In this document: positions 1-64,000 of the stretch, piece by piece
How positions within the stretch are numbered: the stretch's first letter is position 1
Layout: each line of letters starts with the position of its first letter
Assembly (NCBI GenBank): GCA_030145245.1
Contig: JAQYWC010000053.1
Span: forward strand, 62,001 to 126,000
DNA length: 64,000 nt
Direction: 5' to 3'
From: Desulfobacterium sp.
GTDB lineage: Bacteria; Desulfobacterota; Desulfobacteria; Desulfobacterales; Desulfobacteraceae
Program-made: the position numbers and the translations under genes
Notes under the pieces: generated by a model
What the model was told of the DNA's origin: nothing
The model's database searches: none
What the model saw: only the letters and a program-made list of their open reading frames with translations

Positions 1-1
1 C

Positions 2-196
2 TCCAACCAGGAGGCGGCAGCCCTTGTCTCTGACGTGGGAACGGAAGCCCTGGCCCATGTGATCCTGGCCCATTTAAGCGAACAGAACAACTGCCCTGAA
101 AAGGCTCTCCAGGCAATGACCGAAGCCCTGGACTCACCCCATGTCAGGGTTGAGGTCGCAAGGCCCGATCTGCCGGGTTCCCTTATTGCGCTTTAA
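2..196 (+). CDS. MBL-fold metallo-hydrolase, C-terminal fragment (YycJ/WalJ-like)
   Basis: This is the last 64 codons of a gene that begins before the window. The visible part reads SNQEAAALV, then VILAHLSEQNN, which matches the C-terminal signature of small YycJ-type metallo-beta-lactamase-fold hydrolases, where a metal-proximal His lies in the LAHLS stretch. The metal-binding HxHxDH region is outside the window, so activity cannot be judged. The stop codon lies inside a short palindrome (GCGCTTTAAGCGC) and faces the convergent DUF3141 gene only 13 bases away. Confidence 0.6.
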   Translation, partial: SNQEAAALVSDVGTEALAHVILAHLSEQNNCPEKALQAMTEALDSPHVRVEVARPDLPGSLIAL

Positions 197-209
197 GCGC
201 GTTTATACC

Positions 210-2438
210 CTATTCCAAAGTTTTTTTGTCGTCCAGCATGGTTCTTATCTTGTTCAGAAACTTGGTTGCATCCCCTGTGTCAATCGTGTCAGTCTCATTC
301 AGGGCTTCAAGCATCTGAATGGCTGTTAGGCGGTTCTCCGCGCCCCGTACCAGCTTGGGGATGGCTGCGATGGCAAGTTTTTCGTTATACTGCAGAAGTT
401 TCACCTGGTCGAGCATCCGCTGTTTCAGGTCGGCTTCGCTGGTGTTGGTCATGATGTTGTGGATGGTGACAAGCTTGCGTATGAATTTCAGTTCCTCCTG
501 TTCGATGGTGTGATCCACCCCAATCAATGCCGCCATCAGCCGGAAGAGCCCGTCGACAAATCCGCCCTTCTCCATGTCGGCACGCATTTTTCTCTGCTCC
601 TGCTGTTTCTTTTTCTTGCCCTGTTTCTCCATCTCGTTTTTCAGTTTATCCTCTTTTGCCGTGATCTCATTGATACGCTCTTCAAACGAATCCCGGACAA
701 GGGGGTTGCCGTAGATGGTCTTGAAGCAGAACTCCTGGGCGTCGTCCCGGATATCCCGAAAGCAGTCCCAAAGGCCGGCCCAGGCCTTGGCGTTGCTCTT
801 TTCCAGGGATGTGAACAGGTTGTCCTGGGACACCTGCCGGCGGTTATCCTTTACCATGGGGGCCCAGGCCTTGAACGGGGCCATCCAGGGATTCTTGTCT
901 GAAAAGGCATACCGGGACCAGCGAAGGGGGTTGGCCTGTCTCAGCCATTCGGCCGAATGCTCCGTTGTCCACCATTTGACCCAGGGGCTCAGAAAAGTCT
1001 GGTAGAATTCATCGTTGAAGTCCGATACCGCAGATACCGCCCGGAAATCCTCTTCGTCGAGATTCCCGTCATCTAAGGCCAGGATATGGTCCATGGTGCG
1101 TTCATCAAACTTGACCTTGTAGTCGCCTGTTTTCTCAAAATCCTCGCCTTCTTCAATGACCATTTCGTAGAGGCCCGGGTTCAGGTATTCCATCAGGTCG
1201 ATGCTGCCGATGATCCCCTTGTGCTCTTTTTTGGACACCTTGGTTGACACAAAGATACCCAGGTGGCCGATGGTCTTGTGGACAAGGTAGACCACAACCT
1301 GTCCCTGGTTCTCCAGCTCCTCCACCGATCCCCACACCTTGACGATCCAGTTGAGGGCCTGCTGGGGCGGGGTGATGTTGTCTCCGCTGGAGGCAAACAC
1401 AAGAACCGGGTCATTAATGTTCTTCAGGTTTATCCGGGTATCCTCATCCAGTTCAAGCAGCCCCTGCTCCAGCCGGTTGCCCACAAAGAGGTTAGCCACG
1501 ATGAAGCGGATCTCCTCTGCCGTCATGTAGTAGTAGCCGTTCCACCATCGCTCAAACTCCAGGTAGCGTTTCTCCTCGGTATCCACCTTGGAGTAGACGT
1601 TGTATTGCTTGGTCCAGAAGGTGTTTGACGGGTTCAGGTCTTCAAAGCCTGACACAAGGTTTGCCCCGTCGAATTTTCCCCCGCCAAGATCGCTCCACAA
1701 AGAGGCCATCCAGGTGCCGCCGGTGAGGCCGCCCTTGTAGCGCATGGGGTTTTTACCGTCCACCCCGGCCCAGTAGGAGAGGGGGGAGCCGTTGAATACC
1801 AGGGGACCTGTGATGTCGGGCCGGTCGGCGCCGATCAGGGCCGAGGCCCACCCTCCCTGGCAGTTGCCGATGAGGGCTGGTTTATCTGCATCCGGGTGAA
1901 GACGGCTGATCTCTTCGATGAATTTCACCTGGCTTCGCTGGACGTCGGTCAGGGTCTGGTCCGGCTCCGGGTTGGGGAAAAAAAGAATGAAATAGACGGG
2001 ATGGCCCAGGGTAAGGGCGACACCGATCTCCGAATCCCGTTTGGACCCGCCGATGCCGGGGCCGTGGCCCGCCCTGGGATCGATGATCACGATGGGTCGC
2101 CGTATGGATGTGGTGGCCAGGGTTGCCCCCTCCACCTGAACGGCCCTTCGTTCTTCATCCTCCTCTTTTTTTGACACGGGCTTTTTACGACGGTCGATGA
2201 TCTTTACCAGGGCAAAGTTGACGGGTTTCTCAAACGTTCTTCCATCCATGACGATCTTGTAGTCAAAGGTGAGAACCGGAGGATTGCCCTGGGCCATGTG
2301 CTCATGGTAGATGTCTCCCCGTTTTCGCAGGACATCCATGAACAGGATCGATCGCTGCAATGCGTCGTCAACGTATTCCCATGCGTCGCTGAAAAGGGTT
2401 GTGCCTAAAGCCTCTGTGGTCGGTTGCTGCTGTTTCAT
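210..2438 (-). CDS. DUF3141 protein: PhaC-like alpha/beta hydrolase with C-terminal TerB-like domain
   Basis: A 742-residue protein of the DUF3141 family, whose core resembles polyhydroxyalkanoate synthase. The nucleophile box is GNCQGG (Cys193), matching the GxCxGG box of PhaC. A plausible acid is Asp353 (SSGDNITPP) and a plausible base is His392 (GHLG), so the triad looks intact. Residues about 620-660 are a Lys/Glu/Gln-rich probable coiled coil, followed by a helical domain (GVDHTIEQEELKFIRKL) that resembles TerB. The substrate is unknown: PHA synthesis is possible by homology, but no phaA, phaB or phasin gene is nearby. It is a single-gene unit with its own upstream region. Confidence 0.75.
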   Translation of the reverse strand: MKQQQPTTEALGTTLFSDAWEYVDDALQRSILFMDVLRKRGDIYHEHMAQGNPPVLTFDYKIVMDGRTFEKPVNFALVKIIDRRKKPVSKKEEDEERRAVQVEGATLATTSIRRPIVIIDPRAGHGPGIGGSKRDSEIGVALTLGHPVYFILFFPNPEPDQTLTDVQRSQVKFIEEISRLHPDADKPALIGNCQGGWASALIGADRPDITGPLVFNGSPLSYWAGVDGKNPMRYKGGLTGGTWMASLWSDLGGGKFDGANLVSGFEDLNPSNTFWTKQYNVYSKVDTEEKRYLEFERWWNGYYYMTAEEIRFIVANLFVGNRLEQGLLELDEDTRINLKNINDPVLVFASSGDNITPPQQALNWIVKVWGSVEELENQGQVVVYLVHKTIGHLGIFVSTKVSKKEHKGIIGSIDLMEYLNPGLYEMVIEEGEDFEKTGDYKVKFDERTMDHILALDDGNLDEEDFRAVSAVSDFNDEFYQTFLSPWVKWWTTEHSAEWLRQANPLRWSRYAFSDKNPWMAPFKAWAPMVKDNRRQVSQDNLFTSLEKSNAKAWAGLWDCFRDIRDDAQEFCFKTIYGNPLVRDSFEERINEITAKEDKLKNEMEKQGKKKKQQEQRKMRADMEKGGFVDGLFRLMAALIGVDHTIEQEELKFIRKLVTIHNIMTNTSEADLKQRMLDQVKLLQYNEKLAIAAIPKLVRGAENRLTAIQMLEALNETDTIDTGDATKFLNKIRTMLDDKKTLE

Positions 2439-2848
2439 CTCTTCCTCCTGTGATCTCGTGTTGGCCGAAACTTAAAACGCCATCCATAGCCACGGGGGGG
2501 CTGACGCTGTGCCCGGCTGTTGACAATATCAAAAAGAAAATTAACGGCCCATGGAAACGCCATGGAACCGGTTCGATTTGGTGTGTGCGAATTTATTGGT
2601 TAATGTACGGATTTGATCTGGAAGCTTTGATCTTGAAAACTATAGCCAAATTGTTATTTCAAAGTCAAGTAAGAACTCAAAGAACTTATAGCTCTTCCCA
2701 TATGAATAGCGCGCATTTTTTATTACACTCGGTAAAGCAGGCATCAATTTGAGTGGGAACATCCATAGTTCCCTTGACACCATGGCTTGGGTTGTATAGA
2801 AGTCTAGCTTGTCAGCGTGTCAATTGAACCCAATCCGGGAGAGTTGCT
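2439..2848. other. Divergent intergenic region between DUF3141 and EamA genes
   Basis: About 410 bases without a convincing gene. The middle part (about 2590-2760) is clearly more A+T-rich than the flanks. It must hold the promoters of both divergent genes; one candidate for the plus-strand transporter is listed separately. A 117-codon open frame crosses it on the plus strand but starts inside the DUF3141 gene and has no family features. Confidence 0.5.
2775..2801 (+). promoter_or_regulatory. Candidate sigma-70 promoter for the EamA transporter
   Basis: A perfect -35 TTGACA (2775-2780) is followed after 15 bases by TATAGA (2796-2801), about 48 bases before the transporter start. The spacer is short, so this is a weak prediction. 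Confidence 0.35.
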
Positions 2849-3757
2849 TTGAACCTTGTTGCCCTTATTTTGATCACCGTCTCCGCCGTGATGCATGCCG
2901 GCTGGAATCTCCTTGGCAAGCATGAGAACCCGGATGCCGCGTTTTTCCTTGTCGCCACCTTCTTTGGCAGCGTCATGCTGGTTCCCGTGGTGATCTTCTG
3001 GTTTCCCCTTCTCCCCAAGGTTTCCACCTATGCCTGGCTGCTCACAGCCCTGGGGGGCTTGTTCCAGGCCCTTTATTACGTCACCCTGGCCTTTGCCTAT
3101 CGCCATGGCGAGATGTCCGTGGCCTATCCCATCTCCCGCTCGTTTCCCCTGGTTCTGGTGGTGCTGGTATCCCTGGTCCTGGGCAAGGGGGCGGAGATCT
3201 CCGGGCTCTGTCTTGCGGGGGTGGTGGCCATTGTCGGGGGGAGCGTTTTGCTGCCCATGGCCCGGTTCCGGGATGTCCGGTTAAAGAGCTACGCCAACGT
3301 CTCCTCCCTGATGGCCCTGGTGGTGGCCTGCACCACGGCCGGCTACTCCGTTGTGGACGATGTTGCTCTCTCCATTCTTGTGCCCGCCCTGGAGGGGGAT
3401 CTCAGGTTCTGCAACATCTCTTTGCTCTATCTCTTTTTTCAGAACGGTTTTGCTATTTTTTTTCTGGTGCTCATGACCCTTCCCCAGAAAAAAGGACGCA
3501 AAAGGGTCGGGGAGATCTGGCGCCACCGTCTCAGGAATACGGTCATTGCCGGTATCGGCGTCACTGCCACCTACAGTCTCGTGTTGATGGCAATGACCCT
3601 TGCCGATAATGTCACCTATGTGGTGGCCTTTCGCCAGCTGAGCATCCCCCTTGGCACCGTCCTCGGGGTGCTGGTGCTCAAGGAGCAACGGGCCATGCCC
3701 AAGCTTGTGGGCATCTCCGTTATCTCCCTGGGGCTTGTCTGTGTAGCCCTGGGGTAG
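2849..3757 (+). CDS. EamA/DMT-family inner-membrane transporter
   Basis: A 302-residue, very hydrophobic protein with about ten predicted membrane segments in two halves, the usual architecture of drug/metabolite transporters. The first half carries MHAGWNLLGK and the EamA-typical AYRHGEMSVAYPISRS; the second half repeats the pattern (NVTYVVAFRQLSIPLGTVLG). Members export metabolites or amino acids, but the substrate cannot be predicted from sequence. The gene stands alone between a divergent DUF3141 gene and the convergent radical SAM operon. Confidence 0.85.
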   Translation: MNLVALILITVSAVMHAGWNLLGKHENPDAAFFLVATFFGSVMLVPVVIFWFPLLPKVSTYAWLLTALGGLFQALYYVTLAFAYRHGEMSVAYPISRSFPLVLVVLVSLVLGKGAEISGLCLAGVVAIVGGSVLLPMARFRDVRLKSYANVSSLMALVVACTTAGYSVVDDVALSILVPALEGDLRFCNISLLYLFFQNGFAIFFLVLMTLPQKKGRKRVGEIWRHRLRNTVIAGIGVTATYSLVLMAMTLADNVTYVVAFRQLSIPLGTVLGVLVLKEQRAMPKLVGISVISLGLVCVALG

Positions 3758-3798
3758 TAGCCCCCCAGGATAGATCTTATGATAGTCTATGGGATCGT

Positions 3799-5280
3799 TT
3801 ATACCTCTAAAATGGCCCTGATCTCCTGGTTTATGCTCGTCTTAAGCGCTTTGATGTCGCCGGCCATGTTGTCCCCCTCCGCCCGGTCCAGGAGCCTGAA
3901 AAAGAGATCCAGCAGGTAGGTGTTGGCCTGCTTGGAGACCCTTGACTCCTCCTTGGCAAAGTGCACGGGAGAGTCGGGATCTCCCATGCTTCTGAGAATG
4001 ATGTGGCAGGCCGTCACCACAAGTTTCGACATCCATTTTACTCCTTTATCTATAAAGGTCACCTCCCCTTCGAATCCAAAGAGGCCGCTTTTGACCAGGC
4101 GGCCGGCCTGTTCAAACTCTGTGTAGGCAGCGGTTCCCTTGAGCACGATCTGGCAGTGGCACAGGAGGTTGGCTGTTCTTTCCAGGCGGTCCAGGAGGTT
4201 GTTTGCCATCAAAAAGTCGATGTTGTTCCTCAGATCCGGGAGGGTTGCGTCCTGGACAAACATGAGAAACCCCACCTCAGGCTCGATGCCGTGTCGCCGG
4301 CACAGGTCAATGGCATCTGTCCCCTGGGAGGGCCCGGCGCTTTTGTTGATCTTTCCCAGCACCTGGGCCGATCCGCTCTCGATGCCCATGAGAAGGGAGG
4401 TGAACCCTGCTTCCACAAGGTGGTGGAGGATTTCGTCGTCAAGGTCAGATGGCCGGGTTTCCATGCCAAAGCGGATCTTCATGGGCTTGATCAGCGCCAT
4501 GAGTTGGAGTATCCGCTCTTTTCCCCTTTTGCCGGGCCCGATGAAATTGGGATCCGTAAAGTAGAACTCCCGTGCGCCCTGGTCCACAAGGGTTTGCATC
4601 TCCAATGCGATCGCTTCCGGGGTGCGGCCCCGCCACAGTGGGCCCTGGTTGTAAAACGAGGGCACGGGGCAGAAGCTGCAATGGTTGTAACAGCCCCGGC
4701 TTCCAAGGATGGACACCGTGCCTTCAAGGGAGGGCCGCAGGGGAACCGGGAAGATGTCGGGATCTTTTTCAGGCGCTCTCAACTGGAAGGCGTTGGGATC
4801 AAGGGCGCTGTTCAGGGCAAGCCCCGGAATGCCGGTGATGGTTCCTGTTTCCTTAAGGGATGAAGCCAGGGTAACCAGGGTGTGCTCAAACTCTCCCACG
4901 GCAATGGAGTCCACCTCCTTGGCACTCGCAAGGATCTCCTGGGAAACCAGGGTGGGAAAGAAGCCGAACAGGTTGATGTGGCCGGAAAATCCCCGGGCCC
5001 TGAGGCGGGTAAAGAGATCGAACAGCCGTGGGGTGTGCTCCCAGAAGTAGACGGCGTTGACGCACAACAGGTCGGGATCAAGATCCAGGATTTCGGTTTC
5101 GGCCCGCTGAAAATTCCATCTTTGGCCGGCAGCGTCCATGAAGCAGGTGTCAAACCCTTTGGATTCAAGCATGGATGCGGCATAGCCGCCCATGAGGCAG
5201 GACCAGAGGGGGGTGTTGGCGATGTCGTTGAACCGTTTCTCCGAGATCATTCTCGGGTGTTCAAGTACCAGGATCTTCAT
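3799..5280 (-). CDS. B12-binding radical SAM protein (BzaD/BzaE-like candidate)
   Basis: A 493-residue protein with an N-terminal Rossmann-like cobalamin-binding domain (about 1-150) and a radical SAM core whose cluster motif is CYNHCSFC (Cys197, Cys201, Cys204). The frame is open further upstream, but the chosen ATG gives the usual MKILVLEHPR beta strand and overlaps the stop of the preceding gene by four bases (ATGA), implying translational coupling. It is the last gene of the riboswitch operon. Family members methylate unactivated carbons or rearrange rings. With its sister gene and the O-methyltransferase it resembles the bzaD/bzaE pair of anaerobic dimethylbenzimidazole synthesis; this assignment is inferred from context. 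Confidence 0.75.
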   Translation of the reverse strand: MKILVLEHPRMISEKRFNDIANTPLWSCLMGGYAASMLESKGFDTCFMDAAGQRWNFQRAETEILDLDPDLLCVNAVYFWEHTPRLFDLFTRLRARGFSGHINLFGFFPTLVSQEILASAKEVDSIAVGEFEHTLVTLASSLKETGTITGIPGLALNSALDPNAFQLRAPEKDPDIFPVPLRPSLEGTVSILGSRGCYNHCSFCPVPSFYNQGPLWRGRTPEAIALEMQTLVDQGAREFYFTDPNFIGPGKRGKERILQLMALIKPMKIRFGMETRPSDLDDEILHHLVEAGFTSLLMGIESGSAQVLGKINKSAGPSQGTDAIDLCRRHGIEPEVGFLMFVQDATLPDLRNNIDFLMANNLLDRLERTANLLCHCQIVLKGTAAYTEFEQAGRLVKSGLFGFEGEVTFIDKGVKWMSKLVVTACHIILRSMGDPDSPVHFAKEESRVSKQANTYLLDLFFRLLDRAEGDNMAGDIKALKTSINQEIRAILEV

Positions 5281-6608
5281 TGTGCCTCCATGGGAAGTTT
5301 CAGCCGGGAAAAGACCCCGGCCTTGTGGCATCGTGCCTCGAGTTCGTGGAGCAGATGGGCATGGGGTTCCGGGTTGTGGTACACGGGATAGAGCAGATCC
5401 GTGTCCGCAGCCAGGGCCCCGGATTTTATCAGCCGTTTTGTCATGGGCGCGCCGGGATAGAGCCGCACATGGTTGAAGATCACCGCCCCCAGGTTGCCGG
5501 CGCCGGCATGGATTGCAAGTATCCGGTCCAGGGTTTCTACTGTCTCGTGTCTCTCCTGGTCTTCCTCTCCTGGCAGGTTGAGCAGAAAATGGCACATGGT
5601 GAGGATGCCGTTGTCCGCCGTGAGTCTTGCGGCATCAAAGAGGTCCTGCTTGGTCATTTGCTTGTTCAACAGTTTCAGTCCGTGGTCGGTGAGGCTGTCC
5701 CCTGAGAAGTAGATGGCCACGCAACCGGCCTTTTGGGCAAGTTCAAGGTTCTCCCGGGTGATGGAGTCCTCCCGGAAGAATCCGGTCCAGGAAAGATCCA
5801 GGTTTCGGTGGATAAGTTCCCGGCAGAGGGCTTCAAAATGCTCCCGGGGACGGTTCACCACGGAATCGGTGAAGTGGAAGAGCTTGATCCCGAACCGCTG
5901 GTTCAGGCAAGCCATCTCGTCCGCAATTTTGGAAGGACTGCGCAGGCGCATGCCGCAGCCCCCGAGAAAGGGGTAGAGACAGTAACCGCACCAGAGGTCG
6001 CACCCCCGTTTGCCTTCGATGCCCACAGCTGCGATATAGGCGTTGCCCTGGGTGTAGGAGAGGGGCGGGAAGGCGTCCACATCCATGGGGGGCAGTTCGT
6101 CCATGGAGAGCCTTGGTCCCATGGGGTTTTCCACGATACCGTCACTGTTTCGCCATAGAATTCCGGGGATGGTGCCCGGATCCAGATTGGGTTCAAACAG
6201 GCGTGGAAAGATCAGCTCTCCCTCTCCCTTGAGGCCCATGTCAATCTCCGGCACCTCCTCCATGAGCCGTCTTGCAAACAGGGAAAAGGCAGGGCCACCA
6301 GCCAGGATTTTTGCCTGTGGGGCCAGGGTTCTTGCAAGGGCCGCCCCGGTCCTGAGGGAGGAGAGATAGGAGGCCTGGTGGCCGGCCAGGGGGTCGAGGT
6401 TTCGAAAGGAGAGGGCAATGGCGTCGGGTTGAAACTCCTCGATCTTCTGTTTCAGGTCGGGCCAGGGATCCATGGCGATGTTCATGTCCAGCACCTGTTT
6501 ATCGTGATGTGTGGGCAGGGTGCCTGACAGCCTGGACAGGCCTAAGGGATATACCCGTTCCCCGGCACCCAGGTGGGAGGTGGGAAGTTGTACCAGCAAT
6601 ATTTTCAT
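5277..6608 (-). CDS. B12-binding radical SAM protein (BzaD/BzaE-like candidate)
   Basis: A 443-residue protein with an N-terminal cobalamin-binding-type domain (about 1-145, including ILAGGPAFS and KGEGELIFPRL) and a radical SAM domain with CDLWCGYC (Cys203, Cys207, Cys210). It is not a close copy of the following radical SAM protein, so the two probably act at different positions or steps. It starts six bases after the methyltransferase stop, with GGAG in the end of that gene as ribosome binding site, and overlaps the next gene by four bases. The specific reaction is unknown; C-methylation of an aromatic precursor of the B12 lower ligand is the leading hypothesis. Confidence 0.75.
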   Translation of the reverse strand: MKILLVQLPTSHLGAGERVYPLGLSRLSGTLPTHHDKQVLDMNIAMDPWPDLKQKIEEFQPDAIALSFRNLDPLAGHQASYLSSLRTGAALARTLAPQAKILAGGPAFSLFARRLMEEVPEIDMGLKGEGELIFPRLFEPNLDPGTIPGILWRNSDGIVENPMGPRLSMDELPPMDVDAFPPLSYTQGNAYIAAVGIEGKRGCDLWCGYCLYPFLGGCGMRLRSPSKIADEMACLNQRFGIKLFHFTDSVVNRPREHFEALCRELIHRNLDLSWTGFFREDSITRENLELAQKAGCVAIYFSGDSLTDHGLKLLNKQMTKQDLFDAARLTADNGILTMCHFLLNLPGEEDQERHETVETLDRILAIHAGAGNLGAVIFNHVRLYPGAPMTKRLIKSGALAADTDLLYPVYHNPEPHAHLLHELEARCHKAGVFSRLKLPMEAQ

Positions 6609-6614
6609 CTGTGA

Positions 6615-8141
6615 TTACTCCAGGACCAGAAGCCCGATATATTTGACATAGTTATGTTTCTCCTGAACAGGGGTGAGACTGAATCCTGCGTTCCGGGCCG
6701 TTGTGTAGACATCGATGCCCGAGGCTTCCATGGCCGGCCGGGCCCGGTCCGGGTGACGGCAGATGCCGGTGTCCGGGCAGGAGGGGCAGACGGGACAGGG
6801 GCCTGCCCCGAACACGAACGCCTTGTGGAACCCTGCCAGAAAGGCGGTTTTTTCAAGTTTGAGCAGTTGTTGGTGGAACGACCTGCCCGGGGGCGCTCCC
6901 TGGACCAGGATGGCCCTGGTGTAGCTGTCGAGCATGGTCCGGGTGGTATCATGGTCTACGGTCCGGGGCGGGCATTGGAGGTTGTTGCCGAATCCGGCAC
7001 AGCCAAATTGGCACTTCATCCTCACCCAGGGGGCCGTGATCACCTGGTCCGGAGCAAGGGGAACGGCCCTGTCAAACCCGATTGAAAGGGCCATGTCGCA
7101 CAGGTTCTCCTGAAACCCCTTGAGGGTGCCGCTGCCCCTTGCCACCATGACGGAGGTGTCCGTGGTAAGATCAATGGTCTCCACCGGGGCAACCCCCAGC
7201 TCTTCAAGCCAGGCCCCGATGGTGGCGGTTGGGTGGCAGGCGCCGTTAAAGGTGTTGAGCATCATGGTGATATCGTAGAGCGCGCCTTTCTGGGGGGATC
7301 TGCCGGCGCGGTCCGGGAAATAGTCGTGGATTACGAGCATACCGTCTGGTTTGAGTAGGGAAACGGCCCGTTGGAGGAGCTCTTTTGCTTCATCCGGGCC
7401 ATAGGCATGGAGAAAGTTGCTCAACAGGATCAGGCCGAACTGTTGGTGGAATTCATGGTTCCTGAAATCCCCGGACATGGGGGTGATGTTCTCCCAGGAG
7501 GTCTTGTCAGGATAGATCTCCCGGGCCGCTTCAATCACCTCCTCAAGGTCGAAGAGCACGGCATCCGTGCCCGGACATTTTGCCTGGACCGCCCGGGTCA
7601 GGCTGCCCGATCCGCCGCCCACATCCAGGATCGGGCCCGTCACATGCTCCCTTGCCATAAGAGCGGCAATCTCCGGGGCCTTCTGTTTCACCAGGGTGTC
7701 CATGGCTTTCACATAGCTGCGGTTGCGTTCCTTGTAGCCGGGCGCCTTTGCCTCCGGCCGCTCCTTGCCCGAGACCTTGTCGAAAAGTTTTTCCCAGTTG
7801 GGCGCCATGTACTTGCGGTAGAGGAAAAACGCCCCCATGTATCCTTCCTTGTCCGGTACGAGAAAGAGGGAGGAGACCTGGGCGTTGTACCAGTGGTCCC
7901 GGTCATTGCAGACCAGGGCCATGCGTTCCATGGCCCTGAGCAGTCGAAACAGCTCGGACTCGTTGCAATCCATGGCATTGGCAAGGTCGGGAAGTGTGGA
8001 GATCCCCTGGTCAAGGAACTTGAAGATCTTAAGCTCCAGGGCGGCAAACAGCACCTGGGAATACCAGTAGGCCGTGGACAGATCTTCCAGGTATTGGAAA
8101 TCGTGATGGGCCGGGTCAGCGTTTTTGAAACCATTGTTCAT
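6615..8141 (-). CDS. O-methyltransferase fused to DUF2284 metal-binding domain (BzaC-like candidate)
   Basis: A 508-residue fusion. Residues about 15-100 form the winged-helix dimerisation domain of plant-type (family 2) O-methyltransferases. About 165-330 is the SAM-binding fold with ILDVGGGSG at 171-179 and the late motif GMLVIHDYFPD. From about 340 to the end is a DUF2284-type cysteine-rich domain (KCQFGC, NLQCPP, then GPCPVCPSCPDTGIC), expected to bind metal or an Fe-S cluster. It lies in the middle of the cobalamin-riboswitch operon with six-base gaps on both sides. BzaC of anaerobic benzimidazole synthesis is an O-methyltransferase, so a role in methylating a hydroxybenzimidazole is plausible. 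The DUF2284 fusion is unexplained. Confidence 0.75.
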   Translation of the reverse strand: MNNGFKNADPAHHDFQYLEDLSTAYWYSQVLFAALELKIFKFLDQGISTLPDLANAMDCNESELFRLLRAMERMALVCNDRDHWYNAQVSSLFLVPDKEGYMGAFFLYRKYMAPNWEKLFDKVSGKERPEAKAPGYKERNRSYVKAMDTLVKQKAPEIAALMAREHVTGPILDVGGGSGSLTRAVQAKCPGTDAVLFDLEEVIEAAREIYPDKTSWENITPMSGDFRNHEFHQQFGLILLSNFLHAYGPDEAKELLQRAVSLLKPDGMLVIHDYFPDRAGRSPQKGALYDITMMLNTFNGACHPTATIGAWLEELGVAPVETIDLTTDTSVMVARGSGTLKGFQENLCDMALSIGFDRAVPLAPDQVITAPWVRMKCQFGCAGFGNNLQCPPRTVDHDTTRTMLDSYTRAILVQGAPPGRSFHQQLLKLEKTAFLAGFHKAFVFGAGPCPVCPSCPDTGICRHPDRARPAMEASGIDVYTTARNAGFSLTPVQEKHNYVKYIGLLVLE

Positions 8142-8147
8142 GGCGTA

Positions 8148-10028
8148 TTATCCCTTTACCACTGTGAGAATTTCGGTGTAGGCACAGGAGAGCTCCTGTT
8201 TCACCCGCTCCATACTGTCGGGTTTGGCTTCCGCCTCCAGCCACAGGGTGGCGCTGGTTTCTCCCCGGGTGACCGACACGCAGGAGAGGATGTCCGGGTG
8301 GGTGATCCGCCGGACCGATTCGAGTCCTGACACCGACACCCAGTGTTCCCCTGAGTTTTGAAGGCCCTTTACAAAGTTTTTCCACTCAAGGGTGCCAAGG
8401 AGGTCGCAGCTCAGGTGGAGGATGGTGCTGTTGCCCCGGGCACGTTCCTGGATGGTGTCCATGATTTCCGGGTTTTCCATGGCCCTGGCCGGTTTTACCA
8501 TCTCCATGTCCGTGGTCATTCGTTCAGCTTCCTTTCTGAAGAACAGGGCCAGCCTGACCTGGGAGGTGGGGGCTGTCGCAAGGGAGACGCCCACAAACAC
8601 AAGGCCGCTTAATGCCATGGATACAATCACCCCGTGTCCCATGAGCACCGGGTGGATGGATTCCAGGTACGGGGGGGCCATGGGCGGCGTCTTTGCAAGA
8701 TCCACGATCACCAGGGCGGACTGGGCCATGAACCCGGTGACAAGGGAGGCCACGGCGCCTTGTCCTGTGGCCCGCTTCCAGTACAATCCGCCCATGAGGG
8801 CAAAGAAGTAGGAGGCGCTGGCAATAAAGGTGGCGATGTGGATGGCGTCGATGATGGAGTTGATGAAGAAGGAGCCCAGGGTGGCAAAGGCGATGATGAT
8901 CAGCACGCTTACCCGGTTGACCAGAAGCATCTGCTTCATGGTGGCCCCGGGGTGAAGATAGCGCTGGAAGATGTCCCTGGAGATGCAGGAGGCCCCGGAG
9001 GTGGCAAAGGTGTCTGTGCAGGACATGGCTGCCGTGGCAAGGCCCACGGCGCAGAGGGCCAGGGTAAACCCGGAGAAGCTGTGCTCCATGATAAAGGTGA
9101 GAAGGGCGGGTTCGGCCTTGGCCATTCCCATGGGAAATCCAGCGCCTGCAATGTCGGGATAGATGGTGTTAAGCCCTAGGGCCAGGAGGGCGCAGCCGGC
9201 AAACACCACGGCAACGAGAAATGATCCCAGGAACATGCCGTTCCTGGCGGATTTCTCATCCTTTGCCGCCCACACCTTCTGCCACTGGTCCTGTTCCGTG
9301 ATCCAGCCGGGAATGATGGCAAACGAGAAGATCAGTACCATGGGAATGCCGATGGAACAGGGGTTCCACCAGTTGTCGGGCATTGATGTTAAAAGGTCTG
9401 CAACGGGCATGGCTGAGATGGTTCCGGCACTGGTCATCACCATGGCGGCCATGATGAGGACAAAGAGGGTGAGGCAGAAAAACTGGATGATGTCCGTTGC
9501 AATCACGGCGGACAGCCCGCCCATGGTCACGTAGATGGAGACGGCAATGGCTACGATCAGCGCTGAAACCAGGGGGGAGATGTTGTAGAAGGTCGAAAGC
9601 ACCATGGCAAAGCCTTTGATGTCTGCCACGGCAAAGAGGATCATCACAACGGTGATGATGATGGCCACGGGTAGCCGCAGATAGCTGCCGTATCGAAGCT
9701 CCAGGAGTTCGGGCTGGGTAATGGATGGCAGGGCTTTTATCTTCCTGACAAACAGGCCGATGGCGAACAGGGCGATGATATTCGGGGCCACAAACCCCCA
9801 GACAGATCCCATGCCCAGCAGCATGAAAAAGCCGATGACGGCCAGGATGCCGCCGGCGGTGAGCCATGAGGCAGCCGCTGAACAACCAATGGAGAGCACC
9901 CCTGCTTTTTTTCCTGCAAGCCAAAAGTCGGTCTGGGTTTGCTGTCGTTTGTTGAAGTACCACCCCACACTGATGAGCAGGGTGATGTAGGAAAGAAGCA
10001 GGCACAGAAACAGTTGATATGGGTTCAT
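8148..10028 (-). CDS. Sodium:solute symporter (SSS family) with C-terminal extension, B12-riboswitch controlled
   Basis: A 626-residue protein with about 13 hydrophobic segments. It has the SSS-family features TQTDFWLAGKK near the N-terminus, SCSAAASWLTAGG-like segment 2 (here IGCSAAASWLTAGG), and a cation-site region (TAAMSCTDTFATSGASCISRDIF). The last roughly 85 residues (from about 540) form a soluble tail not needed for the transporter fold. The start was chosen because AGGAG lies just upstream of this ATG; the open frame extends 39 codons further into the riboswitch terminator. As first gene behind a cobalamin riboswitch it may import a lower-ligand precursor or a corrinoid-related solute, but the substrate is unknown. 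Confidence 0.85.
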   Translation of the reverse strand: MNPYQLFLCLLLSYITLLISVGWYFNKRQQTQTDFWLAGKKAGVLSIGCSAAASWLTAGGILAVIGFFMLLGMGSVWGFVAPNIIALFAIGLFVRKIKALPSITQPELLELRYGSYLRLPVAIIITVVMILFAVADIKGFAMVLSTFYNISPLVSALIVAIAVSIYVTMGGLSAVIATDIIQFFCLTLFVLIMAAMVMTSAGTISAMPVADLLTSMPDNWWNPCSIGIPMVLIFSFAIIPGWITEQDQWQKVWAAKDEKSARNGMFLGSFLVAVVFAGCALLALGLNTIYPDIAGAGFPMGMAKAEPALLTFIMEHSFSGFTLALCAVGLATAAMSCTDTFATSGASCISRDIFQRYLHPGATMKQMLLVNRVSVLIIIAFATLGSFFINSIIDAIHIATFIASASYFFALMGGLYWKRATGQGAVASLVTGFMAQSALVIVDLAKTPPMAPPYLESIHPVLMGHGVIVSMALSGLVFVGVSLATAPTSQVRLALFFRKEAERMTTDMEMVKPARAMENPEIMDTIQERARGNSTILHLSCDLLGTLEWKNFVKGLQNSGEHWVSVSGLESVRRITHPDILSCVSVTRGETSATLWLEAEAKPDSMERVKQELSCAYTEILTVVKG

Positions 10029-10100
10029 ATCTTCTCCTGTCGGATGATCCCCGTGGCGGGTGCCAGGGAACTCTTCCGAACGATCCAGGTGTGCCGGCAT

Positions 10101-10142
10101 AAAAAAATCCCCAGCCGACACAAAATCAGCACGGGGATTTGC
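10101..10142 (-). terminator. Intrinsic terminator of the cobalamin riboswitch (expression platform)
   Basis: Read on the minus strand, AAATCCCCGTGCTGA pairs with a partner ending in GGGGATTT, followed by a run of T. It sits between the riboswitch aptamer and the symporter start, so cobalamin binding most likely terminates transcription here. Confidence 0.8.
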
Positions 10143-10171
10143 CATCTCTCCGAGAACGGTTGCTTACGCTT

Positions 10172-10375
10172 GTCTGGCAGGTATTCTGACTCGTGGATCA
10201 TCCTACTGGCCGCGTCTTCCCATGCTGGTTCGTCATTGTAACCTGCAGCACAGTGACCGGTTGCGGCGGTCGTCCTCACTCACAGCGGCGGGTCCGTCCC
10301 GGATTTACGCCGGGTTCCCTGCGGAGTCCGGCCTTTTGCCAGACCCTCGACCTTCCCAAAGGAAGGCACCAGAAA
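10172..10375 (-). promoter_or_regulatory. Cobalamin riboswitch upstream of the symporter/methyltransferase/radical SAM operon
   Basis: On the minus strand the element opens with GGTGCCTTCC, contains a B12 box (AGGGAACCCGGCGTAAATCC and the following GACCCGCCGCTGTGA-type segment) and closes with GAGTCAGAATACCTGCC, the standard order of RF00174-type cobalamin riboswitches. A terminator hairpin follows, so the predicted action is repression of the operon when adenosyl- or methylcobalamin is plentiful. Confidence 0.93.
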
Positions 10376-10427
10376 GCTCCTTTTTATTTAAGAGACTGAA
10401 CACACTCGTTGTCCAGATCGTACCTGG

Positions 10428-10457
10428 CTCATATCGCACAGTCCATGATCTTGTCAA
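10428..10457 (-). promoter_or_regulatory. Candidate promoter of the riboswitch operon
   Basis: The minus strand reads TTGACA (10452-10457), an 18-base spacer and TATGAG (10428-10433). Transcription would start near 10420, about 45-50 bases before the riboswitch aptamer. Confidence 0.5.
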
Positions 10458-10552
10458 GGTGGAAAAGGGGAAACAGGAAACCCGGGTCTCCCAGGATAAG
10501 GGGTGGATAAGGCATCGGGGGCTTCCGGGACAGGGGGGATAGAAAGTATTGG

Positions 10553-10906
10553 CTAGGGTTTGTTTGTTTCCACCACCATGAGCCCCACATAGAAATGGCC
10601 GACCGAACTATTGGTCGGTGTTTTTGTGATGTGCCGGATCTGGGTCTTGAGTTTTTCGGGGGGGACGGCCTTGTCACTGGGCCAGAACTTGACATCCAGG
10701 ATATCCCCGATGTTCAGGTAGGGCATGATCTTGGACGACTCCTGAACCAGCACGCACATGCCTTTTTCCGACCGGTCCCTGAGCTTGAACTGGTAACAAT
10801 AGGGCATCCCGCCGATGGAAAGCTCAACGCTGTGGAACATGTCAAGGTAACGTCTGTGTGAAAGTCGCTGCTCGCGACCGCTCCCATGGGTTGATTTTTC
10901 TGTCAT
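10553..10906 (-). CDS. PilZ-domain protein (c-di-GMP receptor)
   Basis: A 117-residue single-domain protein. The PilZ cyclic-di-GMP-binding signature is present as SHRRYL (RxxxR-type arginines near residue 18) and DRSEKG (the D/NxSxxG motif near residue 44), followed by the beta strands expected of the barrel. No output domain is fused, so it probably works as an adaptor in motility or surface behaviour. It is transcribed away from the YkgJ-type gene and ends before the riboswitch operon promoter. A diguanylate cyclase with an I-site lies 7 kb away. Confidence 0.8.
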   Translation of the reverse strand: MTEKSTHGSGREQRLSHRRYLDMFHSVELSIGGMPYCYQFKLRDRSEKGMCVLVQESSKIMPYLNIGDILDVKFWPSDKAVPPEKLKTQIRHITKTPTNSSVGHFYVGLMVVETNKP

Positions 10907-11124
10907 AAGTTTATGCCCTGTATCGTTTTTGAGGCGATGGCCAGAAGTCCTTTTCCAGAAATTAACATCAGTGCCAATATATCCTACTCTCTTTTACCTA
11001 TAGAAAAAAAAGGGCCGTGTCAATCGCAAAACCCTTGCCAGGCAGATTGATTGGGCCGGATCTCTGTTTATTCTATTGGGACTATGGTAAAAGGGGAGGC
11101 AATTATCAACCATCAGGAGGGAGA

Positions 11125-11784
11125 ATGATACAACACGATTTAAGGCTTGAAAGACTGGGACAACTATACGATCTTTATGACGCCTTCATGGCAAAGGCTG
11201 ACCTTGTCTGTCACAAGGGGTGCGCGACCTGCTGCACCTGCAACGTGACCGTCACCTCCCTGGAACTTGACTATATCAAGGTAAGCCTTGGTTCTGAAAA
11301 AGCCGGTTCACTCATGGAACGGGTGGGGAAAAATCTTGCAGAGAAACGGTTTCAGCCAAAGACCACCATCAATGGTTTTGCCAGGCTCTGCATGGAGGGG
11401 AGGGAGGTCCCTGAGGAGGAGAACGATCCCGCCTGGGGTCGGTGCCCCTTGCTTTTGAACAATGCCTGCACCATCTATCCTGCACGGCCGTTCGGGTGCA
11501 GAAGCCTTGTCTCCCAGGAAGATTGCAGCCGTGTGGGGGTGGCAACCCTTTCCCCCCTTGTGTTGACCGTTAACAATCTTTTCATGCAGTACATCGAACA
11601 GATGGATTGTAACGGGATATCGGGTAATCTGTCGGATATGATTCTTGCCGATTCTTCCCTTTCCCTGTCCACCGGTCTTGTCACCATCAGCAACCAGGCG
11701 GCAAGGGTTCTCATGGTGCCCCCGGAGCACAGGGAGCAGGTGGCTCACCTGTTGTCTGATATGAACAGGATCTGTAATGGATAG
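11125..11784 (+). CDS. YkgJ-family cysteine-cluster protein
   Basis: A 219-residue protein with CHKGCATCCTC near residue 31 and further cysteines in CPLL, NACTIYPARPFGCR and EDC, the pattern of the YkgJ (UPF0153) family, which is thought to bind zinc or an Fe-S cluster. The start was moved inward to the ATG preceded by AGGAGGGAGA; the frame is open about 36 codons further upstream but without a ribosome binding site. Function is unknown. It stands alone and is followed directly by the REP-like repeat block. Confidence 0.75.
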   Translation: MIQHDLRLERLGQLYDLYDAFMAKADLVCHKGCATCCTCNVTVTSLELDYIKVSLGSEKAGSLMERVGKNLAEKRFQPKTTINGFARLCMEGREVPEEENDPAWGRCPLLLNNACTIYPARPFGCRSLVSQEDCSRVGVATLSPLVLTVNNLFMQYIEQMDCNGISGNLSDMILADSSLSLSTGLVTISNQAARVLMVPPEHREQVAHLLSDMNRICNG

Positions 11785-11792
11785 AACCAAAA

Positions 11793-11945
11793 GGGGGCAG
11801 GCTTAGCTTGGTACGATGGGGGTACGCTTAGTTTCCTCAGACGGGGTCAGACTTAGTTCTCTTAGACGGGGTCAGACTTAGCTTATTGCGGAGCAATAAG
11901 CTAAGTCTGACCCCAAGTATGTGGCAATAAGCTAAGCCTGACCCC
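11793..11945. repeat. REP-like palindromic repeat cluster (GGGGTCAGACTTAGC family)
   Basis: Several copies of a unit beginning GGGGTCAGACTTAG occur here in both orientations. The core is a perfect 22-base inverted repeat, 11868-11889 against 11893-11914, with a three-base loop. A further inverted copy with one mismatch ends at 11945, and degenerate direct copies start near 11793, 11818 and 11843. It lies between the ends of two convergent genes. Such units are typical of REP elements mobilised by Y1 (TnpA-REP/RAYT) transposases; no transposase is in the window. Confidence 0.75.
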
Positions 11946-11966
11946 ATTTTTTCAATTAATTTGTAT

Positions 11967-13034
<1,068 letters not shown>

Positions 13035-13481
13035 TCATTCAATGGTTGAAAGGGCGGCAAGCATGCCCTCGGTGGTTTCAACCACCAGATGGCCCGGGAA
13101 AAGTTTGTGATCCAGGCTGTCCTTTATCTGTGGCACCCCCAGGTCAACCACGGCGTTGGGATCTACCTTGCTGAAGCAGTTTCCGGCGATCATGTTCAGG
13201 GCCTCCTGGAGGGTCTCTTCAAGGTCTTTCCGGGCAAGGGACTTCCTTGCCTCTCCCGTGAAGTTTTCGGCCATGGCATAGAGAAGGGGTTCCTGGGCAA
13301 CCAGGGCCATGGTGCCGGTGAACGCCCCGGTGAAGTCGATGGTGCAGGCATGGAGGGTTCCTGACCCTGCCCCGAGCACCTCCTCCACCTTCGATCCTTC
13401 CTTCTCTTCCAAGGGGAGAAAGAACATGGTCTCCATCACTTCAGAAATCGAAGTCATCATCGTCGGTGTCAACGGTTTCAT
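13035..13481 (-). CDS. CheX/CheC-like chemotaxis phosphatase
   Basis: A 148-residue protein with the CheC/CheX signatures SEVMETMFFLP and DLEETLQEALNMIAGNC, where Glu and Asn lie at the expected CheY-P phosphatase positions. The ATG was chosen because TTGGAGAGAGCG, a good ribosome binding site, lies immediately upstream; it overlaps the end of cheY by about 40 bases. It probably dephosphorylates the neighbouring CheY. CheX and CheC are hard to separate by eye; only one E-x2-N motif is obvious, favouring CheX. Confidence 0.8.
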   Translation of the reverse strand: MKPLTPTMMTSISEVMETMFFLPLEEKEGSKVEEVLGAGSGTLHACTIDFTGAFTGTMALVAQEPLLYAMAENFTGEARKSLARKDLEETLQEALNMIAGNCFSKVDPNAVVDLGVPQIKDSLDHKLFPGHLVVETTEGMLAALSTIE

Positions 13482-13866
13482 CGCTCTCTCCAAGAATAGT
13501 GGTTATCATGTCCCGGACCTGTTCCGGGGTAAAGGGCTTTTTGATGTAACCGGAAGCCCCGGACTCCATGAACTGGTCGATGCGTTGCCTGCTGCCTTCG
13601 GTGGTGATCACCACCACGGGGATGGCCCGGAAAAGCTCGTCCTGTTTCATTGCCTGGAGGAGTTCTAATCCGTTCATCTCCGGCATGGTATAGTCGGTGA
13701 TCACGATGTCTATCCAGTTCGCCTGGAGCCGTTCCAGGGCTTCAAGGCCGTTGGCGGCTTCGAGAAAGCCTGAACCGCCGTAACCCGCAGCCCTGAATGT
13801 TTTTTTTATCACGGATCGCATGGGCTTGGAATCATCCACTATCAATATTGAAAATGCCATAATCAT
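13441..13866 (-). CDS. CheY-like single-domain response regulator
   Basis: A receiver domain of about 140 residues: ILIVDDSKPMRSV (acidic pocket), ITDYTMPEMNG (phosphoacceptor Asp), ITTEGS (switch Thr) and YIKKPF (Lys). A short acidic tail ending TDDDDFDF follows the fold. Its position between an HDOD gene and cheX, downstream of cheA, makes it the likely CheA phosphorylation target. The start is uncertain: three candidate codons (13869 GTG, 13866 ATG, 13860 ATG) lie within nine bases and none has a strong ribosome binding site. Confidence 0.88.
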   Translation of the reverse strand: MIMAFSILIVDDSKPMRSVIKKTFRAAGYGGSGFLEAANGLEALERLQANWIDIVITDYTMPEMNGLELLQAMKQDELFRAIPVVVITTEGSRQRIDQFMESGASGYIKKPFTPEQVRDMITTILGESDETVDTDDDDFDF

Positions 13867-13904
13867 CACCCAGGAGGAATGTTAAGTGCCTGTTGTAAGA
13901 ATTA

Positions 13905-14753
13905 CTATACAATCTGCAGAAGCCCTTCGACCTGTTCCATGGTCTGGGTGAATTCTGCGATGATCTTCATGATATCGTCGGAAGTGAGCCCCATGTTTTC
14001 CACCACCTGGTCGTGGAAACGATAGGCAAGGCCGTCTGCCCCCGTCCCCATGCCTGTCATCATGCAGATGCAGTCGCTTAAGTAGACGATGGCGATGTCG
14101 GTGTCCTGCTGCATTGACGGGTCCGAAAGATGATGGTGGCGGATGATTTTGACCATCCTCGGGCTGAATTTCCACATTTTCATGATCATTGCCCCAAGTT
14201 CTGCATGGTCGATTCCGATCACCTTTTTTTCCGCTTCCCTGAAGCTGTAGTCCTCTTCCCTGACAAGGGTGTTGATCTTTTCATGGGAGGAGGCGATGAA
14301 ACGGTCGAGCACGGTTTTGCCGATATCTTTTAACAGGGCTGCCGTGAAGATGCAGTTCTTATGTTCCGGGCAGAGTTTCTTTGCAAGTTCCTTGGCGATC
14401 AGGGCCGAGGAGACCGAGGATTTCCAGATCATCCCCTGCTCCATCTCATACCCGGTTTGGGGCTTTTCAAAGACCCGGGCGCCTGCCTTCAGCATCACAA
14501 GTTCCAGGATCTGGTCCATGCCGAGGATGGAGACGGCGTCCCTGACCGACTCGATCGGGTTGGAAAGGCCGAAATAGGCGGAGTTGCAGGTGCGAAGAAT
14601 GTTGGCCGTCAGGGCAGGATCGTACTGGACGATGCCTGCGATATCTTCCATGGAACAGCCGGGGGCGTCAATCACCTCCATGAGCTGGTTTACCACGGCT
14701 GACATGGGCGTGAGCTGCCGGATCTCTTTTATCAGTACCTGGATAGCTGTCAA
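13905..14753 (-). CDS. HDOD-domain signalling protein
   Basis: A 282-residue HDOD protein. The N-terminal half has the typical LTPMSAVVNQLMEVI and DPALTANILRTCNSAYFG segments and the middle has the helix carrying FTAALLKDIGKTVL. The family is related to HD phosphohydrolases but usually lacks catalytic residues and acts in signalling. Translation starts at TTG, supported by AGGAGGTG at the right distance, and the TTG overlaps the cheD stop codon (TTGA). The embedding in the che operon points to chemotaxis or motility output. Confidence 0.88.
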   Translation of the reverse strand: MTAIQVLIKEIRQLTPMSAVVNQLMEVIDAPGCSMEDIAGIVQYDPALTANILRTCNSAYFGLSNPIESVRDAVSILGMDQILELVMLKAGARVFEKPQTGYEMEQGMIWKSSVSSALIAKELAKKLCPEHKNCIFTAALLKDIGKTVLDRFIASSHEKINTLVREEDYSFREAEKKVIGIDHAELGAMIMKMWKFSPRMVKIIRHHHLSDPSMQQDTDIAIVYLSDCICMMTGMGTGADGLAYRFHDQVVENMGLTSDDIMKIIAEFTQTMEQVEGLLQIV

Positions 14754-15229
14754 ATTTTCACCTCCTTTGCCCCGGAGGTCTTGACATAGATATCTCCTGT
14801 TTTAATCTCCAGCCTTACCGTCCTGTTGACGTTTCCCCCGACCTCCTCATGGTCTACCAGGACGTTGTTTTTGAAAAAGATCTTTTTCAAGGCCATGTGG
14901 TTGCGTTTGCCGATGTTAAAGAATCCCTTCTGGTCCAGGATCTGGGCGCCTCCAAACACAGATACCTTCATGCGTTTCTTTATTGCGTCAAACTTGTATG
15001 CCTGCTTAAAAATTCTTGGAATGCCCGTGTCCGCAAACATGAAGGGTCTGTTGGCAGCCTTTTCCTTATCAAGGGCGGATTCCGGAAGCATGTAGTGGAG
15101 AATGCCTCCCACCCTGGCAACGGGATCATACAGCACAAGGCCGATGCAGGAGCCAAGGGAGTAGGTCACGACCATGTCTCCGGGCTGGTTGCTCACCTTC
15201 ATGTCAGAGACACCCACGATGATTTTCAC
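14750..15229 (-). CDS. cheD: CheD: chemoreceptor glutamine deamidase
   Basis: A 159-residue protein with the CheD signatures LGSCIGLVLYD (nucleophile Cys), GGILHYMLPES (catalytic His) and VSVFGGAQI. CheD deamidates receptor glutamines and in several species also stimulates CheC. It follows cheA by 28 bases and its stop overlaps the TTG start of the HDOD gene, so the operon is tightly coupled. Confidence 0.93.
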   Translation of the reverse strand: MKIIVGVSDMKVSNQPGDMVVTYSLGSCIGLVLYDPVARVGGILHYMLPESALDKEKAANRPFMFADTGIPRIFKQAYKFDAIKKRMKVSVFGGAQILDQKGFFNIGKRNHMALKKIFFKNNVLVDHEEVGGNVNRTVRLEIKTGDIYVKTSGAKEVKI

Positions 15230-15257
15230 AGCATCTCCTTTGGTTCTGTCCCCGGGC

Positions 15258-17522
15258 TCAGCCGGAGGCGATCTCGAACAGGCCGTACATGTCGAGAATC
15301 AATCCCACCCTGCCGTCGGCAAGGATAGCCCCGCCTGAAAAACCCGGGATCTCCTCCAGGTTGCCTCCAAGGCTCTTGATAACGTATTCGTCCTTGCCAA
15401 GGAGTTCGTCGATGAGTAATCCCCTGGCCTCTCCCTTTGACTCGACCACCACCACGAGACTCTCCCATGGCTGTTTTGAATCTTCCTTGATGCCGCAGAC
15501 CGTCTTCATGCGGATAAGGGGGATGAGGCTGTTGCGATCCTTGACCATCTCACCTTTTTCCTCCACGGTGTAGCACTCAGCTTGTTCCGGGCGGAACGAC
15601 CGCTGGATCGCTATGGTGGGAATCACAAATTTCTCTGTTCCGATCTTTACGAGCATGCCGTCGATGATGGCCAGGGTCAGGGGTAGGCTGATGGTGAATT
15701 GGGTTCCCTTTCCCGGGGAGGAGCCAATGGAGAGGTGGCCCCGGAATTTTTCGATGCCGTCCTTGACCACGTCCATGCCCACGCCCCTTCCGGAGACGTC
15801 GGTGATGGCCTTGGCCGTGGAAAAGCCCGGCTGGAGGATGAGGTCGAAGATCTGCTGGTCGGATAGCTTTGCACCCTGGGTGACAAGGCCGGTTGAGATC
15901 GCCTTTTCAAGGATGCTCTCCTGGTCAAGTCCCTTGCCATCATCCTCGATCTCGATGACGATGTTGCCGCCCTTGTGAAAGGCCCTAAGGAAGATGGTGC
16001 CCTTGGCAGGTTTGCCCTTGGCAATCCGTTCCTCCGATCCTTCGATGCCGTGGTCCACCGAGTTCCTGATCATGTGCACCATGGGTTCGTAAAGGGCATC
16101 CACCACATTTCTGTCGATCTCGGTCTCCTCCCCGGACATTTCAAGGGTGACGTCCTTGTTTGATTTCCGTGCCAGATCCCGAACCAGGCGGATCATCTTC
16201 ATGAAGGTCGCTTTGATGGGGATCATTCGCATGGACATGGCAATGTTCTGGATGTTGGAGACTATCTGGCCCAGCTGGCCGATGTTCTGGGTCAGGCCGG
16301 GGTCATGGGATGAGCGCTGTTTGAGCATGGACTGGGCAATGACAAGCTCCCCTGCAAAATCCACCAGGTCGTCCAGCTTGTTTGTGTTGACCTTTACCTG
16401 GGCGGTTGTCACCGTTTTTTTGCCGGGCCTCTGGTCCATGAGGGCTGAGGCAATCTCCTTGGAATCCACCTTTTTTTTGTTGACCAGTATTTCGCCAATC
16501 TTCTTGCTGGAGTCCTGGCCCTGCTCCTCAAGGGTGTCCTTCAGTGTTTCCCTGTCGATGACCCCCCGTTTGACAAGGATTTCGCCGATGGGCTCCCTTT
16601 CGCCATCGATCAGCTGCTTGGGAAGCTTCTGGAGCTTTTCTTTCAAGGGGCCGATGTCGATGTCGTCGTCCACCCCTTTCTGTTGTTTGGTAAGCCCTGT
16701 TCTGATCCGGGCCAGCAGCTGCTTCAGGGTGTCCACCGATTCCAGGATGGCATCTGTGGCGATATCGTTCATCAGAAAATCACCGCTCCGCGCATGGTCG
16801 AGCAGGGTTTCGGTGCAGTGGGCAAGGCTGTTAATTTTTTTCAGGTCGAGAAATCCCGACACCCCTTTTATGGTGTGAAAGGGCCGGAAGATGTTGTTGA
16901 TGATCTCCATGTCGCTGGGCGCCTGCTCCAGCTCCACCAGGTCGATCTCAATGGTTCCGAGGTTTTCCTCAGCCTCTGCAATGAAATCGGTCAGGATCTC
17001 CATGTCTTCGTCGTTCAGGGGGGCGGCAGGTTCCGGCGGTGCCGTGGTTGCCTCCCCGGTCTTTTCGGTCACCTGGGGCTTTTCTACCACCTGGGGGGCT
17101 TCGCTCACCCCGGGCGCTTCAGCCGTTTGGGGTTCTTCGGCCACCCCGGGCGCTTCGGTTTTCTCCGGTGTCAGATCCGTGACGCCGATCTCTTCAAAGA
17201 TCGAATCGTCCAGGACCTCCATCACATCTGAGATGTCAAAGGTGAATGCTGTGCCCCGTTCTATGTGGCGATACAGGGCTTTGAGCAGGGGCAGCCCCTG
17301 CTCCAGGGGAATGGTTGATCGGGTTTCCCCGGCGATCATCCGTTTGACATGGCCAATGTAGGCCTGGGTTACCCGGAGGAGGGTGGCGGCATTCAATTGG
17401 GAGGAGAGGGTTTCGATCTCCTCCAGGGTGGTGAGCATGGCGGTGAAATCGGGGACGCTGTCCAGGCAGAGGGAGCTGATCTGCCTGAGAAGATCATTGT
17501 GTGCCTTTTTTAATCGTTCCAT
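15258..17522 (-). CDS. cheA: CheA: chemotaxis histidine kinase with internal GspE-N-like repeats
   Basis: A 754-residue kinase. Residues 1-170 form an extra N-terminal region ending in a Pro/Glu/Ala-rich linker. The HPt domain follows, with phosphoacceptor His216 in FHTIKG. In place of a recognisable CheY-binding P2 domain there are two tandem units, IGEILVKRGVIDRETLKDTL (312-331) and IGEILVNKKKVDSKEIASAL (342-361). Then come the dimerisation helices, the ATPase (HMIRNSVDHGIE, DDGKGLD, GRGVGMDVV) and the CheW-like domain. It is the first gene of the che operon; cheW, cheR and receptors are absent from the window. Confidence 0.93.
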   Translation of the reverse strand: MERLKKAHNDLLRQISSLCLDSVPDFTAMLTTLEEIETLSSQLNAATLLRVTQAYIGHVKRMIAGETRSTIPLEQGLPLLKALYRHIERGTAFTFDISDVMEVLDDSIFEEIGVTDLTPEKTEAPGVAEEPQTAEAPGVSEAPQVVEKPQVTEKTGEATTAPPEPAAPLNDEDMEILTDFIAEAEENLGTIEIDLVELEQAPSDMEIINNIFRPFHTIKGVSGFLDLKKINSLAHCTETLLDHARSGDFLMNDIATDAILESVDTLKQLLARIRTGLTKQQKGVDDDIDIGPLKEKLQKLPKQLIDGEREPIGEILVKRGVIDRETLKDTLEEQGQDSSKKIGEILVNKKKVDSKEIASALMDQRPGKKTVTTAQVKVNTNKLDDLVDFAGELVIAQSMLKQRSSHDPGLTQNIGQLGQIVSNIQNIAMSMRMIPIKATFMKMIRLVRDLARKSNKDVTLEMSGEETEIDRNVVDALYEPMVHMIRNSVDHGIEGSEERIAKGKPAKGTIFLRAFHKGGNIVIEIEDDGKGLDQESILEKAISTGLVTQGAKLSDQQIFDLILQPGFSTAKAITDVSGRGVGMDVVKDGIEKFRGHLSIGSSPGKGTQFTISLPLTLAIIDGMLVKIGTEKFVIPTIAIQRSFRPEQAECYTVEEKGEMVKDRNSLIPLIRMKTVCGIKEDSKQPWESLVVVVESKGEARGLLIDELLGKDEYVIKSLGGNLEEIPGFSGGAILADGRVGLILDMYGLFEIASG

Positions 17523-17707
17523 AGTCCTTACCCCGGTTCAGGTTGAATGGTGCAGGAATATGCTTTTTGATTCCAGTGATATTACTTTTTTTTTGAGAAA
17601 ATTTTGATGGTGACGAACGATGGAATGCATGATTGGGCATTCCGTTCCTACTAAACTAAACCATGGCGCCATGGGATGTCAAGAACGTAAAAATATTTCG
17701 GTCGTCA

Positions 17708-18784
17708 TCAACCGTTGTTGCCCGCTATCATTGCATCTGACTCTTTTGGGGTGCAGATCTTGATCAGGCCGGGCATGACTGTATTTCTGCCGTTGCGTTT
17801 CGCCTTGTAGAGCATGCAGTCCGCGTCCTGGATCAGCCGTGAACCCTCTGTATTGTGATGGAGCTGGGCCACTCCGAAACTTGCCGTCACCCGGACAACC
17901 CCCTGGTCGGTCGTGACCTCCCTGGCCGCGATTTTCTGCCGGAGCCTGTCTGCAAGCTCCATTGCCTTGTGCTTGTCGGTTTCCGGCAGGATGGCGATGA
18001 ACTCCTCCCCGCCGTAGCGTGAAAGGGTGTCCCCCCTTCTCATGTTCTGGCTCACAATGGCGGCGACCTCTTTTAATACCTTGTCTCCGGCAGGATGGCC
18101 ATAGGTGTCGTTGACCACCTTGAAATGGTCGATGTCAAACATAAACACACTCAGGGCCTTTTTATGCCGGGTGGCATCTGCCACGCTTCGCTGGATCTGG
18201 GTTTCAAACTCCCGCCGGTTGTAGCATCCGGTCAGGGGATCCAGGGCTGCGGCATCGGTGAGCCGGGCGATGTTCATCTGCCTTGACAGGGAGATCCCCG
18301 TGCTTTTGAGGATGATGTTGACGATCTCGTCATGGTAGTTGAGCATGGTGCGGTTGGGAAGCATGTAAATCTTTGCCTGGCAGTTCTCCTCCAGGAGATC
18401 GTAGGAAACCAGGTTCTCCATGCTGTACTCCCACTCTGCTTCATCCGGGTGAAACTGGTGGTTCATATAGTTGATGGAGGCGGTGTTTGTGATGGAAAAG
18501 TCTTTGATGATCACCGACTCAAGGGATTTCTTGTACATCCTGGGGTCCAGCCATACATCAATGCCGTTCTCCTTTCGGATGACAAAGGCAAAGAGTCTGT
18601 AGTTGAGGATATCCTTGAGGCACAGGGATGCTTCCGAGATGATCTCCTCGGGGTTCTCTTTCTGGTTGAGCGTCACGATGTACTGGGTCAACCGCCGGTG
18701 GTCCGATTGCCTGGCTGCAGTTCCAAAGAGAGCTGAAAACAGGGTTGAAACCGAATTGGATAGTTTGTTGAATGCACCCTTCAT
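17708..18784 (-). CDS. GGDEF-domain diguanylate cyclase with GAF-like N-terminus
   Basis: A 358-residue protein. The C-terminal domain has the active GGDEF-type motif GGEEF within SRYGGEEFIAIL, and RRGD five residues before it matches the RxxD product-inhibition I-site, so it should make cyclic di-GMP with feedback control. The N-terminal 190 residues look like a sensory GAF-type domain; no membrane segment is seen. The ATG with AAAGGA upstream was preferred to an earlier TTG. A c-di-GMP receptor (PilZ) gene lies 7 kb downstream. Confidence 0.9.
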   Translation of the reverse strand: MKGAFNKLSNSVSTLFSALFGTAARQSDHRRLTQYIVTLNQKENPEEIISEASLCLKDILNYRLFAFVIRKENGIDVWLDPRMYKKSLESVIIKDFSITNTASINYMNHQFHPDEAEWEYSMENLVSYDLLEENCQAKIYMLPNRTMLNYHDEIVNIILKSTGISLSRQMNIARLTDAAALDPLTGCYNRREFETQIQRSVADATRHKKALSVFMFDIDHFKVVNDTYGHPAGDKVLKEVAAIVSQNMRRGDTLSRYGGEEFIAILPETDKHKAMELADRLRQKIAAREVTTDQGVVRVTASFGVAQLHHNTEGSRLIQDADCMLYKAKRNGRNTVMPGLIKICTPKESDAMIAGNNG

Positions 18785-18960
18785 TACAAATCCTTTCAAA
18801 GTAGATGATCGTTTGAAACAGGTTCATTGCAACTATGGTGCCAAAAGTTCTGATGAATATTGAAACTCCAATGAATTCAAGGGGGATTTCTTTTTCCGGG
18901 GGGGCGGACCCGGGCAGAGTGGGTAAAACCTGCCGGGCCCGTGACGGTTTTCTGACGCGG

Positions 18961-19539
18961 TTACAGGGTGCCCTTGAGGCCGATGGCCTCGGCCACGGTT
19001 CTCATGCCAAGGATGGTCTCGGTGATCAGTTCGGTTCTTTCCATGCCCAGCATTTCAGCGCCCCGGTCGATGACGGTCCGGTCGACCCCGGCGGCAAAGC
19101 TTTTATCCTTCCATTTTTTTTTAACGGACTTGGCCTTGATGTCCAGGACGCTCCGTGTGGGTCTCACCAGGCATGCGCTGGTAATGAGGCCTGTTAACTC
19201 GTCCACGGCATAGAGGGTCTTTTCCAGGAGGGTTTCGGGTTTGACATCTGTGCAGAGCCCCCAGCCGTGGCTCTCCACCGCCCTGATATAGCTTTCCGGC
19301 CAGTTCCGCTCCATGAGAAGCTGCCTCGACATTGCGCAGTGCTGGTCCGGGAATTGCTCATAATCCAGGTCGTGGACCAGGCCGATCACCTGCCACATCT
19401 CCTTGTCTTCACCAAATTTTTCAGCAAAATGGCCCATGACCCCTTCCACGGAGAGGCCGTGGCGGATCAGGCTTTCTGATTTGTTGAATTCCCTTAAAAG
19501 ATTAAAGGCTTCTTGCCTGGTCGGTCGCGCTGTTTCCAT
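18961..19539 (-). CDS. HD-domain (HDIG-type) phosphohydrolase
   Basis: A 192-residue protein. It contains a metal-binding HD pattern (LIRHGLSVEG, then LVHDLDYEQF) and a later H (VESHGWG), typical of small stand-alone HD hydrolases that act on nucleotides or phosphorylated metabolites. The C-terminal part (VDELTGLITACL-like, here VDELTGLITSACLVRPTR) is characteristic of this subfamily. The start was moved inward to the ATG with AAGGAG upstream. The substrate is unknown. Confidence 0.78.
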   Translation of the reverse strand: METARPTRQEAFNLLREFNKSESLIRHGLSVEGVMGHFAEKFGEDKEMWQVIGLVHDLDYEQFPDQHCAMSRQLLMERNWPESYIRAVESHGWGLCTDVKPETLLEKTLYAVDELTGLITSACLVRPTRSVLDIKAKSVKKKWKDKSFAAGVDRTVIDRGAEMLGMERTELITETILGMRTVAEAIGLKGTL

Positions 19540-19703
19540 TGAAACTCCTTGAAGTTTTAATTGGTTTATGCAATGAGAAATCAATATCGGCAATTGGTGA
19601 ATTAGTCAATTCTCTTTGTCTGAAATCGTGGGTCGTGGGCGTTCAGGCTTTCATGGTCGGATGCATTCATTGTCCCCGGACCTGGAACTTAGGGAGCGTT
19701 AGC

Positions 19704-21950
19704 GTGATCTTTAAGCTGATCAAACAGAATGTCTCCACCGATGAAACCGGGGATTTCCTCCTCTTCTGGAAGGAGAGGATGTTTTTTCTGCTGTTCCTCT
19801 CCCTTGTGATCCTGGGGATTGTGCCCTATCTCACGGGCCTTACCCATGCCTTGCAGCGCCATGACTGGCTCAGGGTATCTGTCTACACCGGTGTGTATAT
19901 CTATGTGATCGCCTTTATTCTCTTCAGGCGTATCCCCTTTGGATTCAGGGTGAGGACAGGGCTTTTCTTTTTCTATTTCATGGGGCTGTTCACCCTGGCC
20001 ACCACGGGCATGGCCGGCAGTGCACGGCTTTACTTTCTGTGCTTTTCCGTTTTTGCCGGGATTTTTACCGGGGTGAAAGGCGGGGTTGTCACCCTGTTTA
20101 TGAATGCCGTCACCCTGTTTGGTGCGGGATTCCTCCATTACCGCGGCCATATCGTCCTGCCCAACATGCATTCTCTGGGGGGTGCGGATTGGTTGCTCAT
20201 TTCCGTGTCCTCGGTTTTCCTCAACATTGTGCTGACCCTCATCCTTGCCGTGCTGGTCCGGGCCATTGATGAGTCGGGCAAGAAGTTCCGGCTGCTGGCA
20301 GACAATACCGTTGATCTGATCTGGATCCTGGACCGGGAGATGCGGTTCACCTATGTCAGCCCCTGTGTTCAGTCCATGTTCGGGTATGGCCAGTCCGACT
20401 GGATCGGCAGTTCCGTCAAGGATCATCTTCCCTGGGACATGATCGAGGCCTATGACCGTTTTCTCCGGGGAAATCCTGAAGAGAAGGACCATCTGAGCGT
20501 CGAGTCGGTGATGCTGCACAGGGACGGTACCCGGATCCATGTGGAGGTGACCGGCACACGGATAGATGACCCCGGGGGCAACAACCTGTTCCAGGGGTCG
20601 ATCCGGAACATCACCACCCGAAAGCGGCTTGTGGCCAAGCAGGAGGCCTTGCGGGAACGGCTGTTCCGGGCCGAAAAGATGGAGGCCCTGGGGCTGTTGT
20701 CCAGCGGGGTGGCCCACGACCTGAACAATATTCTGTCGGGCATCGCCACCTATCCTGAGATTCTTCTCATGGGGGAGACCCTTGCGGAACCCGTGAAAAA
20801 GGGACTCAACACCATCAAGGAGTCGGGCCGCAAGGCGGCCGATATTGTGAGCGATCTTCTTACCATCTCCAGGGGCAGGTCTGCGGAATTTGAGGTGATC
20901 AACATCAACCGGATGGTGGAAAACTTTCTGGACTCGCCGGAATACAACCGGCTTGTGGCCCTGCATCCCCATGTGGAGATGGATGTGGCCCTGGCCCCCG
21001 GGCTGCTGAATGTCAGGGCCTCCTATGTTCATATGGAAAAGAGCCTCATGAACCTTGTGATCAATGCCGCAGAAGAGGTGTCGGCCAAGCTTGACGGCCG
21101 GGTGAAGATCGCAACGGCCAACCGGTACCTTGACGCGCCCCTGCCTGGGTATGAGATGGTGAAACCCGGGGAGTACACTGTGGTTACCGTTTGCGACAAC
21201 GGCTGGGGCATTGAGGAGGGCGCCCTTGGGAAGATATTTGAGCCCTTTTACTCGAAAAAGGTGATGGGACGGAGCGGCACCGGCCTGGGGCTCACCATTG
21301 TGTGGAACACGGTCCAGGACCATGGGGGGTATGTGGAGATCTCCTCGGACGCTGACGGTACCCGGTTTGATCTTTTTTTCCCCTCCGTGGGGGAGGCGAT
21401 GGTTGAAAAGCCAAAGGATGTCTCCATGGATGAAATCATGGGCAAGGGCCAGACCGTGCTGGTGGTGGATGACCTGCCTGCCCAGCAGGAGATCGTCTGC
21501 CGCATCCTCGACCTTCTCGGATATGAGAGCCATGCTGTGGGCAGCGGCCATCAGGCCCTGGCGTTCATGGAAAAAAACAGGGTTGATCTGGTTGTGCTTG
21601 ACATGATCATGGATTCTGGCATAGGAGGAATTACCACCTACAGGAAGATGAAGAAAATTGCGCCGGGCCTGAGGGCAGTGGTTGTCAGCGGGTGTGCCAG
21701 AAAGCGGGATGTTGTCGAGATCCAGAAGCTTGGGGCCGGAAGCTTTATCCAAAAGCCCTATACGGTTGTTGACCTGGGCAAAGCAATAAAGGAAGAGTTG
21801 ATCGATGAAGGTTATAAAAACAGTAGAAGAGATGCAGAAATGGTCGGAAACCGTACAGCTGCGGGGAGAGACCGTGGGACTTGTCCCCACCATGGGTTAT
21901 TTTCACCAGGGCCACTTAAGTCTCATGGAGACCGCCGGGACCCTGTGTGA
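19704..21950 (+). CDS. Membrane-bound PAS hybrid histidine kinase with C-terminal receiver
   Basis: A 748-residue sensor. About six membrane helices occupy residues 25-190, followed by a PAS domain (about 190-305), HisKA with the phosphoacceptor in GVAHDLNNILSG (His338), HATPase (DNGWGIEEGALGKIFEPFYS, GTGLGLTI) and a receiver (VLVVDDLPA, VVLDMIMDSG, FIQKPY). Translation probably starts at GTG 19704, seven bases after GGGAG. The receiver fold ends near 21800; the last 45 or so codons read panC out of frame, which is odd. The signal is unknown, and a shared transcript with panC is likely. Confidence 0.85.
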   Translation: MIFKLIKQNVSTDETGDFLLFWKERMFFLLFLSLVILGIVPYLTGLTHALQRHDWLRVSVYTGVYIYVIAFILFRRIPFGFRVRTGLFFFYFMGLFTLATTGMAGSARLYFLCFSVFAGIFTGVKGGVVTLFMNAVTLFGAGFLHYRGHIVLPNMHSLGGADWLLISVSSVFLNIVLTLILAVLVRAIDESGKKFRLLADNTVDLIWILDREMRFTYVSPCVQSMFGYGQSDWIGSSVKDHLPWDMIEAYDRFLRGNPEEKDHLSVESVMLHRDGTRIHVEVTGTRIDDPGGNNLFQGSIRNITTRKRLVAKQEALRERLFRAEKMEALGLLSSGVAHDLNNILSGIATYPEILLMGETLAEPVKKGLNTIKESGRKAADIVSDLLTISRGRSAEFEVININRMVENFLDSPEYNRLVALHPHVEMDVALAPGLLNVRASYVHMEKSLMNLVINAAEEVSAKLDGRVKIATANRYLDAPLPGYEMVKPGEYTVVTVCDNGWGIEEGALGKIFEPFYSKKVMGRSGTGLGLTIVWNTVQDHGGYVEISSDADGTRFDLFFPSVGEAMVEKPKDVSMDEIMGKGQTVLVVDDLPAQQEIVCRILDLLGYESHAVGSGHQALAFMEKNRVDLVVLDMIMDSGIGGITTYRKMKKIAPGLRAVVVSGCARKRDVVEIQKLGAGSFIQKPYTVVDLGKAIKEELIDEGYKNSRRDAEMVGNRTAAGRDRGTCPHHGLFSPGPLKSHGDRRDPV

Positions 21951-22656
21951 CCATGTGGTGGTGAGTCTCTTTGTCAACCCCACCCAGTTTGGTGAAAACG
22001 AGGACCTGGACGCCTATCCCATGGATCTTGACCGGGATCTCAGGCTTGCCAAGGAAAAAGGGGTGTCGGTGGTGTTTGCTCCCCCCCGGGAGGCGGTTTA
22101 TCCGGAACGGTTCCAGACAAGTGTGGCGCTTGCATCCCTTCCCCGGCATCTTTGCGGACTGGACCGGCCCGTTCACTTCGGGGGGGTTGCCACCGTGGTG
22201 ACCAAGCTGTTCAACATTGTACGGCCCAAGGTCGCGGTGTTCGGGGCCAAGGATTTTCAGCAGCTCCAGGTGATCCGGCAGTTGGTGAAGGATCTAAACT
22301 TTAATATCCGGATTGTGGGGAACCCCATTGTGAGGGAGGCCGACGGCCTGGCCATGAGCTCGAGAAACGTCTATCTTTCCCCGGATGAGAGACAGTCGGG
22401 CTTGAGTTTGTCCCGCTCCATTGAACTTGCAGAGCGCCTGATTCAGGCGGGAGAGAAAAATGCCGCATCCATACGGGCCAAGATTACTGACCTGATTACA
22501 GGACATGACCACACGGCTATTGATTATGTAAGCCTGTGCGATCCCGACACCCTGAATGAGGTGGACCTTATCACCTCCCCGGTGTTGTTGGCCCTGGCCG
22601 TGAAGGTGGGGAAAACCCGGCTCATCGACAACCGGGTTATTGATCCAGCACAATAA
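21805..22656 (+). CDS. panC: Pantothenate synthetase (pantoate-beta-alanine ligase)
   Basis: A 283-residue enzyme that joins pantoate and beta-alanine with ATP to give pantothenate, the precursor of coenzyme A. The nucleotide-binding HxGH motif is present in MGYFHQGHLSL, FVNPTQFGENEDL is the pantoate-binding segment and MSSRNVYLS is the KMSKS-like loop. GGAAGAG precedes the ATG inside the histidine kinase gene, so translation is nested in the upstream frame for 146 bases. Its 3' end overlaps the convergent LPP20-like gene by 20 bases. A pantothenate kinase (coaX) lies elsewhere in this window. Confidence 0.97.
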   Translation: MKVIKTVEEMQKWSETVQLRGETVGLVPTMGYFHQGHLSLMETAGTLCDHVVVSLFVNPTQFGENEDLDAYPMDLDRDLRLAKEKGVSVVFAPPREAVYPERFQTSVALASLPRHLCGLDRPVHFGGVATVVTKLFNIVRPKVAVFGAKDFQQLQVIRQLVKDLNFNIRIVGNPIVREADGLAMSSRNVYLSPDERQSGLSLSRSIELAERLIQAGEKNAASIRAKITDLITGHDHTAIDYVSLCDPDTLNEVDLITSPVLLALAVKVGKTRLIDNRVIDPAQ

Positions 22657-23491
22657 CCACCCGGCACTGTTTCATGAACCAGTGCCGCTCGGCTGTTTTT
22701 TCGATGGTTTCGGCATCGGATTTGGAGATAACGATAAACTTGTTTGTCTTGCCCCCTTTTCTCAATCCCTTTATGATCAGGGGGTTGGGGCCGGTTTTTT
22801 CCGCTACCAGGGGAAGGGTTTGGGTGCAGGCAAACTGACAGACCCCTCCTTGAACCGCATATTCCCGGCTGATGAACCGGGCGCTGTAGATCTCGTTGCC
22901 CTGTTCGCTGACGATCATCGGGTAGATGACCGGCTGGATGCCAAGGCCCCTTGCATCCAGGATGAGCCCTGTGTATGGCTCCCGGACAGGCGGCTTAAAG
23001 GCGTCATTCTTGGGGGGGATGATCTTCAGGGGCGGGATCTCCCCGATCTCTTCCGGCAGCACCAGCTGGAGAAATCCGCCGAACATCTTTGCCTCAAGGG
23101 TCACTTCCATGGCCCGGTCCGAGGTGAAGTGCTGTTCCGCAATGGCGGCGTCCATGGCCAGTTTCTCAATGCCCGCCATGAGGGTATCCCCGGGGGGCGG
23201 GCTGGTTTCGCTCTCGTTTTCGAATGCGATCCGGTTGAGGATATTGATCAGGTTGCCCCTGGCATCCAGCTTGGCCTTGCCCAGGATGGCGTCAGGGGAT
23301 TCATTGATCCCTTTTTCCAACGGCGAGGCCTTGCCCGTGGCTTGAATAGTGCCCGTGCTCCAGTTGACTTGGCCGTGTTCATATTGGGTGACGCACTGGT
23401 CGTTCTCTCCTGCCTGGAGGGATGGAACCAGGAGTGGCGTTGATATGAAGAAAAGGCAGAGTATTATTTTAACATGGCTTGCAAGTGTCAT
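22637..23491 (-). CDS. Exported LPP20/FlgP-like protein of unknown function
   Basis: A 284-residue secreted protein from the chosen ATG, which gives a clear signal peptide (MTLASHVKIILCLFF, then a cleavage region near LQAGEN). The mature start has VNWSTGTIQATGKASP followed by an AKLDARGNLINIL helix, resembling the LPP20-type domain found in FlgP/FlgT-like envelope proteins. The C-terminal half is unique. The chosen start lies within the 3' end of the upstream HD gene. Function is unknown; an envelope or flagellar-associated role is possible, but no flagellar gene is near. Confidence 0.6.
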   Translation of the reverse strand: MTLASHVKIILCLFFISTPLLVPSLQAGENDQCVTQYEHGQVNWSTGTIQATGKASPLEKGINESPDAILGKAKLDARGNLINILNRIAFENESETSPPPGDTLMAGIEKLAMDAAIAEQHFTSDRAMEVTLEAKMFGGFLQLVLPEEIGEIPPLKIIPPKNDAFKPPVREPYTGLILDARGLGIQPVIYPMIVSEQGNEIYSARFISREYAVQGGVCQFACTQTLPLVAEKTGPNPLIIKGLRKGGKTNKFIVISKSDAETIEKTAERHWFMKQCRVVIVLDQ

Positions 23492-24266
23492 GAATATAGG
23501 TGTCCATGTGGTTGAAAACGTGGTCAAGGGCTTTGTCAAGGTCGGCACAACCGGGCAGGGTTGAGGCAAGTTGCTCAATGTAGCGCCTCTCTTTTACCCG
23601 GGCCGTGGTGGGTGCGAAGTTGAGGTCAAAGACCCAGGAAATTTGCATCAGCTTGAAATCGTTCAGCCGCTTGATATGGGAACTCTTTACAAAATCGTGC
23701 TGGAAAATGGCCTGGAACGGCTCTGGAGAGTACCCGCCGTCATCCTTAAGCCCAAGCTCGATGAATTTGTCGTTGCCGGCGTCCGTGGCGAGATAATGGT
23801 CGATCACCACCTGCCAGATGTCCAGCTTGTCAGCATCCCGCAACAGCTTCATGAAGAAGAGGGTTTTGTCGTCCCTGTCCGTGGGAAGGTTTGCGGCATT
23901 GTGAAAACCGATGGCGTCTGTGATGAGCGCTTTGTCCCGGGCCGACAGGCCATGGAGCAAGTTCATCTTTTCGATCACCCCAAGTCCCAAATGGGCATGG
24001 TTTTCCGAGGCAAGATCCAGAAAGGTGTTGTAGGTCTTGAACTGCTCAAACCGTCCGATATCATGGAGCAGGGCCATGGCTTCGGCCAGGATGAGCTCCT
24101 CTTGGGGAAGTGCCAGGGCTTGTCCCAGGCCCAGGATCTCTTCACATACCCGGATGGTGTGCTTTTTTTTCAGCAGATAGGGGCCGTCATCCCTTGTGGG
24201 ATCGATGAAGGTGTCTGCATAGTCATGGAATTGCTGTTTCAGCTGCTCAAGTTCACGGTTTTCCAT
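23469..24266 (-). CDS. HD-domain hydrolase
   Basis: A 265-residue protein with the HD metal site spread over KKKHTIRVCEEIL, ALLHDIGRFEQF, ENHAHLGL and LRDADKLDIWQ, the order expected for a stand-alone HD phosphohydrolase. It follows mobB by six bases and overlaps the following exported protein, so mobB, this gene and the LPP20-like gene form one minus-strand unit. The substrate is unknown. Confidence 0.8.
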   Translation of the reverse strand: MENRELEQLKQQFHDYADTFIDPTRDDGPYLLKKKHTIRVCEEILGLGQALALPQEELILAEAMALLHDIGRFEQFKTYNTFLDLASENHAHLGLGVIEKMNLLHGLSARDKALITDAIGFHNAANLPTDRDDKTLFFMKLLRDADKLDIWQVVIDHYLATDAGNDKFIELGLKDDGGYSPEPFQAIFQHDFVKSSHIKRLNDFKLMQISWVFDLNFAPTTARVKERRYIEQLASTLPGCADLDKALDHVFNHMDTYIHDTCKPC

Positions 24267-24272
24267 GGGGCC

Positions 24273-24800
24273 TCAATTGGTGCGCTCTCGGTTCAAAAGA
24301 ATATCCCCGGTCAGGATAAAGGTGGCCTCGATAAAGTCGGCCAGGGCTTCAATATCATCCAGGCCAAAGGTCGGCACCGCCGGAGTATGGCTGGAATCGG
24401 TCATAAAGGCCACAAGGTCCGGGTCATCAAGGCAGAGGGGCTCTTTGTGTTTGCTGTCCGTCCTGAAAATCTCTATCTTGGGGATGCGTTCCCGCTTGAA
24501 CCCTTCCACGATGATCAGGTCCATGTCCGAAAGATGGGCGGCAAGCTCTGTCAGGGAGTCGGTCTCCCTGTCCCTGACAAGGGCGATGGTGTCCGGGGAA
24601 ACCACCAGGGTGGCATGGGCCCCGGCCTGTCTGTGGCGCCAGGAGTCCTTGCCCTTTTTATCTATCTCAACCTCTTTGTGGGCGTGCTTGACAGTGCCGA
24701 GCCTGTGGCCCCGGTTCCTCAGTATGGGAATGATTTTCTCAAGAAGGGTGGTCTTGCCTGATCCGGATTTTCCTGCAATTGCTATTATCGTTGGTCTCAT
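24273..24800 (-). CDS. mobB: MobB: molybdopterin-guanine dinucleotide biosynthesis adaptor GTPase
   Basis: A 175-residue P-loop protein with AGKSGSGKTTLLEK at the N-terminus, LGTVKHAHKEVEID and DLIIVEGFKRE, the signatures of MobB. It assists MobA in attaching GMP to molybdopterin for bis-MGD enzymes such as formate dehydrogenases. It is divergent from a shikimate-kinase-like gene followed by a regulator with a molybdate-type binding domain, which hints at a molybdenum theme around this locus. Confidence 0.92.
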   Translation of the reverse strand: MRPTIIAIAGKSGSGKTTLLEKIIPILRNRGHRLGTVKHAHKEVEIDKKGKDSWRHRQAGAHATLVVSPDTIALVRDRETDSLTELAAHLSDMDLIIVEGFKRERIPKIEIFRTDSKHKEPLCLDDPDLVAFMTDSSHTPAVPTFGLDDIEALADFIEATFILTGDILLNRERTN

Positions 24801-24948
24801 AATTTCATCATTTGTTATTGGTTACTCCAGCCCTTATCAATAGTTTGCATGGCCGATAAAGTCAAGGAGGATCACCGGACCATGGTGATTTGGGTTTAAG
24901 TGTGATATGGAAATGCAGATGATGAATTAATGCAAATGGGATTGATGA

Positions 24949-25482
24949 ATGGACAAGAAAACAAACATAGTTTTGATCGGAATGCCTGCGGTGGGAAAGA
25001 GCACAGTGGGGATTCTGTTGGCAAAAAAAACAGGGCTATCCTTCCTTGATACCGACATCCTGATACAGACGGGAGAGGGAAAGCTTCTTTCCGAGATCAT
25101 TGAGGAGCGGGGATGTAAAGGATTCATGGCCCTGGAGCAGGAGTATCTTTGTTCCGTAGGGGTTACAGGTCACGTCATTGCAACGGGCGGCAGCGCAGTC
25201 TACAGCGGCCAGGGCATGGAGCACCTCTCGAAAAACGGGGTGGTTGCCTATCTTGAAACAGGGCTTGATCATCTTAAAAAAAGGCTTTCGTCCCTTGATT
25301 CCAGGGGCGTGATCCGCGCTCCTGGCCAGGACATTTCAGCACTCTATCACGAGCGGACGCCGCTCTACGAGCGGTATGCCGACCTGACCGTTCAATGCGG
25401 TACCATGACGCCGGATAAGGTGCTGTCAGCCATGATGACATTCAACGAACTGCCAAGGGCCAAGGAGTGTGATGATGAATGA
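24949..25482 (+). CDS. Shikimate-kinase-like P-loop kinase (substrate uncertain)
   Basis: A 177-residue kinase of the shikimate kinase fold: Walker A GMPAVGKST (11-19), DTD (34-36), the ATGGS loop and the LID/RxPLYERYAD region with its arginine. At the place where classical AroK has FRxxE, this protein reads GFMALE, so the second shikimate-binding arginine appears to be missing. It may be a divergent shikimate kinase or act on another small alcohol. It overlaps the next gene (a HTH regulator) by about eight bases, so the two are co-transcribed. Confidence 0.75.
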   Translation: MDKKTNIVLIGMPAVGKSTVGILLAKKTGLSFLDTDILIQTGEGKLLSEIIEERGCKGFMALEQEYLCSVGVTGHVIATGGSAVYSGQGMEHLSKNGVVAYLETGLDHLKKRLSSLDSRGVIRAPGQDISALYHERTPLYERYADLTVQCGTMTPDKVLSAMMTFNELPRAKECDDE

Positions 25483-26404
25483 TCTGCTTTCAACCAAAGA
25501 AGTGGCAAAGTTTCTCAATATCAACGAGAAGATGGTCTATACACTGATTTCGGACAAGGGGCTGCCGGCCACCAAGGTGACGGGAAAATGGCTCTTTCCC
25601 CTGGATCTTGTCAAGCAGTGGATTGAGGCGGGCACGGTGAACTATCCCGAGCCTGCCACAAAGCTGCCCCCCTACCACGGGCTGGTGCTCATTGCGGGCA
25701 GCAACGACCTGCTGCTGGACAGGACCATCTCCACCTTTAATACCCGGTTCCCGGATCACATGGCCATGTTCGGCTTTGCCGGGAGCATGGGGGGGCTTCG
25801 GGCCCTTCGCCAGAACCTCTGCCACATCGCCTCCAGCCATCTGGTGGCAGGTGAGGGGGGCGAGTATAACTTTCCTTATATATTAAAGGAGATGGAACGG
25901 ATGCCGGCCGTGGTCAACTTCTGCATGCGGGAGCAGGGCATCCTTGTGAAAAAGGGGAACCCCCACAACATCACATCGGTTGCGGACATGGCCAAGAAGA
26001 AGATCACCATGGTTAACCGGATCCTTGGTACGGGCACCCGGAAGCTGTTTGACAGGGAGTTGAAAAAGGCGGGTATCAAGGGGGAGAGCATTGAGGGGTA
26101 TGAGAGTGTCCAGGCAAAGCACATGGACATAGGTCTTGCCATCCATGAGGGAAAGGCCGATGCAGGGCCTGGTATACGGCCTGTGGCCAACCGGCTGGAT
26201 CTGGGGTTTGTTCCCATCTGCTGGGAGCGGTTCGATCTTCTGATCTCCAAGGAGCGGTTTTTTGACCAGGGGATTCAGCTGTTCCTGGGCACCCTTAAGG
26301 AAGCGTTCTTCAAGGATGCCGCAGCCAACCTGGGCGGGTACGACCTTTCCATGTCAGGCAGGATGGTCTACGCCCAATCCTCACCTGAATCGGAATCTGA
26401 ATAG
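25475..26404 (+). CDS. HTH (excisionase-type) regulator with periplasmic-binding-like ligand domain
   Basis: A 309-residue protein. Residues about 4-55 are an excisionase/MerR-like helix-turn-helix (LSTKEVAKFLNINEKMVYTL, then GLPATKVTGKWLFP). The remainder is a type II periplasmic-binding-protein-like domain (LIAGSNDLLL, ITMVNRILGTGTRKLFDREL, GLAIHEGKADAGPGIRPVA) like the domain found at the C-terminus of some MoeA proteins, thought to bind molybdate or tungstate. It probably regulates transcription in response to an oxyanion. The ATG seven bases after AAGGAG was chosen. The 3' end overlaps convergent alr by 37 bases. Confidence 0.8.
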   Translation: MNDLLSTKEVAKFLNINEKMVYTLISDKGLPATKVTGKWLFPLDLVKQWIEAGTVNYPEPATKLPPYHGLVLIAGSNDLLLDRTISTFNTRFPDHMAMFGFAGSMGGLRALRQNLCHIASSHLVAGEGGEYNFPYILKEMERMPAVVNFCMREQGILVKKGNPHNITSVADMAKKKITMVNRILGTGTRKLFDRELKKAGIKGESIEGYESVQAKHMDIGLAIHEGKADAGPGIRPVANRLDLGFVPICWERFDLLISKERFFDQGIQLFLGTLKEAFFKDAAANLGGYDLSMSGRMVYAQSSPESESE

Positions 26405-27558
26405 ATTTTCGGCACCCGGGCCGTTAAGGAGGAGACAACCTCGTAGTTGATGGTGTTTGTCAGGCCTGCGATCTCGTCTGCAGTGATGGCCTCCTCCTCC
26501 TGGATCCCCAGGATCACCACCCTGTCCCCGGGTTTGGCACCGGGAATATGGCCCACGTCGATCAGGGTCTGGTCCATGCAGATCTTTCCTGCAATGGGCG
26601 CTCGTTTTCCCCTGATCAGCATGCTTCCCTTTGAGGAGAGCAGCCGTGAATATCCGTCAGCATAGCCCACGGGTACGGCGGCGATCACGCTCTCGGCTTC
26701 GGTTACATAGGTCATGCCGTAACCCACCTTGAACGCTTTTGGCACCTTCTTGACCGAGGTGACAATGCTGTGGATCTCCATGGCCGGTTTCAGGTCCAGG
26801 TGATCTGTTTTCACCTCTTCTGAGGGGGCAAGTCCGTACATGGTAATCCCGATTCTTACCATGTTGAAATGGGATCGGGGCATCTCTATGACGGCGGCGC
26901 TGTTTGCACAGTGAACCAGGGGGAATTCCATACCCTGGGCCTTTAACTCCCCAATGAAATCTGTAAACACCTTGTACTGGTAGTCTGCATAGGCCTTGTC
27001 CCTGCAGTCAGCCGAGGCAAAATGGGTATAGATCCCTTCCAGTTCGATGCCTTTAAGCCCGGCAATGATTGCCACCTCGGCAACCGCCTCGCCCTTGAGC
27101 GCTGAATCCCGCCTTCTTGAATCCGGCAATATGCCCAGCCGTCCCATGCCGGTGTCGATCTTGAGGTGGGCCTTGATGGTCCCTCCCCTGGCAACGGCTT
27201 TTTTAGAGAGCATTTGGGCGGATTCAAGATCAAACACTGTGAACGTTAGGTCAAGCGCCATGAGCTGGTCGATCTCATCATCCCGGGTGTATCCCAGGAT
27301 GAGAATGGGAGCAGCTATGCCCGCTTCCCTCAGCTCCAGGGCTTCATGGAACCTTGCCACGGCCAAGTGGTCCGCTCCGTTTGCAAGGGCCGTTTCTGCG
27401 ACCCGTACCGCGCCGTGGCCGTACCCGTCTGCCTTGACCACGGCCATGATCGATGTCCCGGCCGTGGTGAGTGATTTTAGAACCCTGAGGTTGTGACCAA
27501 TGGCGTCAAGATCAATCTGCTTCCAGACCAGGGGAGAGGGGTTCTTTATCTTCTGCAT
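26368..27558 (-). CDS. alr: Alanine racemase
   Basis: A 396-residue PLP enzyme that interconverts L- and D-alanine for peptidoglycan. The PLP lysine is Lys42 in VVKADGYGHG; KIDTGMGRLG and VGYGMTYVTE (the catalytic tyrosine region) and GKICMDQTLIDVG are all present. It is the third gene of an nrdD-nrdG-alr unit, 12 bases after nrdG, an unusual companion for ribonucleotide reductase. Its last codons overlap the convergent regulator. Confidence 0.96.
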   Translation of the reverse strand: MQKIKNPSPLVWKQIDLDAIGHNLRVLKSLTTAGTSIMAVVKADGYGHGAVRVAETALANGADHLAVARFHEALELREAGIAAPILILGYTRDDEIDQLMALDLTFTVFDLESAQMLSKKAVARGGTIKAHLKIDTGMGRLGILPDSRRRDSALKGEAVAEVAIIAGLKGIELEGIYTHFASADCRDKAYADYQYKVFTDFIGELKAQGMEFPLVHCANSAAVIEMPRSHFNMVRIGITMYGLAPSEEVKTDHLDLKPAMEIHSIVTSVKKVPKAFKVGYGMTYVTEAESVIAAVPVGYADGYSRLLSSKGSMLIRGKRAPIAGKICMDQTLIDVGHIPGAKPGDRVVILGIQEEEAITADEIAGLTNTINYEVVSSLTARVPKIYSDSDSGEDWA

Positions 27559-27570
27559 GTCATCCTCGCA

Positions 27571-28275
27571 TCAGCGTATGTGGCAGTGGTTTACCGAGGG
27601 TTCCACCTCAGCCTTGAGGGCGAGCATCTCGTCGTCGGAGAAGAACCGGTCCTCTTCCTTGAAAAAGAGGGGGTTGAGCATACTCACCCCCTGTGAGCAG
27701 GGCTGGAGAATATAATTCTTCGCCCCTTGGATCAGCTCTCCGATGTCTGCCATCTTCTCTTTGGTCAACAGCGGTTTGATGCAGGTGGTCCGGAACTCAT
27801 AGGACGGTGCTTTGTCCATGATGATGCGGACGCTCTCCTTCACCGTGTTTGTGTCAAACCCCTCGCCGGCAGCCAGGCGGTATCCGTCAAGATCGCTCTT
27901 GATATCCATGGCCACGAAGTCCAGAAGCCCTTTGTCAAGGAGGTTCTCGACGACCCCGGGATTGCTCCCGTTGGTGTCGAGTTTGACCTTGAACCCAAGT
28001 GCTTTTATCTTCGTGATGACCCTTTCAAGGTCCGGCTGGAGGGTGGGTTCCCCGCCGGTGATCACAACCCCGTCAATGAGTCCCTGTCGCTTGTTGAGAA
28101 AGGCAAAGATATCCGCCTCGTCAATGGGCGCAGTCCCTTCCGGGAGCCTGCCTGCGGCAAGGTCCGGGTTGTGGCAGTAAGGGCAGACAAAGTTGCAGCC
28201 CGAGGTGAAGATCACCGATGATACCAGCCCTGGAAAGTCGATCATGGAATTTTTCTGGAAACCGCCGATTTTCAT
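27571..28275 (-). CDS. nrdG: NrdG: anaerobic ribonucleotide reductase activating enzyme
   Basis: A 234-residue radical SAM protein with CNFVCPYC, the CX3CX2C motif, after GLVSSVIFTSG and with the GGEPTLQPDL segment. It generates the glycyl radical on NrdD. It starts three bases after the nrdD stop codon. The length and sequence fit the NrdG2 subgroup common in strict anaerobes. Confidence 0.93.
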   Translation of the reverse strand: MKIGGFQKNSMIDFPGLVSSVIFTSGCNFVCPYCHNPDLAAGRLPEGTAPIDEADIFAFLNKRQGLIDGVVITGGEPTLQPDLERVITKIKALGFKVKLDTNGSNPGVVENLLDKGLLDFVAMDIKSDLDGYRLAAGEGFDTNTVKESVRIIMDKAPSYEFRTTCIKPLLTKEKMADIGELIQGAKNYILQPCSQGVSMLNPLFFKEEDRFFSDDEMLALKAEVEPSVNHCHIR

Positions 28276-28278
28276 GGG

Positions 28279-30369
28279 TTATGCCACCTTAAAGGTTTTG
28301 CGCATGCAGAACTCGGTCTGCTTGCCGTTGTTCCACTGCTTCACGGGCCGGAGATAACCAACCACCCTGGAGTAGACCTCGGTCTCAGCCTCGCACTTGG
28401 GACAGGCAGGATGCTCACCCGGGATATATCCGTGGGAGGGGCAGACGCTGAAGGTGGGGGTCAGGGTAAAGTAGGGGAGGCGGTAGTTGTTGGCCACCTT
28501 TTTTACCATGGATTTCACAACTTCAATGTCGGGCATCTCCTCTCCAAGGAAGAGGTGAAGCACGGTGCCGCCGGTGTACCGGGTCTGGAGATCGTCCTGG
28601 AGATCCAGGGCCTCAAACAGATCGTCGGTGTAGTTGACCGGCAGCTGGGTGGAGTTGGTGTAAAAGGGGTCGCTTCCCTGGCTGAACTCGGCCTCGTTGG
28701 CGCAGATGATCCCGGGATACATCTTCTTGTCCTTCATGGCAAACCGGTAGGTGGTTCCCTCGGCCGGGGTAGCCTCAAGGTTGAAGATCTCGCCGGTTTC
28801 CACCTGCATGGCCTCGATCTTGCTCCGGATGTGATCCATCACCCTGACGGCAAAGGCCTGGCCCTTGTCCGTTGCAATGCTCTCTCCCATGAAGTTGATG
28901 CACGCCTCGTGCATGCCGAGGATGCCGATGGTGGAGAAGTGGTTGCGCCAGTAGCAGCCGGCAGACTCCCTGATCTTTCTCAGGTAGAACTTTGAGTAGG
29001 GGTAGAGGTTGCCGTCGGTGAACTTCTCAAGGATCTTCCGCTTGATGGTCAAAGACTGGCCGGCGGTCTGGATCAGTTCATCGATCCGTTCCATGAACTC
29101 AGGCTCAGTCTTGGAGGTGTGGCCGATCCGGGGAAGGTTGAGGGTAACAACCCCGATGGAACCGGTCAGGGGGTTGGCTCCGAACAGGCCGCCGCCCCGT
29201 TTCCGAAGCTCCCGGTTGTCCAGCCGCAGGCGGCAGCACATGGAGCGGGCATCGTCCGGGCTCATGTCCGAGTTGACAAAGTTTGAGAAATAGGGAATGC
29301 CGTATTTACCGGTCATCTTCCACACGTTCTCAAGGTTGGGGTTGTCCCAGTTGAAATCCTCGGTGATGTTGTAGGTCGGGATGGGGAAGGTAAAGACCCG
29401 GCCCTTGGCATCCCCTTCCATCATCACCTCGGCAAAGGCGTTGTTGATGACGTCCATCTCCGCCTGGAAGTCGGCATAGGTCTCTTCCAGGTACTTGCCG
29501 CCGATCACCACAGGGGAGTCTTTAAGAATAGCGGGGACGACAAGGTCCATGGTGATGTTGGTGAAGGGTGTCTGGAACCCGACCCGGGTTGGGATGTTGA
29601 TGTTGAACACAAACTCCTGGAGCGCCTGCTTCACCTCTTTATAGCTGAGCTTGTCCTTCCTGACAAAGGGAGCCAGAAGAGTGTCGAAGTTGCTCATGGC
29701 CTGGGCTCCGGCAGCCTCGCCCTGGAGGGTGTAGAAGAAGTTGACCATCTGGCCGAGGGCTGTCCTGAAGTGGTTCGGCGGTGAGCTTTCCACCTTGCCG
29801 GCCACGCCCTTGAACCCTTCCATGAGCAGATCCTGGAGATCCCAGCCCACGCAATATACCGACAGCAGGCTCAGGTCATGGATATGGATGTCACCGTTGT
29901 TGTGGGCATCCCTTACTTTTGCGGGGTAGATGCTGTTGAGCCAGTATTCCGCAGTGATGTCGGATGAGATGAAGTTGTTTAGGCCCTGGAGGGAGTAACT
30001 CATGTTGGAGTTCTCCTTGACCTTCCAGTCCATGCGCTTGATGTAGGAGTCCATGAGATCCACGTTCTCCTTGATGGTGATCTTCCGGATCTGGTTGCGC
30101 TGCTCCCGGTAGAGGATGTAGGCCTTGGCAGTTTTATAAAAGGGGGAATCGAGCAGGACCCGCTCTACAATGTCCTGGATCTCTTCCACCTCGGGGCATG
30201 TTCCTAAACGAAGATCCCGGGCAAGGGTGATCACCTTCAGTGTCAGCTTTTTTGCCTCTCTATCATCAAATTCGCCGGTCTCTTTACCCGACTTAGCAAT
30301 GGCATCACTGATCTTGGATGAATCAAATTCCGCAACCCTTCCGTCCCGTTTCTTAATTTTTTCGAACAT
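28279..30369 (-). CDS. nrdD: NrdD: class III (anaerobic) ribonucleoside-triphosphate reductase
   Basis: A 696-residue enzyme that reduces ribonucleotides to deoxyribonucleotides without oxygen. An N-terminal ATP-cone (KKRDGRVAEFDSSKISDAI) is followed by the ten-stranded barrel with MCCRLRLDNRELRKRGGG. The C-terminus has a zinc site (CPSHGYIPG, CPKCEAE) and the glycyl-radical loop in RVVGYLRP. It heads the nrdD-nrdG-alr unit. A candidate NrdR box lies upstream. Confidence 0.96.
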   Translation of the reverse strand: MFEKIKKRDGRVAEFDSSKISDAIAKSGKETGEFDDREAKKLTLKVITLARDLRLGTCPEVEEIQDIVERVLLDSPFYKTAKAYILYREQRNQIRKITIKENVDLMDSYIKRMDWKVKENSNMSYSLQGLNNFISSDITAEYWLNSIYPAKVRDAHNNGDIHIHDLSLLSVYCVGWDLQDLLMEGFKGVAGKVESSPPNHFRTALGQMVNFFYTLQGEAAGAQAMSNFDTLLAPFVRKDKLSYKEVKQALQEFVFNINIPTRVGFQTPFTNITMDLVVPAILKDSPVVIGGKYLEETYADFQAEMDVINNAFAEVMMEGDAKGRVFTFPIPTYNITEDFNWDNPNLENVWKMTGKYGIPYFSNFVNSDMSPDDARSMCCRLRLDNRELRKRGGGLFGANPLTGSIGVVTLNLPRIGHTSKTEPEFMERIDELIQTAGQSLTIKRKILEKFTDGNLYPYSKFYLRKIRESAGCYWRNHFSTIGILGMHEACINFMGESIATDKGQAFAVRVMDHIRSKIEAMQVETGEIFNLEATPAEGTTYRFAMKDKKMYPGIICANEAEFSQGSDPFYTNSTQLPVNYTDDLFEALDLQDDLQTRYTGGTVLHLFLGEEMPDIEVVKSMVKKVANNYRLPYFTLTPTFSVCPSHGYIPGEHPACPKCEAETEVYSRVVGYLRPVKQWNNGKQTEFCMRKTFKVA

Positions 30370-30519
30370 GCATATCCTCTTGAATAGCTCTTGAATAGCC
30401 CTTGAATTTGGGCTGTTATTATAGTATAGTTCTGCGTTGTTTTTCCTGCTGAAGACATCACGTTGATTGACGTGAGGCTCTTTAATATTACAACATGCTG
30501 TAGCGTGTCAATACTAAAA

Positions 30520-30535
30520 TTCAACATATGGTGTG
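30520..30535 (-). promoter_or_regulatory. Candidate NrdR box upstream of nrdD
   Basis: On the minus strand ACACCATATGTTGAAT resembles the NrdR consensus ACACWATATNTWGTGT. A weaker similar element occurs at 30493-30508, but the spacing between the two (27 bases) is not the usual 31-32, so only one box is convincing. Confidence 0.35.
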
Positions 30536-30589
30536 CTTGGCCCCAAGACCCCCAACTGGCGTGGGTGAAAAAAAATAGGGAGAAAAACC

Positions 30590-30838
30590 GTGCAACTCGA
30601 CCACAGTCCTTTCTACAAAACCGTGATTACCCCCTGGTATGATTCCGATCCCGCCTGCTATTTCCTGGTGTTTTTTCTGGGCGTGGTGCTTCTTTTTGCC
30701 GGAGTCGGCATCTGGGTTGCGGCCATCCGGTTGGAGTACGCACCATTCCTCTGGTTTCCAGTGATGCTGGCCGTGATGTCCGCCTTTGTGATGGCTAAGA
30801 TTTGTTTAAGGGTGGTCAACCGGAACAGGAACTCATAA
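30590..30838 (+). CDS. Small membrane protein of unknown function
   Basis: An 82-residue protein starting at GTG with GGGAG upstream. Two hydrophobic helices (about 24-45 and 52-72) are preceded by a polar N-terminus with PFYKTVITPWYDSDPA. I do not recognise a family. It is divergent from nrdD, and its last 23 bases overlap the 3' end of the convergent Nudix gene. The good start and membrane pattern support a real gene. Confidence 0.55.
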   Translation: MQLDHSPFYKTVITPWYDSDPACYFLVFFLGVVLLFAGVGIWVAAIRLEYAPFLWFPVMLAVMSAFVMAKICLRVVNRNRNS

Positions 30839-31412
30839 CCTCGGCCCAGATGATCTCCATGAAGTGGTGGAGGATCTTTGCCGTGGCTCCCCAGATCACC
30901 ACATCCTCGTAGGGGTAGGTCAGTTCCTCAATGCCCGGGCTTCTTCCGTTCAGCCCTTTTTCCATGTGGACGTCCAGAAGGTGGCCCACGGGAATATGAA
31001 ACACCCGCTGGATCTCTGACGCGTCCGCGCAGATCTCCTGCTCCTGGTCCCATACCCCAACAAACGCCTCGATGTCCCGCTGGTTGATGGTCTGGAAATG
31101 GCCCAAAGATCCAATCACGTCCACATGGCGTTTGGATATCCCCATCTCCTCCTCAAGCTCCCGTAGTGCCGTTGCCTGCCGGCTCCTGTCCCCGGGATCC
31201 CAGTGACCGCCTGGAAAGGCCATCTGGTTCCGCCAGGGATACCCCTTCACGTCCGCCTTCTGGATAAAGATAAGGTTGGGCGAGCTTTCAAACTCCATGA
31301 GGGCCATGACGCTGGTGGGCCTGAACATGTCCTCCGGGGGCGCTCCTGGATGGTCGGATTGGATCACCGCCCTTGAAAGGGCGTCAAAACAGAGTGTGTT
31401 TTCTTGATTCAT
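30816..31412 (-). CDS. Nudix hydrolase (CoA pyrophosphatase-like)
   Basis: A 198-residue protein with the upstream signature PWRNQMAFPGGHWDPGD typical of the NudL/YeaB CoA diphosphatase group and the Nudix core RELEEEMGI. The first acidic residue of the Nudix box is Asp instead of the usual Glu. The ATG with GGAGA upstream was chosen over an earlier in-frame start. The likely role is hydrolysis of CoA or other nucleotide diphosphates. Confidence 0.85.
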   Translation of the reverse strand: MNQENTLCFDALSRAVIQSDHPGAPPEDMFRPTSVMALMEFESSPNLIFIQKADVKGYPWRNQMAFPGGHWDPGDRSRQATALRELEEEMGISKRHVDVIGSLGHFQTINQRDIEAFVGVWDQEQEICADASEIQRVFHIPVGHLLDVHMEKGLNGRSPGIEELTYPYEDVVIWGATAKILHHFMEIIWAEVMSSCSG

Positions 31413-31504
31413 GAAAAGGTCTCCACCTGTTTGCAATAAGTATCCTTTTTCCATAGCACATTTTTACCGGCAAGGTAAGCCCGGCAAAAAATGATTTCAA
31501 CGAC

Positions 31505-31575
31505 GGGGTCATATCAGATGGGGTCAGACTTAGCTTATAGCCGAAGGGGGCAGGCTATAGCTTCCCGCTGACCCC
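31505..31575. repeat. REP-like palindrome, second locus
   Basis: GGGGTCAGACTTAGCTTATA at 31520-31539 faces an imperfect inverted partner ending in GCTGACCCC at 31575, with a degenerate GGGGTCATATCAGA copy just upstream. The unit is the same as that of the block near 11.9 kb and again lies downstream of genes, between the Nudix gene and the MFS gene end. Confidence 0.65.
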
Positions 31576-31593
31576 AGATCCATGTCCTTGATT

Positions 31594-33024
31594 TCAGCTC
31601 CCCGCCGCCTGCTCCCTGAGCCCGGGCACCTTGCTGACCCGTGCCATGGAGAAGAAAACCCCCACCAAACATAACAGGGAAAATCCCATGAACGCCACAT
31701 GGAGACTCCTGAGAAAAAGATCCAGGGTTTCAGGCACCACCGCCCGTGCTCCCATATAAAAGGATACAATGGTTGTCACCGCTGTCATGCTCACCAGCAT
31801 GCCAAAGGAGCGCATGGTGCCCACAAGGCTTGAGGCCGTACCATAATGTTTGGCCGTAACGCTCCCCATCACCGTGAGCATGTTGGGGGTGGAAAACAAA
31901 GCAAACCCGAGCCCCATGAACGAGAGCATGGCCATGACCATCCACAGGGGCGTGGCCCGGCCCAGGGTGGATGCCCCAGCCAGTCCAAGAGCACAGATGA
32001 TCATTCCCAGGGTGGAGAGCCTTGCCGGTTGCACCGTCTCACTCAACCGCCCGGATAAAGGCGAGAGCAGCGCCTGGACAAGGGGCTGGACAATGAGCAC
32101 CCCGCCTGCTGCCTGGGGAGATAGCCCCTTGACCGCCTGGAGATAGAGACTGAGGAAAAATGTCAGACCAAAAGAAGCGGCATAGTTGATCAGGGTGGCA
32201 AGGTTGCTGAAGGCAAAGACCCGATTGGAAAAAAGCAGCCGCACATTGAGGATGGGAAAGGGCCTGAAATATTCGAACCAGAAAAAGCCGCCAAGTCCCA
32301 ACACCCCTGAAAGAGCCATTACCGTGTATAGATCGCCCTTGGTCCGGTTGATGGTGCCCATGATCAAAAGAGAGAGCGCCACCATATATATGAGGGTCCC
32401 CATGAGGTCAAAGGGCTCTCCTTCGGATTCGGCCCACTCCCCCTTGAGTTTCCAAAGGGTCAGGATCAGCGCCGTGATCTCCAACGGCAGGGCCGTGTAA
32501 AAGATCCACTGCCATCCCAGATGGGTCACCAGAAAGCCCCCAAGCACAGGACCTGCGGAAAGCCCCCCATAGATGAAGCCCACAACGATTCCCATGGCCT
32601 TTCCCCGCTGTTTCGGCGCCATTGCCGAATACAGAATGGCAAGACTCGTACCCGCTATCATGGCAGCCCCGGCTCCCTGGAAAAAGCGAACCAGGATGAA
32701 TATCTCAATGGAGGATGAGAAGGGGATCACAAGGGTGGCCATAATAAAAAGGATAGTCCCCCGTATAAAGATCTTCTTACGGCCAAGGATATCCCCCAGC
32801 CGTCCCGCAGGCAGCAGGAACAGGGCCACCGCCAGGATATAGACCGTTTCAACCAGCCCCAGCTCCACGGCATTGGCAGAAAGCTCTTGACCGATGGCGG
32901 GCAGGGCAATGCCCACCGAGGACATCATAAACGGTGCCAGAAACTGGACCGCGCTCACCACAATCAGGGTTGCAAGCCCGGAGACTTGGGACTGGGACGG
33001 GGTGTTGATTGTATTCTTATTCAT
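31594..33024 (-). CDS. MFS drug-resistance exporter (DHA2, about 14 membrane segments)
   Basis: A 476-residue major facilitator protein. Motif A is LLPAGRLGDILGRKKIF, and motif C-like GGLSAGPVLGGFL, diagnostic of proton antiporters, follows helix 5. Length and helix count fit the DHA2/EmrB-type group that exports drugs or toxic metabolites. It overlaps the MarR gene by eight bases, so the pair is an exporter under its own repressor. Confidence 0.9.
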   Translation of the reverse strand: MNKNTINTPSQSQVSGLATLIVVSAVQFLAPFMMSSVGIALPAIGQELSANAVELGLVETVYILAVALFLLPAGRLGDILGRKKIFIRGTILFIMATLVIPFSSSIEIFILVRFFQGAGAAMIAGTSLAILYSAMAPKQRGKAMGIVVGFIYGGLSAGPVLGGFLVTHLGWQWIFYTALPLEITALILTLWKLKGEWAESEGEPFDLMGTLIYMVALSLLIMGTINRTKGDLYTVMALSGVLGLGGFFWFEYFRPFPILNVRLLFSNRVFAFSNLATLINYAASFGLTFFLSLYLQAVKGLSPQAAGGVLIVQPLVQALLSPLSGRLSETVQPARLSTLGMIICALGLAGASTLGRATPLWMVMAMLSFMGLGFALFSTPNMLTVMGSVTAKHYGTASSLVGTMRSFGMLVSMTAVTTIVSFYMGARAVVPETLDLFLRSLHVAFMGFSLLCLVGVFFSMARVSKVPGLREQAAGS

Positions 33025-33472
33025 TCCCCTGGTCTCCGTAGCGGGCCAGTTTGCCGTTCTCCATCATGCGGTCCAGCAGGGACAGGGCCTGCTCTTTTTC
33101 TTCCTTGGAAAATCCCTGTACAAAGATCTCGCTGGTGCTTCTGAGGGCCTTATAAAAGTCGGCCTCCAATTCCCGGGCCTTGGGGGTTGGGCTGACCAGC
33201 TTCTGCCGCCGGTTCGCAGGGTTGACCTTGCGAGCCACAAGGCCCTGGTCCTCCAGGTGCATGAGCCCCCTGGCCGTGGCCGCCTTGTCGATGACCACCC
33301 GTTTTGAGAGCTGATCCTGGGTCAGGGGGCCGTCGGCCAGGAAGAGTTCCGCAAGAAACGGAATCTGGCTTGCCGAGATCCCGAGCTTTTCCATTTTTTC
33401 ACTGTTAAGGGAGCAGTTGAGCCTGTGTAAAAGGGCAAAGCGGTAGCCAAAGGATGTTGATCGGTCGTTCAT
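33017..33472 (-). CDS. MarR-family transcriptional repressor of the adjacent exporter
   Basis: A 151-residue winged-helix protein: GPLTQDQLSKRVVIDKAATARGLMHLEDQG is split over the recognition helix, followed by the wing (RKVNPANRRQKLVSPTPKA). The ribosome binding site AGGAGACGTAA precedes the ATG. A perfect palindrome lies directly upstream over its promoter, the classic arrangement for autorepression relieved by a small, often phenolic, ligand. The ligand is unknown. Confidence 0.92.
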   Translation of the reverse strand: MNDRSTSFGYRFALLHRLNCSLNSEKMEKLGISASQIPFLAELFLADGPLTQDQLSKRVVIDKAATARGLMHLEDQGLVARKVNPANRRQKLVSPTPKARELEADFYKALRSTSEIFVQGFSKEEKEQALSLLDRMMENGKLARYGDQGNE

Positions 33473-33485
33473 TTACGTCTCCTGG

Positions 33486-33520
33486 ATTGTTGATGTGTCA
33501 ACTGTTGACACATCAACAAT
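33486..33520. promoter_or_regulatory. MarR operator: perfect 17-base inverted repeat
   Basis: ATTGTTGATGTGTCAAC at 33486-33502 is perfectly repeated in inverse orientation at 33504-33520 with a single central base. It lies 14 bases before the marR start and covers the candidate -10 box, so bound repressor should block transcription of marR and the exporter. Confidence 0.9.
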
Positions 33521-33543
33521 AGCCACGATCCCATGGCTGTCAA
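33516..33543 (-). promoter_or_regulatory. Promoter of the marR-exporter operon
   Basis: Minus strand TTGACA (33538-33543), 16-base spacer, TATTGT (33516-33521). The -10 element is inside the operator palindrome. Confidence 0.6.
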
Positions 33544-33695
33544 GGGGTCTTGTTTTCCTTTTTCATCTGTGTGCTTTAATGTATGATACATAACTCAACC
33601 AGGAGCGGGAAGGTGTTCTGAACGGACGCGCATGCAGGGTGTTGCGGGGAGGCCGGTCGCTTTCGGCAATTGGATTCTCAGCATGGAAAGCTCCG

Positions 33696-34160
33696 TTAAT
33701 AGTTAGTAATGCAGATCCACATCACCCGACCGCCTTGTATGGGCTTGTCGGAACGCATGCGCACCGTCGTAAACGCCATGCCCAAGGGCAGTTGGGGTGC
33801 TTTGGGGTTGGGGTCTTGAGGCCGATGGGAAAACATTAGTCCTGGGCCCAGGCCGACCGAATTCAGAGTGAAGTGCGTTCCGTCGTCGGCGACCAGTTCC
33901 ACTTCAACCGTTATTTCCGCACCACCCGGCATCACGAAGGAGGCGCTTTCAGGGCGAATTTCCCAATCTGGCAGATTTGGCATTTCAATCGAGATGCTTT
34001 GAACCTGTTCGCTGACCACTAAGGGCGGTGTCGGGTGGATTTCTGTCCACTCTTTGTCCATTTGAATGGAATCTGCAATATGACGCACAGTAGGTTTAAT
34101 ATTACACCCCGCAAAAATTAAGAGAACGAAGAGACAAATGACTTTGGTGGATCTATACAT
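33696..34160 (-). CDS. Lipoprotein of unknown function
   Basis: A 154-residue predicted lipoprotein: MYRSTKVICLFVLLIFAGC ends in a good lipobox with Cys19. The mature part is beta-rich (SIEMPNLPDWEIRPESASF, EITVEVELVADDGTHF) and ends WICITNY. I do not recognise a family. The start was set at the ATG eight bases after AGGGGG. It lies at the downstream edge of the A+T-rich island with the WD40-like and truncated genes on the same strand; a shared function is possible but unproven. Confidence 0.6.
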   Translation of the reverse strand: MYRSTKVICLFVLLIFAGCNIKPTVRHIADSIQMDKEWTEIHPTPPLVVSEQVQSISIEMPNLPDWEIRPESASFVMPGGAEITVEVELVADDGTHFTLNSVGLGPGLMFSHRPQDPNPKAPQLPLGMAFTTVRMRSDKPIQGGRVMWICITNY

Positions 34161-34243
34161 ATGCAATACCCCCTTATGTGGCAGGATAGTTGTCGGCTCT
34201 TCTCACATGAAATGGAAAAGAGCCATATGATTGATGTGAAATA

Positions 34244-35300
34244 CTATTTTTTGATTTTGTAGAGGGCGACGATTCCATCATAAGATCCCACCAGTAATAA
34301 TTTAGTAGCCTGGTTGATATCGATAGACGTTATACGTTTCTTGCTGGGGGGTACAGCAGATAGGAGCTTTCCTTGTAAAATATCCCATAGTTGGACACTG
34401 CCGTTGTCCAGTCCGATGGATAACCAATTGTTTTTGCTTAAAGCAGATGAACGGATATTGCCGTTAATTTGTTTGGCAATAAGTTTTTTAAAAGGCGAAA
34501 GCCGGTAGGCGGATATTGAATTGTTCATAACCAAAACCAGTAAATTAATTGTTTTGCTGATATGTATGGCATTAACTAACTCTGGAATGTTGCAACTATG
34601 ACTTGCTTTACTGTTTGCTATTCTCCATACGTAACATTTTTTTTGCGTGCTTGCTGCAATAAATTTACTGTCTTTGCTCATGGCGGCGGTTAAAGCCGGT
34701 TCATCGAGTTTCCAGGCAGCTATTATATTGCCGCCTGGATCTCGTACGACAACGCGTTCATCATGAAACCCTGATGTTAATACGTATTTCTGTCGACCAA
34801 CTTGTAAAGCCGATTGTGCGGCGTGACCAACGGTAGATGAAAGTAATCTGTCTTGTGCTGGATAATAAATGTTTTCACCATAGGCGATCAGGTCAGCATT
34901 ATTACCTATACTGCTAAACCGGGACGTTTTGGGGAAACGATATTCGGTTAGTTTTTTACTAAGTCTGTTTGTAAATATACGAGTGGTGCCTATTCTATTG
35001 GCAAAAAAAATATGATTGTCTTTGGTGATGAAGTTTAAAGCAACCAACTCACTTTCGAAGCTTGTTTCTATGGGGGATTTATTTTTTTTTATGTTCCAGT
35101 AGCGAATTTTCTCAACGGTGCTTCCGGCAAGCAGATGTTTCCCAGCATACGAGATGTCTACTCGTGCAATGCTTTCATTCTTGAACTGTTGCAAAAACAA
35201 GCACTCAAGTTGTACTTTTGCAGTATGTGCGATGTTACCTTGGCCAGCAAACAATATGCATGCCCCCCAAAAACACGATCGTTTTATTAAGTTTAATCAT
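34244..35300 (-). CDS. Secreted WD40-like beta-propeller protein, apparent frameshift near the 5' end
   Basis: The main open frame (34244-35254, 336 codons) has repeated WD40-like blades, for example LLAGSTVEKIRYWNI, FIAASTQKKCYVWRI, WLSIGLDNGSVQLWDI and LLLVGSYDGIVALYKI. It has no good start of its own. Just upstream, ATG 35300 with AGGAAA opens MIKLNKTIVFLG in another frame; dropping one base from the C6 run at 35263-35268 joins the two and makes a sensible signal peptide (MIKLNKTIVFLGACILFAGQ). So the gene is either frameshifted, phase-variable, or the run was miscounted. It is A+T-rich, unlike neighbouring DNA. Confidence 0.65.
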
Positions 35301-35314
35301 GGATGGTTTTCCTG

Positions 35315-35734
35315 TTACTTGGCTGCCACATAGCCGTAAAAATAATCGAGAAAATGCTCAACAGTCAGGTTTGGGATGTTTCGATTAACAGCACGGGCAT
35401 TGTCACCCCATGTAAAAACTCTGAAGGTAAGTTTTTTTGATGAAATGGACGTATCATTATCAATGCTTTTGCCTTTGGCAAGCAATGACTGCACGGCCTG
35501 ACCATCTATTAGAATGGACGAATTTAACACCACCCAATGATCGGGAATGGCTCTGCCATTTTTCTTTCCAAGGAATACATCAGCACCGACAAACAAGCAC
35601 AAAACGTGTCCAGTTTGTTGTTTTTTGTGCGCAGTAAGTAACGTAGAAAGGTTTTTGTCATACATAACATTCGTGTGATTTGCGCCGCTGGTATATCCCG
35701 TTTTGGTGTACCAAAAGAGTAAATCACCAGGCAT
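35315..35734 (-). CDS. Orphan protein, probably a 5'-truncated C-terminal domain
   Basis: 139 codons with a compact pattern: MPGDLLFWYTKTGY, then VCLFVGADVF, DHWVVLNSSI, FRVFTWGD and a C-terminus VEHFLDYFYGYVAAK. A stop codon directly precedes the ATG and no ribosome binding site is seen. The sequence looks like the end of a larger protein; from memory, similar HWVVL...WG...YYGYVA tails occur at the ends of longer secreted or effector-like proteins, but I cannot verify this. It ends 14 bases before the WD40-like gene, so the two were probably co-transcribed. It is A+T-rich. Confidence 0.45.
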   Translation of the reverse strand: MPGDLLFWYTKTGYTSGANHTNVMYDKNLSTLLTAHKKQQTGHVLCLFVGADVFLGKKNGRAIPDHWVVLNSSILIDGQAVQSLLAKGKSIDNDTSISSKKLTFRVFTWGDNARAVNRNIPNLTVEHFLDYFYGYVAAK

Positions 35735-35821
35735 TCAATGTGGTTATCTGTTAAGTGAATTTAATACGCCTTAAACTAAGATAGGACATCACCGAACCAA
35801 CAGCGATGGCGTAAATTGTCA

Positions 35822-35843
35822 GGGTCAGCATACCGCCTGACCC
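35822..35843. other. Short hairpin in intergenic region
   Basis: GGGTCAG (35822-35828) pairs with CTGACCC (35837-35843) across an eight-base loop. There is no T-run. The arms share GGTCAG with the REP-like family, but the match is too short to assign. Confidence 0.35.
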
Positions 35844-35867
35844 GTCATCGATTACGGACCCGCTGGA

Positions 35868-36131
35868 TTACATGTAAAGATATCCAAAATAGGTTAATAC
35901 CAACGCTGTCGCCACCCAATACCCAATGTGGCGGATCATAAGGATCGTGACTGTGGCCGATAAAATAACAAACACCAGGATCGCAGGCAGAACATACAGA
36001 CTGACCAGCGCGCCGAAGGGAACCGTCTCTGTCTCTTTTGTCATTACAAAAACGGTAATCATCGCGGAAACCATTGTGACAACAAATGCCAAACCTGCAC
36101 TTTTCAGCATCGTAATGCGTTTCGACATCAT
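35868..36131 (-). CDS. Small membrane protein of unknown function
   Basis: About 87 residues from the ATG that follows GGGAG. Three hydrophobic stretches (LKSAGLAFVVTMVSAMITVF, VSLYVLPAILVFVILSATV, and YWVATALVLTYFGYLYM) suggest two or three membrane helices. No family is recognised. It belongs to the island of orphan genes between the MarR unit and the amine-oxidation operon. Confidence 0.5.
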   Translation of the reverse strand: MMSKRITMLKSAGLAFVVTMVSAMITVFVMTKETETVPFGALVSLYVLPAILVFVILSATVTILMIRHIGYWVATALVLTYFGYLYM

Positions 36132-36236
36132 ACGTTTTACTCCCAAAATGTGGCAATATTGCTTAAACTTTGGGTTTAACAATATGAATCCTGGATATTA
36201 CATTTGTGCATATTAAAATCAGGTCGTCAAGGGCAT

Positions 36237-36278
36237 AAAAAAAGGCCCGGGGAACAAGGTTGTTCTCCGGGCCTTTGA
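36237..36278 (-). terminator. Intrinsic terminator of the flavoprotein operon
   Basis: AAAGGCCCGGAGAACAA pairs with an inverse partner (TTGTTCCCCGGGCCTTT) and is followed on the minus strand by a T-run. It lies about 22 bases after the last stop codon of the dehydrogenase operon and could also act weakly on the plus strand. Confidence 0.85.
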
Positions 36279-36299
36279 ATTATGTGGTGGGACAGTTTT

Positions 36300-37460
36300 T
36301 TATTGTAAACCCTCTTCACCTCCGAATTCACGGTAGAGGGTGTATTCATCCAGCACACGGTTGTCGTTGGCTGTGGACTGGTGGGTGATCATTCGTGCGA
36401 CGATCTCGCCTACGCCAGGGCCGAGCATGAACCCTTGTCCGCACATGCCGGTGGCGTGGATAAGGCCTTGCAGGTCACTGTTCCAGCCGAGGATGGGGGA
36501 GCCGTCCGGGGTCATGGGGTAGAGTCCCCTCCACACCCTTCGCACCCGGATGTTTTTGAGCCGGGGCATGAGTTCCACCATTCGTTTTGCTACCTGGGGG
36601 AGGAAAACCGAGGTCTCCCTTGTATCGGTGCCGAGGATGGGCGGGTCCGGAGTGATGCAGAAGACTATCTGTCCGTGGCGGCTCTGGTAGAAGTAGTAAT
36701 TCTTGGAGCCGGGGGCGGATCTCAGGTCCACTACCATGGCCTCGAAAAAGGGCTTTACGGGTTCTGTGATGGCGCCTTCGTGGCAATCCGGGAATACGGG
36801 GACGTCCACATTTGCAAGCTTGCCAAGTTCCCTGGAGAAGGGGCCGGCCGCATCCACCACAACAGGGGCGGAATAGGCTCCCTGGTCGGTGATGACGCCT
36901 GTGATCCTTCCTTTTTCCCGGGCAATGGCTGTTACTCTTTCTTTGAACCGGAACTCCACGTTGTTGGTTGCAAGGGCTTTCCGGTAAAAGGCGTTGATGG
37001 CAAGCAGGGGGGATGCAGATCCGTCCTCAGGGGAGAAGGTGCCGCCCATGAGGCCTTCCTTTGCGATGCCCGGGGCGATCTCCATCACCCGTTGGGGGGG
37101 CACGTAATCGATGTTGAGCCCGAACTCTTTCTGGGTGGGCAGGAAGCTCTTGAGGATCGCCTCCTCCTCCTGCCGGTAAACCGGGAAGAGGTAGCCGCCT
37201 TTGAGCCACTCGATGTCGTCCCCGTGGGTCTCCTGCCAGGTGGAGAAGATCTCCAGGGAGCGCATGCCCAGGATGATCTTGCCGGGATCGGAGTGGGTGG
37301 CCCTGATGCCGCCGATGGCGTGCTTGTTCTCTCCCTGGCCCGGGGAGGGGTGGCTGTCGATGACAAGGGTTTTGACTCCCAGCTCTCCAAGGGCCATGGC
37401 CGTGGGAACGCCTGCGGAGCCGGCTCCTACAATGATTGCGTCATATCTTTTTGTCATCAT
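36300..37460 (-). CDS. FAD-dependent amino-acid/amine dehydrogenase, beta-type subunit
   Basis: A 386-residue DAO-family flavoprotein. The FAD-binding motif is IIVGAGSAGVPTAMALGELG at the N-terminus, and the C-terminus has GLIHATGMCGQGFMLGPGVGE. It resembles the SoxB-like beta subunits of heteromeric sarcosine, D-proline/hydroxyproline and opine oxidoreductases. The ATG after AAGGAGGCAA overlaps the stop of the larger subunit (ATGA), so the two are translated in a fixed ratio. In an anaerobe it should be a dehydrogenase passing electrons to the Fe-S subunit rather than an oxidase. Confidence 0.82.
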   Translation of the reverse strand: MMTKRYDAIIVGAGSAGVPTAMALGELGVKTLVIDSHPSPGQGENKHAIGGIRATHSDPGKIILGMRSLEIFSTWQETHGDDIEWLKGGYLFPVYRQEEEAILKSFLPTQKEFGLNIDYVPPQRVMEIAPGIAKEGLMGGTFSPEDGSASPLLAINAFYRKALATNNVEFRFKERVTAIAREKGRITGVITDQGAYSAPVVVDAAGPFSRELGKLANVDVPVFPDCHEGAITEPVKPFFEAMVVDLRSAPGSKNYYFYQSRHGQIVFCITPDPPILGTDTRETSVFLPQVAKRMVELMPRLKNIRVRRVWRGLYPMTPDGSPILGWNSDLQGLIHATGMCGQGFMLGPGVGEIVARMITHQSTANDNRVLDEYTLYREFGGEEGLQ

Positions 37461-39535
37461 TTGCCTCCTTTGGTTCCGGCCAGGGTGCCAAAGGGCACTT
37501 CCACAAACAGGGGCCGGTCGATTCTGTCCGTGGTCTCTTTGAGGTCGATTCCTTCTTCCCTGAAGATGCCCCACACCAGGGGACGGCAGGTCTTTGAGCC
37601 ACAGGCGCCCATGCCGGACCGGGAGATTGCCTTGAGCTGGTTCATGTCCCGGACCCCGTCCCGGATGGCTTGGCGGATCTTGCCGGCTGTGACCCGTTCG
37701 CACCGGCAGATCATGGCCTGGTCGGGAAGGGCTGAGGTGTCGGGAACGTCTTCGGCAGGGAAGAGGTGCTCCTGAACCCTGATGCCCACGGCTTTCATGG
37801 CGATCACTTTTGAGAGCTGGACCTGGACCAGGAGGGTGCCGGGGAATTTCTTTTTGGTGATGAGGGCTTTTACCGGGGCCTGGGCAATCTGTTTACCGTC
37901 CACATCGGTGAGGATGATGGTGTTGCCTTTTTCTACCCGCTCCCGGTCGATCTCGTAGGGCAGGGTGACAATGGGGAAATCCGGGTTCTTGCGGAAGTCC
38001 ACCAGGGTGACGGCAAGGCCGGGGCAGATGGCCACGCAGTTCATGCAGCCCTTGCAGAGGCTTGGGTCAGTGACATGGGGCAGGCCTGTGATGGTGTCGT
38101 TTTCCGTGTGGATGATCCCTTCCTTGCACACCGAGGTGCAGGGGTTGCAGGGGATCTCCTGGAAGCAGTGGAACACGGGCATGACGCCTGTTTCCCCGGT
38201 CGGGGCGGGGCGCTGGGAGGCTTTGCCCGGCCTGGACTTGAGGATGGCCGCCTTTTGGGTCCACTCTTCGGGGATATCGTTGTCGTACTTGCCAAGGGCT
38301 TTGGCTATTTTTACGCCTTCTATTTTGCCGGTGAACATGGCGGCGGAGGCCTCGGCAATCTCCTGGGCGTCCCCTGCCGCATATACGTCCATGCCCCACT
38401 CCTTGGCCTTGAGAAAGAACTCGTCCACCTTGGACAGTCCCACGGCGATGAGGACGGTGTCGACTTTGAAGGTCTGTTCCGTGCCCGGGACCGCCTTCCA
38501 GTTCTCGTCGCGCATGGCAATGGTGACGCTTTTCACCCGGTCGGTGCCGTTGGCCGAAACAACGGTGTGGTTGGTGAGGATGGGCACGCCCAGGCGTTCG
38601 AGCTTGTCCGCATGGACTTTGTACCCGCCGACTTCCGAGAGGCCTTCGATGACACAGGCCACCTCGATGCCTGCCTGGATGGCGTGGTAGCCGGCGATGA
38701 TGCCCACGTTGCCGCCGCCGACGATGAGGACCCGGTCCGAGGCCTTGATGAGATCCCGGTTGACCAGGGTCTGGAAGGCGCCTGCGCCGTAGACCCCGGG
38801 CAGGGTGTTGCCGGGGAAGGCGAGCATTTTTTCCCTGGCGCCGGTGGCCACCAGGAGTTTATTGGGCCGGATTTTCATGTAGCGGTTGTCCTGGACAGCG
38901 CCGATGATGCCGTCGGAGAACACGCCCACGGCCGTGGTGTTGAGCTTTACCTGGACCGAGTCGAGCTCTTTTAGCTGGTCTTCGAGGATATGGCCGATCT
39001 CAAATCCCCGGGTGCCGGCCCAGGAGTCTTTAACCGAGCCGAAGAACTTGTGGGTCTGTAGGACGAGTTTGCCGCCGAGACGGTCCTTGTCGTCTAATAG
39101 TAGGGTGTCGATGCCGAGACGACCAAGCTCGATTGCAGCGGAGAGGCCTGCCGGACCCCCGCCGATGATCAGGACCTCGGTTTGGATCTCTTCGGGGGCG
39201 TCAACGGTCTGGGGGGTGTCTTCGGGGGGGACTTCAGGAAGCCCTTCCACGCTCTGGATCGTCATGCCCCGGCTAAGGGGGGTCATGCAGGATTTTACGG
39301 GAAGGCCGTCCACAATGACAAGGCACTGGGAGCACTGGCCGTTGGCGCAGTACATGCCCTGGGGGCTTTCGTCCTTGTGGTGGTGGCCAAAAATCTGGAT
39401 GTCGTTGGCAAAGAGAGCGGAGGAGATCATCTCTCCGGTTCTGCCATTCAGCTCTTTGCCGTTCCAGGTGAACGGGACCTCTTCGCCTTGGGGAACTTCC
39501 AGAACAGGGTGTTGGGTAACTCTTTTTTGTGTCAT
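37457..39535 (-). CDS. Multi-domain Fe-S flavoprotein, alpha-type subunit of an amine/amino-acid dehydrogenase
   Basis: A 692-residue protein combining several modules: an N-terminal SoxA/HcnA-type [2Fe-2S] domain (YCANGQCSQCLVIVDG, KSCMTPL), a pyridine-nucleotide-disulfide-type FAD/NAD domain (GGGPAGLSAAIELGRLG, VLIVGGGNVGIIAGYHA), a ferredoxin-like [4Fe-4S] segment (CNPCTSVC, CKGCMNCVAICPG) and a C-terminal BFD-like Fe-S domain (MICRCERVTAG, MGACGSKTC). It corresponds to the alpha, ferredoxin and small [2Fe-2S] subunits of amino-acid oxidases fused in one chain. It should move electrons from the small flavoprotein to NAD or ferredoxin. Confidence 0.85.
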   Translation of the reverse strand: MTQKRVTQHPVLEVPQGEEVPFTWNGKELNGRTGEMISSALFANDIQIFGHHHKDESPQGMYCANGQCSQCLVIVDGLPVKSCMTPLSRGMTIQSVEGLPEVPPEDTPQTVDAPEEIQTEVLIIGGGPAGLSAAIELGRLGIDTLLLDDKDRLGGKLVLQTHKFFGSVKDSWAGTRGFEIGHILEDQLKELDSVQVKLNTTAVGVFSDGIIGAVQDNRYMKIRPNKLLVATGAREKMLAFPGNTLPGVYGAGAFQTLVNRDLIKASDRVLIVGGGNVGIIAGYHAIQAGIEVACVIEGLSEVGGYKVHADKLERLGVPILTNHTVVSANGTDRVKSVTIAMRDENWKAVPGTEQTFKVDTVLIAVGLSKVDEFFLKAKEWGMDVYAAGDAQEIAEASAAMFTGKIEGVKIAKALGKYDNDIPEEWTQKAAILKSRPGKASQRPAPTGETGVMPVFHCFQEIPCNPCTSVCKEGIIHTENDTITGLPHVTDPSLCKGCMNCVAICPGLAVTLVDFRKNPDFPIVTLPYEIDRERVEKGNTIILTDVDGKQIAQAPVKALITKKKFPGTLLVQVQLSKVIAMKAVGIRVQEHLFPAEDVPDTSALPDQAMICRCERVTAGKIRQAIRDGVRDMNQLKAISRSGMGACGSKTCRPLVWGIFREEGIDLKETTDRIDRPLFVEVPFGTLAGTKGGK

Positions 39536-39719
39536 GTGTCTACCTGTGAAACCGTCTGAATGTTGTTAAAAGGAGATGGGATCTTTGGCAGTGGCTTTGG
39601 GTCCCTTCTCTTTTTCTGGGCAAAGGTCAATGGTTCGACCTTTTGCAAAAGGGTTTGAAATACCGGGGAGTTGCCTCCCCGGCCTCAATGTCGCGCTCAA
39701 ATTTTAATAGGGTCTGTTG

Positions 39720-40448
39720 CTATTTCCTTTTTTTGCCGAGATAGGCCTCCTGGATCTTTTCTGAAGCGAGAAGCTCCTTGGATGTGCCGCTCAGGACGAG
39801 TTTGCCAACTTCAAGTACATAGGCCCTGTCGGCAAGCTTGAGGGCTGCCTTGGCGTTCTGCTCCACCAGGAGGACGGTGACCCCGCTATGGGCGATCTCC
39901 TTGACGGTCTTGAAGATCGCCTTGACCAGGATGGGGGCAAGGCCGAGGCTGGGTTCGTCGAGAAGTAACATCTCGGGCCGTGACATGAGGGCCCGGCCGA
40001 TGGCGAGCATCTGTTGCTCTCCGCCGGACAGGGTGCCGGCCAGCTGGCGTTTACGCTCGGCAAGCCTGGGAAAGAGATCGTATACCCAGTTGAGGGTCTT
40101 CTTGTCTGTTGATTTCTGGGAGTAGCTGCCCAGGATCAGGTTCTCCTCCACGGTGAGGATACCGAAGATCCGGCGGCCTTCCGGGGAGTGGCTGATGCCC
40201 ATGGAGACAATCTTGTGGGCAGGCGTGGTGGTGATATCCTCGCCCTTGAACAGGATTGTTCCTGCGTTGGGATCGTGGAGCCGGCTGATGGTTCTCAATG
40301 TGGTGGTCTTGCCGGCGCCGTTGGCCCCGAGGATGGTTACGATCTCACCCTTTGCCACCTGTATGGAGATGCCCTTGATGGCTTTGATGCTGCCGTAGGA
40401 GACCTCCAGGTCCTTTACTTCAAACATGATATTATTTTTTTTATTCAT
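39720..40448 (-). CDS. livF: LivF-type ABC transporter ATPase
   Basis: A 242-residue ATPase: Walker A GANGAGKTTT, signature TLSGGEQQMLAIGRAL and Walker B MLLLDEPSLGLAP, in the form typical of LivF. The ATG nine bases after GAGG was chosen; an in-frame ATG nine bases upstream would overlap the LivG stop slightly more. It is the last transporter gene. A 184-base gap with a short inverted repeat near 39662-39681 separates it from the dehydrogenase genes. Confidence 0.9.
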   Translation of the reverse strand: MNKKNNIMFEVKDLEVSYGSIKAIKGISIQVAKGEIVTILGANGAGKTTTLRTISRLHDPNAGTILFKGEDITTTPAHKIVSMGISHSPEGRRIFGILTVEENLILGSYSQKSTDKKTLNWVYDLFPRLAERKRQLAGTLSGGEQQMLAIGRALMSRPEMLLLDEPSLGLAPILVKAIFKTVKEIAHSGVTVLLVEQNAKAALKLADRAYVLEVGKLVLSGTSKELLASEKIQEAYLGKKRK

Positions 40449-41214
40449 CGTCGTCATCCTCGCTGCCCAGGTAGGCTTCGATCACCATGGGGTCTGACTG
40501 TATGGCATCGGGTATGCCTTCGGCAATGGGCTTGCCAAAGTTGATCACGGTAATGTAGTCGGTCAATGTCATGACAAGGTCCATGTTGTGCTCGATCAAC
40601 AGGATGGTGACGCCCTGGTTCCTGATGCTGTAGATGGTCTCCACAAGCTCCATGGTCTCGCTGTCGTTGAGGCCTGCCGCAGGTTCGTCAAGGATGAGCA
40701 GCTTGGGCTCGCTCACAAGGGCCCGTGCCATCTCCACCTTTCTCTGGATGCCGTAGGCAAGACTGCCCACGGGTTCTGCCGCAAGGTGGTCGATCTTGAA
40801 GAACTCCAGGGCTTCCTTTACCTTGAGCCAGTTCTCCTTCTCGTCCCTGCGGGAGGCGGGGGTGTGGCAGATGCCGTGCCACCAGCGCTGGTTGCTTTGA
40901 AAATGGCGGCCGGACATGACGTTCTCAGCCACGCTCATCTCGGTGAAGAGCCGGATGGTCTGGAAGGTTCTGACAATGCCCATGGCGGCGACCTTGTGGG
41001 GAGGTGCGCCGGTGATCTCCTTGCCCTGCCAGAGCACCGCTCCCTCTTCCGGGGGGTGGATGCCGGTGATGCAGTTGAACGCGGTTGTCTTGCCGGCGCC
41101 GTTGGGCCCGATGATGCCGTATATCTGATTTTGTTCGACCTTAAGGTTGAGGTGGTCCACCGCAGTGAGTCCCCCGAACCGTTTGGTCATGTTTTTGAGT
41201 TCAAGAAGCGCCAT
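40441..41214 (-). CDS. livG: LivG-type ABC transporter ATPase
   Basis: A 257-residue ATPase with Walker A GPNGAGKTTAFNCITG, the LivG-like VRTFQTIRLFTEMSVAENV, a signature with an atypical GSLAYGIQRKVEMARAL and Walker B LLILDEPAAGLND. It energises uptake together with LivF. It overlaps livF by a few bases and follows livM by three bases. Confidence 0.92.
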   Translation of the reverse strand: MALLELKNMTKRFGGLTAVDHLNLKVEQNQIYGIIGPNGAGKTTAFNCITGIHPPEEGAVLWQGKEITGAPPHKVAAMGIVRTFQTIRLFTEMSVAENVMSGRHFQSNQRWWHGICHTPASRRDEKENWLKVKEALEFFKIDHLAAEPVGSLAYGIQRKVEMARALVSEPKLLILDEPAAGLNDSETMELVETIYSIRNQGVTILLIEHNMDLVMTLTDYITVINFGKPIAEGIPDAIQSDPMVIEAYLGSEDDDDE

Positions 41215-41217
41215 TGC

Positions 41218-42165
41218 TTATCCTTTTTTGAAGTAATCTGGTATCTTGCCAAACCGGGCGGGAAAGATGCCCTCGGGTCTCAGGATCATCGCAAGGATCA
41301 TGGCAAAGCCGAAGATGAAGTATCTCCAGGTGGCAAAGTCCCGGAAGATCTCCGGCAGGACAAACATGACAAAGGTGCCCATGAGGATACCGGGCAGGGA
41401 AGAGCCGCCCACAAGAACGATGGAGAAGAAGAGAACCGACTGCATGAAGTTGAAGGCTTCCGGGCTCACGGCCGAATACTGGATGGCCAGGAGCACCCCG
41501 GCAAGGCCTGCAATGCCGGCCCCGAGTCCAAAGGCGAAGATCTTGTATCCCCGGGTGTTGATGCCGATGGAGTTGGCGGCAAGGTCGTCCAGGCGAAGAT
41601 AGTGAAGGGCCCGGCCCGCCTTGCTTTTGTCAAGGTTTGCCATGACATAGAAGGTGAGGAGCAGGACGGCAACCCCCAGGTAGTAGATGGCGGTCGGCGA
41701 GGCAAGATCGAAACCGAGAAACGTGGGCGTGTCCAGGCCGAAGATGCCGTTGGGGCCGCCGGTGATACCGAAGATGTCGTTCTCCACCAGCTGGAGAAAC
41801 ACGATGTTGAACCCGATGGTGGCCACCAGGAGATAGTCTCCCCGGAGATGGATGATCGGACCTGCCAGGATGATGCCGCAGAGCGCCGGGATCAGGATGG
41901 CCAGGGGAATGGCGTAGAGGATGGGGATGCCGAATGTGTGGTTGGCAATGGCCGCCGTATAGGCCCCGATGCCGAAGAACAGGGCATGTCCCATGTTGAA
42001 CATGCCGCCCTTACCCAGGATGATGTCTTCGCTCAGCCCCACCACGGAGAAGATCAGGAAGGTTGACCCGATGGCCAGCCACTTGGGGTTGGCAAGGGCG
42101 GGAAAGAGCAGCATGGCCAGGATGAACACTGTATATCCGATTTTTTTGTTTGGTGATTTTTTCAT
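41218..42165 (-). CDS. livM: LivM-type ABC transporter permease
   Basis: A 315-residue permease with about nine hydrophobic segments and the LivM signatures GKGGMFNMGHALFFGIGAY and GLAGVLLAIQYSAVSPEAF. It overlaps livH by four bases. Together with LivH it forms the membrane channel for a hydrophobic or modified amino acid. Confidence 0.92.
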   Translation of the reverse strand: MKKSPNKKIGYTVFILAMLLFPALANPKWLAIGSTFLIFSVVGLSEDIILGKGGMFNMGHALFFGIGAYTAAIANHTFGIPILYAIPLAILIPALCGIILAGPIIHLRGDYLLVATIGFNIVFLQLVENDIFGITGGPNGIFGLDTPTFLGFDLASPTAIYYLGVAVLLLTFYVMANLDKSKAGRALHYLRLDDLAANSIGINTRGYKIFAFGLGAGIAGLAGVLLAIQYSAVSPEAFNFMQSVLFFSIVLVGGSSLPGILMGTFVMFVLPEIFRDFATWRYFIFGFAMILAMILRPEGIFPARFGKIPDYFKKG

Positions 42166-43064
42166 ACCTTCTCCGCTACGCGTTCACCCATGATACCGGT
42201 GGGTCTCACAACAAGGATGGCGATCAAAAGAGTAAAAGTAAAGGCGTCGGCCCAGGTGCTGGAGACGTAGCCTGCGATGAAGGCCTTGAAGATGCCGAGG
42301 AGCATGCCGCCCACCATGGCGCCGGGGATGTTCCCGATGCCGCCGATGATGGCTGCCACAAAGGCGTACAGGCCGTAGTTCCATCCCATGTTGAAGTTGA
42401 TGCCCCGGTAGTAGAGGCCGATGAACAGGCCGCCCACGGCGCCGAGGAAGGTGCCGATGACGAAGATCAGGGTGATGATGCGGTTGACGTCGATGCCCAT
42501 GAGCCGGGATGCGTCGTGGTCGATGGAGGTGGCCCTGATGGCCGCTCCCACCCGGGTCTTGTCAATGAAGAAGATGAGGCCGGCCATGATCAGGAGGGAG
42601 ACCACCAGGATCACCACCTGGATGAAGCTGATGTATACCCCGCCGATGTTCCAGGTGGTGGCGGGCAGGATATCGGCGGGAAAGAAGCGCATGCGTGGCC
42701 CCCAGATCAGCATGATGCCGTTCTGGATCACGAGGCTTGCGCCCAGGGCCGAAACAACGGCGCTGAGCCTTGGGGCGTTCCTGAGGGGCCGGTAGGCCAC
42801 CCGTTCGAGGATGATGCCCGCCATGGCGATGATAACGCCGGTGGCGGCAAAAATCGTCAGGACCGCCACCAGGGAGTTGGTGGTGCCGCCTAAAAACTGG
42901 TCATAGACGGAGAGGCCCACAAAGGCCGACATGGCCACAAGATCGCCGTGGGCAAAGTTGATCAGTTTCATGATGCCGTACACCATGGTATACCCAAGGG
43001 CCACCAGGGCGAAGATGGAGCCAATGGTCAGCCCATTGACAAGCTGCTGAAAAAAAATGTCCAT
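42162..43064 (-). CDS. livH: LivH-type ABC transporter permease
   Basis: A 300-residue permease, the usual LivH length from the chosen ATG (MDIFFQQLVNGLTIGSIFAL), preceded by AAGG. It contains LGYTMVYGIMKLINFAHGD, the strongest LivH signature. The frame is open 13 codons further upstream without a good start. Two hairpins separate it from livK. Confidence 0.92.
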   Translation of the reverse strand: MDIFFQQLVNGLTIGSIFALVALGYTMVYGIMKLINFAHGDLVAMSAFVGLSVYDQFLGGTTNSLVAVLTIFAATGVIIAMAGIILERVAYRPLRNAPRLSAVVSALGASLVIQNGIMLIWGPRMRFFPADILPATTWNIGGVYISFIQVVILVVSLLIMAGLIFFIDKTRVGAAIRATSIDHDASRLMGIDVNRIITLIFVIGTFLGAVGGLFIGLYYRGINFNMGWNYGLYAFVAAIIGGIGNIPGAMVGGMLLGIFKAFIAGYVSSTWADAFTFTLLIAILVVRPTGIMGERVAEKV

Positions 43065-43090
43065 ATTGTTGAACCTTCTGAAAATGCTTG

Positions 43091-43114
43091 GCAGGCTGCC
43101 CAAGGGCAGCCTGC
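43091..43114 (-). other. livK-livH intercistronic hairpin 1
   Basis: A perfect ten-base stem, GCAGGCTGCC (43091-43100) with its complement at 43105-43114 and a four-base loop, lies between livK and livH. It lacks a T-run. Such stems commonly stabilise the mRNA of the abundant binding protein or partly attenuate downstream transcription. Confidence 0.7.
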
Positions 43115-43131
43115 TGTTTGATGGGGTTTAA

Positions 43132-43168
43132 CTTAACCCGGACAAGTAACACGATAATCCGGGCTAAG
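43132..43168 (-). other. livK-livH intercistronic hairpin 2
   Basis: CTTAACCCGGA (43132-43142) pairs with TCCGGGCTAAG (43158-43168) with one mismatch, directly after the livK stop codon. It is likely to protect the 3' end of the livK message together with the neighbouring hairpin. Confidence 0.6.
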
Positions 43169-43171
43169 ACC

Positions 43172-44314
43172 CTATTTTACAACCGGATAGATGATCTTCT
43201 TGGAACCGTCTGCCTGGTACTCGTATGTCTGATGGGCGCTTCCGGTACGGTTTCCGTCCGGAGCCCACTGGATGGGACCGGTGATGCCGGGATAATCCTT
43301 GATGGTGTGGAGGTATTCGGCAAGCTTTTTGGTGTCGGTTGTGCCGGTCTGCTCAATGGCGTAGAGAAAGGCTCTCATGCCGTCGATGTTGAGCAGGGTC
43401 CAGATGCTCGGGGGATCCATCTTGTACTTGGCCCGGTAGTCCTTGAGAAAGTTGATGGCAAGGTCATAGGGCAGAAGCTCGGGAGAGGGAACGTTGATGA
43501 GATAGGAACCCTCGGCAAATTTGCCGGCAAGCTTGATGTAGTCCGGGTTGTCGCAGGCGTTGGAGCCGTAGAAGTCGGCGGTGACACCCAGCTGCATCTG
43601 CTGGGACCTGAGAAGGCCTGCCTCATTGTAGTAACCGCTGAAGTAGATCACATCCGGGTGTTTGGACTTGATCTTGGTGAGCACGGGGGTGTAGTTCTGG
43701 GCGCCGGCCTTGATTTTGCCCTGGTACACGATGTTGCCGCCAAGCTTCTTGATCTCGGCTTCAACAGAGGATCCAAGGCCTGTGGAGTAGGAGGAGAAGT
43801 CGGTGACAATGGCGATTCTCTTGTACTTTTTCACGTTGATGAAGTAGTTGGCGGTATAGGTGGCCTCGGCTGAGTTGGGAAAGGAGTTCCTGAAAAAGGT
43901 CCAGTAGCCGTGCTCGGTCAGGGTGTCGCTGGTGCCGTCCGTGGTCTGGAGAACGCCTGCCCGGTAGTAGGTTGCCTGGGCAGCCTCGGCACAGGTGGAT
44001 GTGTAGGAACCGATAACGCCGATCACCCCTTTGTTTACCAGGTCTTTGGCGCAGATGGCGGCTTTCATGGCCGTGCCTTCATCGTCGCAGGTGAAAATTT
44101 CGATCTGCTTGCCGAGGATGCCGCCCTTGGCATTGATCTGCTCTGCGATGAGCCTCACGCCCTGGTCAATGCCCTGGCCCTCGTTGGCGTACTGGCCGGT
44201 GGTGGGTGCCTGCACCCCTATTTTAATGGTATCGGATGCCATTGCCGAAGCACCCGAAAGGGCGAAGAAAAGCAAAAAAGCGGTAATCACTCTAACCATT
44301 TTGTTCATAATCAT
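43172..44314 (-). CDS. livK: LivK-type periplasmic amino-acid-binding protein
   Basis: About 380 residues. The N-terminus MNKMVRVITAFLLFFALSGA is a signal peptide cleaved near AMASDT; the mature part starts IKIGVQAPTTGQYANEGQG, typical of type I branched-chain-amino-acid-binding proteins, and has CDDEGTAMKAAICAKDLV. The chosen ATG is four bases after AGGAG; an alternative ATG lies six bases downstream. The ligand is not readable from sequence; the oxidoreductase genes suggest an N-methylated or cyclic amino acid rather than leucine. Confidence 0.9.
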   Translation of the reverse strand: MIMNKMVRVITAFLLFFALSGASAMASDTIKIGVQAPTTGQYANEGQGIDQGVRLIAEQINAKGGILGKQIEIFTCDDEGTAMKAAICAKDLVNKGVIGVIGSYTSTCAEAAQATYYRAGVLQTTDGTSDTLTEHGYWTFFRNSFPNSAEATYTANYFINVKKYKRIAIVTDFSSYSTGLGSSVEAEIKKLGGNIVYQGKIKAGAQNYTPVLTKIKSKHPDVIYFSGYYNEAGLLRSQQMQLGVTADFYGSNACDNPDYIKLAGKFAEGSYLINVPSPELLPYDLAINFLKDYRAKYKMDPPSIWTLLNIDGMRAFLYAIEQTGTTDTKKLAEYLHTIKDYPGITGPIQWAPDGNRTGSAHQTYEYQADGSKKIIYPVVK

Positions 44315-44341
44315 TCTTCTCCTGTTTAACGTCAATTATCA

Positions 44342-45109
44342 TTAGCGATCGCCATTTGAATGGCCATCGACAAGCAAAGCCTCCTTGTCCTTCATGCGAA
44401 CTATGAATCTGTGCACATGATTCTCCGCAACCCGGGCTGCCTCCCCAGGACGATGGTGCTTGACGGCCGCGACCATCTCCTGGAGATCCCTGAGGTTCTC
44501 AGCCATCCGGTCCAGGGTGTTGTCCAGGAACCGGTCATAGTACTGCCGGATGTTGTCGTGAACCATTTCGCTCACAAGCCGGTAAAGGGAATTTCTGGAG
44601 ATCCGGGCCAGTTCCTTGTGGATCTCCTGGTCCATATCCAGAAAATCCTCCCACCCTTCGGTACCCCTGTCGTTCATGGCCTGGGCCCGTTCCATCATTG
44701 CGTCCAGGCGTTTGATATCGTCCGGGGTGGCCCGCTTGGCTGCAAGGACGGCGATTTTTCCTTCGATGCCTTCCCGGAATTCGCCGATATCGATCACCGT
44801 GAGGCTGCCTGACCGGATCAACAGGGCAAAGGTCTCGGTCAGCTGTTCCATGCCGGCCTGCTTGACGATGGATCCGCCGGCCGTGCCCACCTTGATTTCG
44901 ATGAGGCCCTTGTGTTCAAGCACGCGCAGGGCTTCCCTCAGGGTGCCCCTGCTGATGTTGAATGTTTCCCTAAGCTCCCGTTCCGGGGGCAATACATCTC
45001 CGGGTTCGAGCCGCCGATCAAGAATCGCTTCCTGGATCTGTTCAACCACATCCTGAAAGATTCTGTTCTTCTTGGCTCGTTGAAAATCAGGAGTTTTCTT
45101 TGCTGGCAT
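44342..45109 (-). CDS. GntR/FadR-family transcriptional regulator of the transport-oxidation operon
   Basis: A 255-residue regulator. The GntR winged helix (LEPGDVLPPERELRETFNI, SRGTLREALRVLEHKGL) occupies residues 15-85, and an all-helical FadR-type ligand domain (FREGIEGKIAVLAAKRA, DQEIHKELARISRN, NHVHRFIVRM) follows, with Asp/His residues that bind a metal in this family. It starts after AGGAGG and precedes livK by about 30 bases. A palindrome in its promoter suggests autoregulation and control of the whole operon by the transported substrate or a carboxylate made from it. Confidence 0.9.
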   Translation of the reverse strand: MPAKKTPDFQRAKKNRIFQDVVEQIQEAILDRRLEPGDVLPPERELRETFNISRGTLREALRVLEHKGLIEIKVGTAGGSIVKQAGMEQLTETFALLIRSGSLTVIDIGEFREGIEGKIAVLAAKRATPDDIKRLDAMMERAQAMNDRGTEGWEDFLDMDQEIHKELARISRNSLYRLVSEMVHDNIRQYYDRFLDNTLDRMAENLRDLQEMVAAVKHHRPGEAARVAENHVHRFIVRMKDKEALLVDGHSNGDR

Positions 45110-45139
45110 GCTCCTCCTTTATCAACCTCGTGATACTGT

Positions 45140-45154
45140 AATGGTTAAACCATT
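45140..45154. promoter_or_regulatory. GntR-type operator palindrome
   Basis: AATGGTTAAACCATT is a perfect seven-base inverted repeat around one base and contains TGGTTAAACCA, similar to TGGTnnnACCA sites of FadR-type regulators. It overlaps or follows the candidate -10 box and lies about 30 bases before the gntR start. Confidence 0.7.
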
Positions 45155-45181
45155 CGTAAGGGATCGATGGGGGTTTGTCAA
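45153..45181 (-). promoter_or_regulatory. Candidate promoter of the gntR-liv operon
   Basis: Minus strand TTGACA (45176-45181), 17-base spacer, TACGAA (45153-45158), with the operator palindrome immediately downstream. Confidence 0.5.
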
Positions 45182-45257
45182 GTTGTTTTCACTTGCTTTT
45201 CGAAAACCAGTAATTGAGGAAAAACAGGGGTTCAACTGGCTAAATGTTCAAAAAATC

Positions 45258-45288
45258 TTGACATTTCCCCCCGCAGGCACCATATTTT
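45258..45288 (+). promoter_or_regulatory. Candidate promoter of the yggT-divIVA-pilT operon
   Basis: TTGACA (45258-45263), a long 19-base spacer and TATTTT (45283-45288), about 50 bases before yggT. The spacing is poor, so confidence is low. Confidence 0.35.
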
Positions 45289-45339
45289 CATGGTGATATT
45301 TAATAAAAACAAAAGATTTTGAGGAGACTGTTCTAACCA

Positions 45340-45639
45340 ATGTTTATCATGGGAAATTTTTTCAAAGCCATTGCTGTGGTTCTTGACTACGCCTTGAGCA
45401 TATTCATGTGGATCATCATTGCCCGTGCTGTACTCTCCTGGGTCAATCCAGACCCCTATAATGCCATTGTCCGGTTCATCACCAATGCCACTGAACCTGT
45501 TCTTTATCAGATACGTAAGAGAATACCCTTTGATCTTGGCGGCCTTGATATCTCACCGATCATCGCCATCATGATCGTCATTTTTCTCCAGACCTTTCTC
45601 GTTGGAAGCCTGCGTCAACTGGCCTATACCTTGTCTTAA
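45340..45639 (+). CDS. YggT-family membrane protein
   Basis: A 99-residue protein with two membrane helices separated by ARAVLSWVNPDPYNAIVRFI and TEPVLYQIRKRIPFDLGGLD, the YggT signature (one repeat of the duplicated YggT fold). Family members are linked to cell-envelope organisation or turgor adaptation and often sit next to divIVA or division genes, as here (17 bases to the DivIVA-domain gene). Confidence 0.88.
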   Translation: MFIMGNFFKAIAVVLDYALSIFMWIIIARAVLSWVNPDPYNAIVRFITNATEPVLYQIRKRIPFDLGGLDISPIIAIMIVIFLQTFLVGSLRQLAYTLS

Positions 45640-45656
45640 ATTGAAGAGGAATTTTA

Positions 45657-46157
45657 ATGGGGATTACACCTGAGGTTATAAAGCAAAAGGAATTTTCCAC
45701 GCGGTTCAGGGGGTTTGACGTCCATGAAGTGGATAATTTTCTAGAGACTGTTGCCTACGAATTTGAGAAGCTGAACCATCAGATCCAGGCCATGAAAGAG
45801 GAGAACCACCGGCTTGATCTTGAGAACGAGGGATACAAGAAGCGGGAGACCTCGCTGAAAAGGGTGATGATCCAGTCCCAGAAGGTGCTGGAACAGATGA
45901 AACACAATTCCAGGAAATCGGCGGAACTGGTTATCGCCAATGCTGAGGTCGAGGCAGAAAAGATTCTTAACAGGGCCCATCAGAGGCTGTCACAACTCCA
46001 CAGCGATATTACTGAACTCAAGCGCCAGCGCATGCAGATAGAGATGCAGATAAGCACAGTGATCGAGTCCCACTCAAAGCTATTGGAGATGAGTAAGGAG
46101 GAGAACAAGGCCTCGGATGCCACAGATTCGAGTCTGCGGTTCATCAAGCAGGCTTAA
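45657..46157 (+). CDS. DivIVA-domain coiled-coil protein
   Basis: A 166-residue protein beginning MGITPEVIKQKEFSTRFRG and then FDVHEVDNFLETVAYEFEKL, the membrane-binding DivIVA N-terminal module. The remainder (about 35-150) is a long predicted coiled coil rich in Glu, Lys, Gln and Arg. DivIVA proteins mark curved membrane and recruit division, growth or polarity factors; the pilT genes 14 bases downstream suggest a polar pilus link. Confidence 0.88.
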   Translation: MGITPEVIKQKEFSTRFRGFDVHEVDNFLETVAYEFEKLNHQIQAMKEENHRLDLENEGYKKRETSLKRVMIQSQKVLEQMKHNSRKSAELVIANAEVEAEKILNRAHQRLSQLHSDITELKRQRMQIEMQISTVIESHSKLLEMSKEENKASDATDSSLRFIKQA

Positions 46158-46171
46158 CCCAGGAGTAATCC

Positions 46172-47254
46172 ATGGCGAAAATCGATGCTTTTTTCAAACT
46201 CATGCACGAGCAGGGGGCTTCGGATCTCCACCTCGTGGCGGGTCAGCCTCCTGCATTGAGGCTCCACGGCGATATTGAACGAATCAAGTACAATGTTCTG
46301 ACCACAGATGAATTGAGGAGCCTTCTCTACGAGATCACCCCGGAGGAGAAGGTCAAGGTTTTTGAGGAAACCGGGGATGTGGATTTCGGGTACGAGATTC
46401 CCGGGCTTGCCAGGTACCGGGCCAACTATTTCATGCAGAAAAACGGTGTGGGCGCTGTGTTCCGGGAGATCCCATCGGAGATCCTCACGGCCGAGCAGCT
46501 GGGGTTACCCCCGGTGATCTCAAAGCTGGCCTCCCTTCCCCGGGGGCTGGTCCTTGTGACAGGTCCCACGGGCAGCGGAAAGTCCACCACCCTTGCCGCC
46601 ATCATCGACCAGGCAAACAAGATCAGAAAGGATCACATCATCACGGTGGAGGATCCCATCGAGTTTGTCCACAAGAGCCAGGGATGCATCGTCAACCACC
46701 GGGAGGTGGGTCTCCACACGGAAACCTTCAGCGCGGCCCTGCGGGGGGCGCTCCGTGAGGATCCGGACATCATCCTGGTGGGCGAGATGAGGGATCTTGA
46801 AACCATCTCCCTTGCCATTGAAGCCGCCTCCACCGGCCATCTTGTGTTCGGCACCCTGCACACCTCCAGTGCCGCCAAGACCGTGGACCGGGTGATCGAG
46901 GTGTTTCCGGCAACGGAACAGGCCCAGATCCGTTCCACCCTGTCCGACGGCATCCGGGCCGTGGTGGCCCAGACCCTGTTCAAACGGATCGACAAAAAGG
47001 GGCGGTGCGCAGCCATGGAGATCCTGGTGGCCACGCCTGCCGTGCGAAATCTCATCCGGGAGGCAAAGACCCACCAGATTCCCTCCATGATCCAGACCGG
47101 CAAGCAGTACGGCATGCAGCTCCTTGACGATGCCATCATGCAGCTCTATAAAAAAGGGTGGATCAGCCCGGACGAAGCCTATGGCAAGGCCAATAACAAG
47201 TCGATCTTCCGTCCGTTCCTCAAGACGCCGCCCGCAGACTTCACAGAAGCATAA
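46172..47254 (+). CDS. pilT: PilT-type retraction ATPase of type IV pili
   Basis: A 360-residue AAA ATPase. It opens with the PilT-typical DAFFKLMHEQGASDLHLVAG, has Walker A GPTGSGKST (131-139), Walker B region ILVGEMRDLETI, the His box FGTLHTSSAAKTVDR and the PilT tail AVRNLIREAKTHQIPSMIQ. It powers pilus disassembly and twitching motility. No other pil genes lie in the window. Confidence 0.93.
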   Translation: MAKIDAFFKLMHEQGASDLHLVAGQPPALRLHGDIERIKYNVLTTDELRSLLYEITPEEKVKVFEETGDVDFGYEIPGLARYRANYFMQKNGVGAVFREIPSEILTAEQLGLPPVISKLASLPRGLVLVTGPTGSGKSTTLAAIIDQANKIRKDHIITVEDPIEFVHKSQGCIVNHREVGLHTETFSAALRGALREDPDIILVGEMRDLETISLAIEAASTGHLVFGTLHTSSAAKTVDRVIEVFPATEQAQIRSTLSDGIRAVVAQTLFKRIDKKGRCAAMEILVATPAVRNLIREAKTHQIPSMIQTGKQYGMQLLDDAIMQLYKKGWISPDEAYGKANNKSIFRPFLKTPPADFTEA

Positions 47255-47265
47255 AGGAGGATACC

Positions 47266-48429
47266 ATGGAGAAACAGGAGATGGATCATATCCTTGAAAA
47301 GATGCTCGAAAGCCGGGAAAATGTGTCGGATCTCAACCTGACCCCGGGAAAACCCCTGCAGGTGGAAAGCTCGGGGGAGCTGGTACCGGTGAACATGGAG
47401 CCCGATTTCAAGGTGTTGACCCCGTTCCAGACCGAGACCTTTGCCCTGAACCTGATTAACCAGGATCGGCGACTCACGGAGACGCTTCTGCGGGAAGGCT
47501 CCTGCGATCTTTCCTACGCCCTTGGCGATAAGGCGCGATTCAGGGTCAACATCTTTTCCCGCTCCGGCAACTACGCCATTGTTTTAAGAAAGCTTGAGAC
47601 CACCATTCCCACCATCCAGGACCTGAACCTGCCAAAGCCTTTCCACAAAATGGCCACGGAAAAGAACGGGATCATCTTTGTCACCGGGGCCACGGGCAGT
47701 GGAAAGTCCACCTCCCTTGCCGCCCTCCTGGACAAGATCAACGACACCAAGTCGGTCCATGTGATCACCCTGGAGGACCCCATCGAGTTCCAGCATCCCC
47801 AGAAATGCTCCACCTTTAATCAGCGGGAGCTGGGCGCGGATTTTGATAGCTTTGCCTCAGGGTTGAGGGCCGCCCTTCGCCAGGCACCCAAGGTGATCCT
47901 GGTGGGGGAGATGCGGGACAGGGAGACGGTGGAGATCGGGCTTTCCGCGGCCGAGACCGGCCATCTTGTGCTCTCCACCCTTCACACCGTGGATGCGGGC
48001 CAGACCATCAACCGCATCATCGGCATGTTTTCCAGCGAGGAGGAGAAGCAGATTCGCATCCGCCTTGCCGACACGATCCGGTGGGTGGTGTGCCAGCGGC
48101 TTTTGCCAAAGACCGGTGGCGGCCGGGTGGCCGCCTTTGAGGTCATGGGATCCAACCTCAGGGTCAAGGACTCCATCCTCCACGGCGAATCCGAGGGAAA
48201 AACCTTTTATGAGATCATGCGGGCGGGCCAGGCCTTTGGCATGACCACCTTTGATAACTATATCCTCTCCCTCTACGAACAGGGCGCCATCACCGAGGAG
48301 GTGGCCATGGCCTACGCCTCCAGGAAGGATGCCGTGGGCCGGGGGCTTGACACTATCAAGAGTTCAAGGGGGGAGGCGACCACTGAGATCGATTCCCTGG
48401 AGATCGACCATGGATACGAGGGGGCGTGA
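47266..48429 (+). CDS. Second PilT/PilU-family ATPase
   Basis: A 387-residue paralogue of the preceding PilT: Walker A GATGSGKST (141-149), ILVGEMRDRETVEIG, STLHTVDAGQTINRI. The C-terminal helix region reads SILHGESEGKTFYEIMRAG, more like PilU than PilT. Tandem pilT-pilU pairs are common; PilU assists PilT in forceful retraction. It starts 11 bases after pilT, and its stop overlaps the next start (ATGA-type). Confidence 0.85.
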   Translation: MEKQEMDHILEKMLESRENVSDLNLTPGKPLQVESSGELVPVNMEPDFKVLTPFQTETFALNLINQDRRLTETLLREGSCDLSYALGDKARFRVNIFSRSGNYAIVLRKLETTIPTIQDLNLPKPFHKMATEKNGIIFVTGATGSGKSTSLAALLDKINDTKSVHVITLEDPIEFQHPQKCSTFNQRELGADFDSFASGLRAALRQAPKVILVGEMRDRETVEIGLSAAETGHLVLSTLHTVDAGQTINRIIGMFSSEEEKQIRIRLADTIRWVVCQRLLPKTGGGRVAAFEVMGSNLRVKDSILHGESEGKTFYEIMRAGQAFGMTTFDNYILSLYEQGAITEEVAMAYASRKDAVGRGLDTIKSSRGEATTEIDSLEIDHGYEGA

Positions 48430-49052
48430 TGGATATCGTCTGCAACAGCTGCCAGGCAAAGCTGACCATACCGGATAACAAGGTGCCAAAGGGCAAAAAG
48501 GCTTCGTTCATCTGTCCCCAGTGCAAACAGCGGATCCACATTCCTGTTCCGGCGCCGTCCGGGGAAGAACCGGGTGCTCCCGAGGCCTATGACGCCTCGG
48601 ACAAGCCCTTTGATTTTGTGGACGACGACAAGCGGACCGCCCTGATCTGCATGGCAGGGGAGGCGTCCAGAACCCAGGCCTCAGACGCCCTGGAGGAGAT
48701 GGACTATGCCGTCACATGGGCCGCTGATGTGAGGCAGGCCTTAACCCGGATGAAGTATCACCTTTTTAATGTTATTGTGGTGGATGACCGGTTTGACCCG
48801 CCCGGACAGCCGGGGGTGCTCGACGCTCTCCGGGCTTTGGAGATGGTCTCCAGGCGGCGGATTTTTGTCGTCCTTGTCACCCAACAGTTTCGCACCCAGG
48901 ACAACATGGCCGCCTTCCATGGGAGCGTCAACCTAGTGGTCAACGACAAGAGTATCAACGATGTAAAGAAGATCCTTGTGCGGGGGATCCAGGATCATGA
49001 ACGTTTTTATGCGGTTTTCACCGACTCCCTCAAAGAGACCGGAAAGGCTTAA
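48429..49052 (+). CDS. Zinc-ribbon protein fused to a receiver-like domain
   Basis: A 207-residue protein. The N-terminus is an MJ0042-type zinc ribbon (VCNSCQAKLTIPDNKVPKG, then FICPQCKQRI). After a Pro/Glu-rich linker, residues about 75-200 have the alternating fold of a response-regulator receiver (ALICMAGEASRTQASDAL, VIVVDDRFDPP, FVVLVT), but the first acidic pair is missing, so phosphorylation is doubtful. Its coupling to the pilT pair suggests a regulatory role in pilus function; this is inference. Confidence 0.7.
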   Translation: MDIVCNSCQAKLTIPDNKVPKGKKASFICPQCKQRIHIPVPAPSGEEPGAPEAYDASDKPFDFVDDDKRTALICMAGEASRTQASDALEEMDYAVTWAADVRQALTRMKYHLFNVIVVDDRFDPPGQPGVLDALRALEMVSRRRIFVVLVTQQFRTQDNMAAFHGSVNLVVNDKSINDVKKILVRGIQDHERFYAVFTDSLKETGKA

Positions 49053-49055
49053 GTT

Positions 49056-50915
49056 ATGAATCAAGCGTGGAAAGAGAAGCTGGTAACCCCGGACAAGGCC
49101 CTGGCAGAGATCGAGCCGGGCATGAACCTTTTCCTGGGAACCGGCGCGGCAGAGCCGAGAACCCTGATCAAGCGCCTCATGGGGTCCAGCGAACCCAACC
49201 TCACCGACCTGACCCTGATCCAGGTGGTGAGCCTGGGGGACGCCATCTCCATTGAGGCCCTGCGGTCGAATAAGTACCGGCTCAAGACCTTTTTCTCCGG
49301 CTGGGTGGCAAGCGAGGCGATCACGGCCGGCCGGGTGGATCTGATCCCGAGCCGGTTTTCAGCCATTCCCACCCTGATCAACGAGCGCCAGATCCCCGTG
49401 GATGCCGCCCTGATCCAGATCTCCGAGCCGGATGAAGACGGTCTTTGCTCGCTTGGTATCGCCGTTGATGTGGCCCGCCAGGTCATGGCCCAGGCCGATC
49501 TTGTCATCGGTGAGATCAATCCGTCCGTGCCCCGCACGTTTGGCGACACCTTTGTCTCCATGGAGGAGTTTGATTTTGTGGTGGAGGGCCTGGAACCTGT
49601 GCTCTATTTTCCCTGCTGGAAGGTTGATGATGTGTATGACAAGGTGGCTGCCAACGTGGCCTCGGTGATCGAGGACGGCGCCTGCCTTGCCTTCTCCCCC
49701 GGTCCTCTGTTCGAAGCGCTGCCAAAGCACCTGGCAAGCAAGCGTCATCTGGGGCTTCATACCCCCTTTGTCACGGATGCGGTCATGAAGCTGACCAAGA
49801 GCGGGGCTGTGACCAACCGGCGGAAGTCCAAATTCCGTGGCAAGACCCTCACCTCCTATGCCCTGGGATCGGCCGAGCTGATGACATGGCTGGATAAAAA
49901 TCCCATGGTGGAGTTTCAAGATGTGGGCCGGGTGTTCCATCCCCTGGAGATCGGTCAGAACAGCCAGTTTGTTGCCATTATCCCAGCCAGAAAGGTGGAT
50001 CTTGCAAGCCGGATCGCCATGCACACGGGCCGGTGGAATGTCACCTCAGGTCCGGGCCAGACCATGGATTTCGTCAACGGGGCCGAGATATCCAGGGGCG
50101 GGTTCAACATTTTTGCCCTTCCCAGCCGTAACCTTGCAGGTGAAGCCAACATCCGCATCTCCATTGAGGCGTTTTCCAACCAGATCAATTTTCCAGATTC
50201 CGTGGACATGGTGGCCACTGAGTATGGGATTGCCTCCCTTGGCGGCCGGAGCATGCGGGAAAGGGCCCAGGCCCTCATCGAGATCGCCCACCCGGACGAT
50301 CGTGCAGGCCTGGTTGAGCAGGCCAAACAGGAGAAGCTCCTCTACCCGGATCAGATCTTCCTCCATGAAAGTTCCCATCTCTATCCAAACGATGTTGCGG
50401 AGAACCACACCTTTAAGAACAACACCCTGGTACGGTTCCGGGCCATCAAACCGTCGGATGAAGAGGGGATGCGCAGGCTTTTCTACAGGTTCTCGGACGA
50501 GGCGATCTATTACCGCTATTTCACCCCCATCAAGACCATGCCCCATGCAAAGATGCAGGCGTACGTTAATGTGGATTACCGTAGTGTTCTGTCCATTGTG
50601 GGGCTTGTGGGGACGCCGGGCCAGGGCCAGATCATTGCCGAGGCACGGTTTGCAAGGCACAGGAACAAACCCCTTGTGGATGTGGCCTTTATCGTGGATG
50701 AGAAATACCAGGGCCTCGGCATTGCCACCCATCTCTATCGCATGCTGGCACGGCTTGCCCGCCAGCGGGGAGCCAGGGGCATGACTGCTGATGTGCTTTC
50801 TTCCAACCTGTCCATGATGAAGGTGTTTGAAAAAGGGGACTATCCGGTTCAGTCCCGGTTCGAGGACGGGGCCCATGCCCTGTTCATCCCCTTTGAACCG
50901 GGTAGCAGAGAATGA
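49056..50915 (+). CDS. Acetyl-CoA hydrolase/transferase-like protein fused to a GNAT domain
   Basis: A 619-residue fusion. Residues about 1-430 follow the 4-hydroxybutyrate CoA-transferase/acetyl-CoA hydrolase fold (GMNLFLGTGAAEPRTLI, SYALGSAELM, GPGQTMDFVNGAEISRGGFN). Residues about 450-605 are a GNAT acyltransferase (VRFRAIKPSDEEGMRRL, VAFIVDEKYQGLGIATHLY). At the usual catalytic Glu of GIHTEM-type motifs this protein has GLHTPF (233-238), Pro replacing Glu, so classical CoA transfer is doubtful. It could hydrolyse acyl-CoA differently, bind CoA as a sensor, or feed the GNAT domain. It follows the zinc-ribbon gene by three bases. Confidence 0.85.
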   Translation: MNQAWKEKLVTPDKALAEIEPGMNLFLGTGAAEPRTLIKRLMGSSEPNLTDLTLIQVVSLGDAISIEALRSNKYRLKTFFSGWVASEAITAGRVDLIPSRFSAIPTLINERQIPVDAALIQISEPDEDGLCSLGIAVDVARQVMAQADLVIGEINPSVPRTFGDTFVSMEEFDFVVEGLEPVLYFPCWKVDDVYDKVAANVASVIEDGACLAFSPGPLFEALPKHLASKRHLGLHTPFVTDAVMKLTKSGAVTNRRKSKFRGKTLTSYALGSAELMTWLDKNPMVEFQDVGRVFHPLEIGQNSQFVAIIPARKVDLASRIAMHTGRWNVTSGPGQTMDFVNGAEISRGGFNIFALPSRNLAGEANIRISIEAFSNQINFPDSVDMVATEYGIASLGGRSMRERAQALIEIAHPDDRAGLVEQAKQEKLLYPDQIFLHESSHLYPNDVAENHTFKNNTLVRFRAIKPSDEEGMRRLFYRFSDEAIYYRYFTPIKTMPHAKMQAYVNVDYRSVLSIVGLVGTPGQGQIIAEARFARHRNKPLVDVAFIVDEKYQGLGIATHLYRMLARLARQRGARGMTADVLSSNLSMMKVFEKGDYPVQSRFEDGAHALFIPFEPGSRE

Positions 50916-50941
50916 GTTTTATCGTATCCCCCATGTGAACA

Positions 50942-50970
50942 GAGCCTGTCCTTTGTCTTAAAACAGGCTC
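50942..50970. terminator. Hairpin between convergent CoA-transferase/GNAT and coaX genes
   Basis: GAGCCTGT (50942-50949) pairs with ACAGGCTC (50963-50970) over a 13-base loop. There is no strong T-run on either strand, so it may be a weak bidirectional terminator or an mRNA end stem. Confidence 0.45.
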
Positions 50971-50996
50971 CATTTGTGTGCAAAGATCTATAAGTA

Positions 50997-51764
50997 TCAG
51001 GCCTGGTCGGCAATGATGCGAAGGCCTTCCAGGGTCAGGGCGTTGTCCACGGTCTCAATGGTTTCGGACACGTCTGCGATGAGGACGGCCAGTCCGCCGG
51101 TGGCAATCACCTTGGGGGTGGTGTTCATCTCCTTTGCCATCCTTTTGACCATGCCGTCCACCAGGGCGGCGTTGCCGAAGATGAGGCCCGACTTGATGCT
51201 GTCGATGGTGTTGTCTCCGATCACGGTTTCAGGCGCCTTGAAAATCTCAACCCTGGGCAGTTTGGAGGCCCGCTGGAACAGGGCTTCAGCCGATATCATC
51301 ACCCCGGGGGTGATGGCGCCGCCCAGGTATTCGCCCTTGTCTGAAATGGCGTCAAAGGTGGTGGCCGTGCCAAAGTCGATGATGATCATGCTGGTATGGT
51401 ACCGCTCAAAGGCTGCCACGGCATTGACGATCCTGTCCGCACCCACCTCGGCCGGGTTGCTGTAGAGAATGGGCATGAGCTTCTTTACCGAATCAGGATT
51501 GATCCAGATGGGTTCCTGGTTCAGGTAGTCCCTGCAAAAGGAGTCCAGGATGCTGTTGGCCGGGGGAACCACCGAGGAGATGATGGTTCTCTTGATGGTT
51601 GACATATCGAAGTCCTTGTCTGCAAAAAGCGCCTTGGCAAGGATGTTGAATTCGTCGGCGGTGCTCTCCCTGATGGTCCTGATCCGCCAGTCCACAACCA
51701 GGTTGTCCTTGTCAAACACGCCTAGAACAGTATTGGTGTTTCCCACATCTATTACCAGCAGCAT
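50997..51764 (-). CDS. coaX: Type III pantothenate kinase
   Basis: A 255-residue kinase of the ASKHA fold: MLLVIDVGNTNTVLGVF (phosphate 1), ADRIVNAVAAFERY and IDFGTATTFDAIS (catalytic and phosphate 2 segments), GGAITPG. It phosphorylates pantothenate, the first committed step to CoA, and uses the product made by PanC, which is also encoded here. It is nine bases downstream of the YbbR gene. Confidence 0.95.
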   Translation of the reverse strand: MLLVIDVGNTNTVLGVFDKDNLVVDWRIRTIRESTADEFNILAKALFADKDFDMSTIKRTIISSVVPPANSILDSFCRDYLNQEPIWINPDSVKKLMPILYSNPAEVGADRIVNAVAAFERYHTSMIIIDFGTATTFDAISDKGEYLGGAITPGVMISAEALFQRASKLPRVEIFKAPETVIGDNTIDSIKSGLIFGNAALVDGMVKRMAKEMNTTPKVIATGGLAVLIADVSETIETVDNALTLEGLRIIADQA

Positions 51765-51773
51765 GGCTCTCCT

Positions 51774-52691
51774 CTACTCAATGGTTACGGTGAACAGTTC
51801 AGGTCTTGTGTCAGCCAGTATAAGACCCACTGGAAGCTCGATGACCGCCCGGCGCACGTATACCCCGGGGGCCAGTCCTTCCAGGTCAATGTATACCCTA
51901 AACTGCTCCTTGAAGCCACTTTTTTTCAGCGTGTTCCGGGGGCCCTTGACCTTTATCTCCATGGTGGTCGGAAGAATGGTTGTTTTTGGACGACTGTTTT
52001 TCGTGGCGATGGGCATCTCTTCAAAGGTTTGGGTGACAATGGTTTCAACAATGGGAACCGTGGCCACTACCATGGCTGTGGAGGTCTTAATCGTTGCCGA
52101 GAAACCAAGATCCAGGGGGATGTTCTTCTTGAAATTTTCCCTGGCATTGCTGATATCAACCGGTTTTGTCTTGATCCAGGCAAGGGAGCCGATGGCGGAT
52201 TCCGCACCGATCACCTCCACTACCATGGGATCTGTGGCAGCATCAAGGGCTGTGTAGCCGGGTGCGGGTTTTCCGGTGTAGGGGACGTGGACAGGCAGGC
52301 GTTTTGTTAATTTCCTCTCCAGCTGCACCGTGATGAACGAGGGGGTGACAGCGGTGATGGCAAGCCTCGGGTGGAGGGGAATTCTTTCCTCCATCACCGG
52401 GATGGAGTAAATGCCGGGGTCGATGGTGCTGGCGTTTCCCGCAGGATCCAGGGCAAGGTCTGTGTATAGGTCCACAAGATAGCTCAGGTCCTCCTGGCTG
52501 GCCTGTTTGATTAACCTTGACGGTCCCTTGATCCGGATCTCCAGGTTGGTGGCATGGGACGGGATTTTGACAAGGTTTGAGGGTGGGGACGAGAACCCCA
52601 GGGGGACAAGCAGGTTGGTCTCTTCCGGCTCCGGGCTGCACCCGGTTAACAGGGCGATGACCAGGGCTGTGATGACAACAAGATGCCTCAT
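51774..52691 (-). CDS. YbbR-domain lipoprotein
   Basis: A 305-residue protein with YbbR-type beta repeats (GPSRLIKQASQEDLSYLVDL, GKPAPGYTALDAATDPMVVEV, KVKGPRNTLKKSGFKEQFRV). YbbR/CdaR proteins normally follow the diadenylate cyclase gene cdaA and have an N-terminal membrane helix. Here the N-terminus is a lipoprotein signal, MRHLVVITALVIALLTGC, and the folP-ybbR junction (46 bases) contains no cdaA. So it may have lost a cyclase-regulating role. Function is unproven. Confidence 0.8.
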   Translation of the reverse strand: MRHLVVITALVIALLTGCSPEPEETNLLVPLGFSSPPSNLVKIPSHATNLEIRIKGPSRLIKQASQEDLSYLVDLYTDLALDPAGNASTIDPGIYSIPVMEERIPLHPRLAITAVTPSFITVQLERKLTKRLPVHVPYTGKPAPGYTALDAATDPMVVEVIGAESAIGSLAWIKTKPVDISNARENFKKNIPLDLGFSATIKTSTAMVVATVPIVETIVTQTFEEMPIATKNSRPKTTILPTTMEIKVKGPRNTLKKSGFKEQFRVYIDLEGLAPGVYVRRAVIELPVGLILADTRPELFTVTIE

Positions 52692-52736
52692 CCGGGATTC
52701 TCTTTATTCATAATAGTAGGTGTTTTTCCGATGGTG

Positions 52737-53600
52737 TCAGGCGTTCATGATGGCCGCGGTGATACGGGCCACCGGGGCAAACGCTGCCACGTCATGGACC
52801 CTGACGATCTCAGCGCCGTTCAGCAGGCAGGCGGCAGCCGCCGCCATGGTGCCCTGTTCCGCTTCAAGGTCATCCGCCTTGACGGGCTTGCCGGTTGCGT
52901 CGGACAGGATCTTCTGGATGAACGACTTCCGGGAGGGTCCCATGAGAACCGGGAACCCAAGGGCCTTGATCTTTTCCAGATGCTTGATGAGCATCAGGTT
53001 GTGGGTAACGGTCTTGCCAAATCCGATGCCGGGATCAAGGATTATTTTGTCCCTTTGAATGCCGGCGGAAAGGGCGACCTCGATCCGGGCCGTGAGATGG
53101 TCCACGATCTCCTTGATGAGATCGTCGTAGGACGGTTTGACCTGCATGGTCTCGGGGGTTCCCTTCATGTGCATGAGGATGATGGGAACCCCGGTTTCCC
53201 TTGCCACCTCTGCCATGGCTGGATCTGTCTCCATGGCAGAGATGTCGTTGATGATCCCGGCTCCAGCCTTGATGGCTTCCCTTGCCACCTCGGCCTTGAC
53301 CGTGTCGATGGAGATGGGCACATCAATCTGTTTTGACAGGCGCTCAATCACCGGAATGACCCGCTCCATCTCCTGGTCGGCCGGTACAGGCTCGGCAAAC
53401 GGCCGGGAGGATTCCCCGCCAATGTCGAGGATCCCGGCACCAGCCTTGACAAGCTCAAGTCCGTGGGCCACAGCGTTATCCAGGCCCAGGTATTTGCCAC
53501 CGTCGGAAAACGAGTCCGGGGTGGCGTTGAGGATGCCCATGATGCAGGGGCCTTTGTCAAAATCGAGTGTGAAGCGGTTCCATTCCATCTTGTTTGTCAT
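52737..53600 (-). CDS. folP: Dihydropteroate synthase
   Basis: A 287-residue TIM-barrel enzyme that joins p-aminobenzoate to a dihydropterin in folate synthesis. Signatures: CIMGILNATPDSFSDGGKY, ILDIGGESSRPF, ISIDTVKAEVA, INDISAME, KIILDPGIGFGKT and MGPSRKSFI. The ATG shares its first base with the ftsH stop codon (TAATG), as often found in bacteria with an ftsH-folP pair. Confidence 0.96.
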   Translation of the reverse strand: MTNKMEWNRFTLDFDKGPCIMGILNATPDSFSDGGKYLGLDNAVAHGLELVKAGAGILDIGGESSRPFAEPVPADQEMERVIPVIERLSKQIDVPISIDTVKAEVAREAIKAGAGIINDISAMETDPAMAEVARETGVPIILMHMKGTPETMQVKPSYDDLIKEIVDHLTARIEVALSAGIQRDKIILDPGIGFGKTVTHNLMLIKHLEKIKALGFPVLMGPSRKSFIQKILSDATGKPVKADDLEAEQGTMAAAAACLLNGAEIVRVHDVAAFAPVARITAAIMNA

Positions 53601-55573
53601 TACTTGTCTTCCCCTTTTTCCGGGGCCTCGTCTTCATCTCCGGGGTCCTGGTCAGATCCGTTGTCTTCTGGTTCTTCAGCGTCAGTATCGGTTGACTCTT
53701 TTGCTTTTGCGTCGTCGTCGGCTGTCTCTTCCGTGTTGTTCTCAGGTTTGACGAATTTCTCGGTGGAGGGCTTGAAGTCGGGCTTCATGGACAGGATCAG
53801 CTCGTCCAGCTCCTCTCCCATGACCGTCTCTTTTTCCATGAGAAGATCGGCAAGGCTGTGAAGGATCTCGATGTTTTCGAGCAACACTTCCCTGGCTTTT
53901 TCATAGTTGCGATTGATGACAGCGGACACCTCTGCATCGATCTTCCGGGCCGTATCCTCGGAATACTCCCTGGCCTGGCCCATCTCCCGTCCGATGAAGA
54001 TCTGCTCGTCACCCTGGTCATAGGCAAGGGGGCCCAGGGTATCGCTCATGCCCCAGGTTCTGACCATCTTGTTGGCAAGGGCGGTTGCCTGCTTGATATC
54101 GTTGGATGCGCCGGTTGAGATGCGGTTAAAGATGATCTCTTCCGCTACCCGGCCGCCAAATGCCACGGCAAGTTCGCTCTGGAGCTGGTCCTTGTACTTG
54201 AAGTCCCTCTCCTCGGGCAGAAACCAGGTGACACCGGCCGCCCGTCCCCTGGGAATGATGGTGACCTTGTTCACGGCGTCGGTGCCGGGCAAAAGCCTTG
54301 CCACCAGGGCATGGCCTGCCTCGTGGTAGGCGGTGGTTTTCTGTTCGTCCTCCCGGCGCACCTTGGATTTGCGTTCAAGGCCCATGTAGACCTTGTCCTT
54401 GGCATCTTCGAAATCGGTCATGTCAAGCTTTTCATGGTCCCGTTTGGCTGCAAGAAGGGCTGCTTCGTTCACCAGGTTTTCAAGGTCGGCACCGGAAAAT
54501 CCCGGGGTGCCCTTGGCAAGGACCAGGGCGTCGATGTCTTCGCCCAGGGGGGTTTTCTTCATGTGTACCTTGAGAATTCCCTCTCTGCCCAGGATGTCGG
54601 GCAGGTCCACATAGACCTGACGGTCGAATCTGCCGGGTCTGAGCAGGGCAGGGTCGAGTACGTCGGCCCGGTTGGTGGCAGCCATGAGGATGACGCCTTC
54701 GTTGGATTCAAACCCGTCCATCTCCACCAGGAGCTGGTTCAGGGTCTGCTCCCGCTCGTCGTGTCCGCCGCCCATGCCGGCACCGCGCTGGCGGCCAACG
54801 GCATCGATCTCGTCGATGAAGATGATGCAGGGGGCGTTTTTCTTGCCCTGGGCAAAGAGGTCCCTCACCCTTGAGGCGCCCACGCCCACGAACATCTCCA
54901 CAAAGTCGGAGCCGGAGATGGTATAAAAGGGTACGCCTGCTTCGCCGGCAACGGCGCGGGAGAGCAGGGTCTTTCCGGTTCCGGGGGCACCCACCAGGAG
55001 CACGCCCTTGGGGATGCGGCCGCCGAGCCGGGTGTATTTGCTTGGATCCCTCAGGAAGTCAACGACCTCGGTGAGTTCCTCCTTGGCTTCATCAATACCG
55101 GCCACGTTGTCAAAGGTGACCTTGTCTCCCTTGTCTGATATGAGACGGGCACGGCTCTTGCCAAAGGACATGGCCTTGCCGCCGCCGCCCCCACCCTGCA
55201 TCTGTCGCATGAAAAAGATCCACACGCCGATGAGAACTATCATGGGCAGCCAGGAGATGACAATGGACATGAGCCAGGAGGATTCCGCAGGGGGTTTGGC
55301 CTTGATGGTCACGCCGCTGTTTCGCAGGATTTTTATGAGTTCTGCGTCCCGGGGAGCAAAGGTGGAAAATCTTGATCCGCTGTTGTCAGTGCCATAGAGG
55401 TCCTGGCCCTGGATGACGACGCTCTGAACCCGGTCGTTCTCAACCATTTCAAGGAATTGTGAGTAGTCAATGGCGGTTTCTGTTGCGTGCTGCTGGTTGA
55501 AGATATTATATAGCATCACCATCATCAGCACTATGACCAACCATAGGGAGAGGTTCTTGTAAAACTGATTCAA
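53600..55573 (-). CDS. ftsH: FtsH: membrane-anchored ATP-dependent zinc metalloprotease
   Basis: A 657-residue protease. Two membrane helices (about 9-26 and 103-121) flank a periplasmic domain; a glycine-rich linker ([11 protein letters not shown]) leads into the AAA domain with Walker A GAPGTGKT (195-202), [17 protein letters not shown] and the SRH. The zinc site is HEAGH near residue 425. A roughly 50-residue acidic C-terminal tail rich in Asp and Glu is unusual. It degrades membrane and short-lived cytosolic proteins. Confidence 0.97.
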
Positions 55574-55647
55574 GACTATTTCCTTTTCTGATAGGTTAAA
55601 TTAATTTCTAACAAATATTCAAAACCCATAATAACCATGTATTGCGA

Positions 55648-56754
55648 TTAGGCAAGAAAAACTTTTTTCTTGTTCTGTAACCGTTTTCTGCTTTTGATCG
55701 CTCTTCCGATCTCCCTTAACGGGCGGGATTCCTTTTTAAAACAAAGGGTGTTGTTCCTTTTAATGATCCGGATTTGGTCGGGAAGATCCAGGCTTTTTCC
55801 CGGGGTGGTGGCAGCTGCAAGCTGGGCAATGGCGTCGATGTGGGCAAGGGTGATCCGTCTCAGATCGCTCTTGACCCGTTCCAGGGCTTTTCGCGCCACC
55901 CGTCGCTTCAGGGCCGTTGGCAGGGTGTTAAAGGAATCCAGGCAAAGATGGAGCCCGGCGTCTGACGCTTTGATCACGCTCCTGTCAAAAACCGCTGTGG
56001 TTTCGCCCTCCATCCAGGCCTCCTCATCCCTGAGAATCCGCCCCAGGCGGTTCAGGGTATGGGTCATGCCGGGGTTGTACTCTTTTTCCAGGAGGGGGAG
56101 CAGCAGGTGCCTGACCCTGTTTCTCAGGTACACGGTTTCAAGGTTTGTGGAGTCGGTTACATAATCCTGGTTCTCCGCTTTGAGAAAATTGAGGATCTCC
56201 TCCCTGGACAGCTCCATCAGCGGCCGGATGATCCAGTTGTCCCGGGTGTGGGGGATACCGGAAAGCCCCCTTGGACCGCTGCCCCGCAACAGGTTCATGA
56301 GGATCAGTTCCGCATTGTCGTTAAGGTTGTGGCCAAGGGCGGCTTTTGTGTAGGCGCTCTCCCGGCAGGTGCGCTCAAAGAAGGCGTAGCGGACATCCCT
56401 TGCCGCCTCTTCAACCGACCGGCGGTTTTTCCGGGCAAGGGCCGCCACATCCACCCGTTCAAGGTGGAAGGGGATCTTGTACGCTTCGGCAAGGTTGCGG
56501 ACAAAGGTTTCGTCCCGCATGGACTCCTTGCCCCGTAGCTGGTGGTTGATGTGGGCGATGCCGAGGTTCAGCCGGTACTCGTTTCGAATGGCGAGGAAGG
56601 CAAGGGCCAGGGCCACGGAATCGGGTCCGCCCGAAACCCCCAGCAGGACGGACTCTCCCGGCTGGAGCATCCTGTGGGCCGCCAGGGTCTCGCAAAAGGT
56701 GTGAATAAAGGGTGGTATTGGTTTGTTGGATCTCTCTGTATCTGTTTGGGTCAT
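55648..56754 (-). CDS. tilS: tRNA(Ile)-lysidine synthetase
   Basis: A 368-residue N-type ATP pyrophosphatase. The PP-loop VSGGPDSVALALAF lies near residue 44, followed by LGIAHINHQLRGKES, ERVDVAALARKNRRSVEEAA and ALGHNLNDNAELILMNLLRGSG, the TilS order. It modifies C34 of tRNA-Ile(CAU) so that AUA is read as isoleucine. The common ftsH-upstream position is conserved here (74 bases before ftsH). Confidence 0.95.
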   Translation of the reverse strand: MTQTDTERSNKPIPPFIHTFCETLAAHRMLQPGESVLLGVSGGPDSVALALAFLAIRNEYRLNLGIAHINHQLRGKESMRDETFVRNLAEAYKIPFHLERVDVAALARKNRRSVEEAARDVRYAFFERTCRESAYTKAALGHNLNDNAELILMNLLRGSGPRGLSGIPHTRDNWIIRPLMELSREEILNFLKAENQDYVTDSTNLETVYLRNRVRHLLLPLLEKEYNPGMTHTLNRLGRILRDEEAWMEGETTAVFDRSVIKASDAGLHLCLDSFNTLPTALKRRVARKALERVKSDLRRITLAHIDAIAQLAAATTPGKSLDLPDQIRIIKRNNTLCFKKESRPLREIGRAIKSRKRLQNKKKVFLA

Positions 56755-56803
56755 TTGATTCTCTGGGTTACGGTTTTGCCGGTTTTTGTTATGATAGCCT
56801 TTG

Positions 56804-57460
56804 CTATCTGTCCTGGATCAGGGTTCTCTGGTACTGGTTCTGCCACTCCATGACCGGCCTGATCTTCTTGATGTCGTCCAGCCGGTTCTGCTCTTTTAGC
56901 CGGTTATATATCTCGACCCAGGCGCAGGGGATGTTGCCTTTTACCTCGCACATGGTGCCGTTTGTGCCGCCGCAGGGGCCGTTGAACAGCCCTTTTGCAC
57001 AGCGGGTCACAGGGCAGACGCCGCCGGTGTAGCCCACCACGCACTCTCCGCAGGCCCTGCACCGCTCTTCGTAGACACCGATGTCCCGGTCGATGCCGAT
57101 GGAAACGGTGTCCACGGCCGGAAAGATGGGCATTCCGGGATAGAGCTCGGCCATGTACTGGCACCCGGCACCGCAGGCCATGGAGAGGGCACAGTCATAT
57201 TGGCCGATCATCTGTTGCAGTTCCTCTATAAAAAGGGGGTGGCACTGGCGTTCGATGGTGTATCCGGTTGCACGGCCCGGTCGCTGTTCCGCCTTGAATA
57301 CGAGGTTGATCTCCGCACATAGCCTGTCCACCTCTTTCTGGCCGCCGCCAAGGCATACCGAGGCACAGCCGCCGCATCCGACGATCAGGATCTGGTTATA
57401 GTTATAGTCATGGATGTCCCGGACAATTATTTTGAGGTCTTTCTGCTTTACCTTAATCAT
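56804..57460 (-). CDS. MetV-like methylenetetrahydrofolate reductase C-terminal-domain Fe-S protein
   Basis: A 218-residue cysteine-rich protein. GCGGCASVCLGGGQKEV and ACGAGCQYMAELYP are followed by CRACGECVVGYTGGVCPVTRCAKGLFNGPCGGTNGTMCEV, split here into its halves CRACGECVVGYTGGVCPVT and CAKGLFNGPCGGTNG, the signature of the MTHFR C-terminal (MetV) family. MetV partners the flavoprotein MetF in the methyl branch of the Wood-Ljungdahl pathway. No metF is adjacent; instead it is translationally coupled (TAATG) to a heterodisulfide-reductase-type Fe-S protein and a membrane cytochrome b. Confidence 0.85.
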   Translation of the reverse strand: MIKVKQKDLKIIVRDIHDYNYNQILIVGCGGCASVCLGGGQKEVDRLCAEINLVFKAEQRPGRATGYTIERQCHPLFIEELQQMIGQYDCALSMACGAGCQYMAELYPGMPIFPAVDTVSIGIDRDIGVYEERCRACGECVVGYTGGVCPVTRCAKGLFNGPCGGTNGTMCEVKGNIPCAWVEIYNRLKEQNRLDDIKKIRPVMEWQNQYQRTLIQDR

Positions 57461-57852
57461 TATCCTTTTTTTTCCTTTTCAAAGTCGTGAACAACGTCCT
57501 GGGACCTGCAGATCCGCCTTGCCAGGGCGATTAACGAGGGGATGTCGATCCCAAGGGGGCAGTAACAACGGGTGCAGAGGACGCAACGTTTCCACACAAT
57601 CTCCCGGATCTCTTCCAGTTCGGCCCGGGTCACCTTTCCCTTTTTTTTGTAAAGGGTGCCGATGCTGTTGATAAATTTGTGGGAGGGCATGTATAGGGGA
57701 GCGTTGTCCCGGCATCGGTACAGGAAGCAGCTGTCCGCACAAAGGGCACAGTGGGCGCAGGTTTTGAGGGAGACCGCGACCTCCTTTTTTTTTTCACAGA
57801 GGATTTCGCGAATCTTCAGGATGTCGATGTCTGGTTTGTTCTGTGTGGTCAT
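57460..57852 (-). CDS. HdrC-like [4Fe-4S] electron-transfer protein
   Basis: A 130-residue protein with two cluster motifs: CAHCALCADSC near residue 37 and CVLCTRCYCPLGID near residue 95. The arrangement is that of HdrC/TmcB-like Fe-S subunits without the CCG domain. It should carry electrons between the membrane cytochrome and the MetV-like protein, both encoded in the same operon. Confidence 0.82.
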   Translation of the reverse strand: MTTQNKPDIDILKIREILCEKKKEVAVSLKTCAHCALCADSCFLYRCRDNAPLYMPSHKFINSIGTLYKKKGKVTRAELEEIREIVWKRCVLCTRCYCPLGIDIPSLIALARRICRSQDVVHDFEKEKKG

Positions 57853-57873
57853 GGCATGGGAGGGCCGGCACGT

Positions 57874-58563
57874 TCAGCGCCAGACCCTGCTTCCTCCTTT
57901 GCCCAGGGTGTTCTCATGGATAAGGATAAACCGGTTGATGAAAAAGTAGATCATATGGATGAACCTGGTAAAGGGCAGGGCCATGATCATGATCTCTCCC
58001 GATGCCATGTGGGCCAGAACCATGATGTCGTAATTGCCGATCTGGTGATAGGCAAGAAAGCCGGTGAGAAAGGGCGCCGCAACAATCAACAGCATCAGAA
58101 GATCGGAGGGGGTGGTGATTGCTCTTACCGTTGGGACCAGGAGTCTCCTGAAGAGAAAAAACAGGCAGCAGGCAAGTACCGCCAGGGTCAGGAGATCCGT
58201 GGCAACTTCCAACAGGCTCGGGAAGCTTATTCCCACGGCCAGATCCAGGAGAATGTTGTGGCCCAGGACAACAAAGGGGGTCAGGATAAGGGTCACATGG
58301 AAGATGGTGGTCATGATCATCATGCCCGGATCCCTGCCGAACACCGTGAGCCGGAACATGGCAAACCTGTATGACAGGCTGGTCCGGTCCAGGATCTCCG
58401 GCTCTTTTTTCAGTCCCAGGTGGGGTCTGGGGCGCTCTTGGGGATGCCTGGGCCTTGGTTTGCTGAGTGTGTAGAATACGATGACCTGGTAGAGGGTGCC
58501 GCAAAAAAAACAGATGAATGAGAACCAGACCATGGGACCACTGATAAGATCTAAAATGCGCAT
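57874..58563 (-). CDS. NarI/HdrE/TmcC-like membrane cytochrome b
   Basis: A 229-residue integral membrane protein with about five helices. Conserved histidines at 89, 102, 173, 185 and 203 lie in the helices (TTIFHVTLILTPFVVLGH, AYHQIG, LAHMASGEIMIMALPFTRFIH) and could bind two b-hemes, as in NarI, DsrM and TmcC. It starts the three-gene operon and would exchange electrons with the menaquinone pool. Confidence 0.82.
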   Translation of the reverse strand: MRILDLISGPMVWFSFICFFCGTLYQVIVFYTLSKPRPRHPQERPRPHLGLKKEPEILDRTSLSYRFAMFRLTVFGRDPGMMIMTTIFHVTLILTPFVVLGHNILLDLAVGISFPSLLEVATDLLTLAVLACCLFFLFRRLLVPTVRAITTPSDLLMLLIVAAPFLTGFLAYHQIGNYDIMVLAHMASGEIMIMALPFTRFIHMIYFFINRFILIHENTLGKGGSRVWR

Positions 58564-58870
58564 GCAATCTCCATATGTTAAGTGGTTCGGCTGGGTGGAT
58601 CAATGGATGGCTGCTGCGACCCTTGTTGAAAAAAGCGGGCTGGCCAGCAGGTCCTGGGGTGAAATCCTAAAGCATTCCATCTGCCTCAATAAATGAATAT
58701 TATGAAACATTTCGTTGGGCAAGTAAAGTCCTCTTTGATAAAATCGAGGACCTTTGATATAAAAAAAGAAGCCGGGATCCGGGGGCAATGGGGTAAGACA
58801 GCTCTTTTTTGTTTCATCCCCGGGTTTTGGATCATGGAAGTGACATATAATCAGTAGTAAGGGGTATGCG
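58564..58870. other. Divergent intergenic region with a short hairpin
   Basis: About 307 bases between the cytochrome b gene and the DUF1456 gene. It must hold the promoters of both. A stem, GTCCTC (58728-58733) with GAGGAC (58746-58751), is present. A 104-codon minus-strand frame overlaps the DUF1456 gene start and has no family features, so no gene is called. Confidence 0.45.
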
Positions 58871-59335
58871 ATGATGACAAACAACGATATATTGCGAATG
58901 TTCAGATATGCCATGGAGATCGGCGATGCAAAGGTGAGTGCGGTTTTCGCCCTTGCCGGTCGGGATGTGGACGAAAAAAGGGTCAGGGAGTTTCTTAAAA
59001 AAGAGGATGAGGAGGGCTATGTTGAGCTTGAAAACTCGCTCATGGAGGCGTTCCTGGACGGGTTTATCCTCCACGAGCGGGGCGCCAGGGAGGGGGGAGG
59101 CAAGCCCGCCCCCAAGGAGGCCCTGACCAACAATGTCATTCTGAAGAAGTTGCGGATCGGTCTCAACTTCAAGGAAGATGAGATGATGGAGATCTTCCGG
59201 CTCGCCGGCAAGGATGTTTCAAAAGCCATGCTTTCGGCTTTGTTCCGTAAAAAGGGGCACAAGAATTATAAGGAGTGCGGGGATCAGTTCCTGAGAAATT
59301 TCCTGAAAGGGCTGGCGATCCGGTATCGGGGGTAA
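58871..59335 (+). CDS. DUF1456 family protein (YehS-like)
   Basis: A 154-residue protein made of two similar halves, each starting with an NN(D/V)IL(R/K)(M/K)(F/L)R motif (TNNDILRMFRYAMEIGDAK and TNNVILKKLRIGLNFKEDE), the hallmark of DUF1456. Family members are small cytosolic proteins without known activity. The ATG pair at 58871/58874 leaves the exact start uncertain. It lies just before the second cobalamin riboswitch but is not controlled by it. Confidence 0.85.
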   Translation: MMTNNDILRMFRYAMEIGDAKVSAVFALAGRDVDEKRVREFLKKEDEEGYVELENSLMEAFLDGFILHERGAREGGGKPAPKEALTNNVILKKLRIGLNFKEDEMMEIFRLAGKDVSKAMLSALFRKKGHKNYKECGDQFLRNFLKGLAIRYRG

Positions 59336-59359
59336 GCTTTTTTGGCTACGTGATTTTAC

Positions 59360-59389
59360 TTGCTTTTTTCTTTTAAACCGGGCTATTAA
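59360..59389 (+). promoter_or_regulatory. Candidate promoter of the riboswitch-receptor transcript
   Basis: TTGCTT (59360-59365), 18-base spacer, TATTAA (59384-59389), ending just before the riboswitch aptamer. The -35 match is weak. Confidence 0.35.
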
Positions 59390-59397
59390 ACATCCAT

Positions 59398-59555
59398 CAG
59401 GTGCTCCCGGAAGGGAGTTAAGAGGGAATTCCGTGTAAACCGGAAACGGGCCCGCCGCTGTATTTGAGGACGAAAGCCGCAAGAGTGCCACTGTTGTTTG
59501 CGTGACGGGAAGGCGCGGTGATTAGGATGAGTCAAGAGTCAGAAAACCTGCCTGA
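59398..59555 (+). promoter_or_regulatory. Cobalamin riboswitch upstream of the TonB-dependent receptor
   Basis: The element opens with GGTGCTCCCGGAAGGGAG, has the B12-box region GAGGGAATTCCGTGTAAACC and GGGCCCGCCGCTGTATT, and closes with GAGTCAGAAAACCTGCCTGA, the standard order of a cobalamin riboswitch. A terminator follows, so corrinoid should switch off receptor synthesis. Confidence 0.95.
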
Positions 59556-59617
59556 TATCATAGGTGTTTTCCCGTGGAAAAAGGAAGCACCGTCAGATCT
59601 TGAGGAAAGACAGGGAT

Positions 59618-59656
59618 GCCCCGGATCGATTGTTAATCGGTCCAGGGCTTTTTTTA
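59618..59656 (+). terminator. Intrinsic terminator of the second cobalamin riboswitch
   Basis: GCCCCGGATCGATT pairs across GTT with AATCGGTCCAGGGC and is followed by a run of seven T. It lies between the aptamer and the receptor start. Confidence 0.88.
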
Positions 59657-59690
59657 TCCCGGGCCCCAGGATTTGAAAAGGAGTTCCAAG

Positions 59691-61817
59691 ATGAAAGCAG
59701 GTAGTGTTCTGTCCAGGCTGACAACGGTTTCTCTACTGTCCCTTCTGTTTTTAGGCGGAAGCGTTGGCACTGGCTGGAGTGAAGATGTAAACAACCCGGT
59801 CCATGAGCTTGAAGAGGTGGTTGTCACCGCCACAAACAAGATGAAAGTGGTGGATACCCCCGCCAGTATCTCCATTATCACGGCTGAAGAACTTGAACAG
59901 ATGGGCGCAAACAATATCATTGAGGCGTTGAGGAAAATTCCCGGGGTGGATGACACCAGCGCCAAGGATTCCGCCATCACCATCCGGGGGAACAGGAGCG
60001 CCATGGCCGGAGGTCCTGTGATCCTCATCGACGGCATTCCCCAGAAGGTGGGCGACTACCAGTATGACGAGTTCAGCTTTATCCCGGTCTCCCAGATAGA
60101 GCGGATCGAGGTGCTGCGGTCGGCCGGTATTGCCTACGGACCCGGGGCAGCCCGGGGGGTGATCAACATCATCAGCAAAAAGGGAACCGCAGACAGTGCT
60201 TTTGGGTTTGACGGCGGCGCCTCCTATGGCTCCTGGAACACCCACAACGAATATGCCGGGATCTCCGGCGGACAGAACAGCTGGGATTACTATTTCAACG
60301 CCACCAACTATCATACGGACGGGTATGAGGATGAAGAGACCGACCGGAACTCCGCCCTGTTTCGTCTCGGGTACACGATTCCGGACGGCCCGCGGATCGG
60401 CTTCAAGGGAAATTTTATGAAGCGGGACTCCGATTTTGCCTACGGGTTTGTGAAAAAGGACTGGCACCTGGATAATTATCGCGACAAGAGTCATTTCCCG
60501 GTGAGTGAAACCGATCCGACCCTGTGGTGGCATACGGAAAAAGAGCAGGAGGAGTCCACCCTTGCCCTGGAACTCTCCCAGCGGACCGGCAGCCATTTCT
60601 ACGATGCCTCCCTCTCCTGGACCGGTTATGATGAGGATTACCGGGACCTGCATTACCTCCGGGTGAAACCCAAGAGTATCTACCATGACGATAAACGCCA
60701 GGACTCCTATGCCATGACCGCTTCCGGGGGCTGCCACCTTGATTTTGGCCAGGTAAGCTACACCCCCACCTTGGGCGTTAATTTCGAGCAGATGAAGTTC
60801 GACCAGACCCGGGCCTATCCCAACGATACCGGCAAGAACACCGACAAGTACGATTTCGACATTGACCAGAAGCAGTATGGACTGTTCTGGGACAACGATT
60901 TCCTCTTTGCCGGGCAATGGGGGTTGAAGGCGGGTGGTCGTGTGGACCGGGTGGAGGTGGAGTTTGAGGACAAGGTGCCCACCCGGGTGGATGAGTCCAC
61001 CACCATGTTCAGCTGGATCATTGCCCCGGGCTACCGTTTTTCTGACCGGGGGTCTGTTTATCTTTCCGCTGCCAGAAATTATTGGTATCCCACCCCCCGC
61101 TACTATGCCTGGGCCGCTGAAAAGGGAGAGGATATCAACCGCCCCGAAGACCTGAAACCCGAGGAGTCCATCACCTATGAGATCGGGTACAAGCACATGT
61201 TTTCCGAGATGCTGACCATCAATCTCACCACCTATTATGCTTTTTACAATGACAAGTTCTCCACGGTGTACGCGCCTGGCAGCACCAAATCAAAGGGGCA
61301 GAAGAATGTGGGGGATGCCGAGGCCAAGGGGATCGAGCTGGAGGTGGACGGCCGGTTGAATCAATATGTCGGTTACCGCTTTTCCGGAACCCTCCAGGAT
61401 ATCGAGTGGACCTCCGGCGAGATGAGTGTGTACATGCACCCGTCCGACAAAAAGGAGATCCAGGAGCTTGACGGGTATCAGATCTACGATATTCCCGAGG
61501 TGAGCTATGTTTTCGGGCTTGATTTCTATCCCTTGGAGGGGCTCAAGCTCAGTGCCGACGTCAACTACACCGGATCCAAGTATGTGGATTACCTGAACCG
61601 CATCAAGTATGACAACAAGACCACCCTGGATCTGTATCTTTCCTACACCCGGAATAACTGGAGATACTGGATCAGCGGCAAGAACGTGTTTGACGAGGAG
61701 ATCGAACGGGTGAGCAACAGCACCGGTAACCTGACCGGTCCGGATGGGGAGTATGACAACGCCTATTATGTCCGGGACGGCGCCTATGTTGAGGCGGGTG
61801 TGAACTACAGGTTCTAA
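59691..61817 (+). CDS. TonB-dependent outer-membrane receptor, probably for corrinoids (BtuB-like)
   Basis: A 708-residue outer-membrane protein. The ATG after AAAAGGAG gives a signal peptide (MKAGSVLSRLTTVSLLSLL, cleavage near GWSED). ELEEVVVTATNKM is the TonB-box/plug start, the plug has SIITAEELEQMGANNIIEAL and VLIDGIPQKVG-like segments, and the rest is a 22-strand-type barrel ending in the C-terminal signature AYVEAGVNYRF with a terminal Phe. The riboswitch makes cobalamin or another corrinoid the likely ligand. No btuFCD genes follow. Confidence 0.9.
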   Translation: MKAGSVLSRLTTVSLLSLLFLGGSVGTGWSEDVNNPVHELEEVVVTATNKMKVVDTPASISIITAEELEQMGANNIIEALRKIPGVDDTSAKDSAITIRGNRSAMAGGPVILIDGIPQKVGDYQYDEFSFIPVSQIERIEVLRSAGIAYGPGAARGVINIISKKGTADSAFGFDGGASYGSWNTHNEYAGISGGQNSWDYYFNATNYHTDGYEDEETDRNSALFRLGYTIPDGPRIGFKGNFMKRDSDFAYGFVKKDWHLDNYRDKSHFPVSETDPTLWWHTEKEQEESTLALELSQRTGSHFYDASLSWTGYDEDYRDLHYLRVKPKSIYHDDKRQDSYAMTASGGCHLDFGQVSYTPTLGVNFEQMKFDQTRAYPNDTGKNTDKYDFDIDQKQYGLFWDNDFLFAGQWGLKAGGRVDRVEVEFEDKVPTRVDESTTMFSWIIAPGYRFSDRGSVYLSAARNYWYPTPRYYAWAAEKGEDINRPEDLKPEESITYEIGYKHMFSEMLTINLTTYYAFYNDKFSTVYAPGSTKSKGQKNVGDAEAKGIELEVDGRLNQYVGYRFSGTLQDIEWTSGEMSVYMHPSDKKEIQELDGYQIYDIPEVSYVFGLDFYPLEGLKLSADVNYTGSKYVDYLNRIKYDNKTTLDLYLSYTRNNWRYWISGKNVFDEEIERVSNSTGNLTGPDGEYDNAYYVRDGAYVEAGVNYRF

Positions 61818-61871
61818 CTTCTTAGCTCTGGTCTCTTTGGTTCCGGCCTGTCCGGATCAGGGGATAAAACA

Positions 61872-61911
61872 AAAGCAGGGGATCCCTATATCGTGGGAAC
61901 CCCTGCTTTTT
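61872..61911. terminator. Bidirectional terminator between the receptor and uraA
   Basis: AAAGCAGGGGATCCC pairs with GGGAACCCCTGCTTT over a short loop, with T-runs on both strands. It serves the convergent receptor and uraA-side transcripts. Confidence 0.85.
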
Positions 61912-61974
61912 ATGTTTTCAACTGCCCCCTGCACCTTGAAAGGCTGAACCAGGTCGGGGGGAGTGTTTTTCCGG

Positions 61975-63225
61975 TTACGCCTCTTTGCTGTTGGGCAGGA
62001 TAAGGTTCATGGCCACCCCGAGGATGCCGGCAAGGCCGATGCCCTGGAGGGAGAATTCGCCTGCGGAAAAGCTCATGCCGCCGATGCCGAATACAAGGAT
62101 CAGACCCACAATGGACAGGTTCCTCGCCTCTGTTAAGTCTTCGCCTGATTTCACAAGGGTGTTGAGGCCGATCACCATGATCGCTCCGAATAGAAGGAGC
62201 ATGATGCCGCCCATGACCGGTGTCGGGATGGTCTGGAGCAGGGTGCCGAATTTGCCGACAAATGCCAGGAGGATCGCCGCAATGGCAGCCCAGGTCATGA
62301 CAGCCGGGTTAAACACCCGGGTCAGGGCCACAGCGCCGGTGACTTCGGAATAGGTGGTGTTGGGCGGTCCGCCCAGCATGGCTGCAAGGCCGGTTGCGAC
62401 GCCGTCGCCCAGCATGGTGTTCTGGATGCCGGGATCTTCGACATAGTTTTTTCCCGTGACACCGCTGATGGCCAGGACATCCCCAAAGTGCTCGATGGCA
62501 GGAGCGATGGCAATGGGAACGATGTAAAAAATCGCCTGGAGGTTCCATTCGGGAAAGGTGAATTCAGGCATGGCCAGCCAGGGGGCTGCCGCAATGGGTG
62601 CAAAATCCACGATTCCGAAAATAAGGGAGAGGATGTATCCTGCAATGATGCCGCAGAGGATGGGAATCAGCCGGAGGATGCCCCGGCCAAGTATGGAGAC
62701 CAGCACGGTCACCGTAAGCGAGCTGAGGGAGATGATCATGGCTGTTCGTTCAGGAAACAGGACAAAGGAGCCGTCCCCTGTTTTTCCCATGGCCATGTGC
62801 ACAGCCACCGGCGCCAGGATCAGGCCGATCACCATGATGACAGGTCCTGTGACAACCGGGGGAAGTACCCGTTTGATGATGCCGCTTCCCTGCCACCGGA
62901 TGAGAAAGCTCAACAGGATGTAAACAACGCCTGCAGCACACAGGCCGCACATGGTGCCCGGGATGCCCCAGGTCTGTACTCCGTACATGATGGGGGGGAT
63001 AAAGGCAAAGGAGGAGGCCAGGAATATCGGGACTTTTCCTTTGGTGATGACCTGGAAGACCAGGGTTCCAGCGCCTGCGGTGAAAAGTGCTACATTCGGG
63101 TTAAGGCCTGTGAGTAGCGGCACCAGTACCAGTGCGCCAAATGCCACAAAGAGCATCTGGGCTCCTAACAGGGCATCCTTAATCCGGAAATTGTACTCTG
63201 TTGATGAATTGCTGCTCTCCGACAT
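61975..63225 (-). CDS. uraA: Uracil permease (NCS2 family)
   Basis: A 416-residue nucleobase:cation symporter-2 protein with about 14 segments. Signatures: ASSFAFIPPIMYG, LPPVVTGPVIMVIG, the key Glu region PIAIAPAIEHFGDVLAIS and GLAAMLGGPPNTTYSE. It imports uracil with protons. It lies 32 bases downstream of upp, so uptake and salvage are co-transcribed. Confidence 0.93.
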   Translation of the reverse strand: MSESSNSSTEYNFRIKDALLGAQMLFVAFGALVLVPLLTGLNPNVALFTAGAGTLVFQVITKGKVPIFLASSFAFIPPIMYGVQTWGIPGTMCGLCAAGVVYILLSFLIRWQGSGIIKRVLPPVVTGPVIMVIGLILAPVAVHMAMGKTGDGSFVLFPERTAMIISLSSLTVTVLVSILGRGILRLIPILCGIIAGYILSLIFGIVDFAPIAAAPWLAMPEFTFPEWNLQAIFYIVPIAIAPAIEHFGDVLAISGVTGKNYVEDPGIQNTMLGDGVATGLAAMLGGPPNTTYSEVTGAVALTRVFNPAVMTWAAIAAILLAFVGKFGTLLQTIPTPVMGGIMLLLFGAIMVIGLNTLVKSGEDLTEARNLSIVGLILVFGIGGMSFSAGEFSLQGIGLAGILGVAMNLILPNSKEA

Positions 63226-63257
63226 TCTTTACGTCTCCTCCTTACTTATATCAATGG

Positions 63258-63884
63258 TTATTTGGTTCCAAAAATCTTGTCGCCGGCATCGCCCAGCCCG
63301 GGAAGGATGTAACCTGCTTCGTTGAGGCGCTCGTCAATGGACGCCACATAGATGTCCACATCCGGGTGTGCGTCTTCGATCTTTTTGATTCCCTCGGGGG
63401 CTGCCACCAGGAAGAGTCCCTTGATCTTGGTGCATCCCGCTTTCTTCAGCAGATCGATGGTGGCCAGCAGGGTGCCGCCGGTGGCCAGCATGGGGTCGAG
63501 GATCAGTGCGATCCGTTCATCCATGGCGCTTGCGGTCTTGACATAGTATTCAACCGGCTGCAGGGTCTCTTCATCCCGGTAAAATCCGACAACGCTTACC
63601 TTGGCCGACGGGATCAGGTCGATCACCCCGTCCATCATGCCGAGGCCCGCCCTGAGGATGGGCACGATGGTGATCTTTTTGCCCTTGATTCTGTCAACTT
63701 CCACAGGTCCGGCCCATCCTTCGATGGTTTTGGCCTCGGTTTCCATATCCTGTGTCGCCTCGTAGGTGAGGAGTCTCGCCACTTCCGATGAAAGGTCCCT
63801 GAAGTCCTTGGTGGTTATATCTTTCTGCCTCATCAGTCCCAGTTTATGCTTTATGAGTGGATGGTCTTTTACGTAGACAGCCAT
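63258..63884 (-). CDS. upp: Uracil phosphoribosyltransferase
   Basis: A 208-residue enzyme that makes UMP from uracil and PRPP. Signatures: [16 protein letters not shown] at the N-terminus, [31 protein letters not shown] (the PRPP loop) and [17 protein letters not shown] at the C-terminus. It is first in the upp-uraA pair, with its promoter in the last 115 bases of the window. Confidence 0.96.
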
Positions 63885-64000
63885 GTCTCCTCCTTTTAAT
63901 ATTTAATGTTATAGATGTTGATCGATTGATAAATCCACCAAGTTTATGAAAAAAGTGGTGCCATAGTCAAGAAAAATGAGTGTTATGTTGATATTTTTTT

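Follow-up and report, generated by a model that had tools for sequence, protein, structure and literature searches.

An operon of a Desulfobacterium sp. that probably encodes the distal half of an anaerobic cobamide lower-ligand pathway together with a symporter

The window, which is the whole stretch of DNA analyzed here (64,000 nucleotides from a Desulfobacterium sp.), contains on its reverse strand an operon in which a cobalamin riboswitch precedes a symporter gene and three genes in the order bzaC-bzaD-bzaE, as for bza lower-ligand operons. The three genes are referred to below as the cassette, and its two radical SAM proteins as rSAM1 (BzaD-like) and rSAM2 (BzaE-like). From the riboswitch downstream the features are:

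10159..10388, reverse strand: cobalamin riboswitch aptamer RF00174 (100.6 bits, full model 1-189, gathering score 31.5)
about 10101..10140, reverse strand: terminator-like hairpin with U-run, the likely expression platform (from fold energy; ends counted by hand)
8148..10028, reverse strand: SSS-family Na+/solute symporter, 626 aa (Pfam SSF 102 bits, cut-off 22.8)
6615..8141, reverse strand: BzaC-like O-methyltransferase fused to DUF2284, 508 aa (Methyltransf_2 69.5 bits, DUF2284 123 bits)
5277..6608, reverse strand: BzaD-like B12-binding radical SAM protein (rSAM1), 443 aa (TIGR04385 410.5 bits)
3799..5280, reverse strand: BzaE-like radical SAM protein (rSAM2), 493 aa (Radical_SAM 71.6 bits; position behind bzaD)

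An earlier sequence-only reading had described this operon, and the observation is real: profile searches recovered the riboswitch ahead of the symporter, the symporter itself, the radical SAM proteins and the family-2 O-methyltransferase, whose DUF2284 domain it did not mention, and a terminator-like hairpin follows the riboswitch. It was also right that neither bzaA/B/F nor cobT is in the operon. The extent it gave (5277-10375) is too short, since the second radical SAM gene (5280-3799) falls outside. Of the two B12-binding radical SAM proteins it reported, rSAM1 has both domains in Pfam (Radical_SAM 54.9 bits, B12-binding 46.3 bits), whereas a Pfam search of rSAM2 found no B12-binding domain, so that B12 binding by rSAM2 is only likely. 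The start of rSAM2 (5280) overlaps the stop of rSAM1. For the symporter the start at 10028 is preferred; the alternative at 10145 falls inside the leader.

Known bza operons are under riboswitch control. In the window the leader matches RF00174 far above the gathering score, and riboswitches are also found at the loci of relatives; the cassette of genome G043 has none above the gathering score. The 81 nt from 10160 to 10080 fold with -31.7 kcal/mol (z = -2.9; 2 of 200 shuffles were equally good). A consensus terminator scan did not list the hairpin at about 10140-10101, probably because its stem is bulged. Its AAATCCC...GGGATTTTTTT design is seen by eye also in the bzaF leaders of the same genome and of G169. 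Other riboswitches of the genome have CobA and chelatase-like genes behind or near them, as in a cobamide maker.

With 410.5 bits rSAM1 is the best match to TIGR04385 in its own genome (runner-up 203.6 bits) and stays below the cut-off of 450 bits that NCBI sets for this BzaD equivalog. Among the 340 genomes of the class that were surveyed, the scores comprise a single one at 635 bits (G043, the only protein over the cut-off), a band at 343-424 bits from 33 genomes including that of the window, and then values of 285 bits and below, a few of which are gene fragments; G005 has a partial match of 226 bits. A wider search of the phylum (395 genomes) yielded no canonical BzaD over the cut-off. The G043 protein, which passes TIGR04385, served as the canonical reference, standing in for the named proteins of E. 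limosum and M. thermoacetica. In a tree the rSAM1 clade is sister to it with 100/98 support and separate from the next nearest homologues; the branch leading to the G043 protein is very long, and long branches drew a program warning for this tree, whose other rows were a 17-row rSAM2 group and six homologues from three loci. The CxxxCxxC motif of rSAM1 (C203/C207/C210) is invariant among five aligned proteins. This putative BzaD clade under the curated cut-off is new relative to NCBI's model.

In G043, too, the gene of the canonical BzaD lies between a methyltransferase-DUF2284 gene and an rSAM2 gene. Both methyltransferases, and that of G454, share the Methyltransf_2 plus DUF2284 architecture; the window protein is 35-36% identical to its G043 counterpart. 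The window rSAM2 is 36-37% identical to the radical SAM protein at the same position behind the G043 BzaD. In the tree this G043 rSAM2 is a long-branched member of the 17-row rSAM2 group, and its own B12-binding match is sub-threshold (24.6 vs. 32.1). The radical SAM cysteines are invariant in the aligned rSAM2 proteins, and the 35 of 340 genomes that have rSAM2 almost coincide with those that have rSAM1. A low-confidence structural model of the BzaE-like protein (pLDDT 66) points to the right fold family, matching B12 radical SAM structures at a weak rmsd of 15.7-18.5; the model of the BzaC-like protein (pLDDT 63) is not good enough to interpret the DUF2284 domain. None of the NCBIfam models matched by the window proteins bears the name BzaC or BzaE, and PDB sequence searches gave nothing named BzaF, BzaC or BzaD among the matches listed. 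The likeness to BzaC, BzaD and BzaE proposed in the sequence-only reading thus finds support in the grouping of rSAM1 with the G043 stand-in and in the co-linearity of the methyltransferase and rSAM2 with its neighbors.

The proximal genes lie elsewhere in the same genome. On contig C53 a cobalamin riboswitch is followed by a ThiC paralogue and by cobT, an arrangement repeated in relatives, so that the bzaF-like gene and cobT sought outside the window operon are both present, under a cobalamin riboswitch of their own. NCBIfam labels the C53 protein as ThiC (552.8 bits, cut-off 410; the BzaB model gives 483 bits, cut-off 700), from which one could argue that it is a second ThiC of the thiamine pathway and that the genome makes no benzimidazole itself. 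We consider this highly improbable: contig C33 encodes another ThiC, which scores higher against the ThiC model, and the C53 gene stands behind a cobalamin riboswitch and ahead of cobT. From the riboswitch, the cobT linkage and a gap in identity (at least 60% within the clade, at most 46% in the listed ThiC matches) we read it as BzaF. Aerobic synthesis of dimethylbenzimidazole (DMB) was rejected, because no BluB in the genome exceeds the cut-off (best 49 bits, cut-off 150). The predicted division of the bza pathway between two riboswitch operons in one genome is new.

The cassette proteins are 57-88% identical across the loci of seven relatives (several cut by contig ends), so the arrangement is not due to chance. 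At every fetched locus uncut by a contig end the bzaC/D/E-like genes stand together in canonical order. Of 33 cassette genomes, a total that includes the window's own, nine have bzaF and/or cobT directly upstream in the same run, some of the others being cut upstream. Some relatives have bzaF-cobT-bzaC-bzaD-bzaE in one run, and G454, which belongs to another class, has bzaF-bzaC-bzaD-bzaE. The bzaF clade occurs in 29 of 37 cassette genomes vs. 65 of 303 others (Fisher p = 1e-11, kinship uncorrected). In the remaining eight cassette genomes no bzaF was found at E 1e-100; for six of these the place is a contig end or a likely gap, or the assembly is incomplete. G187 was rejected as a natural case lacking bzaF: AsnS, whose gene adjoins bzaF-cobT, was also not found and the sole CobT match belongs to a 719-aa frame resembling a dehydrogenase fusion, which makes an assembly gap likely. 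Nor do G070, G177, G231, G328 and G331 count as bzaF losses, since they show fragments or contig ends or gave hits for neither gene. In G244 a stop is reported within the bzaF match.

Of the 340 genomes, 17 carry the symporter (matches at E 1e-100 or better), and each of these 17 also has the bzaF clade or the cassette (hypergeometric 5e-10, kinship uncorrected). This tie of a putative SSS symporter to bza genomes is new: a symporter with bza genes appears neither in the titles and abstract starts retrieved from an open-licence library nor in keyword-matched passages of PMC6461909, PMC8123684, PMC10468695, PMC4230183, PMC9600662, PMC6299228 and PMC10553843. The order riboswitch-SSS-bzaC recurs in relatives; in G245 the symporter gene is at the opposite end of the cassette.

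From the genes, their order, the riboswitches, the co-occurrence and the phylogeny we infer which reactions are catalyzed, what they yield, how the operons are regulated and what the symporter carries, as follows. With a probability of roughly 80% the window operon represents the distal half (bzaC-bzaD-bzaE) of the anaerobic cobamide lower-ligand pathway, set apart as a separate operon that includes a symporter. BzaF from C53 would convert the purine intermediate AIR to 5-hydroxybenzimidazole, which the window BzaC would O-methylate; BzaD and BzaE, radical SAM enzymes probably using a corrinoid, would methylate the ring further to yield DMB, and CobT from C53 would activate the base for attachment. 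Under ample B12 both operons are probably shut off by riboswitch and terminator. The most likely cargo of the symporter is a benzimidazole precursor or a small molecule related to one.

This last step leads to the tentative view, to which we give less than even odds, that the operon serves mainly salvage. A dedicated importer under B12-riboswitch control would take up free benzimidazoles, most likely 5-hydroxybenzimidazole leaked by neighbors having only bzaF, and BzaCDE would upgrade them anaerobically to DMB, some lineages having already dropped bzaF. Free benzimidazoles are present in environmental samples, as PMC4230183 reports, and the restriction of the symporter to bza genomes fits. G225 and G245 have symporter, bzaCDE and riboswitch-cobT without an intact bzaF (no match between riboswitch and cobT in G225, an 85-residue match only in G245), which suggests benzimidazole import. 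However, these genomes are 90% and 93% complete, no ThiC was found in them either, so bzaF could sit in unassembled parts, and the symporter gene of G225 is truncated by the end of its contig; the association of bzaF loss with the symporter (2 of 2 vs. 7 of 29, p = 0.08) is not significant alone. The window's genome has bzaF and does not need import. Seven symporter genomes lack the cassette, and three of these (G200, G264, G292) showed no riboswitch close to the symporter gene; the symporter's PDB relatives, of weak likeness, carry glucose and other sugars, choline, urea or iodide. The symporter is a candidate benzimidazole importer. The proposal of the sequence-only reading that the operon may remodel an imported or separately made benzimidazole is thus supported for the second source by bzaF-cobT on C53, while the first is plausible from the two relatives.

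The end product could also differ: the sister BzaD clade could yield another methylated benzimidazole, e.g. 5-methoxy-6-methylbenzimidazole, in a divergent branch of shifted specificity. The scores under the equivalog cut-off, the separate clade and the low identity of rSAM2 to the protein beside the canonical BzaD (itself on a very long branch) point this way, but the canonical gene order at all uncut fetched loci, the adjoining bzaF or cobT in nine genomes and the invariant radical SAM cysteines make it unlikely. Hardly any weight falls on a merely bza-like set of genes serving another B12-linked pathway, e.g. corrinoid-dependent demethylation. At locus L017 genes resembling corrinoid methyltransferases flank the cassette (by eye), with a solo DUF2284-like protein; this locus is, however, alone among the seven inspected by eye, across the wider set it is bzaF and cobT that recur as neighbors, and the cassette surrounds the canonical BzaD in G043. 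The same neighbors argue against a different aromatic cofactor, the other product suggested from the sequence, for which there is no support.

If the distal-half assignment is true, sulfate reducers with a BzaD below the cut-off would make true vitamin B12 without oxygen; judged by bzaF alone they are predicted to make 5-hydroxybenzimidazolyl cobamide. Predictions of who feeds B12 to whom in anoxic sediment would be altered. The symporter would be a concrete candidate carrier of free lower-ligand bases, with G225 and G245 as two natural cases lacking intact bzaF.

E. limosum and A. woodii have the order bzaC-bzaD-bzaE with cobalamin as predicted product (PMC8123684, in part). The window operon shares this order, the predicted product and the riboswitch control; it differs in that bzaA/bzaB are absent, the bzaF-like gene and cobT are in another operon, a symporter is added and BzaD scores below the curated cut-off. 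In G. sulfurreducens bzaF occurs with cobT (same source, in part). Common to both is a single ThiC paralogue with cobT, here adjacent under a cobalamin riboswitch; Geobacter ends at the 5-hydroxybenzimidazolyl cobamide, whereas here bzaCDE follow. BzaAB is described for Seep-SRB1a in part of PMC10553843, and bza genes in sulfate reducers are thus not new as such. For CblT-CblS, a transporter and a kinase, PMC6461909 predicts the use of activated lower-ligand bases from the environment. A transporter is common to this alpha-ribazole salvage and to the window operon, in which, unlike there, an SSS symporter, as a candidate importer, stands alongside ligand-modifying enzymes. CblT belongs to another transporter family than SSS. 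With the SSS/SSF sodium:solute symporters the window protein shares the Pfam SSF domain, and it weakly resembles structurally characterized carriers of glucose, choline, urea and iodide; it is set apart by the cobalamin-riboswitch control and the bza linkage.

The sequence-only reading had described a cobalamin riboswitch followed by genes for a symporter, an O-methyltransferase and two radical SAM proteins. All of these parts were located on the minus strand of the window:

10388-3799, minus strand: the operon as a whole (riboswitch, hairpin, four genes)
from 10388, minus strand: cobalamin riboswitch in the operon leader, 100.6 bits
behind the riboswitch, minus strand: terminator-like hairpin with U-run (fold analysis)
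10028-8148, minus strand: SSS symporter (gene and domain scan)
8141-6615, minus strand: Methyltransf_2-DUF2284 fusion, BzaC-like (gene and domain scan)
6608-5277, minus strand: B12-binding radical SAM protein rSAM1, BzaD-like (gene and domain scan)
5280-3799, minus strand: second radical SAM protein rSAM2, BzaE-like (gene and domain scan)

The leader hairpin was absent from the output of the consensus terminator scan of the window. The interval first proposed covered riboswitch to rSAM1 and ended short of the last gene, rSAM2 (5280-3799); the methyltransferase had been described as family 2, the DUF2284 domain of the same protein going unnamed. The operon is conserved, since locus L013 of 'Desulfobacterium sp. 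isolate MAG9', a MAG, encodes counterparts of all four proteins at 84-88% identity and the three-enzyme cassette (bzaC-bzaD-bzaE) is found, complete or partial, at six more loci from five MAGs.

With the NCBI model for BzaD (TIGR04385) rSAM1 scores 410.5 bits (cut-off 450). G043 alone among 340 genomes of the class carries a BzaD above the cut-off (635 bits), and 33, the window genome counted in, have a protein in a band of 343-424 bits; the next scores are 285 and lower and include fragments of band members (G180, G222). A 46-row tree, for which the program gave a long-branch warning that included both G043 proteins, joins 22 band proteins and the canonical BzaD of G043 in a single clade (support 100/98) separate from the nearest outsiders. 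Because of this common clade rSAM1 is assigned by its sequence to a sister group of canonical BzaD, yet at 410.5 bits it does not pass the formal equivalog test.

Upstream of the canonical BzaD of G043 lies a methyltransferase-DUF2284 fusion, and downstream of it another radical SAM protein; this order is co-linear with the window and puts the window fusion and rSAM2 in the predicted places of BzaC and BzaE. The G043 rSAM2 lies inside the 17-row rSAM2 group of the same tree. The BzaC-like protein is in longer frames at L086, L090 and L092 (G192, G268, G054; 553-629 aa vs. 508), at L092 with insertions inside the methyltransferase part of the alignment. Stand-alone proteins matching the fusion stand beside the cassette at L017:4416-5036 (the same gene as L077:11703-12323) and L073:690-1316; that of L017, whose further neighbors resemble corrinoid methyltransferase genes on visual inspection, matches the DUF2284 part (residues 355-501).

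The window's own genome (6.4 Mb, 83 contigs) contains two ThiC-family genes, on contigs C33 and C53, with ThiC scores of 638 and 553 bits, respectively. The ThiC paralogue on C53 is bzaF-like, with a cobalamin riboswitch before it and cobT after it. Its orthologues, found in 94 of the 340 genomes (at least one a fragment), are at least 60% identical and separated by a gap from ThiC (at most 46% among the matches listed). Directly upstream of the cassette, bzaF, cobT or both are present in 9 of 33 genomes (L065, L072, L075, L084, L086, L090, L092, L093, L095), the 33 being 32 with a cassette locus plus the window, and some of the remaining loci being cut upstream. G454, from another class, has the order bzaF-bzaC-bzaD-bzaE. 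Both the window operon and bzaF on C53 have a leader that ends in a hairpin of one type, AAATCCC to GGGATTTTTTT, following GGAGAGATGG. Taken together, the C53 gene order, the runs in relatives, G454 and the like leaders say that a single pathway is divided between two riboswitch operons.

A second CobT of the genome (C27:21233-23377; L022:6234-8378) is part of a 714-aa fusion protein (DBI_PRT 437 bits, ADH_N 51 bits) together with a domain like that of zinc alcohol dehydrogenases; the gene before it encodes a Glycos_transf_3 (TrpD-like) protein. Frames of comparable length (705-726 aa) contain the CobT matches of G187, G215 and G169, the last of the same genus as the window genome.

Of the 340 genomes, 35 have rSAM2 (E 1e-60) and 34 have rSAM1 (counted as the band together with G043), the union being 37; of the five differences, two are rSAM2 genes cut by contig ends (G049, G070), two are rSAM1 fragments (G180, G222) and one, G258, was left out of the inspection. 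A bzaF-clade gene (E 1e-100) is present in 29 of the 37 cassette genomes vs. 65 of the 303 others (p = 1e-11, uncorrected for kinship). If the reading is true, the pathway in these 65 would end at 5-hydroxybenzimidazole.

Cobalamin riboswitches accompany the cassette at two of seven loci in a first set (four of the seven cut at or near the cassette), at two of three in a second, and in 7/8 and 4/10 in further sets, in which counts L013 and L067, L014 and L069, and L016 and L080 are pairwise the same contig. The exception in the second set is G043, which has separate bzaF and cobT loci, each with a cobalamin riboswitch. The window's own genome has 15 such riboswitches, and genes behind or near 12 were listed. 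Among seven of their proteins scanned, CobA is above its cut-off; the large subunit of a chelatase, encoded behind a riboswitch on C62 (L026:7219-10974), is barely above that of BchH (844.6 vs. 829) and under those of CobN; cobaltochelatase-like ATPase, CbiK-like, AcsV-like, BtuC-like and TonB-receptor-like proteins are under theirs. By their sequences these seven fit a cobamide maker. A second cobalamin riboswitch in the window (59382-59569, 105.4 bits) precedes a 714-aa protein (59673-61817) with the appearance, by eye, of a TonB-dependent receptor.

Matches to the symporter (E 1e-100 or better) are found in 17 of the 340 genomes, 10 with and 7 without the cassette; none of the 17 lacks both the cassette and the bzaF clade. 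Eight genomes have the order riboswitch-symporter-bzaC (G000, G169, G187, G244, G274, G303, G306, G332); in G225 the contig ends inside the symporter gene, and in G245, from another family, the symporter is downstream of bzaE. The surroundings in cassette-less genomes were inspected with G299 and G326 left out: in G215 and G042 (L150, L151) the symporter follows a cobalamin riboswitch of its own and no bza gene was found in the stretch fetched, and the rule tying riboswitch to symporter is weaker because none was found in the stretches fetched from G200, G264 and G292.

Two genomes with symporter and cassette, G225 and G245, have no intact bzaF at their riboswitch-cobT locus. In G225 (L172) there is no bzaF match between the riboswitch (6053-6223) and the cobT match from 6316; in G245 (L173:5886-6140) bzaF is down to an 85-residue N-terminal match with riboswitch and cobT on either side. 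No ThiC was found in G225 (90% complete) or G245 (93% complete). Since the link of bzaF loss with symporter presence (2/2 vs. 7/29, p = 0.08) is not significant by numbers alone, import of a benzimidazole is the boldest fitting reading, a tentative candidate function that we consider rather less probable than not.

The BzaD sister clade, the co-linearity with G043 and the bzaF/cobT neighbors uphold the original proposal that the operon is bzaCDE, to which we give a probability of about 0.8; dimethylbenzimidazole as end product is somewhat less probable. We infer every chemical step from the named protein families.

In PMC8123684, Eubacterium limosum and Acetobacterium woodii are given as cobalamin producers, Moorella thermoacetica with bzaA-bzaB-cobT-bzaC and Geobacter sulfurreducens with bzaF and cobT. 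Relative to known bza systems, new are the split operons, the BzaD clade below the formal cut-off and the added symporter.
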